Below, in pieces: positions 1 through 64,000 of a stretch of DNA of 64,000 bases. Positions within the stretch are counted from its first letter, which is position 1; each line of letters opens with the position of its first letter. The notes beneath the pieces are model-generated. The model did not search any database. It worked only from the letters and a program-made list of their open reading frames with translations, and was not told the origin of the DNA. A program made the position numbers and the translations under genes. Source of the stretch: Aphrophora alni (lineage: Eukaryota > Arthropoda > Insecta > Hemiptera > Aphrophoridae); contig OY740768.1 in the NCBI GenBank assembly GCA_963513935.1, forward strand, positions 47,463,142-47,527,141. The letters run 5' to 3'.

Positions 1-650
1 ACGCTACCTTGGCCGCGCGGTTGTTTCTTTGCGCTCTGAAGTTTGCTTGTTTTTTGTACGAACATGATTTGTAAAATAGTTGTTTGCTCAATGTATATAT
101 CTCAAAGATCAGAGTACACTTTCTTGATCTTTAAATACAATTAGTTTTTCTTTATATCAAGGATAAGAAAATTTGAAAGAATATGAAATATATAGTCATA
201 AAATGGAATCCATAATGTAAATTGCTTGTATAATTCTAAGGTGGTCTGAGAATATCTAACAATATTCTCAGAGCACATTCCATGTACATTGTGAGCACGA
301 ATATACACTTTTACTCAGATTGTACCAGAGACATTGTCGTATACAATGGCTAATACTTTCTTCTATTTATATACAGACACAATGTCAACTTCATGAAACA
401 TAACATATTATCTATTACATTTTCAGTAATCGAGTCTGTTTATTTTGTCACAAGTAGATGTCAAATAATCCAATTCTTCACTACAATTTTTGTCTTTCAT
501 AATTGGTTAATTTTAGTACATTAAACATATTAACTAATATTTTTCAAACAATTATTCTGTATATGTTTAGAGAATATATACATAGAGACGTTAATTCTCA
601 ATAGCAATTATAGAAGGGTATGTTGTACAGTAATTAGTTTTGTTCAATAT

Positions 651-773
651 GGTATATTAACAAAGTTTAGAAAGTGATAAGTTAGGATATTACAGGATAT
701 TAGGGCACTTTCAGTTACGGGAGAACAGGTATAATTAGGGGAGTGTTTTCTTCAAGTGAACTTAAGTAATTAC
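651..773 (+). repeat. Dispersed direct repeat, copy A
   Basis: About 120 bp that matches 4,025-4,140 in the same orientation. Shared landmarks in the same order are GGTATATT, AAGTGATAAGTTAGGAT, then AGTTACGGGAGAACAGGT, then a G-run and a TTCA/CTTCAA stretch. The similarity fades on both sides, so this looks like two old copies of one unclassified dispersed repeat, not a segmental duplication. Confidence 0.6.
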
Positions 774-2109
774 TACGGGGATTATCAGAAACGTATACTG
801 CAAAGTAGTTTATGTGACTTAACAATATATTTTATTTAATAAAGAAACCCCAATTTTCAAATAAAAAAAGTTAAACCAAAACAAACAAAAACAACCTAGT
901 ACAAAGCATTAATTCAAAAGTAAATTACAAAGTACATGACTTTTAATTTTAATAAGATTACCGAATTACTTAGTAAATAAAGTGCATCATTTTTTACGAA
1001 AGACTGTTATAGTTATCATTCGAAATTGAAATAAATAAATAAAGTGATATGATATAATCTTTAATTTTCAAATATGTTATTTAAATTGTAGGTGACTGCA
1101 CTAGGCCACTAATAATGGCCACACGTGTTGCCCATTATTTCTGTGAATTAAACATAGAGTTTTCACTTTATAAAATCCGTAGCTACTTCCTGAAATGTAA
1201 AAGGTTTTAAATGGAACACACAGGACTTTATTGACTGTGATACTTTGAATCATTGAATTACAAACTATACATTCTAGTATTCATCGTGTGATATGCGAAA
1301 AACAAATGCTTTATTTTAAGTAATTATTATAATACTTCTTATACTGATACACAATTCATAGCAAAAACTCTTCGTAACATTTTTTAATGAAAACATTTCA
1401 ATTGTATATTAAATTTTAATTTAAGTAGCATGAGTAGAATATCAAAATAATTTAAGTGAATTTTGTGTGTCATAAGTTTGAAAGTAAGAAAGTTCGAATA
1501 TTGATCTTAATCTTTAGATACACGATATATCAGCAAAAATCAGAGACGAAAATTAATTGTCCAATTAAGCGTTGTCCACTTTCAAAATCTTAGGAATTGG
1601 AGAGCGATTTGTAATCGATTATCAGCGATTAAGGTTATTTTCAGCTCTTGGTTATGATATAGGTTTTCCACATAATCGCTGTATTTTAATTATGAACATC
1701 TAATTTATTTATGATATCTAACTCATTACTTGTAGGTTTTTTTTTATCTTCATTTTAAACTGTAGGAAGTAAACATTTACTATAATAAACATTACCATTG
1801 TTAGATAATTCTGGTATGAAAATTAGTAACAAAACAACAAAAGATCTTACATGCGTAATTTTTATCTATTAAAATAATGAGTTACGCTGCTTATTACTTA
1901 CAAACTATTAAAGAGGTATCATTTTAATTTAAACTACAGAGTATGTACTGCAGTATGTTATATAAAAGTATAATATTAAATTCAAGTAGAGTTTACAAGT
2001 ACGTATAGAGATATATAGTACAAGTACTACATGTATGTTGATATAAATTATTAAACCTAAGTTACATTTATTGTTTTATGTTCATAAACTTAGTAGGCAA
2101 TCAGTTTAC

Positions 2110-2130
2110 AAACCGATATTATATCGGTTT
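2110..2130. repeat. Short perfect hairpin
   Basis: Ten-base arms AAACCGATAT and ATATCGGTTT are separated by one base. No flanking reading frame is convincing, so its role is unknown; chance is possible in sequence this A+T-rich, but the arms contain a CCG/CGG core. Confidence 0.4.
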
Positions 2131-4024
2131 CATCTCTTTATATATAAAAATAAATCCACTTTACTTGTTAAAATTGATAATTCCTATGTCCCAAAATACA
2201 GTATATAAATTACAGTCGTACCACCTTGGAAAGTATTGAATATTGAACATTTAAATCGAATTTGAATATGTTCATAAGGATTCTATTATAACTTATTATT
2301 TTTTAAATGTAAAATGATTTTACTTTTTAATAAATAATATTATAATTGTTACTAAGTGTAATGTGTCCTTTTCCAAATTATTGTGACGAAAATCTTACAA
2401 ATGTAAAAAATAAATGGTGCACTTTTAAATAAATTATAATAATAATCTCTCTGATACTCTAACATTTAAAATTATTCATACTATCAAGTTTCATTATTTT
2501 TATTCAAATAACAGGATTCTATATTTTTCTAAAATGTATATTTTATTTGGTATGACATTATACCAAAAGCATGAACGTCACTTTTGTCACTTCAGAGTCA
2601 ACAAAATTAAATTTCAACCTTATATAAACCACCTTAATAAAAGCTCTTGTTCTATTTCTAAATTAATTTTTTTAATATTCAACAATATACCACGTTATAT
2701 TCTATGATCATAGAACAGGATGTACAGTGATGGGAAAGGAATGAAATACTGAGTTAAAATGTATATCTTTTGAAGATAGTAGAACGTTTGACAGTTGGCA
2801 ACAGAACATTCAATTAATTATACATTGTATATGGAATAAGACTGTTAAATCTTCGTAAATTATACTTTTAAATATGCAAAAACAGTCTTTAAACCGCCCA
2901 AAAGGCATGGTTAACCAAGTATAAATTCCATAACACGGTTTAAATAAATGTTGAATTTGTATCTAACTTATCATCTAATAGTCTTGTTTCACGGGTTCTT
3001 CACTATTTTTTATCTTTTTTTAAATAATAATACACCCATATATTTAAAAAAAAAACCACAAATTTTTAATATAAAAAGATATAAACAAACTCACACATTA
3101 AAATTTTGTTCATAAAGCCTACTGTCTAAAACAGGACTGCCACTCATTGTTGATTGAACTTCGGAACATTGTGGATTATGATATTAAACTTCATGATGTC
3201 TAAAAACGAGTTGAAAACAAAGTATAATTTGGTTTTAATCTAAAACATTAATTAATTTCCTCTTTGAGCAAAAATGTTGAACCTTCAAAGAAATATTATA
3301 TTATTAGTAATTGTGTTAGACTGTTTGATGTAATTCAGCCAATTTTAATTCTGTTTTTGCAGGTTGTGTGGTTTATTTAGAAAGTGGAATATTTAATTTA
3401 CACCTCTCTTGACATGATCAGAATATTCAACCAATAACGAGTTTCAGTTTGATTTTAGACAGACAGAATACTAATACAGACATGATTTCAATGTGTTGGA
3501 TTCAGTGTGTCAATGTCCTTCATATGTAAAAATGTGTTTATTAAAGATGTTGGTATTGTAATGTGTGATAAAGATAATATCTTTCCGAAATAATAAATTG
3601 TAAAAATATAAAGTCGAAAAGACGGTCGTAATGAACAGAACGAAAAAGACTGTAGCTTAAGTTAGATAAAAATTGTATATAAATAGCAATAGTGGGTATG
3701 AATATTTCAAATGAAAATTAAATTTAATAACGTAAGAACAGTAAATTGAAATTCCAATTACTGTTTTCTATCAAACATGTATTACATTATTTCAGCTTAA
3801 TTGAACATAAAGTTCAATATTAGGCATTTTCAGACGCCAGTTAATCACTTTTTCAATACATTATTTATACACTATGAATATTAATTATAATATATTCATA
3901 ATTGATATTAAAAAAAACTAATTTGAATATAAATTGTGTTTACAGGGGATATAATTATAAACAGAAATTTCCAATAGTATTCAAATACATGACATGTTTG
4001 TATAGTTTAAATTTAGTGCACTGT

Positions 4025-4140
4025 GGTATATTGTCAAAGTTTGTAAAGTGATAAGTTAGGATGATATCCCAACTTCATACCAAGTAATTGAGTTACGGGA
4101 GAACAGGTCTAATGTGGGGGGGGGGGGTTCACTTCAAACT
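4025..4140 (+). repeat. Dispersed direct repeat, copy B
   Basis: Second copy of the repeat at 651-773. It contains AAGTGATAAGTTAGGAT and GAGTTACGGGAGAACAGGT and then a run of 12 G (4,116-4,127) where copy A has only GGGG. The G-run expansion is therefore specific to this copy. Confidence 0.6.
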
Positions 4141-4259
4141 ATATTAAGATGTTAATTGTTAAGGTATTAATTGTTGCACCACAGGTATTTGTGAGACAAA
4201 GAGATATTTATCTTTTGGTGTATTAGTAATATTGTTATTTTTCAAAAAACCAACAAAAC

Positions 4260-4264
<5 letters not shown>

Positions 4265-4321
<57 letters not shown>
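4265..4321. repeat. Compound (CA)n(TA)n microsatellite
   Basis: An uninterrupted CA tract of roughly 19 units passes directly into about 10 TA units. It is non-coding; short reading frames over it are translation artefacts. Confidence 0.95.
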
Positions 4322-7080
4322 TTGTAAATTACATTAGTACATTATGTTTGAACATAACAGATAACATAACTTGTATAGTTTATATATGTTAAATTAAATT
4401 ATCTTTGCTTGTAAGTGTGACTTATTTAATTCATAGCGTTAGTTTAGGTTCATCAATATGGGTTGTTAAGAAAGTGTGGAATTACGGAAATATCTTTTGA
4501 AAACAAGACAAATTTACAACAATTAAAAAGCATTAGCCAACGCTGTATGAGCTTTAAAAATCGAACTTCACACTGTCTGACTGTGGATGGAAACTTGTTA
4601 TTTATTATAACCATGTAGTTACTTTGTATAATCAATTCTCAAGTCTTATTTTCTTTAAGTTATTGTTTTAATTTGTACTGTATTTTGTCCCCAATTGATG
4701 GATTTATGAGTATCAATATAATATTATTAACGCTTGGAACGACCATTTTCCAGTTTACTAATAAAATGCCACTAGTGTAGCATTTATATATAGAAGATCA
4801 TGACAACTCAAATACAAATGTGAAGAGTTTTAGATCAGTCACCATTGTAGATAGGTGGTCTTTATGCGATAAAACCTGCCGATCTTTACTCAGATATAAA
4901 TGGGCTTTAGAGAGATGTGCCACTCAACATAAGCTTCCATAAGAAGTTTTTACTGCAACCTCCTCGAGCCGTCCCCTGACATTGAAACAAACTACACCAC
5001 ACACCGAAAGATAGGTAAAAACGCTGTATAAACGTATACTAAATTAAAATTTTTATCTGAAATCAGTGTGTATTGTTTGTTCTGTGTTGTCATTTATTAC
5101 TTTATTATGATTTTTTTTGGTCTTATATTTTTGCCCATCACAAAGGAGAAAAATACTCCCAAAATCTGAGCTGATACTACGGTGGAGAAAGAGCCCAATA
5201 CATTGCTTAACTCTTTTATCAAAACTAGTAATATGAAGGTATGAAAACTAGTGTTCGTTTTGTAATTAATTTAAAAGTATTATTTTTAATTCAGTGATAT
5301 AATTCTAACTTACTGATTCTTGTTTTATTGAACTAATGGAGGACCAAAACGTCTTGCACTGTAATCATCTATCTATTAAGGACAAAACTTATTTAGTCAA
5401 AGATAAACAATTTGGAGTTATAAGGTTTTATAATTGGTATTAGTATATTGTTTAAAGCGACTAATGCCGTAATTACGTTATAAACTTCAATAACTTCTAG
5501 GATAATATAGAAATATATTAAATGTTCGTAGTTTAAATACAAATATGTCATTATGTTGATGTTTGTATCACGTAAATTATATTAACAATTCAAAGTATTT
5601 TTCTTTGGAAGTTTGTTTTATTGTTCTTTCATTCAAATATTATTGGTAGCTTATCAAGTTCTTCCCCTGGGCCCTACGGCCAGAAACAATTTTTTTCATA
5701 CTTTACGTGTAGAAAAACAAAACTAACATTTTTAATTTTTCACCTGTTACTGATGATGAAGTATTAATTGTAATAATTCCTCTTGTTTATATGGTTTATC
5801 TTAGAGAAAAACATTGCTTAAATGTAGTGAGAAATAGGGTAATTATTATGGTAATCCGTATTTTAGGGTAATCTTGTTTGTGTTATTACTATCAGAGACG
5901 TTCTACGGCTTGAGTTATTATGAATTCAAAACTTATATTTATTACTAAAAACATACTAAATCACAACGTGAGCCACATTGATTAAAAGAGTACTTTCTCT
6001 TCAACGATAAATCTTGTTCAGTTTTACAGTATACAGTGAAGTGAATAACCTTTCTCAGTTCAGGAGTAATGGACTTTAGATAAGATAACACTTCTGACAG
6101 TTTAGTCCTCAGATGAAATATTATTTTTATATCTTTTCTGCCATTCATCGTTCTGGAACTTAGCAGTTTCAGTCTTGTTTTAAATTTTGTATAATGAGGT
6201 ATGTATAATGTAAAAACTTATCATTTCCCGTTTTATGGAGCATTAAAAACTGCACATTCATTAACGATTATATTCAAATGTTCACCAATATAACATAATA
6301 TAAAAAATAGGCATGTTTAATAATGTAAATAAATCATTATTTTTGTAATTTAATAACATTAAAATAATCCGTCTAATTTCTCCAAAATAACGGTGGACAC
6401 TTTCAAAAAAGATGGTTGTTTCATTACTTGTAATGTGGTTGTTTCTTACTTCTTAGTAATAATTGTCGGCCAATAAAAATCGATACCGTATATTGACGTC
6501 CTGGATTCCGTAGTGCCCTACTGTGGGTAGCTTTCCTTAGTATTGCTTTCTATTGTTGTTAATTGAATGTTGTGATTGTTTCTAATGAATAAAGTTGATT
6601 TTTGTGTTGTAGTTGTGTTTTCTTAAAATGTAAGTGTCGAAGCTTACACATGATTAATATTCTCTGATACGTTTCCTAAAGGAAACATTCATGTATTCAT
6701 GATTTGGTTAAATAAATAAAAGGCATAATACATCATTTGTGACAAATTCAAAACGTAATACATATTACAATTATATTATATTATTACAATTACCGTAGCC
6801 AATATGAATCGCAAGATTTTTCCCGTCTAATAATATGTACGATTGTTATCTCAAGAAAGTGATTTAAAATACACACTTTGTGCAACGTAATTCATTCTTT
6901 AAATTGCATATTTTGTCATGTAACTTCTGTATTATGTAATATATATATTATCTATACAGATTTTTTTAAATTATAAATATATGGATATTTATTTACTTCA
7001 TTACAGAATTATTGATGCCTGTCAGAACAGCAGAGAATATAACATAACTCCACAGTTGTGGTTTGGTTGGTGTAGCTGGT

Positions 7081-7119
7081 GTATTACTGAAGAGGACGAC
7101 CTTGAAACGCGTCTGATAC
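7081..7119 (+). ncRNA. Hammerhead-ribozyme-like motif (type I)
   Basis: The conserved hammerhead order is visible: a 5' stem strand GTATTA, the core CTGAAGA, a stem II segment, GAAAC, a minimal GC loop, GTC as the cleavage triplet, and the 3' stem strand TGATAC. GTATTA pairs with TGATAC over six positions (one G-U). Stem II is weak: GG/CC around ACGA with two extra T before GAAAC, so the copy is probably decayed. Very short stem III hammerheads of this kind are known from Penelope-like elements and animal retrozymes; I see no protein part of such an element beside it. Confidence 0.45.
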
Positions 7120-10100
7120 TTAGGCGTATTTTTTATGAGAATTGTGTTCTGTGTGTTTGTTATACTGTATAATTGTAACTGTTGAAACACTGTTATATCT
7201 TTTTGGACATAATATATATATATTGTATATGTGTCATCCGTAAGCTCTCTCCAGTAGCAAGATAAACACGATTGTCAATAAATAAGTAAATTATTAATAT
7301 TATATAGCCAGTTTATGATTATGAATGATTTGGACTAATGATCAATGTAAATATGTTTCTTTGTCAAACATATAATTGTATTTTTATCAAAATTTGTAGG
7401 TAAGTTATAAAATAATAATATAATTGAAAATTGTTTGCAGCTCTATAATTCCTTTATAATCTCCCTAAAGTAATGCATTGATATATAATTCTATTATTTT
7501 ATAAATTTAAAATTACAGTGTCTATATTATTTATTTTTGTTATACAATTTTGATTATTACTTCACATATACAGTATTTCTTGAATATTGAAACAGTATTA
7601 GAATTATACTATAGATACATTTATTGTTATGTGTAAAACTAGTAGGAACTTTCAAAGTAACTGTCAGTGTGAATGATAATTCAGTTTTAAATGAATTTCA
7701 GCATGAAGTCAAGGAAACAATGGTTTCGAAAGCAGCTGCCATTCCCACAAAAATCAACACACCGAAACTCCGGTAAAATGGGATTACCTCAAATCTCAAA
7801 CTACCACCTTTTAACGCATGGAGGTACAAGAGCTGTCTGAGGTTAGTGAATCGTCTGTGTGTGCCTGATTTTGAGAACCTGGGTAACAGTCACAAGTTTG
7901 CACTATATTGTGCCATATTTAGTGACGAAATTTTGTTTTATGTAAGTTGGCAAGTAATAGCACTAAAATTGCTACACTGCTTAGAAACTAATGCATAATG
8001 CTCCTTTCTTAATACACATCTTGGTCCTTCTAAAGTGATGGTTTAGTGTGGCACGTGGAGTAACCACATTGTAGGATTATTTTTCATTGAAATAAATGTA
8101 TCTGATCAATCACCTTTAGCTATTTTACGTGATTGGTTTTATCTCTACGTGACTTACAACAGAACAACAAGACATTCTAACAAAACCAGTATTTGTTTTA
8201 TGTTAATTAAAAATTACATTGTGAATAAATAAAACTTGTTAAAATCATTATTAAATTATGCTATGGTTTATGACTTTATTGCACATTATTAAATCTCTTC
8301 CAACGTATAATATAACGAGACTATTAAATGCTTCTATTTCACGATTCATACGCACTAAGAGTTACAAGCAGTTATATCTATAACGATGACGTGTGGAATT
8401 TGTGACAAGTCAGTGAAGTTGTTAAATGGTATTAAGTGTAGACTCAATCAAATCAGGAAAATTTTCATCAGAGTATCGGGCAAAATAGATTTGATCTCAC
8501 ATATTGAAATATTGTCTACTTTATAAAGTCGTGATACTAGACTGTAAATTACCTTAAATTAAGGCTGGAAAATTGCAATAAACAAACAAAAGTGTTGTGT
8601 GAAAAGGTGTGAAATTCAAATATGCGACTGCATTGCATATTCCGTATCTCTTGAGGTTCAATGCAAGGAGAAGAGGTACGTTTTATGAAATAAAAAAAAG
8701 ATATGGATTCGATTTATGAATGGAGATGTGTTAAGTCTAGGGAATCCAATGATCAAAATTGAAGCATGGGGCGTGTTAGATTTTGGATAATGGAGTTGAG
8801 AGGACGAATAATTTGCCATCGTATTTCGCATATAAAATAGGAGTTGAGTAGTTAGAAGATGCCATTGAAAGATATAGTGGACGAATCAGTGCAGTGTGCA
8901 TAGGAGTTGATGGAATATATTATATTTCTATGTTAAAAATTATATAAATTTGTAAAGAGAAAGGTTGTGTTCAAGCCTTCAGGTTGTCATTTAATTAATT
9001 TCCCATCCAAAGAGTGATAAATAAGACAACATTGTTTTTATGATTTATAAAAACTACTCACAAAAAAACTGATTAGGCAAAATGTTGTTTTTAAACATTT
9101 ATGTATTTTATCAGGACTTTATCTTTAGCCTCTGTAATTAATTGTAATTGAATTTAATGTACGTATTTGTTTGTATTTATTTACTACTGAATTGCATGGT
9201 ATTGATCTCTATTTCAATGCTTAATAATAAAACGTACATTCTTTCCAGAAAGAATATATAAAATACATAGGCAAGAAATAGGCAGATAAAATATCAGATA
9301 GGAGTCAACATGTGGTCAAGAGACATAAGCACACTAGGCTCACTACAAATTGAAGATTATATTATATCACGTAGTAGATAAATCATATTTTATAAAGCCT
9401 ACCTATTGTTTTCGATGTTTTGGTAATTATTATACAATAAAATATTTAATAATATACGACATAAAATTACTACAAAGTACAAAACCAATAATAAACGACT
9501 AAAAATGTATTAAAACAATTTGCAGTTCTAAAACACAAGATGACATTTTCTCACTAAGAAGCTATATTCATTTAAAATTTATACGTTGTGTAAATTGTTG
9601 TTGTAATTAAATATTTATTTACAATATTCCACTAGTTTCGTTTAATATCACCTATAAATAGGTGATAGAAAATTACTTTAAAATAAATAGTGATATTAGA
9701 GACAAGATGTTCGTTGGATTTGTTTCTTATGTTAGTACAACGCATTCAATTTTGTTTTATGTATAACATTACATATCTTTGGTTACCTTAGATAATCACA
9801 TCACAATTTCTAAAGGTAATGAATAGAAACACAAACTTAAATATTATACTTCATAAGTCAATACAAACTTAGAAACTAAATAACTACTTAAACCTTTACA
9901 CATATATTTTGCTTATTTTAAAAATCTATTTGATTAGTTGTTGTCATATTTCCATAACATACATATACATTATAGTTACACCACTCTGTAATAAAAATTG
10001 TTTACAACATAGATTTTTGTGTTAAATATTGTTATAATTATGATTGTTAACAACAAACTACATGATATTTAATGGACTTTCTTAAAAAATAAACAAAATA

Positions 10101-13100
10101 ATCTCTGATGTGCGACTGCAATTAAAGGCTAGGTTACATAGTTTTTGTTTGTTCAAATATTGGTTACAGGCAATTAGAAGAATAGCTTACTAGCAAAGCC
10201 GCTCAACAGTAAATAATTTAGAAATAATAGTTATTTAAGTACAAATACATAAAAACAATAGGCTGTATTATGTACCGTCGTAAAATTAAAAATATAAACA
10301 AAATACCATCCTATGCTATGAACCAATGTATGTTTTGAAGGATGGAAGTAATTAAATTTGAAATCATAAATTAGGCACTAACAATGTTGTCTTAGAAGAA
10401 GGACTATATCAACATACGAAGATATTTAGAAGATGTTTACGATATGAAAATTATCAACTATACGCAAAAGAGAATGAAAATATTAAAATAAATTTCTTGG
10501 TTTTTAGAAAATACTGAAACGAATATGTTGCATTTTTAGGGTCCCATTCATTATTTAAATTTATTTATAACAAAGTAAATTTTCTATTGTTTGATATTTA
10601 TAACATATATTAATTTTACAAAACTTTGAATTTAATATTTGTCATCGATCAATTTTTTTAAACTTCCATGATTTTGTTTTGATATTTTGATATATAAATT
10701 AATCCTCCTGGTTGTTGTAGAGGGATACATTTATTTTAGGTATTACAGACTTACAGTACACAGAGAAGAAACACATTGTCTGAAGGATATATTGTGTGAG
10801 TTATTCAAAAGTTTTATAATGCAACATTTTTTATCAAAATACAACAAATACAAGTAATGTAATATCGGTACATTTCGTGCAAAGACAGACCAATGGAATG
10901 TTTTAGAAAAGAGATATATACAGTCAGACTTCTATAATGGTTGCTCTGCCAGTTTGTAGAACAACGTTATTTTTTCACCGGTTTTCCTCATTAATATATT
11001 CAAATGTTTTACCTTAATTTTGCCTTTCGTGGAGAAAAAACACTATATTGCTATACAGCTTAATATCATTCATCACCTAGCATCATTCTCAATAGTGGGT
11101 AATATTAAATTTTGTAATATAAAGTTGTATTACAACGCATTTCATCACAAAAATAAGGCTTGTACAGAAACACATAAGAAAATTTGCCAACCAGACAACA
11201 AGTTTTTGTTTGAAATAAAATCTGATTTCCTGTACATTTATTTTTATTTAACTATAATATATAAAATTAGAGACTCAATTTTTGATTGTTATTTCAACAA
11301 TCAGCCAAGCATGTAAAATTTTGTCACTTGAAAAATGTGTTTGTATTAAAATTATATAATATAGTGAAATAATAAAATTTATATGAAAACAATTCAGTTT
11401 GCTTGAAGGATCTTGATATTTTATTAATATTTATATTACTCTATATGGCTTAGATCGTTAGTAGCTAACATCCAAGACATTTTTATGAACTCGATAAAGG
11501 TGAATAAGCCTAAACCACTTCACACATTCAAAATCCACCACCTTCCACTTGCTTTGTAACATAAATTCTAAAGTTATTACAGGTAAATTTAGAGACATTA
11601 ATTTTTCTTTTATATTAAAACGATTAATACAGAATCGTTTATATTTAACATTATTTTAAAGTTTAATTTGTGACATGCTTTAAAAATAAATAAAGGGATA
11701 GCAGATTGATAATACTGTTTACGTGACATTTTGAGGTACAAGAAATTAACATAGCGTAAAATGATATACAATACACTACAAAGATTCAAATGCTCTGCAA
11801 TCAATTTTATATGTGATACTATAGATTGATACATTTTTATAAACAAATAATATTGTTTTATTCCGTAATTACGGACAGATGAGATATTACGTTTGACTTA
11901 TATCATTAGTACTGCACCACAATAAAGAAACAAAATGTATAATTTTCGTTTTTATAATTATAATTCAAAATAAATTAATATAATTACCAAAATCTAAACG
12001 AGAAATTAACATGAATATTTGAATCTTATACTACACGCAAAAAGACTCCTCCCATAATATTGCTTATTGGTTCAATATTATAAATTTTAATAATTTAAAT
12101 AGCACGGATAAAAAGTAGGGAAAATAACACAATTTTATAAATATCCAAGATATATTATGTGTAGGATTTTGGTGTACAGAGTGTTTGAGATTTTGTAATA
12201 TTTGTGTCTATGTGTTATTTGTCCTCAAATAATAGTTTCGTTATATTATTTTTAATGGTTAAACTATATACCATATTTTTATTGATACATTTATTTTTCC
12301 TCGAAATTAAAAATAGTTTAAAAGAATATTGCCTAATTAAATTAAATTATGTTAAAATATTTTTCTACTTTATTTGTTTAAAAACTCTTAATGGAAATTA
12401 AATATGACTTAAGTGTTCATATAATTTACTATTATTTAATGCCTTTAAATGCCGTATTTAATCTATTAACTTTATTAACAGTAATTTACATATTCGATTT
12501 TAAAAAAAGAAAGAAAAAGTAGATAAAGAAATCAGAGAGAAACAAATTTGCAATTAATTCTCTTATTCTTAAAGTTTTTTTTTTCATTATACAAAACACA
12601 TTATATGCGATGGTAAGTATAAATGAGTAATATAATAATTTATGTTCAGATATAAAATGTCTTCTATTTTCTCTTAATTTACTAAACTTTCACCTTGTCT
12701 TTGACCATACTAAACTCACATATACAATTAAATGTCAAAACACCATGTCTTTAATCTCACAGTTGTAGGTGAATCATATATTGAAAAGTTTTTCCAATTA
12801 TTATTCTATTAAAAATTTAGTATTAAACTAAAAGTGGATCACAATCTGAAAATTCACCATATAATTGAAAAACACAAATTTTATCAACTTTAAAACAATT
12901 CAAGAAAGCGAATTAGAATCTACTTAGTTGTCATTTATTTCTATTCTTCTGTTGTAAACGACCTATTACTTATATTGATATTCTGAAATCCAAAAAAGAA
13001 TTGATAGGGTCAATGTTGTTTAATTATACATAAGAAATGACCTTACCGTGGTAAATTCTAATGGTTGCTTTCACCTTCATCCAACTTAAATCCATGTTTG

Positions 13101-16100
13101 TTAATTTGAATGGGTTAGTTACAATTTACATATAGATTTCCAGTTCAAATTTAGTGGTACACATTGAGCTCTCGCCATAAACGTCAGAGGTTTCAGGTCT
13201 GTCACGACTTAAAATCTTTTGGTATTTACAATCATGACAAATGTTGAGAGCTACAATTTATGGGGATCCTGGACACGAAAGATATAGCAAGGGAAAGTTG
13301 ATGTGCTGCCCGTCGAGAGTTTAATATTATTACAGTAACTTGACTTGCACATTATGTGTGCTAAAAATTAGTTTGTTTTTGTCAATTTTTGGTGCTCAAT
13401 GTATACTGTAGATAAGTGGTAATAATTGGTCTGAAGATACTGACCAAGACAGATAAACACGTTCTCAACTAATTTGATAGAAAGAAACTACTTCGTGGCT
13501 ATTTATTATATATGTAATATATTCATAAGGAGTTTAAATGCTTAACAATTATTAACTCAGACCCATAGATAATATAAACTAGCTGTAGAAAATAATATTT
13601 TTTTCAAGTTTCCTGGAGGGAATTGAATGGTAAATAAAGATATATTGTTAAGAGCAATAATGCAAAGTGCAATAAAACGATTTTAATTATTGGATATAAA
13701 ATATTACTTTAAAATTCTTTATCAATTTTAACTATATAATATAATTATAATTATCATTGTTTAACCGAAGAACTACTTTTTTCTTAAAGATATATTTTGT
13801 GTAGACAATTTCAGTATGTTTTGTTATTGCACGTAGCTATATGTTTTGTTCCGCACATGCAGCATCTTCAGGTTAATCAGTTATGCCCACAAAGAGGAGC
13901 AACAATGTATGAAAACATAACATTTTGAATATAGTTACACATTTTATTGCTTTCGATAGAGAGATTTTATGCCAATTTGGCAAACGGTGGAGAAGTTTTG
14001 TTAAGAGTTAGTTTTCCTTTATTTTTATAATTAATATATTAGCTTTTGAATTATCACATAAGATTATATATTTCAAAGCTTTTATTTACATGCTTATAAT
14101 ACAAACTTACAATAAAGGTGGAATTGTAATTGAAAGATATTTTGGCTAAACTCCTAACAGGTTCAGAAACAGTTTTTAAGAGTTCCGTAACTCCCTAACA
14201 AGTAGATTTATGAAAAAATATCAAAGACTTAAAATGTATTATAATTTATGAAAAATCAGAAAACCTTATTAAATATATAGAGAGTTTTACCAGAAATGTG
14301 AAAGTTTTCTCCCATATTTGTTAATGGTGGTGACATTTTATAGTTTTCATAACAGATTTTTAAATATCATGGAAAAGTAGATATGATTCCCCATATACAG
14401 TTTTTCGACTGATTCATGATGTACGACATACATACCCATGGCGTGAAAAATTAAATAATCATGTTCTAACTATGTTTACGAGTATCCAGGCAAAACTCAT
14501 CTACTACTTTCCCGAAAACTTTCGAAAAAATAACTTCTCAATATATCATATATTTTTGCATACATCAAGTTGAATTAAAACTTGTAAATTATACTTCATT
14601 TGGATTCGATAAAGGAAAGCTGTAACTTTGTTAGAGATTTATGATGACCTCCTTTTATTGAATGACTTTCTTGTTATAGACTAAAAAAGTATTCAAATAA
14701 TCGCTTCAAGAAAGAAATAATAATGTCTCATCAGTTCTAAAAGTATGTTCTAAAAAACATTTTGTATTTCTCAGTAAAGTATACCTTAGTTATGGATTGT
14801 AAAAACAAATCATTTAACAAATAGCACACATTAAATATGAAATATTCCAATATATGTTTTTATAAATTACTGTATCTCAATCCTGTCAAAAAAACGTACG
14901 TGATAGTTTCTCCTTTAAAATAATTTAAAACCGTTTTTAAACCATAATGTAAAATAATAAAACATAATACATACAAGAAAATAGAGTATTATGGAGCAAC
15001 TGTATTTCCTTTCTAATTAATTTGCGGTCCGTTAAAATAACATTTTTTTATTCTATAGTCATCAATTATAAGTAGTTTGTTCAATGCACAAGTTTTATGT
15101 TTGATTGTTAAGTAGTCATATCGTACAAACATACAAGTGAACATGATTTATGTAACTCACATTTTTTTAGTGTCTTTTTAATTTTTATCATTTTTATAAG
15201 TTAGTTATTTTTATTATTAAATCTTAGTTTTATTTTATGATAAAAACATACTTTTCTCTTTAATTTTGATGTTTCTATAGACGTTTAAAACCTCTCTATT
15301 TTATTTTATAGTACCGTACGGTAATTGTGTTAAACCAATAAGTTAAAAAATATGAGACAGTTTTTAATATGAGTATATGTTTCTTTACTTCAAAATAAAA
15401 GACATTATGTCACGTTAGTGAGGATTAATTGAATAAATAATTTTAAGCAGTTTGTATACGAATAACTGATGGTGAGGGGAGAGACAGCTACTCAAACTTT
15501 GATACTGGAGCAAAAGACAATAGAGTATAATATTCAGGAGGCCATTAACTTGTGCCACCTGGAGCTCTGAATCCCAGTAAAACAACATTGTTGAATTTAT
15601 TGATGCATTGTTTTCAACATTATACAATTCTGTACTGGCAAACTGTATCCACTTATTTCGTATTTACTAAAAGATGGATAAACAAGTGTCCAAGGACTAG
15701 ACGCAATTTACTTATTTAAAAAAATAAAATATTCAAAAACTTAATTTTAATGTGTAAATCCTTATTGGAACCCGAAAGTTACGAGCTCTTTATTACTTCA
15801 TAGGTTACTGAAGTAAATAGATTCCGTTTTAGGAATTCAATATTTGTTTTAACAAAAGCAAAACCTCATTGTCTTATTGAACTTGAAGTATGTTCTTCAA
15901 GTAAATATTAAGTTGTGTTTGTTGATAAATATAATAGAAATAGTTACAAAAAATAATAGATTTAGTTTATAAAAAAATAAATCAGTAAGTATAGTTAAAA
16001 AAATCTATATTGCTATTCCAATATAACCTATAAAATTAGTAATAATTCTTCATTTGGAACATTGCAGAAATAATAACTGTACTCTTTCAAATGGCTTATT

Positions 16101-17075
16101 TTTAATATATTTTTAAAAAACTGTATTTACTTAGTAGACATACTACTTCTCTATTATTCAGTTTTAAATTAAATCAAAATAACGAAAATCATGATCAGAT
16201 TGATAGAGTTTATCGTTATTATATTTAAATTATTAAAAAAAATATAAATTCAACATCATTGTTACTCCATTTAAATTCATATAAGAACAATATAATAACA
16301 TGCAGGTATCATGTACAAGGCACCGTGTTGAAAACATACATAAATTTAATATATAATTTTAACAATAAAATAAAAAGTATTATTACAGACATTTTTATAA
16401 AGAAGTTATTGTTGTGAAATATGTATACAAAATAATTTGATTAGAAAAGTAAAGTTGATAATATATAATTATGAATATTTGACCAAACGAGTATGTCCTC
16501 ACAATAATTTGCGAACTTTTTTATATAATTAACTTTATTTTTGTTTATGAAACAACCTTGTAGCATGATTTTTACTAAATACTGTTACTACATTTTCTAT
16601 TATTGTCCCCTTGTCCCCTTTTCATTTCTTACTTGCAACTTGCAATTTTGTTCAATTTGTGTCATCCTTTAAAGAAAAAAATATAACAAAATAATTCAAA
16701 ATATTCACCTTCCTCCACGTTTCAAATATATTTTTTTTTCTCTACAATGTTCCATTGGGCAAAAGTTTTGAAAATGACTTGGTAGTTACTTGGGAGGTAG
16801 ATTAATTGTATCTAAAACGAAAAATGTAATTAATATTTGGAATTCGGACTCCAGTACAAAAAATTATTATATTTTACATTTTCAATATTTAAATGCAGTA
16901 ACTAATAGTTTACAATTTATACTAATGTATTTTATTGAAATAATAATTCCAATGAAAGTGTATGTTCTTAGCTGACGATATTACGTTTACAAACTATGAT
17001 ATTTGTTGGTGTATTTCGCTTATTTGTGAGTTTCCAAGGTGAAAAAAAACCAAAACAAACGATTTGTTGAGTGTT
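7120..17075. other. AT-rich intergenic region
   Basis: No gene is supported over about 10 kb. Small patches with more balanced composition at 7,700-7,900, 8,380-8,530, 8,640-8,930 and 13,080-13,320 could be remains of mobile elements. At 8,386 a 46-codon frame starts with two CxxC-like cysteine groups; it is too short to call. The rest is homopolymer-rich A/T sequence with scattered small palindromes. Confidence 0.65.
9646..9667. repeat. Short perfect hairpin
   Basis: Nine-base arms TATCACCTA and TAGGTGATA with a TAAA loop. Isolated; no associated gene or flanking duplication is seen. Confidence 0.4.
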
Positions 17076-17081
17076 TTTATT
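17076..17081 (-). other. Poly(A) signal of the knottin gene
   Basis: AATAAA on the minus strand, about 93 bases beyond the stop codon of the two-exon secreted-peptide gene. Position and sequence suit a canonical polyadenylation signal; the cleavage site itself is not visible. Confidence 0.6.
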
Positions 17082-17173
17082 TGTCAGGAAGTAATATTAC
17101 TATATAAAATTACAATTGTGAATTATTTACCAACGCGAAAGTAATCATTTGGAATAATTCTTACCGCTGCACG

Positions 17174-18518
17174 CTATGGAACTGGAGTTTTACTTTGTCT
17201 ACACACTCCTACATGACTAAATGGATAAATACGTAGACAATGATAGTCAGGACAGCAGTCCTTATGACCGCTACACTGAAAATACACAAAATATTATATA
17301 AAACAAACAACATACCTAAATAAAAAAGCTTCCACCCATTTATGTAAAAATAAGAATAATGGTAATAACAAATATTTTAACGTACATAATGAGAGATCAG
17401 TCTGGAATATATGATTGTTCCAGCTACTAACAGAGTCTTTCCAGCTATGTTGTCTACAGAGTCTACTAAAAATGCAATCGACCAATACAGAGTGCGTCAA
17501 AATTTGAAATATCTCAGCTTTTTTTTCAATATAAGCATCGATATTTCTTCACATTTTTTTATATACCCTATATTTCATAAAACAGATATTTTGGTAATAA
17601 ACAAAAAATATATATATTTTTTTTTTAGTTTAGTTTAGTTTTTGAATTATTCCTAATATTTCAATACATAAATTTATAACGAAATTACAATGCTTTTAAT
17701 TGGCATAAGACATAATGTGACCTCTCTATGAAATGTTGTTTACCTGCTCTGTCCACATATTGAGACAGTTTATTTTGGAAAAGTATTGAGTGATGACAAA
17801 TTAAATATTTGTGAATCATGTGAATTGACTATATGAGAGGTCAGATGATCTCTTTCAATTACAAGCCTATTACTTGCGTTATAAATTTATAATATTTCAA
17901 TACTTCCAAAACTAAAAAAAAATATTTTTTTTTAATTTCTCTAAAACGAATTATAGTGAATAACTCTAAAAATTATCAATTTGCTAACATTAAAAAAAAA
18001 GAGTTTTTTTTTATTATTTTAACTTATACTGTAAATTATAACTTTACGATTCATTCCATTTTGTAATAGCTCTAAAAAGAACTCTTCAACGCAATTTTTC
18101 GAATACTTCACGTCAATTTTAAATCGAACAAGGATAATTATATTTCAAACTTTTGGTTCACCATATATAAATTAAATTTATTCCACAGATATTTCTTAAT
18201 ATTTATTTGTTCCATTATTACATAATATTTAAAATAAATGAACAAAAATATTGATCGTAGTTCAGACCCATCCTTTGTTAAAAATAACTTCACTGTGGAA
18301 ATGAAATGATCTTAAATGAGTAAGAAACATATAATTTATCATAAGTATTGAGAAATTTAAATCACAAATTTTGAACCACCTATGAATGACAGAAAACTAT
18401 ATTTATTTTCTCTAAATTTTACAATTGTTTTACTTACTGAATTTTGTTGGCAAGTTTCTCCGACACCTATGTACACGACCAGAGCCAAGAGAGCAAAAAC
18501 CAAAGACAAATACTTCAT
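17174..18518 (-). CDS. Secreted six-cysteine knottin-like peptide, two exons
   Basis: Exon 1 is 18,518-18,438 (27 codons); exon 2 is 17,275-17,174 (33 codons plus TAG). The intron of 1,162 bases begins GTAAGT and ends in a pyrimidine-rich TTTTCAG, and splits the coding sequence in phase 0. The predicted product has 60 residues: a signal peptide of about 20 (MKYLSLVFALLALVV then a small-residue cleavage region) and a short mature part with cysteines at 23, 28, 34, 35, 40 and 52. The spacing C-X4-C-X5-CC-X4-C-X11-C fits the inhibitor-cystine-knot pattern. Such peptides in arthropods include venom and salivary peptides, antimicrobial-like peptides and non-toxic endogenous regulators; the sequence does not say which. 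All signals of a working gene are present and nothing is broken. No paralogue is visible nearby. Confidence 0.85.
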
Positions 18519-18544
18519 GTTTATTGAATTGAAACAATCTTAAC

Positions 18545-18576
18545 TGGAGTTTAAGCTTGGAAATTTGTTATATATA
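18545..18576 (-). promoter_or_regulatory. Core promoter: TATA box and initiator
   Basis: On the minus strand TATATATAA begins at 18,576, and 31 bases further a CCAGTT initiator-like sequence places the likely transcription start at about 18,545. This leaves a 27-base 5' leader before the ATG at 18,518. Spacing is textbook for a TATA-Inr promoter and supports the small gene downstream. Confidence 0.65.
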
Positions 18577-18764
18577 CTCTCCAAACCCCAATACAACATA
18601 GTTACACGAAAAAAATTTACAAGCAATTAAATCTAAATTATGATTTTGATTACGGAGGTTTATGACCATTTACCGTAAGTCCATTACTGATTAGAGAATA
18701 ATATATACCTTAATTTTAAAACAAAGTGAAACAACAAAACTTAGATAAGAATGAATTATTACTG

Positions 18765-18772
18765 TGACGTCA
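18765..18772. promoter_or_regulatory. CRE/ATF-type palindrome
   Basis: A perfect TGACGTCA about 220 bases upstream of the predicted transcription start of the knottin gene. A second identical palindrome occurs near 19,884. An eight-base site may arise by chance; binding is inference only. Confidence 0.25.
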
Positions 18773-20519
18773 GTAAAACAACTACTCGATGTCTAGAGTA
18801 TAGTTAGTTTTATCATTTGTTTTGAAATTACACACTGGAATGATATGTTATAGATTTGAGCCACCAAGTTAACGTAAAGTAAGCCCAGAAATTTCAAATT
18901 AAATTTTTCTTTATAAAAAAGGAAAACTGAACTAAAACGGAGAAAAACATGGGATACCTTAAAATATAATTTTTAAAAGTTTTGGGCAAGAGTTTTTGCC
19001 CTGCTTTTCGTACTTACTATTTTAGTTAAGAATAAAAAGGAAGCAAATCTTCCTCTCTATGTTTTCAGTCGAAAATTTATTCGTACATCTTGTATCTCAC
19101 ATTAGACTTGCTAATATCTATCACTAATAATGGTAATCTATAAAGGTCCTCCATTCCTTTGTTTGTTGTTATTCTATAGCTTCCATTTTTAAAATTGCAA
19201 GTGTGTTGGATTGAATGAAGTCTACCTGAAAAAAGTCACTTTTACTTTAACGAGTGTATCTAATTCTATTTCAGAAAAGAAGTTTCTTATAATCTACTAC
19301 TAAAAATGTCCATTACTCGTTTTAGTAAATTACAACAGGTGACGTTATTTATTTAGAACGTGAGTGTTGAATAGTGAACGATACTAAAATTATTAAGTTA
19401 TAGGAATGTAATAGAAATAATAAAAATTAATTCTGTTTTTGACAATAGACGAGAGGATTGATAGGCTATTTCATTTTATTATTTCTTAAATCTAAAAAGA
19501 AGAGAGTTTATTTAAAACATGTGAGTGTAGAACCTAATTTCATATCGGTACTCTTATTACTGCATATAATATTACATAGGAATATAATGGGTTAATTTTC
19601 ACCGGAACTAATGAAGAAAACATTGAATATATGTTTCAGCCTATGCGGACTATTTTAATATCTCAACCACACACAATATCAAAAGTAGAGAAGAATAAGT
19701 ATTATAAACTGCTACACATTACTTATATTCACCTGTTATATAAGTTGCATTACGTTTGTTTTACACGCGCGCGTGTGTGTTTGCGTATTGAGACGGTTTG
19801 GGAAAAGCCAAAAGTCTCAAGTCAATTTAAAACAGTTTAAATTCCCGCGATAAAGCCATGTAGATGGGGGACGAGGAGGAACGATGACGTCACGCCAACA
19901 GGTGCTAGACACTGCATGTTGATTCGTGAAAAGTCACTCGGCCTCGTTTCTTATTCTATTAAAATACTAAATTATTAAAATAAATTAATGTTCAGTAGAA
20001 TCAACCGATAAATAATATCGAAAAATAAATTTAAAAGCAATTAAAACAAAAATGTTATTCAAGTTTTTATAGGGGCTCAAAAACCTAAAATTTGGAAAAA
20101 ACTTAAATTCAAAATTCAAAAAACGTAGAGTCATAACTCAAAGGGGAACTAACAATAATCATAAATAAAAAATATGATTTAATAATAATAAACAGGTGAG
20201 AATGGACTTAGAAAGTCATTCTTGGGGAGTTTTTTGGAATTTTTGAGTTGAAGGGGGGATTATTTAAAAAATAATAATAAGTACTATTGAAGAGACCACA
20301 ATAGGGCACAATAATATGTACTTAGAATCAAATTTGAAAATAAAATAAGGGAGATATAATAATTACAAAAAGTAAAACTTTAAAGCCCAAAAGCTGTTAA
20401 ATTAAAAGTTAAAGGGGGGAAATAACATTGTAATTATAGATATCTATTATGTAAAATTGTAAAACATCAAAGCAGAAATGATAATATATAATGGGGGGGG
20501 GGGTTTATGAACAAAAACT

Positions 20520-20830
20520 TATACGATAAAAACTTTTGGACTTGAAGGACGTATAACTCAAGAACGAAACGAGTTATGTGAAAAGTACAAACAGAGTTTT
20601 TCGTCATAGTAGAAGAGGAACAAGATTTCGTCAAAAGAATTTTGAGAAAGGACTTATCTCAAAATTTGAAAAGAAGAAAAACCAAATTTAGGGAAAAGGG
20701 CGATAACTCGCGAACGAAGCGTAGTAGAACGATGAATCAAGTTCCACAAGACCCACAAGATGGATAGGAAGAAGAATCCGAAAGGAACTTTAAAATCGGT
20801 TCGAGCGTTCGAAAGTTATAGCGAGTTGAA
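20520..20830 (+). repeat. Imperfect ~150-bp direct repeat, unclassified
   Basis: ATAACTCAAGAACGAAACG at 20,553 recurs as ATAACTCGCGAACGAAGCG at 20,703, and a weaker relative starts at 20,133. Around them, phrases such as GAAAAG, GAGGAACAAG/GAATCAAG and CGTTCGAAAGTTATAGCG recur loosely. No protein is readable. It is best described as a diverged tandem or dispersed repeat of unknown class. Confidence 0.45.
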
Positions 20831-22212
20831 CGAAAAAACGACCAAAGTAGAAGTTTTCATGCAAAAACCTGTAAAGTGGCTCGCGCACCCTCAGTAGGAA
20901 TCTAAAGTCTGAAACATCATATTGCCAACTTGGATCACAGATAACGTTGAAGAATATATACAATAAATTATTAATTAAAAGGTGTTTTAATTAATAATAA
21001 AGGAAGAAAACTATTCATTAGTCAAAAAATATGACTAATAAAATATATAGTGTAAAAATTTCAGACCAAAAGGGCCGGAAAACACGTAATAAGAAGAAAA
21101 TACCTTTTTCCCTAAAAGGGAGGAAAATTGGCTCCAGGAAGTGGATTAATTCCCACGGAAAGGGAGACCGTAATTTATCTTTCGAAAGAAGGATACTTTT
21201 GATTTGGAATCGACGCAAAGTGGACGTTTTTCTGCAACCGACTCTGAGCTGAGAGGAAAATTCAACTGTCACCCTACTTAACTGGACTTAGAATAATTTC
21301 TACTCTTATCGAACTTCAAGGCAACTTAGAAGAATTCGAGACCAGCATTCAACTACATAGCAGCTTACAGACTCTGGATCGAAAATATCATATCAACATC
21401 AGCATAATTATACAACAAATTCCAAATCCAACTAGAACTTCTAATAAAGTGTGAAGGTATCTTATACTTAAGGAATAATTCGCAAATATTAACTTCATTT
21501 CAAATATAACGTCATTAGGGGAATTATTAAAAATAAAATTCATTTTTATACTTCTGCTTTGGTGTTGTAAATAATTAACAATTAAATACGACTTATTCTG
21601 TACAGGAAAAACTGTTTGTGGTTCTGTCTGAAAAGTCAAGCGTTTTTATTTTTGTTTAGAATATAGAAAATATAACATTGGTAAATTTTGTCAAATATAT
21701 AAATAGTTGTGTTGTTTTTTAATCAAATTTTTGGTGTTATTAAAAAAGTTTATGAATTCAACATTTTTACTGTGCAAAAGAGAAAAGAATATATAAATAA
21801 TTCATTTCTAAATTTTGTTGTGTTTTCAATATATATCCATTCTGTATATGCTATTAACCTTGTTTAAATATAAATCTTATATGTGTGCTCTGGTAATATA
21901 ATTTGAAAATTTTAAAAGTTATAATCAGAACTTAAGAGCCGATTTCTCCCAAAAGGCACGACCTTGAAGAGAGAGAGTGTTAATCTTAAGAAAGAGTCAA
22001 ATAATCGAGCATTGAGATAAAATTCAGGGAAATTTGCGTAAATTAAAAGTTAGTAAGTTTATGAGGACAAGCTCATACTTACTAGAGCCAAGAGTTGCAA
22101 AATCTTTGATTGAAAAAGGTAAAAGTGAGCATCTTGGCCTTGCCCGCGCTTGCTCTGAGCAGAAAGGTGGTTCGCCCAATCGGTGGTGATCGTACAGCGA
22201 GTTTAAGAGTTC

Positions 22213-22331
22213 GTGATAAATAGCGTTCCAAAAAAGGGAACAAAGAATCTTAAAATCGTGAGCGAAAGTAGGGTGGTAAGTGGCGTTCCAACGTGGGGCA
22301 TAAAGAACCCAACGACCTCGAGCGGAGCGCG

Positions 22332-22332
<1 letters not shown>
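22213..22332 (+). repeat. Diverged 60-bp tandem dimer
   Basis: Two units of 60 bases, with GCGTTCCA at 22,223 and again at 22,283, followed in each by AAAGAA and a GAGCG-A motif. The second unit runs directly into the GT microsatellite, so the pair may be the unique end of a repeat element whose tail expanded. Confidence 0.5.

Positions 22333-22334
<2 letters not shown>

Positions 22335-22390
<56 letters not shown>
22335..22390. repeat. (GT)28 microsatellite
   Basis: Twenty-eight uninterrupted GT units. Reading frames of Cys-Val or Thr-His repeats over it are not genes. Confidence 0.95.
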
Positions 22391-22391
<1 letters not shown>

Positions 22392-23855
22392 AAGTAATTC
22401 ATTGAAGTTGGAGAGAAGGGACATAGGTTAATTACAACAACAATATATCGTTTAATCACAATAAGGTGTTATTGCTAGAGGTTTGGTATAATTACTACTG
22501 CAACAATGGGTTAAAATATAACTTTAAAAACGTAAATTAAATATTATATTATATATTATAATATATAAATATACAATATGAGCCATGGACACATAAATAT
22601 ATTATACCATTATATTATATATAAATAACTCGATTAGTATACAGTATATAACTATATATTGTCTCTAAATAAAAAATATTAAGTAATAAAATATAAATAT
22701 TATTGAAGGAATCGAATAAAACACATTCATAGTAGTTAAGGTAAACTTTACTCTAAATAATTAATACACTTAATTTATTAAGAACCTATCTTTTAGAGAA
22801 GAAAGATCACTTCAAATTACGCTTCGCTTCTAAATTACATAGGTCATACTGTACACTGTAGCAAGATTAACTGCCTGTCAGGGGGAATTAATTGCCATAA
22901 ATTTTCTCTTTGATATCTTATCTCTTATATAAAGTGCTGTAAATGATTGACCTTAATATCTTGGAAATTTATTAGACAATTTAAATTATCATATCCATTT
23001 AAAGTCCTTAAAAATGTAAGGAGATTACCAGTAATATATTTCTGTTTGTTATGTTTCATTTTCATAACGATGTTACTTATATTATCTACATAATACATTA
23101 TAAACACATTACAATCATTGTAATTATCAAAGTAATAATTTTATGAGATACTTTTGCTACGGAAAAATATAACTTCCGATGTTTAGTTGAGATTTTCCTT
23201 GTTTCTAACTTACGTTTGTAGCAATAAATTGAAACATAATTCATTGAAAAAAATATAACAGATAATGTTTTGGGCATCTTTAAATTATAATTAGGCTCAT
23301 GACTAAACCAAAAACAATGACAAAAGTTTTTTTTGTTTTTTAACTTTAATTTTACTTACATACAATAAGCCCTACTGAAAGTAATAAATAAAATAGGTTA
23401 CTTAATACCTCAAATAAATTACTTTCATAAGGATAAGAAAAGCAACAACTAAGTAAGACTGTTACGTTAGCAGTTGTTAAAATATTACATTCTGTTACTT
23501 TGAAATTCAATGACGACTCCTACAGTTTGTTGGTATTAGAGTCTCCAACAAGAGCTCTCGGAAATAAATAAAAACATTTCAAACACTTAAGAGATGATTG
23601 TTAAACAATTTTTTTGTGTTAATTATACAGATTCCTAACCTTTAAAAAAATGCAAACAATCCAAGTTTTCCGTGGACGATAATGCAAAATATGTTACTTT
23701 GTATCTGCATGCAGTCTGAAATAAGTGTTATAAAACTATATTGAATGGATCTGAAAATAACATATAGTGTGTGAAATCATCCTTTTCTTCTCCTATGTTT
23801 CCAGCAGGATATTACCATATTTTACTCCCTTCAAACAGATGTGTTTGAACTTACT
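22391..23855. other. AT-rich intergenic region
   Basis: No gene, RNA or clear repeat is supported. It ends at the target-site duplication of the Jockey-like LINE. Confidence 0.7.
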
Positions 23856-23867
23856 ATGTTACGGAAC
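23856..23867 (+). repeat. Target-site duplication, left copy
   Basis: ATGTTACGGAAC here matches ATGTTCCGGAAC at 29,187-29,198 with one mismatch. The two copies lie exactly at the start of the LINE 5' leader and just after its A-run, which fixes the element ends. Confidence 0.75.
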
Positions 23868-24045
23868 TCCGTGTGGCATGCTGGTCCCATATCGGACGCC
23901 TCCCCAGGTGGCGGATAGGGGAACGCCTCTCAGATATGAGTGGTACCGGGGAAATCAAATACCCGGGGCGGACTAAAAACCAGATAGGGGAAGGTACCCC
24001 GAAAATAAACCAAATATGGATAATCAGCAGTAGAATAAAGTTACG

Positions 24046-25722
24046 GTGCAGGGAGTCGGATGCCCAGTACCGGTGGCTGTCAGGGGTGAGAAAGTGGGAA
24101 CCGGGTCGTCGTCAGCAAGCGACCGCAATGTCTCGGAAGAGGCCCACTTGTTTCATGAGTCGGATGTAGACCCATTTCTAAGAAGTGCAAAAGTCCAGAG
24201 GTCCCCTCTATCTGGCCAAATGTGTGGTAGGTCGCCCTCTTCTGATTTCCTCTTCAACAGCGGAAATCAGGAGAGAGGGTGGTTGATGACCTATTAAATG
24301 AAAATAAATCCCTTCGAGCTAGGATCAGTGAGATGGAGGATCATTGCAAGGATCTGGGTACGAATTAACAGCACTCAGGACCGATAATTAAGGGCTCAAG
24401 CGAGCCTTCAAGCACAGTGCTGAGGAGCGTGACATTGCAAATATTGTTGGCCTGCAAATAGAGTATTGTACTAATGATGAAAATTTGGCACAAGAAACCG
24501 ATTGGATTCTAAATAAGAGGAAGAAGTCACCTAAAAAGCGGAAAGCTGAATCTTCACCCGAAATAATACAAAATGAAGAACATTAGATCACAACTTTAGA
24601 TAACGAAAAGAAAAGTAATAACCTGCCACCAATATTTGTAAGTGGAATCGAAGACTTCATTGTTTTTAAAGATAAAGTCATGAAATCTGTAAAGAATAAT
24701 ATCAATTTTAAAATGCTTGAAAACAGTGAAATTAAAATGAACACAGTAGAAAGCGATGATTATCGAGCTGTAATTCACTTTCTACAGGAAATTTGATCAC
24801 AGGAAGGCAGCAGCCTCAACAATATTGCCTATCATACATACCAGTGCAAGCAGTCAAAACCATACAAGGTTGTAGTAAGAGGTCTACATCCTTCAACTAA
24901 GAGAGAAGATATTATACATGAGTTCGATAGTTTGGGTCAAGTAGCCATCAGATCAAATAACATTGCTATTAAGAAGAATATCATTGGAATTCCAACTAAA
25001 CTCCAGTTTCCATGGTTTTTTGTTGATCTGGCTCCTAAACTCAATAATAAAGAGGTTTACAAAATCAAGCATATGCTCTTCTGTAAAATTAAAATTGAAC
25101 CTCCGTAAAAAAAAGACTAAAATTCTGCAGTGGAAAAGGTGCCAGAGCTTTGCATACACAAAATTATTGTCACAGACAAGCAAGGTGTGCAAAATGTGGA
25201 GAAGAACATCTTACTGTATCATGTACAAAATTAAAACATACACCATGCAAAGGTTTCAACTGTGGGGGAGAGCATACGGGCAACTGGAAGGATTGCCCAG
25301 CTTGCAAGGCTGGGGAATCAATGCTACAAAATTCAAAAACGTCAGTGACACAACGAGTTCAGCAGAGATCCTTGGCACCGGCTGAAAAGGTTGCTTCAGA
25401 TAAATCGTACGCTGAAGTAGCGAATATATCTTTTGATCAACCACAGATGGACAGCATTCCACCGCAACTTGTTAATAAAACTACTTCTCCAACAATTCAA
25501 GATGTTTGGGATGCCATTCAAAAAATGCGAAAAACACTTAACGATATAAAACCAAGACCAACTAATTTAGAAAAGGAAAGGGCTCTAAATAAGCAGTCCG
25601 TCATCAGTAAGAGTAAAAAGAATAAACGACACAGTTATCACTTCGGAACATCACTTGGAATGCCAATGGCTTGGCTCTCAGTAGTAGAGTGCTCGAAACG
25701 TTTCTCCATCATGAAAATATAG
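24046..25722 (+). pseudogene. LINE ORF1 (gag) with PRE_C2HC region and zinc knuckles
   Basis: Read across several frame changes. The N-terminal part holds SPSSDFL and then a coiled-coil stretch (DLLNENKSLRARISEME, about 24,280-24,350). A Lys-rich linker (KKSPKKRKAESSP) precedes a region (about 24,600-25,110) containing PYKVVVRGLHPSTKREDI, typical of the PRE_C2HC domain found in insect LINE gag proteins. Two zinc-knuckle-like groups follow near 25,190-25,310: CAKCGEEHLTVSC and CGGEHTGNWKDCPAC, with irregular spacing. Stops lie at about 24,582, 24,796 and 25,107. The end overlaps the start of the endonuclease frame by about 80 bases, as is usual. The protein would bind the element RNA. Confidence 0.8.
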
Positions 25723-27172
25723 ATATTGCTCTCATTACTGAAACCCACTTTACAAATAAGACCCATTTAAAACTTTTCGGATTTACAATTTACCACTCCA
25801 TACACCCGAGTGGTAGAGCACATGGTGGATCTGCTGTTATCGTTAAAATCAATGTAAAGCATTTTCAGAGAGAAGAAGTTCAAGAACATTTCCTTCAGGG
25901 AACTGCGATCACAGTAGAACAAAACAATACAGATGTTGTGATTGCAGCACTTTATTGCCCTCCTAGACACACCATCAAAAGAGAACTATTTAATGATTTA
26001 TTAAAACAAATGGGTCCACGATTTATAATGGGTGGAGATTTTAATGCCAAGCATATCGCTTGGGGATCACACCTAAAGGTAGGGAGCTACTGCAAGCCAT
26101 AAACTTTAACTGTTGTGAATGCAATTAGGCTGGAAGACCAACTTATTGGCCTTCAGACAAAAACAAAATACCTGATGTCATAGACTTTTTCATTACTAAA
26201 GGACTATCCTCAAATTATGTTGAAGTTAAGGATATCGAGGATCTTTCGTAGGATCACATACCAATTCTGACGCTTAGCATGACAGCTATACGCAGGGAGA
26301 AAAGAGGCTCGCTTACTGAAAAGTTTACAAATTGGGATAAATTCAGATATGTGCTAGACCGGCTAATTGATTTTAGAGTAAGACTTAAAACTATGAAAGA
26401 CCAATGACCAAGCACAAAACTTCAGTGAAATAGTATCCATGGCAGCAACCATCTCTACTCCAGCTGACAGAAACACAGAAAATCACAAAATATGTAATCC
26501 AGTAAAAATTAGAGAAATGATCAAAGAAAGAAGGAAGGCGTTTCTGGATTCATTAAAGGCTTCCTGATGACAAGAACAAATTTAATCGTATCAGCAACGA
26601 GTTGAATCGATTGATTAAGGATGTTAAGAAGAAGAGTTTTGATGCGTATTTGGAGAATTTCGCAGTGGATGCAGACTCGGACTACTCCTTGTGGAAAGCA
26701 ACTAGTAAATTTAAGAGACCTGTAAAGAGAATTCCTCCAATCAAAGATGAGTCGGGCAACTGGATGTGTCGTGATAATGAAAAAGCCGTGCTGTTTTCGC
26801 GGCATCTATATAATGTGTTTCAACCTCACAGCATCGCTTCTAGAAACACATTGACAAAGTCGTATAGAGATTATTCTTGTATTACGCCTGTAACTCCCTT
26901 AGAAGTTCCTCAAGAAATTGATAAAAACATCAACGCAAGGAAAGCGGCAGGAGTTGACAGAATCTCACCGAGAGTTCTTAAGGCATTGTCGTGGAAGGGT
27001 GTTGTACTTCTCACATACATATTTCCATCTCGAGCATGTACCGGAGTGTTTCAAGATTGCGCAAATCATCATGCTGCACAAACCAGACAAACCTACTGAA
27101 AATGTGACATCATACAGACTGATTTAAATTTTGTATGTAAATCACGTGCTTTTATGCTTTTCATGCTAATTA

Positions 27173-27240
27173 TGCTTTTTCGTGCTCCACGCTATTGGGC
27201 GCGGCAAGTGGCGCCCAATAGCGTGGAGCACGAAAAAGCA
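27173..27240. repeat. Perfect hairpin with 30-bp arms
   Basis: Arms at 27,173-27,202 and 27,211-27,240 are exact reverse complements; the loop is GGCAAGTG. The arms contain the GC-rich phrase CGTGCTCCACGCTATTGGGC, which stands out from the A/T-rich surroundings. Absence of any mismatch suggests recent origin or constraint. Confidence 0.9.
27209..27218 (+). other. Candidate primer binding site (tRNA-Lys type)
   Basis: TGGCGCCCAA is complementary to the 3' end of lysine tRNA, a common primer of LTR retrotransposons. It sits at the hairpin loop/arm border, about 250 bases before the first ATG of the following frame, as a leader would require. A ten-base match may be coincidental. Confidence 0.4.
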
Positions 27241-27464
27241 AAATTTTAGAAAAAAAATTCAAAATTTTGAGTTTTAGTGTTTCATACGAACAAGAATATC
27301 TTAAGTTCTCATATAGTTTATATGTATATGTTTTTTTTTAATAAGTTGTGCTGGTAATTACGACAAATATAATAAATTGCAAAATTAATAATAATTAAAA
27401 GTAGAGTCCAAATTAAACCGAAATCTAAATTTTTAAAATAAATATGTGAACAAGTGAAGTGAAA

Positions 27465-27930
27465 ATGGGACCAGCGAAAGATCTAGCTAAACAGGAAGGT
27501 TCAAAAGAAGAGGAGACGGAGATGCAAAAAATGGTGAAGTACTTGAACCAAATGGAAGAAAGAAGAAGGAAAGAAAGGGTACAGGACAAAGCAGAGCAAC
27601 AGAAAAAGAAAAGGAGAAGGAAGAAGATGACAAGCTAAGAAGATTAGAAAAAAGAATCGAAAGAAATCAGGAAAAGGAGGAGATGGAAGCCAAGCAGAAG
27701 AAAGAAAAAGAAGAAATGGAAGCCAGGTGGAAGCAGGAGAGAGACGAAAGGATGAAGAGAGAAGAAGGAATGGAAGCTAAGTGGATGAGAAGAGATGAGG
27801 AACTGGAAGCCAAACGGAAGCAGGAAAAAGAAGAATTAGAAGCAAAACGAAAGCAGGAAAAAGAAGAATTAGAAAGAAGGAAAACGAAAGCAGGAAAAGG
27901 AGGAGATGGAAGCCAAATGGAGCAAGAGAG
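27465..27930 (+). pseudogene. Glu/Lys-rich coiled-coil reading frame (gag-like?)
   Basis: Starts ATG at 27,465 (MGPAKDLAKQEGSKEEETEM), reads to a stop at 27,636, and continues in another frame from about 27,638 to the junction at 27,930. The product is dominated by Glu, Lys, Arg, Met and Ala heptad-like repeats such as KQEKEELEAKRKQEKEELE, so a long coiled coil is likely. The low complexity prevents family assignment. Similar N-terminal coiled coils occur in some LTR-retrotransposon gag proteins. It is fused by chance to the RT continuation, which creates an artificial longer frame. Confidence 0.5.
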
Positions 27931-29186
27931 ATATCTAAACTGTGGGAGAAATTGTTTATCAAGCGACTTGAAAACACCGGATCATCAGTTCGGGTTCCGC
28001 ACAATAGACCAATTACACAGAGTAACTGCTGTCATTGAAAAGGCTTTTGAAGATAAATTATATTGTTGTGCTGCTTTCCTTGATGCTGCACAGGCTTTTG
28101 ACAGAGTGTGGCATGCAGGCTTTGCTATTAAGCTGAGTGTATTATTACCAGTTAATTACTGTAGAATGTTGGAATCATATCTTGTCGGTCGTTTGTTTTG
28201 CGTTGTTTATGGGGACGCTAGATCAGCCTTCTATCCCATACGGGCTGGAGTGCCTCAGGGCAGTGTTCTCGAACCAATATTGTATTTGTTATACACAGAA
28301 GATATTCCTACCACTAATAATACAACTGTTGCCACATTTGAGGACGACACAGCAATATTTACCATTGGTGAGACTCAAGCTCAGGCAACTGACAATCTTC
28401 AAAGTTGTCTTGACCGGGTAGCGGAATGGACCTGTGCCTGGAAAATCAAAATCAATGAACAAAAATCAACACATGTTACATTTGCTTTGTGACACGTAGA
28501 TAATATGCAATGTGTTTATATAAATAGCAAGCTAATACCGCAACATAATTGGTTAAATATTTGGGAATGCACCTTGATAAACGCCTTACATGGAAACTCC
28601 AAGTGAAATAAAAGTAGAAAGGATTCGCCTTAAAATACGTCAAATGTACTGGCTAATTGGCAGGAAATCGCAACTGGACCTTTATAATAAGTGACTACTT
28701 TATTTAACAATAATCAGACCAATTTGGACATACAGAGTGTTACTTTGGGGATAAACAAAAAAATCTAATCGACTGTTAGTACAAAGAAGCCAAAATGGTC
28801 TAATTTCAATGACCAACGCAAGATGGCGTCAGCGTAATGATGACCTTCATTCGGACTTAAATATGAAATCAGTAGAATACGTTATAACGGATTATGCAAA
28901 TAGACATGAGAAGAGACTCCTAAATCATGTTAACGTGGAAGCTTTACAACTGCTGGACACGGAACTGTGTATAAGAAGACTTGGCCGGCTGTAGCCCTAG
29001 GATCTACCTTAATATTGACGTTTTTAGATACCTACTAAGGTTTACGTAGCTAGAGCCTAGATTATGATTTCGGCTTCAAAACATGTATCTCGATTTCTTG
29101 TATATGTATTACTTATTTGAGCAGTAGCTTAAGATTTTAATAATCCAGTATTTCAATAAAAAATATGTCATTAAAAAAAAATTAAA

Positions 29187-29198
29187 ATGTTCCGGAAC
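29187..29198 (+). repeat. Target-site duplication, right copy
   Basis: ATGTTCCGGAAC, one mismatch from the left copy at 23,856-23,867, placed directly after the 3' A-rich end of the LINE. Confidence 0.75.
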
Positions 29199-30250
29199 AG
29201 ATTTTCCATATCTTTCTTAATCCCTTAAATTTACAATACTGGACTCTTACACTGGATTATATTATTGTAAATCACTGAATTATATAGTGACTTTTAAGAT
29301 GAATGGAGCAGGTTTGTTATTTTTTCAATGTTCAAAACGTATCTGTTATTGGGAATTTAGTTAGGAACTGTTTCTTATTTCAATGTGTGTAAATGTGTTG
29401 AGATGTTTAATATGAATAGATGTAATTAAAATAACATTGCAAAAGATTCTTTAAAAAAAATGTGTATATATTTATTTTTATATAGTAGATTTAGTCTTGT
29501 TTAATATAGTCTAGTTGAACGAGTTTTTTTATTAAAAACATTCCTTTATCAAAATTATTTAATCAGGAATTTAACAGATAAAGAGAGATTATTAAAAATA
29601 TGTGAATAGCTGCGCAATACTATAAGTGATGGGATATCATACAGAGACTTTATACCAGATTTTCTTCCGTGTCGTGTTAAGTGCTTAATAATAGGAACGT
29701 TGTTGGTTGACCTTAATCATAAGGTGCATTAAGTTAAATGCTCAGCTAGGATTATTCACCGAACCAAACGTAAAGCTTTCCGCAAACTGTATAATATCTT
29801 TAATAATCCTAGAGCTTTAGCAAATAGCTGTTACAGAATGTACAAAGTCAGTAAACAATCGCATTAAAAATGTTAATAAAATAAGTCCATCCCTAAGTTT
29901 TACGTCAAGAAACTTTACAAAATTTACACTGTAATTCTAGGGGCTCAGGTCGTCGGCTGCAACCATGGCTGTTTCGGTGTATTTCATAATGTATTTAATA
30001 CCCTGGATAAATAATATTAATTTAACAAATCATTTACAAGGGGGTAATAAACTATAATTTCCTCTTTTAAAGAAAAACAAAATCACTCAACTCCTAAGTT
30101 TCTCTTAGTTTTTTTCTATTCAAAACTAAGTCATTTATTACAGTCAATTGAGACATTTTTTTCCGTAATTAACGAAAAAAATTTCTCGTAATTGAAATAC
30201 AGGAATTGAACGTTTTCTTTATTATACTTCCAAAATTGTTTTGTGTTTTG

Positions 30251-30251
<1 letters not shown>
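29199..30251. other. Intergenic region
   Basis: No gene is supported. A patch at 29,600-29,990 has less skewed composition and a frame containing HRTKRKAFRKLYNIF, which may be a scrap of an old retroelement, but no motif confirms it. Confidence 0.55.

Positions 30252-30303
<52 letters not shown>
30252..30303. repeat. (GT)26 microsatellite
   Basis: Uninterrupted GT/TG tract of 52 bases. Confidence 0.95.
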
Positions 30304-30305
<2 letters not shown>

Positions 30306-30329
30306 TTTGTAAATTGGTAGAACTGAGGT

Positions 30330-30495
30330 CCTGGCATAAACCATTAACGGCAGAAGCGAGGACTTGTGGAAAACCGAGGTCCTGAACCCAAGACCTCGGT
30401 TTTAGATAAGTACAGTTTTGCATTGTTAAGGACTTAAATAGTATTTTCTGTTAATATTTTCAAAATCTGAGCGAGACCTCGGTTTTCTTTACTAT
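30330..30495. repeat. GACCTCGG-type satellite fragments
   Basis: Contains AGCGAGGACTT, an inverted pair CCGAGGTC/GACCTCGG separated by a short spacer (30,376-30,402), and AGCGAGACCTCGGTT near 30,470. That last 15-mer also occurs in the tandem array at 38,820-39,110, and the complement of AAGCGAGGACTT lies at about 39,242. It is therefore a second, rearranged locus of the same repeat family, again next to a GT microsatellite. Confidence 0.6.
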
Positions 30496-30979
30496 ACGGG
30501 TAGAGTGTTTAGGAGTGTAAGTTAGTTCGAAGTGTGTTTGCGTAGAATGCTCTGCAGTCACCAAAATTACACGGAGCTATAAACGGATGTAAGCCTACTA
30601 CTACCGGATAAGTAATGTCCCTTTAAAAAACAAGTCCCACTCCCCTTCGCTGCCCTCGATTCATTTTCCGACGTGTCGTGAAATCTCCATATTTATTCTA
30701 ACTTTAGTGCTCAAAATAAAGAGGAATAAAACCAAACTAATTATTTTTCATTCATACCGCACCTCGTAATTAAATTATTTACGAGCACCTCACCTCAATT
30801 ATTCACGAGTATAACGTGAATCAAATACAACTCTTTTAGTGCTATTTATTTCCAAAAATAATTTCGTTGTTCTTTTTAAACTTATATTAATTAATGGATT
30901 ATTGGTTCTTATACAGCATATTATACACATATATACACTTTACAGTTCTGCTGCAATGTTTGCAATGATTTTGCAATGT

Positions 30980-31025
30980 ATACTGCGTCCGTATGGGATG
31001 ATGCGTCCGTATATGGACGCAGTAT
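30980..31025. repeat. Small inverted repeat
   Basis: ATACTGCGTCC at 30,980-30,990 and GGACGCAGTAT at 31,015-31,025 are perfect reverse complements around a centre that contains GCGTCCGTAT again. It lies 30 bases from the next inverted repeat and may belong to the same fold-back. Confidence 0.55.
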
Positions 31026-31054
31026 CGCAACTCCATAGTAATTGAAATATTGCG

Positions 31055-31130
31055 ATGATTATTTAATTCCACAAAACATTAAATAATTAAACATGTTTTA
31101 TTTCCGTGTTTTGTGGAATTAAATAATCAT
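31055..31130. repeat. Inverted repeat with perfect 24-bp arms
   Basis: Arms 31,055-31,078 and 31,107-31,130 are exact reverse complements (each contains TTTAATTCCACAAAACA or its complement) with a 28-base loop. No coding content. It resembles a short MITE or fold-back element. Confidence 0.8.
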
Positions 31131-33366
31131 CTCATTATTTCCATTATCATGGAATTCCATCATGTACCGACTGTTGTAACATTAAATCCATAGTAATTAT
31201 TGAGCATTAATATTATTTTGGTTTTTGAAGTTCTGGGATTAGAGTTCTGGGTCTGTGTTTCCTGAAAAATACATATTTCCATATAGTTTTTTACTTTCAG
31301 ATTCTGATAATGCGTCAGTAAGCTTGGCAACGCTGTTTTTAAAATGATTAATGTTACTTTAAAACCTTTATCGGGGAATAAGTGGTGACTCTTGGAAACT
31401 TTCTGACTATGCTAAGTGAAACTAGAACCCCACAGTACGCAATAGTTGCGTTATATATAATTATGTGAGATTTATTCCTATATGTATTCTTTAACATACT
31501 TTCAAAGATTAATGTAGGGAGCAAAACTTTACTAAACAATAAATACAATAGTGCGGTATTGTATTACAAAAATCAATAGTAAATTAGTATGTTTTTATAG
31601 TATTAGCACATTTTGATATTTCCACGTTAGCTTAGCATTTAGTGATTACCATTTGAAGTTGTTTAAAATTTAGGTGGTAATTAATTATAATCGCAACAAG
31701 TATTTAAGAACGCACAATTACCTGAAAACCTATGGTATAGGCCCTACGTTACATAAATTTATTCATAATAATCGAAATTAATTTGAGGAAGGAATGTTTT
31801 AGTTTATTTTTACTTGGAGCTAAATTTTTCCGTCTTCGCTAACTTGTTGGGTCCTAGAAATTTTAAATGGCGCCTCCCTTTTGACTCCTAAACCAATATT
31901 AATGCAAAAACGCTAGTCATAAAATTTATTCGATGTTCATTATTTTTATATTCTTATATACTTTTAATATATTTCACTTATTTAACAACATAATCCTCAA
32001 TGGGTCCGATTAAATCACTGGCAACAAGTAGGTCTGGAACTATATAAACAGGTATGGAACATTGTATGAAAAATTATTAAATTTTTTTAGTTCATTTTAA
32101 AAACGTGTTAAATTTTTATTTTCTACTTTTCAGTCATGTACAATCTAGCTTTATACAAGGCAGAAATTTTGCAATATAAATTAACAACATCGGAGCTAGC
32201 AGGGGGCGTCACCAACTAATATTTATAATAATTCAATATTGTCATCCAATCCTGAGCTGTGTTTAAAAGTCGAAGCCCTTAACTCATCGGGAAGTTAGTT
32301 TAAAATCGATTAAAAGATTTCACCCAAATAGACAAACAAGAATTCGAGTTAATAAAAAGGAATTAATGAATAGTGATAATTGTTTCTTCTTGAGACATCT
32401 ACCGGCTAATGAAAACTAACAAACAAGTTGACTATAACTTATACAAACAAAGCCAGTAAACAGACAACAAAGAGAAACTTGGATGGGGGGAGGGAAAACC
32501 CTAGTAGCTAATAACGAGGGTAACGGACTGGGTTATTATCCTGGGTTACAGGTAAGGTTTTAGAAATGGTGTTGAATTTAGAAATATTTTGTTATTTAAC
32601 CTAAGTCCAAAAAATGGTTAACAAAGATAGAGTTTTTATAACAATACTTCCACCTATGTATGTGTTCCTGGACATAACATAGTTGGATGTTACTTTAAAC
32701 TTCCGTTATTTGATTCATTATTAATTTTTTTTTTTTTTTTTAATCTGGTAGATTGATTTAAAACATTGTAAACAACTAACTTTAACATAAAATATATTAA
32801 ACTAGTGGAACAATGCGACCTTTCACAGTTCATGGGAAAAATAAACAAATAGGCCTAATAAACAACAGTCCCGTATTAAAACAATAACCTTGAACTATTA
32901 ACTAATCATTGACTTAATTCTAACATTGTACGTACATTCTAATTACGTGCTTAATTACATGCTGATAATACTTGAAAAAAAATTGCGTAAATTTCCATAT
33001 TTTTATTCGAATTAAAATTAAATAATAAAAATTTAACGATCACGTATTTAATTATTTAAAAAAATAAGTCGTTCAAATAGATCACTTTTTGTATTTGTTT
33101 AATTAATTACTGTCATTAAATCGCAAATTCAGTTTTCTTTCCTTTGAAACTAATTATCCTATAATTTATATTCATAAAAAGAAATTTTATACTAATAAAT
33201 ATATTTATATATATAGGCCAATATTAAGATATTAAGAAATATTCGAATTATAAGCGAAAACCTACTCTGAAGAACAATTTACAATCAAGCGTAAATGATT
33301 TCTGACCAAAAAACATACTTGAAACAATATATAGGCCTACTATAGACATTCTCGCTCTTGATCAGA
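31131..33366. other. Intergenic region
   Basis: No gene supported. A 16-base T run lies at about 32,726-32,742. Scattered GGCGCC/GGGGGCGTC spots near 31,868 and 32,201 have no readable context. Confidence 0.6.
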
Positions 33367-33469
33367 GGACATTTTTGTCGCGTATACTCTTGTTCAGAGC
33401 ACAGTTACTGTCCTCTGAATATTAGGAGGACAGTGTATTCTCATCAAGAGTATATATAACTTATTGTCC
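33367..33469. repeat. Nested fold-back element
   Basis: Outer arms (33,367-33,392 and 33,445-33,469) pair imperfectly around TATACTCTTG/CAAGAGTATA; inner arms ACTGTCCTC (33,407) and GAGGACAGT (33,426) pair perfectly. Together they make a two-level hairpin of about 100 bases. Probably a small non-autonomous element. Confidence 0.6.
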
Positions 33470-34289
33470 CCTTCACATGAGTTAACATAACACGGATTTT
33501 TGCAACAAATGCTGCCAACATTGTCTTGTCCCCAACATTTCCCCTTCTTCTATACTCTCATTTTTGATATCTCCCTAAATCTCTCTCTGCAATAGGCATA
33601 AAACATTTGGTTTATTTTAGTTTCAATCGATTGGAAAATAAACAATTAACATCAAATTTTGTATGACGATTTTTTCTATAGACTTGTGGGTGGAAACACA
33701 CGATAATATTTTAACTAGACTTTTTTTCTATAGATAAAAAACAATCTAGATTTTTTAATACCATATTTATTGAATTAGATAATTTATTACTAAGACACCG
33801 TTTGACCGATTGCCATGAAAATTTTCAAACTCATTTATTAATTAATGGAGAATATTTTTTTCTAATTATTATAAACGCCATCATGTTATTTACCCAGTCT
33901 ACAGTAACATTAATACTAAGACACCGTTTGACCGATTAAAATGACAATTAGCTCACACATGTATTATTTCATGGAGAAGGTTTTTACCTAATTATTATAA
34001 AAGCCATCATGTTACTTACCCAGTCTAACATTATTACTAAGACACCGTTTGACCGATTAAAATGACAATTATTAGCTCACACATGTATTATTTCAAGGAG
34101 AAAGTTTTTGTCTAATTATTATAAACGCCATCATGTTACTTACCCAGTCAAACAATAATACTGATATAGCGTTTGACCGATTAAAATGACAATAGGCTCA
34201 CACATGTATTATTTCATGGAATGTTACTTACCCAGTCATACGATATACTGATTTAAAAATCATTGCGTTTGGATCCAAGTCACTCTTTT

Positions 34290-34541
34290 TTATATAATAA
34301 AAGAACAATAATGTCCGTCTATGTGCCGACTTCTTTTAAAATAAAGTAGTGTTAATGTGCGCGTGTATGTATGTATGATGTGTTGTGTAATAATTTGTTT
34401 TAATGTTTTAACGACCTCAGCAAAGCGATAATCTGAAGATGGAACGAGTTCCGAAACGCGTCATACAATTATAATGTAAGTAACTACTTTATTTTAAAAG
34501 AAGTCACCATAGACTGACATTATTGTTCTTTTATTATATAA
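34290..34541 (+). mobile_element. Fold-back element carrying a hammerhead-like motif
   Basis: Terminal inverted repeats of about 61 bases (34,290-34,352 and 34,481-34,541) share TTATATAATAAAAGAACAAT at the end and CTTCTTTTAAAATAAAGTAG inside. Between them is about 130 bases with a hammerhead-like motif just before the right arm. It sits inside a tandem array. The layout resembles a Penelope-like 3' end with an inverted partial copy, or an animal retrozyme, more than a cut-and-paste MITE; no target duplication can be fixed because the flanks are repeats. Confidence 0.6.
34433..34462 (+). ncRNA. Hammerhead-ribozyme-like motif
   Basis: CTGAAGA at 34,433, then one T, a perfect five-pair stem GGAAC-GA-GTTCC, GAAAC at 34,453, GC, and GTC ending at 34,462. 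Stem I pairing is weak directly next to the core but ATAAT upstream can pair with ATTAT downstream. The extra T between the core and stem II departs from the canonical fold, so activity is uncertain. The same T occurs in the motifs at 36,800 and 42,606. Confidence 0.5.
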
Positions 34542-34700
34542 TAATACTGAGATAGCGTTTGGACGATTACCATGAAAAATGGCACACACATGATTGTATT
34601 ATTTCATGGAGAAGGTTTTTATTGAATTATTATAAACGCCATCATGTTACTTACACAGTCTCACATTAATACTAAGCCACCGTTCGACCGGTATAAAAAT

Positions 34701-36764
34701 CATACAAAAATTTGAAAATGATATATACATAATGTTTTGATTTATGAACGTTTATAGCAAAATTGTAAACGATTTCTAAATACTGCTATTTTTATTGGTT
34801 TATTACATACGTTTATTAATCGCTGTAGTTATATTCTGATATACCAATTTATAGAAAATGTAATTGTGAATTCAATTTTCTTTAGATAATTAACATCCGT
34901 TCAACGGTTCTCGAAATAAACACAATTTAGTAAACCAGCGTACTCTGTTTTGATTTTCGTACAGAGAGTATAAAAATTGGGTACGCGTCAGTACAAAAAC
35001 GCTTATATATCGAAAACTAATTATCGGAAGTTATTTTTTAAAACGGATTCGGATTCCTCATAAAATTTACTATATTTATGTTTTTATTATTATAGTATGA
35101 CAATTATAGTTTAACGTTTTGAATTATTTAAGCCAATGTATATTTAAAACAAATTATATACAATTCATCGTGGTTTTTAATACAAATTAACCTAACAACA
35201 AGTAGCCTACTCATAAACATTTTATAGATAATTTTATTGTGAATTCAAATATTTTTTCTAAACAAAAATCCATCAAATGGTTAAAAAGATATATCAATTT
35301 TTGTTAAGTAGGCTACGTTACCGAATACCCGAACATCCCGAACTTGAAATTAATTTCACGACTGATAGGCCTACCATTGTTTCATTACGTAGCATTTCTT
35401 CATAATATATATGTGTGTAAATAATTAAATTAATATTACCAGGTATGATCAGTGATTATAACTACATGTTTCTAGTAATAACTTTAAAAATTTTAATAGA
35501 AAATATACCAAGAATTTAATTTAATTCTTAGAAAATGTGGACAAATATATTCAATAATTGACGATTTATTTTATTTGTTGGTCAAGAACATTTAGTGTGT
35601 TGAAGAATAGTTGCAAATCGACCAAATATATATATATTTTTAATTCGGGAATATTTTTGGGCTGATATTTGAGTGAATTGGCGCTTGCTTTGTCGTTGGC
35701 AAGCCGTAACCGTGTACCGTGGGAATTGACACCAAACTTTTGTCGCACTTCACACACACATACAATGTTTAATATTTAGATAATGAAACCACTGGTGATT
35801 TTGAAAGTTTAATTTAAGAAGTAATATCGTCTCGAAACGTAGAATAGTAGTTCATGAGCATTCTTCACTTGTGTACCGAATTTCAAATCAATATTATCAA
35901 TATTTTTAAAATAGATATAATTACTGCTTGAATTGTTGCACTACCGACGGTACTATCTGAACTAGTTACAGTATCTATTTTAGAAAATATCCTTGGTAAC
36001 ATCTGAAAATTAGGTATACACATTTATTGGTAAGTGTATTATTAGTGTACCGAGTTTTGACATAACATAGAGAAAATATTATACAATAAAGTCAGTAACG
36101 CGCGCTAAATATACCCCCGGTACTGAAAATATAAATGTTTCATCCGGTTCAATTAAAAACATGTTTAGGATATGACTTAACTCGGTACACATGCAGAATG
36201 TAAAACATGCAGAGTGACTTGTATTCTAAGGTTGTAGTAAATATCTCAAAATTTTAGGTTAACTAGTATATGTTTTATTAGAAAACCAAAATTGAAGTCG
36301 ATACCTTGAAAATGGTTGAAATTGGAGCCTATAAATTCATACAGTTTCGTAATACCCACCGCAAATTAAAAATTTTCTCGAAATCGGCTCAAATGATATT
36401 GATGAAACTTTTCTCAAGAGTCCAAAACAAAACCGGTCGACATCAACAAAAATTCCGGTTCATGTGTTATCGGAAATCGTTAATCGGTATCGGTTATGGG
36501 AAATAACGAAAAACAATCTGTCTTGGGATTGATATAAAACGCGTAATTTATCAAACTCGGTTTAGTTCAAATTTTAAAGTTATGCTAAGATATATGGCCC
36601 AATTTCGTATTCAAAATTGCGAGGAAAAAGTATTAACGTTCAGGAATAGTTGACAAAAAACAAAAATGAACCTTGACCACCGTCATTAAAGTGATTATGA
36701 TTATATGAAAGAATTATATTCTATAATATATTGTCTTGTATCTAATTACTCACCTCAAGACATA
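34701..36764. other. Intergenic region
   Basis: No gene supported. Phrases around GTGTACCGA recur at about 35,873, 36,047 and, inverted, 36,180, hinting at an old dispersed repeat. A 66-codon frame at 36,306 has no recognisable features. Confidence 0.6.
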
Positions 36765-36812
36765 AAGGCTATCGCGGTTTCGAAAACTCTAGGTTTCCAT
36801 CATCAGGCCGTA
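36765..36812 (-). ncRNA. Hammerhead-ribozyme-like motif of the Penelope-like element
   Basis: On the minus strand: GGC, CTGATGA (36,806-36,800), T, stem II GGAAAC/GTTTTC around CTAGA with one G-U pair, GAAAC (36,781-36,777), a short loop, GATA, then GCC. GGC and GCC form the start of stem I on either side of the core. The stem III partner reads GAT where GGT would pair, so the copy carries a probable inactivating change. Confidence 0.55.
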
Positions 36813-37048
36813 CAAAATAGTCAAATCACTTATTAGAGGTCGTCACATAACAATAAAACACTAAAAACACAACACAACCTAAAACCTTAACAGCACAAAC
36901 ATAGTTATTTTAGCCGAAATATCGCGTGCAATACCAATACCCTGTAAATATAGACTGCGGAATTATTGCTGTAGGCACAGAAACTCCCTGCCTTCTCTGT
37001 TATCTATCGTGGTGGTCTAGTATGACGTCTGTTTATCATGCTGTCTGT

Positions 37049-37389
37049 CTAGATGCTTACGACATCGTAAATTAGATTTGATTTGAAGGATAGTTTGTCA
37101 TTGATGATATTGGATGGATCTATTTTTACACCTTTAAAAAGATCTCGAACTCATCTACGGAATCCATGTACTTACTTTTTTTGCAAAAGTGTAATATCTC
37201 CATGTTAGATTGGATATCTGTGTATTTATCGTTTTTGTTGATAAGATGTTCACCAAAAGCAGAGTTTGTATATGAAGTCCTCTTAGGGAAGTGTTCCTTA
37301 AAACTTTTGTTGAAAGAGCGGGCCGTCTGTCCTTAATAAAAATTGGGGCATTCACTACTGTACAACAAGTGATATTGTATAAGGCAGTC
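37049..37389 (-). pseudogene. GIY-YIG endonuclease region of a Penelope-like element
   Basis: Read on the minus strand from 37,389: SSECPNFY, then a stop where FYIGQT is expected, then GQTARSFNKSFKEHFPKR, AFGEHLINKNDKYTD and HFCKKSKYMDSVDEFEIF; after a one-base shift in an A/T run near 37,133 it continues VKIDPSNIINDKLSFKSNL and ends at TAG 37,049. The FY-IGQT signature, the following Arg-x5-K-x-H arrangement and the C-terminal EIF block match the GIY-YIG domain fused to Penelope-like reverse transcriptases. The domain would nick DNA for integration. One nonsense codon and one frameshift make it inactive. Confidence 0.75.
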
Positions 37390-37442
37390 TTATCGTGTTT
37401 GTCATTATGTATGTCTAACAAAACTGCACACACGCGACCCAT

Positions 37443-38819
37443 GTGTTTTTGTTAAATGCTACCGGATGTTATTGCTACCGGATAATTATATATCATTTTC
37501 TTTTCGTCGGTGAGAATGGATGTGTAAACTTTTATCATAAGTAGGCCTACTTTTCCTGTTTCCCACAACTATTTTGTTTTTGTTCATTTCTAAAATTACC
37601 TATTATAACAATTTATATCTGTAAATTTTATTTTAAGTATATGAGTTATGTGTATATTTATTGTGTACCTATTAATAAAGATATTTTATGTTTGCACATA
37701 AACCTGACCCGGTTTTATTTAAAGTAACCATTGAAATATGGTTCAGTGTGCAAATTAATGTCAATAAATTTTTACAAGCATTCTCGCTTCATTTATAATA
37801 ATATAGATTTATATTCCTTTGTAAAACACTGAGTACCGTTATTTAAAGCATGGCATCCCTCAATCTCCAAAGGAATTGGTTTCCTCTGGGAGAATTTGAT
37901 GTGATAAATGTAGTTATATAATGTAATAAAATGGCCGGTAAAGAAACAAATGACAAGAAACAGTTACTCAATGTTAAAAATGTAAACTAAAAATAAAAAA
38001 TGCAATATTTTAGCTCTAAACTCCTCAAGTCATCACCTATTATAAACAGATTATTCTTCTTTCTATACTAATCTTGAATAGACTACTATTGATAACAAAC
38101 TATAGTAGATGCTCCTAAATCATTTTTTGATTACCACTTTTAGCACCACTTGTTTTAAACCTGGATACAAATAACAAATATTTTCAGAGCCATCATAAAT
38201 TAGCAGCTAATTTTGTTAATGATTGTCTTTGTAATGAAAGTTAACTGACAATAACTGTATCTATTTGATATTTTTGAGACGAATCAAATTAAAAACCATA
38301 AAGTGACTATGAAAATTCTGATTGTGATTATAATTCAGGTGAGATAAATTTAAATATTGTTGAAGGCCTAAGCTATTTTAAGTTTTATGATTGAGGACAT
38401 AAAAATTCAGTCATATAAAAGCTGATTTCATACATCATCTGTATGATCTTTTGTTTTGTTTAGCTAAATGTAATAGATCTTTGAGTAAAATTTTGAATTT
38501 AGGCTTTGCACATTTAGCATGCTGAAAATTACTAACGGCATAGATTCAGTTAGATATGTGATTGGTAGGCTTAATTAGTTTCTTCTAAAGAATGAGGTGA
38601 ACAATAAGAATTAAAAAAATATACATGTTGTACAGAAGTTTGACTTCGTACGTGTATACACTAAGACGTACACACATATACAATTTTTTTAACACTGCTC
38701 AAAGTGTATCCACTACGTCGATAAAGAATTTTCATTTCAAAAACGTTTTTAGAATAATTATTTTTGTTTAATTAGAAAGATTCTATAATTTACGTAATTA
38801 TTTTAAAAAAATTAACTAC
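37443..38819. other. Intergenic region
   Basis: No gene supported. A doubled GCTACCGGAT phrase occurs at about 37,457 and 37,475. The rest is A/T-rich sequence without readable content. Confidence 0.6.
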
Positions 38820-39110
38820 GACCTCGGTTGTCTGTTATTAAACATACGAGTGCTTAAGTACCTCGGTATCGTGTTAGAAACAGGTAGGAAAAATGACCTC
38901 GGTTGTCCGTTATTTAACATATATGAGTGTGTTAGGACCTCGCTTTCGTGTTACAAACAGGTAGGTAAAAAGACCTCGGTTGTCCGTTATTAAACATACG
39001 AGTGCGTAAGGACCTCACTTTCGTGTTAGACACAGGTAGGCAGCGAGACCTCGGTTGTCCGCTATGGAACATATGAGTGTGTTAGGTCCTCGCTTTCGTG
39101 CAGTATGCTG
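38820..39110 (+). repeat. Satellite-like tandem array, 75-77 bp unit
   Basis: ACCTCGGTTGTC(C/T)G starts at 38,821, 38,896, 38,973 and 39,048. Each unit consists of two related halves of about 38 bases, one starting GACCTCGGTTGTCCG and the other GGACCTCGCTTTCGTG, so the array is a higher-order repeat. GC-containing units stand out from the A/T-rich flanks. Confidence 0.85.
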
Positions 39111-39235
39111 GAGTTTTTAAAATTTGGCCAAATTTGTAAAAAAAAATTGCATCTATTTCCTTTAATTATAAGGAATACATATATGTGCTTATTTTCGGTA
39201 GTCATCAATGTTAAATTGCCTTAAAAAAATTAAAA

Positions 39236-39330
39236 CGTAAAAAGTCCTCGCTTGACCGTACAGAGTTGGTAGGTCCTCGCTTTTATGTTATTTAACAAGT
39301 GATAGAAGAGAGAGGTCCTCATACAAACAG

Positions 39331-39331
<1 letters not shown>
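39236..39331 (+). repeat. Diverged half-units of the same satellite
   Basis: AAAAGTCCTCGCTTGACCG, AGGTCCTCGCTTTTATG and AGGTCCTCATACAAACAGG are half-unit relatives of the array ending at 39,110, after a gap of about 125 bases. They run directly into a GT microsatellite. Confidence 0.6.

Positions 39332-39332
<1 letters not shown>

Positions 39333-39362
<30 letters not shown>
39333..39362. repeat. (GT)15 microsatellite
   Basis: Thirty bases of uninterrupted GT/TG. Confidence 0.95.
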
Positions 39363-39367
<5 letters not shown>

Positions 39368-42300
39368 TATTAGTTGCCTATACGTTTTATTATTTTTAAA
39401 TATGTTTTTTTTTTTACTTTTAAAACGTTTAAATGGTTTATTATAGGAATAACATTGAAAACCATTACGCAATAACACTAAGTAATGCATCAATTATATG
39501 GTTTTGTACTTATTTTCAATATCCACTCAGTTGAAATTCTAATGTTATGTGAGTATATTACGCTAACGGAATGAATTTCAAAAACCAAAATAAACCTTGA
39601 TCCTATTCATTAAATCGTCGATTGGCAATAAAATATTATTTACACAATTTATTTAAGGCACAAGTCAGTTCTCGAGATTATTACATTATGTAAAGATATT
39701 TTTATAACACGGTGTTCATGGTTCAAATTCACTTTTTTGATAACAATTTCTAAATAATAGGAAACTGTACTTTTCTACCTAGAATGTTTAAATTTAGTAA
39801 TGCTAAACGGAAACACTAGTTCTCAAATAAAAATGTATATACATTTAATATTATTTATCTTTGTGTATTTTCTAGAATAAATTTTTTGTTTTATGTTAAC
39901 GTATATTTCAGTATGTCTACTAAAATTATCAAAAATAGGGGTTGACTTTCAAAAAGAACCAAGGATAATAATTTTAAAAAAGAATGACACTACCTCAAGT
40001 TTACATTAGGACGACATAATTATGTTCAGGGCCCCAAATACTGAGTTACATAAAAAGCGGTAATATAATACAGAAAGTTTTATGCTACATTAACCACTTT
40101 AATTCTTTAAGATGGATGTGTTAAATCCATAATTTAAATAATGCGTAATATTGAACTAATTTTACAGCTACTTCGTTGTTTCAAAATATTCACATGTCAA
40201 CAAATTACACAGATAATATACAATACTTTACTGCTAAGAAGTTTATGTCAATTTTTTCTTTGTGTTTTACTTTCCTTGTAACGTCTTTTAACTTTAAAAC
40301 AGCTTTCTTAACAAAGCGTTCTAACGCATGTGAGGCTTGAGAATATATTTTATTTATATTTCAATTGTATTTGATATTATTAATAATTAGTACAGTTTAT
40401 CTTTAAAATAATTATGTAATAGTTATGTCATTCTTTCCTTACAATTTTTACCATTCAATAATATTGTCTATGGTTTAGGAAAAAACGGAAAATGCTTTAA
40501 ATTACTATTTCTATTACAATTGTCGACATATTTTATCAAAAAAAGTAAACATCTCGAAAGAGTAGCAATAAAACACTTAAGGGTGACCAGAAAGTAATAA
40601 AACCAAGTTAATTTTTTAGATTTCAAAATTTATAATACCGATCTAAACTCTATTTTATTTTTTATTGAATGTTAATAAAACTCGTGCAGTATGAATTGTT
40701 GAAACTTAGTTTTCCAGGATTTTCTAAGAGATAAAACAAATATATATTAGTATTTTATGAAATGTCAAATGCCAATGATCAAGGAAATGCAAAATTGTAT
40801 TATTCCTAAAATAACAATAATAAATATACAGTTTAAAACTGTTTATGGTTTTTTACTGATATTTAAACATTTATCATATTTGTTAAACAATAAACAGAAC
40901 TAACATTTATAGATAGTAAATAAAATTTACTTGATTTAATAAGTTTCATTTATTCTCAAAAATTGCAGACGATTTTAAAATGTCATTTTAGGTTAGAGCT
41001 GTAACAAAACAACTTATAATAATTTAGTAATTACGCAGAACTTATAATATATTATATTGTGATCAACAACGTTTATTAATAAATATTTTTATGAATTTGT
41101 TTTTGTTTTACTATTTTCGGTATTTCAATAAAAATTGTAATCATTGTAAAGATATATTTCTGGTATAGGTAACTTACTTTAGAAAAATAATTTTGTAATC
41201 GGAATTCCTTGGTCTAAACCCAATATCATATCTATGTCTTTACAAAATATTTTGTGTAGAGAAAATTACATTTTTACTATTATTTAAAGAAATCTTGAAA
41301 TGTTGAGAATCAAAAATTATTAAATAATTAGTATTATTATTAAATAAATAATTTGAATAAGTCTTTATTACTAGAAGAATATGTGTTTATTCTGTTACGT
41401 TCATCGTACGTCGTACTGCATTCCAACACAGATGATTCCTAAAGTCAGTAACAGAGATGGTTTTAGAAAGTATATAATTTAAGACACCTGTAAAAAGAGA
41501 CAATTTTATATAATTTGCATGCTATTTTTACTTTTAACACTGTTTTACATGAATCCCCCAAAAAAATTCAAACACTTAAGTTCATGAACATTTCATATAA
41601 AGTTAAAATTGGTTATAATTATTTCTGATTAAATAATAAATATAATATACCCATGGGTTAAAAAAAATACGTAGAAGTTAACGCATAGCTGCAGACATTT
41701 TTCATGCAATGATGAGTTGTAATGTACCATTTTCCTAAATTTGAAATCACCACATTATACAATTTTGCGTTATTTGGGGAAGAACTCAAACAAAGGGAGC
41801 CTAACGCAAGAAGCATGATATCACAGTACACAATAAGTTACAGAACAATGTACAGAATCCCAATATTTCATTGTGCCTGGAAACACAGGAAATGACTGTG
41901 AACGTAACGAACATCATTAATACTAGTAATACCTTCTGCTCTAGCTGAAATATTAAATTTATCTGTATTATTATGTAACTGGAATGATTTTGTGATACCA
42001 AAATATTGAAATAATTCTGGAAATCAATTTAACAACCTAGTAACAAAGCTTGATCCTTATTTGTTAAATTACTTCAAAGAAATCAACTAGTGAATAAGAA
42101 TATAAATGACATAATTTACCTGAAATAATAAACAACTAATATTTTACTTATTCATTTTCACACGAAAAAGACAAAACGTTCGATAAAAGTAAAGCTTATA
42201 AGTTGGAATGCAACAATTACTTCATTTGCAGAAAAAAAATAACATCATTAAAACAATGACGTTATCGATTTCTTTTTGTATATTTCTGCATTTAAAGAAC

Positions 42301-45300
42301 TAAATGTAACTTATACGTTTTCTGTTTTTAGAAAGTTGTACAATATACCGAATATGATTACCTACTAGCTTATGTTTATTACTTTTCAGGGTCCATAAGC
42401 ATCATGTCAAAAAAATATTGTAATTATTATTTATTATCCAACAATCCCTTTTTTGTTGAATGGATGATGTGCTCTCATCGAAATAAAGCCTTTAGTACAG
42501 GCTATATGCATTGTGTTTGGTATAAATGTGTATTTGTTTTGTACAGTTTTATCGTTTAACGTTCTCATGGCTTCATTTATGGACGTAAGAAGAAAATTCT
42601 GATGATGGAATAAGTTCAAAACGCTTCAATAAAAGTAAGAAGGACATAGCCACATAGACGGATGAAATAATAATAATAATATATTTAATGTTTCATCGTC
42701 ATTTAACAAAAAAAAAATATATTTAATATGAGAGCAATGGGTATGAAGTTTCTTCCCAATGCAACCTGCCTCCTCAGGTACCAATGACTCAACTCAATTG
42801 GATAATTTACACATTCTTTTGATTGTGTATAAATATTTTGGGAGATTATTTTATTTCATCAATAATTATAACTCACCAGTTTTTTCTTACGATTTCTTGT
42901 GTAGTTACATGAACGTAAATGTTAATTCAGATCAATAAGTGCAGTTAATGTAAACGGTTGTGCCAAGATGTTAAAGTTATAGATGTGGTTTTAAACAATA
43001 CGATTTTTAAAATACAATATTTATTATGACATAATAATAAAAGTTTCAACTGTTCAATATAGATTAAATCTTTACTTACTTCTTAGCAAGTACGCTTGCC
43101 TACCTGAACAATTGTTTTCTCTACGAAATTACATTAAAATATTTGGGTGGAATTGTTATTTATGTTTAATAAGTGCTACGAAATTTCTACAGAACAAAAA
43201 ATTAATTGTAACTCTTCATTTCGTAACTCCTTTGTTTTTATTACAGCATGAAAGGAAGTTAAAATTGTAACTACGTTATTAACTTCTTAATCGACTAATT
43301 AATTTGTTTATAAACATTTCATGTGTAAAACACGTGCATAATAATTAAAAAAATATTGATATTTACAAAAAAAATTATAATGCTCTATAGAAATAAAATT
43401 ACCAGTGTAACCCATATAACAAAAACATAAATCAGTAACATTTTGACAAACAACTGGTATATTTTGTTCTGACACTGAACGTGTCAACTGTATTGCGTGT
43501 ATCATAAGTATTGTTTAATTGTGGTTGTGTTTATGTTAATTAAATTGCTGTTCTATAAAATACCACTTTTGATTATAATTTTTCAAATTAACTTGGATAT
43601 TGGAAACTGAAATCCTATTTGGTTCATATTCATTAAAAAAAATGTATCTGTACATTAAAATAATTGACACAATGATATCTTTAGAATGATCCACTGACTT
43701 TCAAATACCTCTCATTAATCTTTCAGGTCCAATTTAGTGCTTCCCCTACCCTCCACAACATGCTGAGTGATTACTCTTTCTTCAAGTTCTGAGCTACTTA
43801 ATCATGAAAAACTTTGATTGTCTCATGAAAACAATGACTTATACATTGCAACAACAATGGATCCTAAGGGAACTATAGTTGCGTTCTTAACAATGGAAGA
43901 AAGCTATCATACACCATTTATACCCCAGGGGATGTATTTTAGCTACTTTCGTCGTGTTTCATCAATGTTATTATTGGTTAACAAAAATAATTTTAAAATA
44001 TTTTTCTGTTTTTTAGCCTCGACGTATACTCCGATAAAATTGATCATAACTGTATAAACCGATGTTAGAAATAGTTTTTAAATGTGCATGTAATAGTTGT
44101 TATTAACTACAAAATAAAACATGGTTTATAAACATAATAATGCTATTTGCATATATTACAAGCATTTAAATGGTATATGTGTTATTATTTTCGTATTTTA
44201 TCTACATTTAATAGTGCCAAATTATAGATATTGTAACTTGTCTGCGTTGATGTTGAAGATTATATTGAATGAAAATCAATTAAATGTCGTGTTGATTATG
44301 GGTGAAATGAACGTGGTATCGAGTCAAGGTTGAAAACATTTATTCTTAATGTAGAAAGTTTTCTCACGGATTGATGGGATATTTAATCTAATGATTCATA
44401 GTTTACATTTACCAAATCCTTACCTGACGCAAAAGTTTAATATTCTTCTACTCTTATTTACTGAACGACATATTTACTGCAATCAAGTTCCCTAATTTAT
44501 CCTGCTAGCTTTAGTAAACAAAATATTATTTAGAAAAGAAAGAACGAGACTGAAATTTTTCATAACTCCAACTTAATATTTTTCATTTTGAAAGAACGAG
44601 CTTAGAACTTATATGAAAAGTCAATTTGTGCACTGATTTTACCTTAGTCCAACAAAGTTAATCACCCAAAAAAAATGTATAACTGTAGTAAGTGCAGTTG
44701 AAGTTTTAATGAAGATTTATTGTCTCGCCTAATTATATTCCAAACTAGATAACGAAACATTTGTATATCTGTAAAAAATTATGTTGGTTGGTACAAATAT
44801 TATATTTTGTATTATAAATTTTGCTTTGATCACATATTTTTGATTACTGACATACTAAAGATAATATGTATGCTTCTAAAAATGTTTAATGCATAGAAAA
44901 ATTGTATACACTTTTATAAAAAATGATATTTACAGGTAGGGTCTTGTGTAATATAACTATTTATGGTGAATTGAACGAATATTGTAAAGTTCACATATAT
45001 GGTTTACTACATTCCGATTTTCTACCGCCAATGAATTATTTTCTCTTATTTTACCCCTGAATCACTACTACCTCTATAAATATCCTCCGAAAATAGCCAC
45101 TAACTTTTTGAACGATTAAAACACAATATTAACTTAAGAACGAGCCACTATTACTAAATTAAATAATTTTCCTTACAATCTCGATTAACGAAAGACACAA
45201 ACGAAGATACACTCAAAATTTTGTCACGAAGTGTTGTAGTTGGCTGGAAAAACACACATGTTAAGTCAAGAAACAGGTTCAAACATGTATGAAAACTCTC

Positions 45301-46218
45301 GGTCAAGGTCTTAGATTGAACTCATTTTTCATCCAAAACCAGGTTTATATTTACTGATATCCGAATTTCTAAATGATTGATCTCTTACATATTTTTACGA
45401 ACATATTTAAAATTAGTATTCAAGCGGAAAAATCCCTTAGGCTATATAATAAATAATATAATTTAAATGTGATACAAGATTGATAAATATGATATATGAT
45501 AAATATTACAAAATAAAAATGACTACATGGTTATAAACCAGGATTAGGGAAATATGTGGACTCATCACTTCAATCAACCCTCCATTCCTTTATTTGGCTT
45601 ATTACCGACGTAGCAATTGTGATTCTATTCATTCGTACAAGGTTAACTTCATTAGCCTCAATAACATAGTACTTTAAACTGAAATAATTGTAGCAATTTC
45701 CTTATTTTAATTTATTGTTTTATGACAGACATTATCTATAGACATTACTTTACTTTGATTTCAGTTTCATTAGCAATAAGTTACTTTTAAACAGTGATTA
45801 TTACTACTGTACAGTATTATTACTGAATTATGTCACAATTGGGTAATATTTATTTGTAAATATAAAACTTTATTGGGTACTAAAATTTTTCACCACACCT
45901 AATACACCTGAAAGACATTCAACAACTCGAATCAAGAAAAAAAATATACATTTTCGTTTATACGACTACGAAAAATTTCAGAGCATGAATTATTTTTTAT
46001 TGGGTTACAATAACTTTGAAAATAATAAATATACATTCTCTAAGTATAGTTTAAATGCATTTTCTATACTTACGAAATTATTTTTCCATTATTAGCCAAT
46101 TAAACAGTAATCCTAAAAAGTAATTACTACCTTGAATCAATACTCTATATGTTTTACTTATTATTATATTAATATTGATGACACTCTATAAATTAATACA
46201 ACATTGGTAATGATAACA
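39363..46218. other. AT-rich intergenic region
   Basis: Nearly 7 kb with no supported gene. Frames at 41,801-42,001, 43,308-43,505, 43,818-44,057 and 44,121-44,333 have no recognisable motif and biased composition. The single item I can name is a decayed hammerhead-like motif at 42,599. Confidence 0.65.
42599..42627 (+). ncRNA. Decayed hammerhead-like motif
   Basis: CTGATGA, T, GGAAT-AA-GTTC, then AAAAC in place of GAAAC and GCTTC in place of GCGTC. Three bases (ATT/AAT) can pair on either side as stem I. About 25 bases downstream, CACATAGACGGATGAAATAA resembles the complement of the arm of the fold-back at 34,290. It is probably a dead relative of the same family. Confidence 0.4.
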
Positions 46219-46334
46219 AAACACAATTTTTTTTATTCTGTAATTTCCACTTTTTATTAGTCTAACCGACCAATGTCTCGTGGATTATTCTAGACTAATA
46301 AAAAGTGGAAGTTACAAGATAAAAAAATGTGTTA
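46219..46334. mobile_element. Fold-back/MITE with ~44-bp arms
   Basis: Arms 46,219-46,264 and 46,291-46,334 are near-perfect reverse complements (for example TTCCACTTTTTATTAGTCTA in the left arm) with a 26-base centre. Total about 116 bases, no coding content. A target duplication is not clear. High arm identity suggests it is fairly young. Confidence 0.75.
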
Positions 46335-49313
46335 CATAATCTTTAAACACGGTATTCCACCCAGAACCTTTGGTCTCATCAGTAATGAAAACCATTGATA
46401 ATATTTTTGTCTTTTCAGAGATAAACTTGCTGTGCTTAAACTTTTTATACTGAGTTTGTTTTGGAACTGTACCTTCACTGTACAAATTTAGTATTTCTCT
46501 TGATAAAAAAACGAAAGAAAGAATGATAAATAGAAAGCTACTGCTAAAGTTGTAAATGTGTCTTCCCTATCGTATGAAAAAGATTACCTTCTTTCTATCT
46601 CCATTGAATAAGATTGCAGTTTTAAACTACATTACTCTGGGAGTTCTTTTCTCTACAAGGGAATTACTTTGATTCTATATTGAATCCATTTACCTATCCC
46701 TTGTTTCTTATTATACATTGATTAAACAAAATAATAATGTAACTGTGTATGTTTTTTGTTTGTTTTTTTAATAATTTGTATATTTGTCTATATGTAACAG
46801 CTTAGGAACGTATATGTTTTGCGCATCCCGATATATATTTTTATATATAAGAAATAAAAAAAATAATTAGAAATAAATGCGTCATAAAGCGACTAATTAC
46901 AGTCTTTATTACATATAATGTCATTTTCCTTTTGAACGTTTTGTAATTAATTACTATGTTATTATAATTATTGATAAAAATACGCAAACATTGGTGTTAG
47001 AAACTTTTTTAATATTTATAACGTAACAGTTTATTGCATATATTTTTAATCTTCTCAAATTTGCATAGATATTATTACCGTATTTTATTTTACCATTGAA
47101 TTCATATATTATTCTAGTATATTTCTGGACCCTTTAAATAATACACTCTTCTTAGTTGTATGTGAGTAAAATATCGAGATCAATCTGAAATCGTTAATAA
47201 TTCAGAAGAAGTCACCTTCAAAGAAGCAATTATAAAACTACAAATTGTCATTGGCAAGGTGTTCATCATAATTATATAGGTTACTATATTTTTTTCATAA
47301 TAAACAATGTTTTAGAAATAAGAATACATTTTACATTCTTAAAGTAATTTACCTGGATAGATTTCTTCTGTTTATAAATAATTAAATTAAATTATTTTTT
47401 TAATCTCAACAATATAATAAAAATTAACGTAAAATATATTTTTGTCAGAAGTCTTTTTCCCACAAAGACGTATATATTTTTTAACCTAACATAAAAGTAC
47501 TTGCGAATAGAGCCATATGTGGTAAATAAAATACATTTTTACCTTAAAAAACACTATTTAAAAACTATTCGATTTATATAAAAAAAAAATACATGATTTC
47601 AAAACATTTAAATTATTATTTATGTGAAATATGTTTGTTCTATACCTTATAACGAACCTTATAATGTGTTCGTTATACATTATAACCTTATAAAGTACAT
47701 TATATACCTTATAAGGTGTTCTATACCTTTAGTATTACACACTTTATAAGGTTTACCCAAACAGATACATTAATATTGAATTAGAATGACATTGGTAATG
47801 ACTTCAGTTTGAGACTGTGTTAATTGAGACAATTTTATTAAACGGTAATACCAAATTACATTCAAAAATAGAAATACGTACAACGTTAACCTATTTCCGG
47901 AAAATAGGTATTAAAACATTTCAAATAATTGCTCATTAGTATTACGTTATGGAAAAATATTGCAAAAAAAATTATTCCACTTCAAGATTAGTTTATATTT
48001 AACGTTTATCGAAGACTCAAAACAGTGTGCTGAAAGTCTTAATGGCTACATTAAGAAAATATAAATAAAAAACTCTACAAGCTGTATTTACAGAAGAAAT
48101 ATCTTGATAATATTTTTGGCCGAAAAATATCTATCCACGTAGTATATATAAATTAATAGATATACAATGAAACAACACATATAATACTGTATTTATTTAG
48201 CTAGATATGTATTTCTATTTTGACGTAGCTCGTTTACTTAAATTGTTCAACTCATTAGCACACTCATCAAGTGATTTATGAACTACTTTAGCTAGATTCA
48301 ACTGAGTAAAATAACTTACTTCTTACAGGGTGATTTATTTCATTAAGAGTCCACCTCGGTGTAAAATTAGTTTACCATAATTACCACTAATAAAGACTAT
48401 TTCAAAAAATCAGAGAGATATTAAAAACAAATCATTAAAAGTTTATCATGTATTAATTTTCTTGTCATTTGACTTCAGACCATTTCTTGTTATTTGACTT
48501 CAGACTATTTCTTGTTATTTGACTTGTTATTTCGAAACCAAGAGATCAATTATATAAAGTTATTATTATGTACGCATTTTAATATATGAAAAAAAAATTG
48601 AAGGAAATACTCATTTTGTTTTAAAAAAAAAGCTCTTTTGGTAACAATATAACGTATAAGTAACTAGGGTACAACATGGAGTTTCTAAGAACATATGTTA
48701 TTTTTAACTTGTAGGTATTCAAATGATACGCCTTACGTCTAACAAACCTGTTTACGTAACTACATAATATAAACTGATTGGCTTTGGCAGCAACCAATAG
48801 ACATGAGCAGTATTTGTTATTACTTTATTGCATTACCGTTACATATTACACTTTAACATAAAAATACAAATTATTTGCGCGAATGTTGGGGATTATATTG
48901 ACATAGAGGTTGCTGAGGTGAACTCAACCTTGGTTGTGATATTGATCTCAACCTGTAATGCAACTAGATAAATTGAGTTTTGTAAAAGTGATTAGTTCAG
49001 TTGACTAAAACGACAACTGCTATTAATTTTGTAATTATAATTGCTCTGAACTGTAACTGACATTTGTAACGTTTAGAAACTTTCAACTGTAACTAAATTT
49101 TGTATCTACAATTCACCATGTTATAACAAAGAACCCGGAAAGTTTTCAAATATAAATAACCTTCAGACAATTCCTTAACGGGTTTTAAATTATATAACGA
49201 AAATATATGTTTAACCTAATGATTTAAGCATAAATAAATTGAAATATTAAATTATTAAAATCTAAATACTATACAAAATTATAATTAGTACAGGTAAACA
49301 CTATTACTCAGTT

Positions 49314-49320
<7 letters not shown>
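46335..49320. other. AT-rich intergenic region
   Basis: No gene supported. Local reiterations of ACCTTATAA/CCTTATAAGG lie at 47,640-47,760, and a 25-bp tandem repeat at 48,458 is listed separately. Confidence 0.65.
48458..48526 (+). repeat. 25-bp tandem repeat, 2.7 units
   Basis: Units starting TTTCTTGT(C/T)ATTTGACTTC at 48,458, 48,483 and 48,508; the last is partial. Confidence 0.8.

Positions 49321-49350
<30 letters not shown>
49321..49350. repeat. (TA)15 microsatellite
   Basis: Thirty bases of uninterrupted TA, directly before the 78-bp tandem array. Confidence 0.95.
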
Positions 49351-49357
<7 letters not shown>

Positions 49358-49361
49358 AAGA

Positions 49362-49690
49362 CCTTTTGAGTGCCTGGCGATTCCTGACCTTGGAGCGGTT
49401 ATACGATCAGACATAAAGGCCACCTTTTGGGTGCCTGAGTATAAATGTTATACCGTGTATACAATTACCACCTTTCCAGTGCCTGGCTTATATTTTAAAT
49501 GCATTTGCGTCATTTTGGGGGCTTGATATAAAGATACCACTATTGCGACCTTTCCAGTGCCTGGCTTACACTTTAAACGCATTCGCGGCATTTTGGGTGC
49601 TTGATATAAAGATACCATTATTGCGACCTTACAAATGCCTGGGTTTATACCTTAGACATATTCACGACTTTTTGAGAGATCGATGTTCGC
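49362..49690 (+). repeat. Tandem array, 78-bp unit with shorter variants
   Basis: The phrase CCTTTCCAGTGCCTGG (or variants such as CCTTTTGGGTGCCTG) starts at 49,362, 49,423, 49,471, 49,549 and 49,627. The last three are spaced exactly 78 bases; the first two intervals are 61 and 48, as if shortened by deletions. Units also share CATTTTGGGTGCTTGATATA. A frame of 60 codons over it is accidental. Confidence 0.85.
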
Positions 49691-50804
49691 GCGTTTTTTT
49701 TGGAGGTGTTTGTTATTTTGACTGACCTCCCCCCCCCTCCCTCGTCACTTCCGCTCCAACCACATCTGTCTTTCGCGTGTAAACTCCGGGCTGCACTATA
49801 CATTTTTCATGTATTTCACACTAACAATTAACAATACCGCATCATATTGAACAGAATGACTATAAAAAAATAAGGAAGTGATATTCCTATTGTAGAGGTA
49901 TTCAGTTTACATATTGATCTACACTCTTCTAATGACCTATTATTATGAACTAGATCTCATCGTAGTCTAAAAATTCTCATCGTAATCGTAAAACAACATA
50001 ATTGATGGTGGCAATAGCCGCCAGATGTAAGTATGGCCGGCGAACCACCACCCTTATATACATTGAATTGTACGCGAGTTTTCTAGTTTATTACTGTTTT
50101 TAAATTCAAAAAGCCCCTTGAAATTATAAGATGTAAGAAAAACGTTTAAGTTTATCATTAAAAGAATAATATTTCACTTATAATTGCTAGTTATTAAGTT
50201 ATATTAAGTTAAAGTTCTGATTTGACGGTTTACCGACAAAATTTTTTTTTTCTTCAGCCAAAAAATTCAGGCGACGCTTCCCGTATTAACGCTGGATGCG
50301 AGTATGTGTGCGCACGCATCTTCGATTCTCACCATATGGCTAACATATATATTATAAAAATACATAATATTGTCTTAAATTTTGGGATTTCAGTCTTGGG
50401 ACTGTGAGTCCCGAGGTTCCCCTAATTTCCCGTTACATATTAAGGGTGGGCCCTCCGGGATAGGTCTCCCACCGTAAATTGACATGCTGGTCAAATCAAA
50501 ACGAAAGAAGGAAATCATAATCTGACCTCGAGCGACGCAGTCTAGGTCAGTAATTAAGTGGGATACCCTAGGTAGAAATAAAAGAGATGCGTAACGTCAT
50601 AATTTAATTTGGAATTACTATTATAATTTTTGGGGGAAAACAAATTAATTTTGTTCAATATTTAGTAAACGTATTTCGGATTCAGCGTTAATTCGGGTAA
50701 GTCGCCGAAGAAAGAAGGTATGCTAATAAAAAAAGTGTCGGTTGTAATTAGTCGCGGTATAATTTCTAAATAATGAAAAATAAAAATAATTTCATCAAAA
50801 TAGT
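49691..50804. other. Intergenic region with GC-richer patches
   Basis: No gene supported. Patches at 49,725-49,800, 50,020-50,060, 50,265-50,340 and 50,400-50,560 are richer in G+C and CpG than the window. The patch near 50,440 (GGGTGGGCCCTCCGGGATAGG) resembles in style the 5' leader of LINEs, but I cannot tie it to one. Confidence 0.5.
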
Positions 50805-50815
50805 AAGCTCGCTTT

Positions 50816-51335
50816 TCCTGGCCACTCAGGTATTGATGGTAATGAGAGAGCAGATGAATTAGCCAGGTCAGGTTCAGAATCCCCTTTCGTGGGCCCGGAA
50901 CTGGTGTTCGGGATCTCCTATGGACATGCCAAAGCAGCAGTTGATACGTGGATACGGGAGGGGATGAATAGGGCCTGGACGAATTCAACCACTAGTAGAC
51001 TTGCAAAAAGGTTATTTAGATCAAGCAAGAAACATGCTGAACAACTCATCTCTCTCAGAAGGGATAACATGAGGTGGGTGGTTGGGCTCTTAACGAGCCA
51101 CTGTCACCTCAGAAAACATCTACACAGGATAGGGATTGCTGCAGACAATACTTGCAGGAAATGTGGTTTGGCTGAAGAGTCCGTAGAACACATTCTTTTA
51201 GAGTGTGAGGCATTAGGACGTGCCAGGCTATACTCTCTAGGCCTGCCGGGGAAAGAGATGGAAACCATCCTAGATAACCCTATTGGTAGTATCTGTTCCT
51301 TCATAAGGATGACGGGTATCACTAGTTGGGTGTAG
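50816..51335 (+). pseudogene. LINE pol C-terminus: end of RNase H plus zinc-like motif
   Basis: Opens with PGHSGIDGNERADELARSGS, the last catalytic region of a LINE RNase H domain (His and Asp visible), followed by a basic helical stretch and WVVGLLTSHCHLRKHLHRIG, then CRKCGLAEESVEHILLEC, a CX2C-X8-HX4C arrangement usual at the end of such pol proteins. The frame is open to TAG at 51,333. It is a fragment without a start and cannot make a functional product. Confidence 0.85.
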
Positions 51336-51420
51336 GAAGGAAATTGGGGCGGCAAAAGATCTTTAGGTCGACTCCGGTGAGGCCTCTGAAGGTGGCTTTC
51401 ACAGCCCAGAACGGAAAAAA
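50816..51420 (+). mobile_element. 5'-truncated RNase H-bearing LINE
   Basis: A short LINE 3' end. Its limits are set by an 11-bp target duplication, AAGCTCGCTTT (50,805-50,815) and AAGCTCGGTTT (51,421-51,431), one mismatch apart. It contains the end of the pol frame, an 85-base 3' UTR (GACTCCGGTGAGGCCTCTGA) and an A-rich end. Truncation fell inside the RNase H domain. The RNase H and following cysteine motif suggest the I/LOA/R1 group of insect LINEs; the clade is uncertain. Confidence 0.85.
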
Positions 51421-51431
51421 AAGCTCGGTTT

Positions 51432-52327
51432 GGTTAAAAAGTTGTTTGGTTAAATATTACAAGTTTTTGTCGTAAGGTTATGCCGAAATAACTGTGAATA
51501 CATATATAGACATACATAATAATTCAAATATACATACATGGCTATAAATATAAAAAATAAATGCAAGTGATTTTAGTTGAATAATCAGAACGTAATCATT
51601 ACTTTAAATTAGGCAGCAGAAAGATTAGAATTAGTTGATCGTATTTTCTTTGGCTTAGAACCATGAGATATTTATGTCTGTTAGCATCCTGCCATACATC
51701 TTATCTGCTGATAAGCGATTGAATGACAATCTAAAACACTATTTTTATCGAAGGTCAAATCTTTACAAAAATATATTGAAATACTAAACTGACTTTAAAT
51801 AACTTTACATTTATACAACTTCCGAAATAATAAATAGTAATTAAATAAATAATAGTCCATCCGTTTCGTCGGGGCTATCTGCGCGCGCATCACCCATTGT
51901 CCGTGTAATCACCACACAATGGACCCCACAATTCTACAAATTACTTTTTCTAGCATGTATATACTTCTACAAGAAAACCAGTAGTTTACCTTACTTATCC
52001 CCACCCGAGAATTTACGTATTTTATCGACCATTTTTATTTTTTCTTCACAGGTACCTTTTTATAAGGGCGACAGGAAGAAATAATTAACATAGTGGTAGT
52101 TTTTGAAATTTTCGGTATTCTATTTAGACTTAACGTAAGCATCAAATTGTATAAAAGTATAAAATTATGAAATTTTATATAAGTATCATTAAAAAGAAAA
52201 AATATATATTGCACAAAAAGAAATAAGAATTTATTCGAAATTTACTTATTATACTATACTTACAAAAAGAAATATTATTTTTGTGAAAGAAAAAAAAAAA
52301 GTAAACAAGACTACAGAAATTTTTAGC
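51432..52327. other. Intergenic region
   Basis: No gene supported. A CpG-rich phrase, CTATCTGCGCGCGCATCACC near 51,888, is unusual here and could be an element end, but no partner is found. Confidence 0.55.
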
Positions 52328-53418
52328 ATGGCTTTAGATTTTGGTGACGAAGATTTTGAACGTATTATTATTAACAAAGATGCATATTTAGGTGTAGAAC
52401 ATATACAGCGCTTCAGCGATTTAATAAAAGAATGTTTTAATACTGATTTCTTAGGAATGGAAGAATTACAAATTTATGATATGATTACCCCCGCTTCTCA
52501 TGATAGATCTAGAATTCAAATTTTATTTCGGCCTTTAACAGATGATGACATGCTCAGAGGTCACTTTGTGTGCAGTTTTTTTTGACACTGAAACTATTTA
52601 TATTTATGACTCATTAAATGAAAAGAAAGATCATAGTCACTTATAGATTAGTTTTGCTACATTATACCCATTTTATTTTCAATCTGGAAAGACTATTAAG
52701 TGGCCTGAAGTTCAACTTCAGAGTGAGTGTGATTGTGGTATATTCGCAATTGCTTTTGCGACATGTCTTGTACATGGTATTAGACCAGATTATGTGCGAT
52801 ATAACTGTGATAATAATTATATGCGACAATTTCTCTTACGTATATTTAGAGAGCGTTCTATAAAAAACTTTCCTTTTCATTTAATTCAAATTCCTTCTTG
52901 GCATCTTCAATATTTAATGATCAATTGTGATTATAATATCATAAAAAATGGAGGACGTCTAAATGATTATCATATTGAAAGATTTCATAACCTACTTTTA
53001 CGGTTTACTATTTACAAGCCTCAACATACCGGGAGACTTCAAGTTCTTTCAAAAATCAAACCAATGGCTGAGGGTGAAAAAAATATTCAAATTTTGTTTT
53101 CTAATTCTGAACATTGGTTATGTAGCTATTACGATGGTAAGTTATTATATATTTATGATTCTTCAAAATCTGATACATTAGATGCAGATTTTAAAATTTT
53201 TTTGAAAAAGCTTTAACCATTTTATTTTAACAAAAATGAAAAAGATTATATTTCCTTCTGTAGCCCAGCAACTTAATGGAGTTGATTGTGGCGTTTTCGC
53301 GATAGCATTTGCCACTTCATTAGTATTTGGTCATGATCCGCAAAATATTACTTATACATATTCCTTAATGCGTAATCATGTATTTAAACTTTTAAGTGGA
53401 AATATCTTAACTTTGTAA
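52328..53418 (+). pseudogene. Two tandem Ulp1/C48-type cysteine protease domains
   Basis: Two homologous domains about 550 bases apart. Domain 1 (52,328-52,870) opens MALDFGDEDFERI and has AYLGVEHIQRF, the His in GHFVC (52,562), the Asp in YIYDS, and Gln/Cys in QLQSECDCGIFAIAFAT (Cys codon 52,734). Domain 2 (52,930-53,418) has DYHIERFHNLL, EHWLC (His 53,112), YIYDSS and AQQLNGVDCGVFAIAFAT (Cys codon 53,287). His-Asp-Gln-Cys is the catalytic set of the SUMO-protease-like C48 family. A frameshift in an eight-T run at 52,575-52,582, TAG at 52,648, TAA at 53,214 and a shift near 53,245 break it. Such proteases are also found in mobile elements, and the helicase fragment next door favours that origin. 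Confidence 0.75.
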
Positions 53419-53472
53419 CTTTCTAAATACTTTGCCATCAAATACTGTTGGCAAAGTAGGTACCAATCAAAT

Positions 53473-53955
53473 GTGCGATACCTTAAAGATGCTATGTTAA
53501 AAAAAATTAATACCGAGGAAATTGAGCTTGTTGCCGAAGATACAATTCGAGCGAAGAATATGCACAAAAAAAGAATAAAGTCTTTAATGAATGATGAAGC
53601 GGGTAGTTCACGAACTGCAGGATTAGCTAGAGTAATTAAAATAAAAGCTGTATCAAAAATTATGATAAGACGAAATATTGATGTTTCTATCGGCTTGGCT
53701 AATGGTACAATAGGTACTATTATTTCTGTAACAAGAGATAATAATAATGTTGTCGACACTATTAAAATTGAACTTACCAATAAAAGACAATATTCTATAG
53801 AACGTATAGAATCTAAATTTCAATAAATGAGGAATGCTTTTATAATAAGAAAACAATTTCTAATTTGCAATAGTTATGGAATAACTATTCATAAAAGTCA
53901 AGGTCTAAACTTAGAAAATGCAGTAGTTGAAGCTGGAAAAAACTTTAACTTGTAA
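53473..53955 (+). pseudogene. Pif1-family helicase, C-terminal fragment
   Basis: The frame contains IELVAEDTIRAKNMHKKRI, then SRTAGLARVIKIKAVSKIMI and RRNIDVSIGLANGTIGTI, the second helicase domain of Pif1-like proteins, and after an in-frame TAA at 53,824 it continues with SYGITIHKSQGLNLENAVVE, which holds the conserved HKSQG motif. The reading then ends early where the arginine-finger block (ALSR) is expected. Walker A and B motifs are absent, so only the last third remains. Same strand and 55 bases after the protease pair; probably one former gene or element. Confidence 0.8.
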
Positions 53956-54203
53956 ATAAAATATAAAATAATATTGCTCATGTTATCTTCTTTAGAAATA
54001 TTTTAAGTTTTAAATTGAATTTTCGATTTTTAACTGCTCACTTACGTTTAAAAAAAATCTAAATACTATTTTATGGTTGTTGATGATATTATGCAAGTTA
54101 TATTCAAGTCTTTGTATAATCCAACTTCGAAATGATTATTAATATAATATATGCTCAATAAATTTTATATTATTGGTTTATTAATAAAAATTGCTTTTCC
54201 AAG

Positions 54204-54428
54204 ATGGTAGTATTTAGGAATTTATTAATAAATCAAATGTGGGGTGATATGACGCCCACTGGAATAGTGTTCAGAGACAACCCCCACCCCAGTATGATTT
54301 CTCATGCTTTCGCTGCCTTATTTATTAAATTACTTCAGATACAAGGAAAAGGAAAATGTAACAATGTGTTGAGTAAGTTAAAGGGAATAAAACGCAAGGT
54401 CATACTTACGAAAGTTTTACCTTTTTGA
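54204..54428 (+). other. Unassigned coding-looking frame
   Basis: An ATG frame of 74 codons containing NQMWGDMTPTGIVFRDN and PHPSMISHAFAALFIKL, with balanced amino-acid use unlike the A/T-biased noise around it. I do not recognise the family. It could be an exon, a scrap of an integrated element, or chance. No matching frame precedes it; a pyrimidine-rich TTGCTTTTCCAAG lies just upstream. Confidence 0.3.
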
Positions 54429-54647
54429 AAGGTTTTTTGTTGAGTACTATCTAAATTTATTCTAAATTCTGGACAAGCAGGGTGATTATCACCAGATCAA
54501 TTATCATAGTTGATGAAATGAATGTTAAGATTACATATATGTCTTGAGTTGCCTAAATCATTGATTTATTGTACTACTGGACGGTGAAGTGCAATTTTCT
54601 CTCCATGTAATACTTAGGAAACAACAGTTTATATAAAACAATACAAT

Positions 54648-54851
54648 TTATCCAGGGTGTTCTTCCCGACCGATTTGTTGAATTAATTCCGTTAAGAAAG
54701 GTAAATTAAATGGATAACACTTGTTTTTTTTTCTTGGGGGATCCTCGGCATCTAAGGGTTCTTGTCTCTGAAAAACAACATAACTTATCAAAGGCGTACT
54801 TACACCTCTATTCATTTCTAGAAATAAAAAAGTCTGACTATTACGTGGCAT
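54648..54851 (-). other. Unassigned coding-looking frame, opposite strand
   Basis: An ATG frame of 67 codons on the minus strand with FLFLEMNRGVSTPLISYVVF and NLPFLTELIQQIGREEHPG. Composition is protein-like, but no family is recognised. It converges with the frame at 54,204-54,428, so the two are not exons of one gene. Confidence 0.25.
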
Positions 54852-57211
54852 AGTATGATTTTATAATTTGAGTGACCCTCAAAAATAAGGTAAACAATAA
54901 ATAAACGTTTGTCCTTCATATTCCAGACCTAATAATAGTATTTTTTTAATCAATTAAAAACATTATTAAATATTTTAAATATAGTTGTAAAGTTCCTGAA
55001 TACAAATGTAGTCAAATTTGCGACCGGGCAAATATTAATATTGTGTCCAACTGTAAAATAAACAGTGAATGGGCGCAGGTAGAAAAAACACACCATGTGA
55101 CAACGTTGCAGTACTCCCTCCTAACTAAGCATATGAGGTCATAACTAGATATCCACAGCCTATTTCTACTATTTTTTTAAAATTTGCTACTACAAAATAT
55201 TGTTTGTTCGAATTTCTATAACTAACTATAAATGTTTATCTAGACAATCTCAAAACCAACCCCTCACTTCTCCAACCATCAAATGTCAACCGATTCTTAC
55301 TTTATAGAGCACAAGTTTATTTGTTGTTAAAATTATATAATATTTGTGATGCAATTTTCCCTTTTCTGTTCAAATATATTTTCTTTTACTGCTACAGTGA
55401 AAATATAAATACCATATTGTTCGTCATTAACAAATAAAAGTTTTTACTCTCTTGTAATTGTTTTATAAGGTTAACAAGTTTTCAATATATACGACTTTAA
55501 CATTTTAAAATGGAAATCATTTTCAAATCTCGTGTAAAACGTCACATGAAAAATGCGTTTATCAAATCTGAACTCAATGCTCAGTGTGTTCCAATGAAGG
55601 AAGAACTACTTCCTGCCACAATTCTTCAAATGTCGATGACTAACCTATAGCCCTACATGTAAACAAACCAACTGTGCGAACGGAAACATAGTTTATTCTC
55701 TGATGAGATGATAATTGTGAATAACATGCGTCCGTGATTATGTTTTGGATGTGGGCTGGGGGGGATGTTTTTCTGTTCTTGTAAAACTGCAACCTCTATT
55801 ATTTTCACGGTGTCTCATTATTGTATTTTCAACATTGTTCTATTTAACACGAATCTTAAAAACAACAAACGTACTTTCTTTGTATAATCGTAATTAATTT
55901 AGTATTATAAATAGCCTTTCCTAAATAAATTGAAATCTTTAGGCTTATTAAAAAAAATAATAATAACGAGATTTAGATTCGAACCAACTACCTAAGATTT
56001 AGAAAAACAAAGATTAATATAGTTCCTCTATATAATAAAAATAAAGTCCTCTATAGACTTCACTCTGGCTGTCTATCTTTCCGTTTTCAGGATAATATTG
56101 TGAACTAGGGAAATTACCAAATTTGTGCTTTAACTAATAACTACAGTACTGTAATTCATTTATTATTGCTAAAATTAAATAAATATAAGACACCACAATT
56201 AAAGATCCTTTACGAAAGTGCTATCCTTCTGCGCCAAAGAAGCCTATAACTTTGACCATACATAGGTTATTGAAATAAGTTATTGGAATTTTTGAGTTCT
56301 CCAATATTCTGCTCGAGTTGTTGAAGAGCTATAGTACGATTTATTGTTTAAAAACTTTGAAATATTTTCCAGGACTTCTTCAACTTTAACGTCAGGTAAT
56401 TTGTTGTGCCTCCCACCTCTGACTCATCCATTTTAAATTTATTACTTTTAAAAAAAATTCCTTACCTATATAACACTCTTAAAGTGTGCTTCAATATATA
56501 CATACACACAAACTTTCTTATTTAACAAGAAACAGTTCTTAGACAAAGTTCGTTATTGTTTTGATCCATTCACTTGTTTACAATTAATATGTAACAGTAG
56601 TAATATTAATTATCTTAATTAAAAAATGGCATCGTTATTGCTAAGATAATCAAGATTCCTAAAATGTAAAAGGCATACGCTATTTTTAATTGTTGGCAAT
56701 ATGAATTGGGATAGTGTTCGCTTTCTTTAAGTCTAAAGGAATTTTAAAAACAATGATTTTCCCGAAAAGATAAAACGTCAGGCTCATTTAAAATATATTT
56801 AAAAATGTCTCTTAGTGTCATAAAACTAATGGCGACCGTTTGGAAATTTCTAACCTAATATACCCAAAAACAGTACATTTTAACAAAAAAATTCAAGACA
56901 CCTTTTTGTAGCACTTTTAATTCCCTATCGGATGTTGTAACTTCAAAAGAATCGGATGAAGGATAACAGTTAAGTTAAAGATAATAACAGCGTACGTAAT
57001 CACAATATTGGGATGTTTTGCATAATTTTAATAAGATTTTTAAGTATATGCAGGATGTTTTGTAATTACTCTGCAATATTCTAGGATATGATTCAGCACA
57101 TAAGAATGAGAAAAAAAATCAATTAGACATGGGTCCGGACAAGCTTTGTTTCCCCATAGCCACCAATTTGTTTTTTCACTAAATAATTTTTATCTAGAGA
57201 ATTATATGACT

Positions 57212-57731
57212 GATTGAGTTCAAACTTTGCACAAAGTTTAATCTAACAATGATCTATTTAAACAAGATAACCGATTATATACAATAAGGTGTTTGAAAAT
57301 TTAAAACCTGAATTGCCCAAAAACCGTATGCCAAATTATTTTTGTAGCCCTTTTCATTTCGTATCGGATGGTGTAACCACCAAAACAATCGGATGAAGGA
57401 TAATAGTTAAGTTATGTGTAATAATCGGTTTGTTCAACCCGGCATCTTATACCAACACAGTAAACACAACAATATATTTGTGTGTACATATTATGCTGTT
57501 ATAATCCTTAACTTAACAATTATCCTTCATCCACTTGTTTTGATAATTACACTTTCCGATAGGAAATTGAAAAGGCCAACAACAAAGATGTATTGAAATT
57601 TTTTGACAAAATAAAAGGTTTTTTAGTTTCTTAGGTATGACATTTTTAAACGCATGATTGGATATAATCGTTTATTTTTTTTATAATAGATCATTATTAG
57701 GTATAACTTCAAGTCTAGTTTGAACTCAATT
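57212..57731. repeat. Long imperfect inverted repeat (>200-bp arms)
   Basis: Left arm 57,212-57,425 and right arm 57,505-57,731 are diverged reverse complements: GATTGAGTTCAAAC at 57,212 pairs with GTTTGAACTCAATT at 57,718, ATCGGATGAAGGATAATAG pairs with the TATCCTTCATCCAC region, and CCTTTTCA(A)TTTC pairs with GAAATTGAAAAGG. The loop is about 79 bases. A direct copy of the inner part lies at 56,920-56,990. It is either an old fold-back element or two inverted copies of one dispersed repeat. Confidence 0.65.
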
Positions 57732-58322
57732 GGTGAAACCGTTCTATACATATGATTTTTTTGTGAAAAAACGTACAGACAGACAGACGAAAAAGTAAGC
57801 ACCGTTGACCTATGTTTATATTGTGAAATTTGTTTGTCTCGATTCCAGGAACAAATCCACAAAAGGGGACCAGAGATTTCGAGGGCATCCTGTATATTTG
57901 CAATTTATAATATAGCAGTTGTATGTATTAATACTATTATCTAAAGCACAAATAACAAGATAGGTTAATAAGGTCGGTTCCACTAAAGGGCCTAGGGAAA
58001 ATTTGTATTACCTGTTTCCCTAAACGTGACGATCCTAAGGTGGCCATTAGCAAACTTTTTTTTTACATGTAGTAAGGGCGTGTAATTTCGGGAGTGGTTG
58101 TGAAAAAAAACATATTTACTTATATTTATAGGTATGTCATTAACGCATGCTTCTAACAGAACCAATTAGTGAAAACCCGGTGGTCCTTTATGGCCGTTCG
58201 GGTTCAAAACCTTTCTATAAGTTAGGTGGTTTATGATATTTGTTAAGTGTGAGGATTTCCCAGTGTATTTTGCCGAATATCTCAATTTCTTGTCTTTCAA
58301 TGCCCAGACAATAAATGCCCTA
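57732..58322. other. Intergenic region
   Basis: No gene supported. An ACAGACAGACAG phrase followed by AAAAGGGGACCAGAGATTTC at 57,775-57,885 resembles the one at 63,772-63,840 and is common in style to insect dispersed repeats. Confidence 0.5.
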
Positions 58323-58485
58323 AGGCTGGGAAAAGTACTATGACATGTGTTTTGTTGTTAAACACTACCAAAAGTAACTGTCTAGGCTGCTGAATTAATT
58401 TAAGACACTTTTCTGCTTAATTGCATAACTACAATTAGGACTGTACAGTATAACATACATTTTAGGACTGGGAAAAGTACTATGA
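58323..58485 (+). repeat. 142-bp satellite-like unit, left of the LINE
   Basis: One complete unit plus the first 22 bases of the next; CTGGGAAAAGTACTATGA at 58,326 recurs at 58,468, a period of 142. The LINE interrupts the second unit. The last 42 bases (58,444-58,485) are repeated on the other side of the LINE as its target-site duplication. Confidence 0.8.
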
Positions 58486-58512
58486 ATAGAATATAGAATA
58501 GAATAGAATAGA
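58486..58512 (-). repeat. TTCTA-repeat 3' tail of the LINE
   Basis: On the minus strand the element ends in repeated TTCTA/TATTC units next to the target duplication. Simple-sequence 3' tails of this kind mark several insect LINE families and help define the 3' end. Confidence 0.75.
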
Positions 58513-59031
58513 AAAAGTACTTTATTTTGACATGTATTCCATACAAAATATAAAATAAATTCACAATTAATTAATTATAGAAGATAAAATAAAATGAAAT
58601 AAACTTAATAATATTCTTTCTTTACAGAGTACTTTACAGCAATGGTCTTTTTGACCGTCAGCTGGGTTGGCATAAACAAAACAATATAGTTAAAAATTAT
58701 ACTATGAGTCACATATATTTACACATATAGACCTGTGTGTATATAACCTTCCTTCCATCAGTGCACCCATACATATATAATCATATAATTATACAAAATA
58801 TTCAATATAAATTACTACAGAACTAATTAATTTGGCACCAGCTATACAATTAAAATTACTTACATATATAAATAGATTTACAGTAATCCTTCCAAGAACT
58901 TAGGTGTAACCCCCCTTCCCAACCAAAATTTTGTGTACTGTTACAGTTAAAAATTAAATTCATTTATTATTCCCATCTAAATTTCCATTCAATCTTCATG
59001 AATTTACACAATCTCCACCAATTTCTCCCAT

Positions 59032-62000
59032 TTAATAAAAGTTAAAATTCCCCCTATTTAAACTGCGTTTGAAAAAGCACAAATTTCTTATATCGGCTAG
59101 GATAGGGCAGCGAGCAATAAAATGGTAAACCTTCTCCTTTTCATTTATGTTGCATAAGGAGCATAACCATATTTTATCGTTACACCTTGCTTTGATGATC
59201 CAACTTATTGTTTGTATATCATATTTATCAAATAAAACAAGTCTACTGCAGAGTTGAAAGTCAAGGTCCCGGTACTGTTTATGATATGTCGCATTTCTTG
59301 CCCTCTGTAAACATTCTCCCTCCCAAGTAACTCTGACCGCTTCAATAACACTAAGCATCTGTTCCCGTAGCCTATCAATATTGCTCATATCCACATCAAT
59401 CCCGTATTTATATCCTAACACTTTCCACTCCTGGTACCAGTAAATGCCACTTTTTATTATTTGTTTAGCAAGAATGTTTGGCAATCTATTCTTTAGTAAA
59501 GCTACAACCCTTAAAAGAAAATTCAGGTGGATTCTCAATGTATACAAATAAACCTTTTCAAACCCTCTTTCAAAAAAACAAGACATAATTTGGGGTGTTA
59601 TTTGGCAACTTAAATATTCTTTTTATAAATAATCTAAATACCCCTTCCAATTCATCGCTTTCCTTGTAGCCCCAGACCTGGGAACTGTAGCATAAAATCG
59701 CCTTCACAATAGAATTAAAACATAATATAAACTTGGCACTAAGTGGGACCCTCTCGTTACCTAAAAGGTTGTGCCATACCGCGATTATAGCATATTTTGC
59801 AGCCATAGATTTGTCCTTAAATTGAGTTTCCCATGACATTGATGGAGTAAGTATAACACCTAACTATTTATATTTATTGACAACCTCTACCCGTTGCCTT
59901 TTGTCACTTCTCATTTCTACACAACTGACCCCCTTTCCTAAAAACCATTATTTTAGATTTACTTAAATTAACCCGAAGATTCCATTTGTTACAATAATTT
60001 TCGAGTTTATTTATCATACTCTGCAAACTACCAGGAGTAGGGGACAGAATAACAATATCATCTGCATACAATAAAACACTGACCTTAAACCCTTCAAAAT
60101 CGCATCCTCCATCTAAAATATCAGCCAAATCGTTCACAAATAAAGAGAATAGCAATGAACTTAAAATACAGCCTTGTTTCAAACCCATATTAGTTTCAAA
60201 ACATTTCGTTACGCCCGCATTACACCACACTCCCGATGTTGTACCTTTGTAAAGCTCTTTTATAATATTCAGCATATGAGAAGAAACACCCAAACACGAT
60301 AACTTAAAATACAGCGCCTTTCTATCAATAGTATCAAAAGCAGAGGAAAAATCTACAAAAAAACAATACAGTTTCGCCCCCTTCTTTGACAGTTGCAACT
60401 GAATCATACTAGTTAAGTTGAATATGTTATCTATGGTGGAATAACCCTTTCTAAATCCGGCTTGAAATTCACTAATTATTTGATGACTGTGTACCCAATT
60501 GTTTAATCGATTGTGCAATAAACTAGCATACACTTTCGCTATACAATCTATAAATGACAGACCTCTGTAATTTTGCACACAATTGACATCCCCTTTTTTA
60601 TGCAAGGGAAAAATTATAGATTTTTTAAAACTTTCTAGAACGCGTTCTTCCATATATATTTTATTGAAAATAGCCAATAGCTTTGAACTTAAAAACCGTG
60701 GGCCGTTTTTAAAAAAATCATACGGTACTCCGTCAAAACCTGGAGCCTTCCCATCTTTCAATTTTGCCAAAATCGTTTGCAGTTCTTGCTGGTTGAATTG
60801 CTTGTCGAGATCATTGTCGAAAATATACTGTTCCGTATAAGAAATATCCCTTGGTACAATAAGAGGATTCAAAAGATTTTTAAAATACTCCACCCATTCG
60901 ACACAGCTAATATTTCCAGCTAATCTGCTTTTTGTATTTTTAAAACTTTTCATAGAATTCCAAAATTGTTTTGCATCTTTAACTTGCCCCAAACTATTTA
61001 CAACATATTTGTAATGTATCTTACGCTTAGTTCTGCATAACGATTTAAAGTTTTTATTTGCCTCTAAATATGCGACTTTAACCATAGTTGAATTTGTTTT
61101 GCGAAACAGCATTAAGAGTTTAAAAGCTCGCTGCCTTGATACCAGACATTCGAAATCAAGCCATTGTTGTTTTTTGTTTACCGTAGTGTTATTATTTGTA
61201 CTCGGTTTAAAGTGGGCTGCTTGTTTGATACAACGAATCATGCTATTGACATTTATCTGGTTATCATTCAAGACATCAAAGGTTGACATTTCCTTATCTA
61301 TGTTTTTACCGAACAAGACGTTATCTGAATTAGTCCATTTTATTCTTGGCAACAATGGTAGTATACAATCCCCACCCCTTTGGCTCTCTGCAAGTCTACC
61401 AACTTTACAATTTACATAAATAGGTAGATGATCCGATCTTGCATGACTTATAACCTCAAAATCATTTACTATTTCTAAACAACTCACTGATACAACCGCA
61501 AGGTCAATTACAGAATTACCCATCTTCCCAATAAAAGTAAATTCTCCTTCAGCATCACTTTGCGTTCTGCCATTCAAAACCACTAATCCAAAATTAAGGA
61601 ATAATTCTAGAAGTTTACCCCCCCCCCTTGTATTTAATATCCTGTCTTTCGATTTGTGACCACTCTAATTGTACTAGTTACATTAATATAATAATACATA
61701 TCAGAATTATTTTGTTCGTTAGATATTCGGCCATTAAAATCTCCAATTATTATTAAATTTTGCTCTGAATTTGAATTAATAAAATTACACAAATTTTCAA
61801 AGCTGTTCTCCCATTTGTTATAATTTAAATAAATTGGCAAAACCAACCAATTTTTAATTTCAATTATTTTTATATTACGTTTGCATACGAAACTAACTTC
61901 TTTAGTAAAGGATGACTGTAAATTTACACAACAAATAATACTTCCTATTGCCCTTCCAAAATTAGCATTTCTTTCAGCAAAACTAAAAAAATCGATTTTA

Positions 62001-62242
62001 AAATTAGAAAGACTCTTAACAATAAACTCTTCATCATGTTCAGATATAAATGTTTCTAATAACAAAATTATATCATACTTATTTAGTAAATGAAAAAAAT
62101 AATCTTCACCAACCTTGGCTCTTAGTCCACATACATTATAAGACAATATTTTAAAATTGCTAACCGTCTGAGGCACTATAATATTGTCCAACTCCTTATG
62201 AGCTGTTTGAGAACATTGTCCTGAGAAATTGGTGTTTAGTCC
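59032..62242 (-). pseudogene. LINE ORF2: endonuclease, reverse transcriptase, C-terminal zinc motif
   Basis: Endonuclease: LSYNVCGL near 62,150, LLLETF (Glu), IIIGDFNGRI (Asp/Asn), then after frame changes near 61,630-61,670 GLVVLNGR, NSVIDLAVVS and RSDHLPI. RT (about 61,000-59,940): KDGKAPGFDGVPYDFFKNG, NYRGLSF, FQAGFRKG, FVDFSSAFDTIDR, GLKQGCILSSLLFSLF and an intact YADDIVIL. C-terminal part (59,839-59,032) has SSQVWGYKESDELEGVF and a CSLCNINEKEKVYHFIARC zinc-like motif. Breaks: a shift near 61,665, a second at the ten-C run 61,618-61,627, a shift near 59,930, a TAG near 59,867 and a shift at the seven-A run near 59,575. All are single small changes. The frame follows ORF1 in the same phase after one TAG, with no ATG before the endonuclease. 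Confidence 0.9.
61618..61627 (-). other. Ten-C homopolymer causing a frameshift
   Basis: On the minus strand a run of ten G separates SKDRILNTRG from GGKLLELFLNFGL, which are continuous in relatives but in different frames here. The run length is the likely cause; it may be a real mutation or an assembly error at a homopolymer. Confidence 0.7.
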
Positions 62243-63151
62243 CTAAGAAGATGTTGTCTTCACTCCATTCTCGTCTGTCCATCCTGGTTGCAGCTTCCCT
62301 GGACCGTCCTTTCTCAACTCCGCTATGCGCGATGAGAAATCGTAGTTGAATAGATCCTTCAGCTTCACTATTCCATCCGTTCGGCCGGCCATCAGTGTGT
62401 TGTCCTTCCAGGTGAATTTGACACATTCTATTCTAATGTGGTCAAAAACTAACGGCATACGACGTCTTCCCAACTCTTTTTCTATCTCCCGTCAGACTGC
62501 AGCAAGGTAGGCTCGCTTTAATCTTACATCCTGTGTGTAATCCCGATGTACGACATAAGATGTTCCCTTTAACTTATTTACATTGGACATGATCCACCCA
62601 ATATCGTCATCTGAAGGGAACTGGGCAATTATTGCTCTGCCCTTTGCTCCTAATGGTTGCGCTCTATTGACCCACAAACCGCCATTACACTTTAACACTT
62701 CCACACAGAATTGTTTCACAAGGGCTTTAAAGTCTGTCTGACCATTCCATTTAAGACCTACAAAAATTAAATTGTTACGTCTAGATCTACCTTCTAAATC
62801 ATTAAGCTTATCCATAATAACCTGTTCTTGTTTCTTAATACAGTCTATCTTTGCTTTCAAAACTTTGTTCTCTTCCGTCAGACTTCTCACCTCAGAAGAC
62901 ACAATTAAGAGGTCTTTTTTAGTAGCCAATGTTGATAATTTTGTATCTAGCAAGTTACTCAACCCAGTCATTAGCTGTCCATGCGTCGTGTCACCTACCT
63001 TTTCATTATCCATCTTGTCACAATGCGTTTCCGACATTCCTAACGAAACACTTGCGTCTTCCGAAAATTCTGGCAAACTGTACGCCCTGAAACGTTTTAA
63101 ACCTTTCGGATTTTTTGGGGAAAAATATTTGTCAATCGTTGAGTCATTCAT
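62243..63151 (-). pseudogene. LINE ORF1 protein: coiled coil plus RNA-binding region
   Basis: Starts ATG at 63,151 (MNDSTIDKYFSPKNPKGLKR) and ends TAG at 62,243, 302 residues, with one in-frame TGA at 62,492 where relatives of the surrounding sequence would read Arg (CGA to TGA). A coiled coil (roughly residues 75-130; VRSLTEENKVLKAKIDCIKK) leads into SRRNNLIFVGLKW, the start of an RRM-like domain seen in LINE ORF1 proteins, then a basic C-terminal half with RAYLAAV and REIEKELGRRRMPLVF. The protein would coat the element RNA. In-frame ATG choice is based on the lack of any earlier ATG; upstream codons are open but probably untranslated. Confidence 0.8.
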
Positions 63152-63469
63152 AGGCCCGAAAAATTTCTCAAATTCCGCAAAATACGAAAAATGAAAATAA
63201 TACACAGGTGAGAGGTCTATCACTAACCTGCAGAACGAAACGTTAACGGAAACTAACGTTCTTCAATAACGTAAATATTTATGCTTCACACTATAAAATG
63301 CAATAATAATAATTGTAGTGAAATATTAATAAACTTTGATACTTAATACATGTTTTGTAGTGGACTATACATAGGCTACTTAAACAGGCGGGACCAAACT
63401 CGCTGTCTCATCGTAGACACGCACACTATTTACACACACACAAATAAAACAGTACACTTAACATATATT

Positions 63470-63683
63470 TACAGTATAACATACATTTTAGGGCTGGGAA
63501 AAGTTCTATGACATGTGTTTTGTTGTTAAACACTACCAAAAGTAACTGTTTAGGCTGCTGAATTAATTTAAGACACTTTTCTGCTTAATAAATCGCATAA
63601 CTACAATTAGGACTGTACAGTACAACATACATTTTAGGGCTGGGAAAAGTACTATGACGTGTGTTTTGTTGTTAAACAAATTT
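63470..63683 (+). repeat. 146-bp satellite-like unit, right of the LINE
   Basis: Begins with the 42-bp target duplication, then one complete unit (CTGGGAAAAGT at 63,494 and 63,641) and a partial unit broken off at about 63,683. Compared with the left unit it has a four-base insertion (AATAAATCGC). Confidence 0.8.
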
Positions 63684-64000
63684 AAACAAAAATAAAGCAT
63701 GCCTAATTGACATGCTTGGTGCATATTTGTTTGAAATCGATCGAATATTTTTCTCTCTAGCTTTTTATACATACAGACATACAGACAGATATTTTGTAAA
63801 AACCACTTTTTTGGACTCAGGGGGTCCCAAAACGGGTATATCCACAAAAATCTCATCATCGATTTTTTTTTGCGAACACTATACTTTCTCCATACTATAG
63901 TATAGTGTGAAAGTAAAATGGTAAGTAGTTAAAATATAGTTTTATTTATAAACTTGAAAAAATAAATACCGTAGCCTACTTGTTTGGAGAAATAAATGTA
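63684..64000. other. Dispersed-repeat-like sequence
   Basis: Contains ACATACAGACAGATATTTTG, then CAGGGGGTCCCAAAACGGG and a final palindromic patch CATACTATAGTATAG. Layout resembles the segment at 57,775-57,885. No gene is supported. Confidence 0.45.

Follow-up and report, generated by a model that had tools for sequence, protein, structure and literature searches.

The inhibitor cystine knot (ICK) follows the cysteine consensus C3-7C3-8C0-7C1-4C4-13C. In the definition given in one account of the fold, two antiparallel strands house the fifth and sixth cysteines (PMC4626739). Among insects, the ickin genes (naickin-1, -2 and -3 in Nasonia and amickin-1 in Apis) have been described as ICK genes for tachystatin-type antimicrobials, and the available account lists three naickins in Nasonia and single tachystatin-type copies in a sawfly and the honeybee (PMC10542623). 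The knottin-like peptides of the stinging caterpillar Parasa lepida are portrayed as a highly divergent, multi-member set of 46-71 residues with a signal peptide and six cysteines (PMC8145965). Four stress-responsive knottin genes, with products of 59-65 residues, are reported from Bemisia tabaci (PMC4974540).

The ICK genes of chelicerate venoms have also been described in terms of their introns. In the scorpion lambda-KTx and calcine genes, as described, the propeptide is interrupted by a phase-1 intron, and a phase-2 intron lies where the mature peptide begins (PMC3694633). For the spider H. cerberea, 42 ICK genes are reported, with phase-1 and phase-2 introns and a mature peptide encoded wholly in exon 3 (PMC13172734), and other spider toxin genes are reported to be intronless (PMC7199488).

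A two-exon gene on the minus strand

The DNA analyzed here, referred to as the window, is a stretch of 64,000 nucleotides (G000:C3:47463142-47527141) from a 1.70-Gb assembly of 388 contigs. A preliminary description had placed in it a two-exon gene with a TATA box, initiator, ATG, splice signals, stop codon and AATAAA, and all of these were confirmed, accurate to the base, on the minus strand:

18568..18574, minus strand: TATA box TATATAA, from sequence reading
18542..18547, minus strand: initiator CCAGTT, with CAGT at 18546-18543, placed from the TATA spacing and the promoter alignment
18518, minus strand: ATG start codon
18438..18518, minus strand: coding part of exon 1, 81 nt, with the predicted signal peptide (residues 1-20) and residues 21-27, which include Cys1
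17276..18437, minus strand: phase-0 intron of 1,162 nt, with GTAAGT donor from 18437 and TTTTCAG acceptor to 17276
17174..17275, minus strand: coding part of exon 2, with Cys2 to Cys6, the tail RQSKTPVP and a TAG stop
17076..17081, minus strand: AATAAA poly(A) signal

Transcription is predicted to start near 18545, with the TATA box about 29 bases upstream of the initiator A; the arthropod initiator consensus is TCAGTT, from which CCAGTT differs by one base. A GT-rich stretch (17060-17041) lies beyond the AATAAA. The spliced product is MKYLSLVFALLALVVYIGVGETCQQNS from exon 1 followed by CSGHKDCCPDYHCLRIYPFSHVGVCRQSKTPVP from exon 2, 60 amino acids in all, and reading it returned the phase-0 join and the six-cysteine pattern that had been claimed, C-X4-C-X5-CC-X4-C-X11-C, with the same spacings of 4, 5, 0, 4 and 11. 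Candidate signal cuts after residue 20, 22 or 29 came from a hydropathy scan combined with a simple -3/-1 rule. We chose the cut after residue 20, between GVG and E, which is two residues from Cys1 and leaves a predicted mature peptide of 40 residues with a pI of 7.9 and a charge of about +1. Within the intron, at 17668-17890, there is an inverted repeat with 35-nt arms that are 83% complementary and 153 nt apart, possibly a small MITE-like insertion.

Elsewhere in the window, the minus strand at 59035-63262 carries much of a non-LTR retrotransposon, recognized by an RVT_1 match at E 1.6e-37, the open frame of which has 99% identity over 67% of the query to P0001 on a 4.4-kb contig; a search for a close named relative of this LINE found none. 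Degraded LINE-type pieces with endonuclease, RVT_1 and zf-RVT matches lie on the plus strand at 25626-28489 and 50790-51332. The plus-strand region 52193-53823 includes a Pif1 2B-domain match (53419-53823), which we take to be Helitron-like, and neighboring frames that resemble a ULP1-type protease by eye; the frame at 52647-53213 has no Pfam match. Rfam at gathering thresholds and a tRNA scan each returned nothing in the window.

Some features of the wider genome were also recorded. Exact TTAGG 30-mers number 31,161 forward and 32,333 reverse (0 and 1 in the reversed control), and among the matches listed TTAGG arrays occur at many internal places on contig C1, between 0.59 and 2.28 Mb. The mitochondrial contig, C388, has the gene order I-Q-M-ND2-W-C-Y-COI, which together with the TTAGG repeats fits an insect and speaks against Lepidoptera, most Neuroptera, Diptera and spiders. 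The COX1-like matches found off this contig, on C1, C2, C5, C13, C17 and other contigs, are presumably nuclear mitochondrial copies. In COX1 on the mitochondrial contig (L057, C388:8800-10400), an AGG codon makes one motif read HSDIG under code 5. The usual motif is HKDIG, and reassignment of AGG to lysine is known in some arthropod mitochondria; the codon possibly reflects such a reassignment.

Paralogues elsewhere in the genome

When the window protein was searched against its own genome, C6 and C17 proved to carry exon-1-like matches. Eighteen stretches of 10 kb were examined and gave eleven genes, ten of them on C6 and the other on C17, all with an 81-nt exon 1, a phase-0 donor (GTAAGT, except for GTAATT in K5/L028) and an exon 2 that opens with the Cys2 codon. 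With the window gene counted in, 10 of these 12 genes have an AATAAA no more than 200 nt from the stop, the exceptions being K4 and K9. A DNA query made of the promoter plus exon 1 has at least 31 matches in the genome:

C6, 22.11-22.37 Mb (0.26 Mb): 17 matches
C5, 130.46-130.52 Mb: 4 matches
C10: 4 matches
C6, 19.15 and 19.66 Mb: 2 matches
C17, C3 (the window), C7 and C8: one match each

A paralogue protein query added weak matches (E 0.01-0.1) at 19.57-19.69 Mb of C6 and on C73, and no second family copy was found elsewhere in the window. Thirty of the 31 loci were analyzed, yielding 21 complete two-exon models (the 20 best-scoring and L051), with exon 2 of L027 taken from the earlier C6 and C17 gene models. 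In the nine incomplete loci (L047-L050 and L052-L056), exon 2 is out of reach, the start or frame of exon 1 is broken, or Cys1 is missing.

The preliminary description had suggested that homologues losing the cysteines would speak against its reading of the peptide. At least six cysteines are kept in all 21 complete models, the window gene included, though the incomplete L047 is without Cys1, and all six are invariant in an 11-member family alignment. The CC pair is adjacent in 18 of the 21 models, with spacings of 4-5, 5-8, 0, 4 and 10-13. Every complete model has a phase-0 intron and an exon 2 that opens on a cysteine codon; this is Cys2 in 20 of them, and in L051, which has seven cysteines, the intron precedes the third. 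The window gene is a dispersed, outlying member of a large, largely tandem, lineage-specific family.

Two copies on C5 (130.46-130.50 Mb) have a split CC pair and retain six cysteines: L036, with C-X1-C and spacings of 4, 3, 1, 3 and 11, and L037, with C-X2-C and spacings of 7, 3, 2, 5 and 12. They adjoin two C5 copies that have the standard CC pair. Four loci (L047, L048, L049 and L053) have lost Cys1 or have a broken exon 1, which suggests birth-and-death turnover.

Given the short exons and AT-rich DNA, in which gene-like signals are common, we considered whether open frames and splice-like signals could have come together by chance to form the window gene. The window has a single match to the exon-2 cysteine pattern, against a mean of 0.1 in 100 first-order Markov windows. 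A composite search for a signal-like open reading frame with a donor, followed by an acceptor and a six-cysteine ICK product, used criteria that were fixed after the gene had been seen and that excluded the TATA box, initiator and poly(A) signal; the window gene was its only match in the window, and a comparable gene appeared in just one of 1,252 second-order Markov windows. The 20 further complete models built from the same parts also argue against chance. These paralogues refute the chance reading in practice, and its probability is negligible; having the same exons and splice signals at other places in the genome, they are independent proof of the gene. We regard the locus as almost certainly a real gene.

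Fold, relatives and selection

The six cysteines of the window peptide stand in ICK order and within the usual loop lengths. An AlphaFold2 model of exon 2 alone (33 residues), made with no alignment and lacking Cys1, has strands at residues 11-15 and 23-27 that hold Cys5 (residue 13) and Cys6 (residue 25), with a mean pLDDT of 75.4 and a pTM of 0.34. Spacings in range and the presence of both ICK strands in this exon-2-only model support the ICK pattern claimed in the preliminary description. The product is very probably an ICK peptide, and the secretion and fold of the window peptide are predicted.

The sole fold match listed for the exon-2 model in the PDB is tachystatin B of the horseshoe crab (PDB 2dcw/2dcv), with 43% identity over 21 columns and an rmsd of 1.2, and it is weak (Foldseek E 2.8, probability 0.21). 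Tachystatin B2/B1 is also the top match in a PDB sequence search with the window protein, again weakly (E 0.2). Against the Pfam family Tachystatin_B (PF11478) the window protein scores 12.2 bits, under the curated cut-off of 25, and it passes no other Pfam cut-off. The family profile matches mostly spider toxins in the PDB, the best being the spider peptide SHL-I (E 0.037); from their names we take 13 of the 15 listed matches to be cystine-knot peptides, the remaining two being a ribosomal protein and Xt3a. Six of 11 family members match Pfam Toxin_12 (best E 0.0015) and four match DIM (best E 0.067). Two bacterial NCBIfam families were also matched, CCPGW_fam by 5 of 11 members (best E 0.00053) and SE1626_fam by 6 of 11 (best E 0.0035); the former is a putative bacteriocin family. 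We discounted both as matches of short motifs, and in the window protein the SE1626_fam match covers residues 1-24, the signal peptide.

No homologue was found among 5.8 billion proteins, either with the window protein or with the 11-member alignment, for which none of the 71 candidates had an E of 1 or below. Distant kin may nevertheless exist, because the protein search needs shared 5-residue words. The strings CCPDYHC and CCPGYQC do not occur in the literature searched, and within these protein and literature searches the peptide can still be called undescribed, as had been proposed. Viral contigs gave 12 pattern matches, none of which was confirmed.

The reported intron position of the ickin genes is the same as that of the window gene, an agreement that may reflect either inheritance or coincidence. 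The likeness rests on gene structure as described, and the ickins have an extended, proline-rich, basic C-terminus, whereas the tail is short in the window family (8 residues, with 2 basic residues and 2 prolines, in the window peptide and 1-7 residues in the other ten aligned members). The families also differ in size, with at least 31 promoter/exon-1 matches here and, in the account cited above, three ickins in Nasonia and single copies in a sawfly and the honeybee (PMC10542623). The Parasa lepida set, as described, resembles the window family in its multiple members, signal peptide and six cysteines (PMC8145965). The same report presents that set as non-monophyletic and without a recent lineage-specific expansion (PMC8145965), whereas the window family has many young copies.

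The Alo-3 family of beetles, Hemiptera and springtails consists, like the window family, of hexapod knottins that are short and secreted and have a CC pair. The spacing reported for its 12 springtail members, C-X6-C-X7-9-CC-X3-C-X10-C (PMC10051947), is not that of the window peptide. The Bemisia tabaci knottins are likened to it by description only, on the basis of their length of 59-65 residues (PMC4974540). Scorpion and spider venom ICKs share with the window family a cysteine framework and an expansion in number, but the scorpion and funnel-web ICK genes, as described, have a propeptide and two introns before the knot, whereas the window gene has no propeptide and a single phase-0 intron between Cys1 and Cys2.

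Selection on exon 2 was estimated from 14 of the 21 models, leaving out the divergent L031, L032, L036, L037 and L051, as well as L038 (exon 2 identical to L033) and K4/L027 (intron not tabulated). The codon model was purpose-written, with one scale for fixed relative branch lengths and 29 codons, and gene conversion is possible; under it, exon-2 omega is 1.54 overall (2dlnL 3.5 against omega 1, below the usual 5% threshold) and 2.07 without the cysteine codons (2dlnL 8.8). M2a is preferred over M1a by a 2dlnL of 26.8, with about 60% of sites at an omega of 3.5 and 18% near 0.02, and 0 of 40 simulations under the M1a null reached this value (maximum 7.7). The statistic is 21.1 (omega 3.2) on an intron-only tree and 25.6 (omega 3.5) with the window gene removed. 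The posterior for omega above 1 is near zero at the cysteines, P36, Y38, R42 and G50, and the signal falls at most loop sites. Exon-1 omega in the same codon model is 1.02, not distinguishable from 1. The mature exon is evolving under diversifying selection, with its cysteines fixed.

The window copy could be an unexpressed duplicate in decay, within a family that otherwise works. It is the only family match listed on contig C3, where it lies in transposon-rich DNA, some other family copies are visibly broken, and its exon-2 dN against 14 others is high (0.33-0.67, exceeding dS in 13 of 14). Its open frame, canonical splice sites, TATA box, poly(A) signal and all six cysteines argue otherwise, as does an exon-1 dN below dS in 14 of 14 pairs, though the family-wide exon-1 omega is 1.02. 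Intron distances from the window gene to the 13 members with tabulated introns are 0.23-0.41. We judge decay to be improbable. Judged from its sequence, the locus is a gene that is intact and splice-competent, and its product, once the predicted 20-residue signal peptide is lost, would be a secreted mini-protein of some 40 residues with an ICK pattern.

Regulation and possible function

Upstream of the TATA box, three elements are common among the 26 family upstream sequences:

18765..18772, minus strand: CRE-like element TGACGTCA; ACGTCA core shared by 23 of the 26, with the full TGACGTCA in 5, the window gene among them
18743..18748, minus strand: GATA-type element TTATCT, shared by 15 of the 26, though not at a constant position
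18687..18694, minus strand: CTAATCAG, in a promoter block common to the paralogues, in 17 of 26 upstream sequences

TATAWA is found at -95..-40 in 22 of the 26. The sharing of promoter elements across the family is due in part to common descent, and the CRE- and GATA-like elements are putative regulatory sites. Strict NF-kB (kB) sites are absent from all 26 upstream sequences, which are at most 420 bases long, so that induction by infection is not supported; a classical NF-kB-induced antimicrobial gene was rejected on this basis.

The CRE-like element would suit a role other than that of a weapon, either as an endogenous regulator acting on the insect's own channels or receptors in the manner of OCLP1 or as a small enzyme inhibitor. 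Expansion to dozens of copies whose loops diversify, as in this family, is seldom seen among regulators. For OCLP1, an ICK peptide of the honeybee that is not a venom component, one source reports a validated ion-channel-inhibitor function (PMC5705965), but OCLP1 is a disputed guide because related ant peptides are said in another to have no proven toxin activity (PMC7290781). We consider a regulator or inhibitor unlikely.

The best reading, which we hold with about even confidence, is that the peptides are secreted defence effectors belonging to an insect-type knottin family that is undescribed and has expanded in its lineage. A TATA-driven gene with CRE- and GATA-like elements would make a pre-peptide in a secretory tissue, and the signal peptide would be removed with no propeptide step. 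Three disulfides, expected to pair I-IV, II-V and III-VI, would lock a small beta hairpin, and the exposed loops, which vary from copy to copy, would bind a changing target. We take that target to be microbial, so that the peptides would serve in antimicrobial or antifungal defence in the manner of tachystatins and ickins.

Defence is favoured because the mature peptides are mostly cationic, with a net charge of +2 or more in 16 of the 21 models, because the nearest fold and top sequence match, though weak, is the antimicrobial tachystatin B, because the intron position is as in the tachystatin-type naickin and amickin genes, and because there is no propeptide, unlike in the venom ICKs of scorpions and funnel-web spiders. 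Against it stand the charge of only +1 on the window peptide itself, the lack of a strict NF-kB site in the 26 upstream sequences, the weakness of the tachystatin match (E 0.2 in sequence, Foldseek E 2.8), the predominance of spider toxins among the PDB profile matches together with Toxin_12 in 6 of 11 members, and diversifying selection, which suits toxins equally well.

Several of these same points would fit a venom or salivary arsenal of ICK peptides delivered into prey, host or attacker and acting on ion channels. The family is expanded, with loop omega above 1 and fixed cysteines; its profile matches include theraphotoxins, agelenin and similar peptides, and its Toxin_12 matches and want of strict NF-kB sites point the same way. 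The stinging-caterpillar set, also multi-member and of similar length, was read as toxins in the report describing it (PMC8145965). The absence of a propeptide and the phase-0 intron inside the knot are nevertheless unlike the ICK toxin genes of scorpions and funnel-web spiders, and the one fold match listed for exon 2 is to an antimicrobial peptide. We regard a venom or salivary role as a less likely alternative to defence. It is likewise possible, though doubtful, that the family is a previously unrecorded, lineage-restricted weapon family, with at least 31 promoter-signal exons, a fast mature exon (more than half of the sites at an omega of about 3.2-3.5) and the two re-spaced copies L036 and L037.

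Short split genes of the kind found in the window are easily missed by annotation. As a single gene this is an ordinary knottin; the size of the family and its selection regime are of specialist interest. The family amounts to one scaffold with many naturally varying loops and a clear signal of selection, which makes target recognition directly testable. The phase-0 intron is a possible marker of homology among insect knottins that no longer resemble one another in sequence, and if its position is inherited, it would mark an insect ICK lineage distinct from the ICKs of chelicerate venoms and possibly extending beyond the Hymenoptera.
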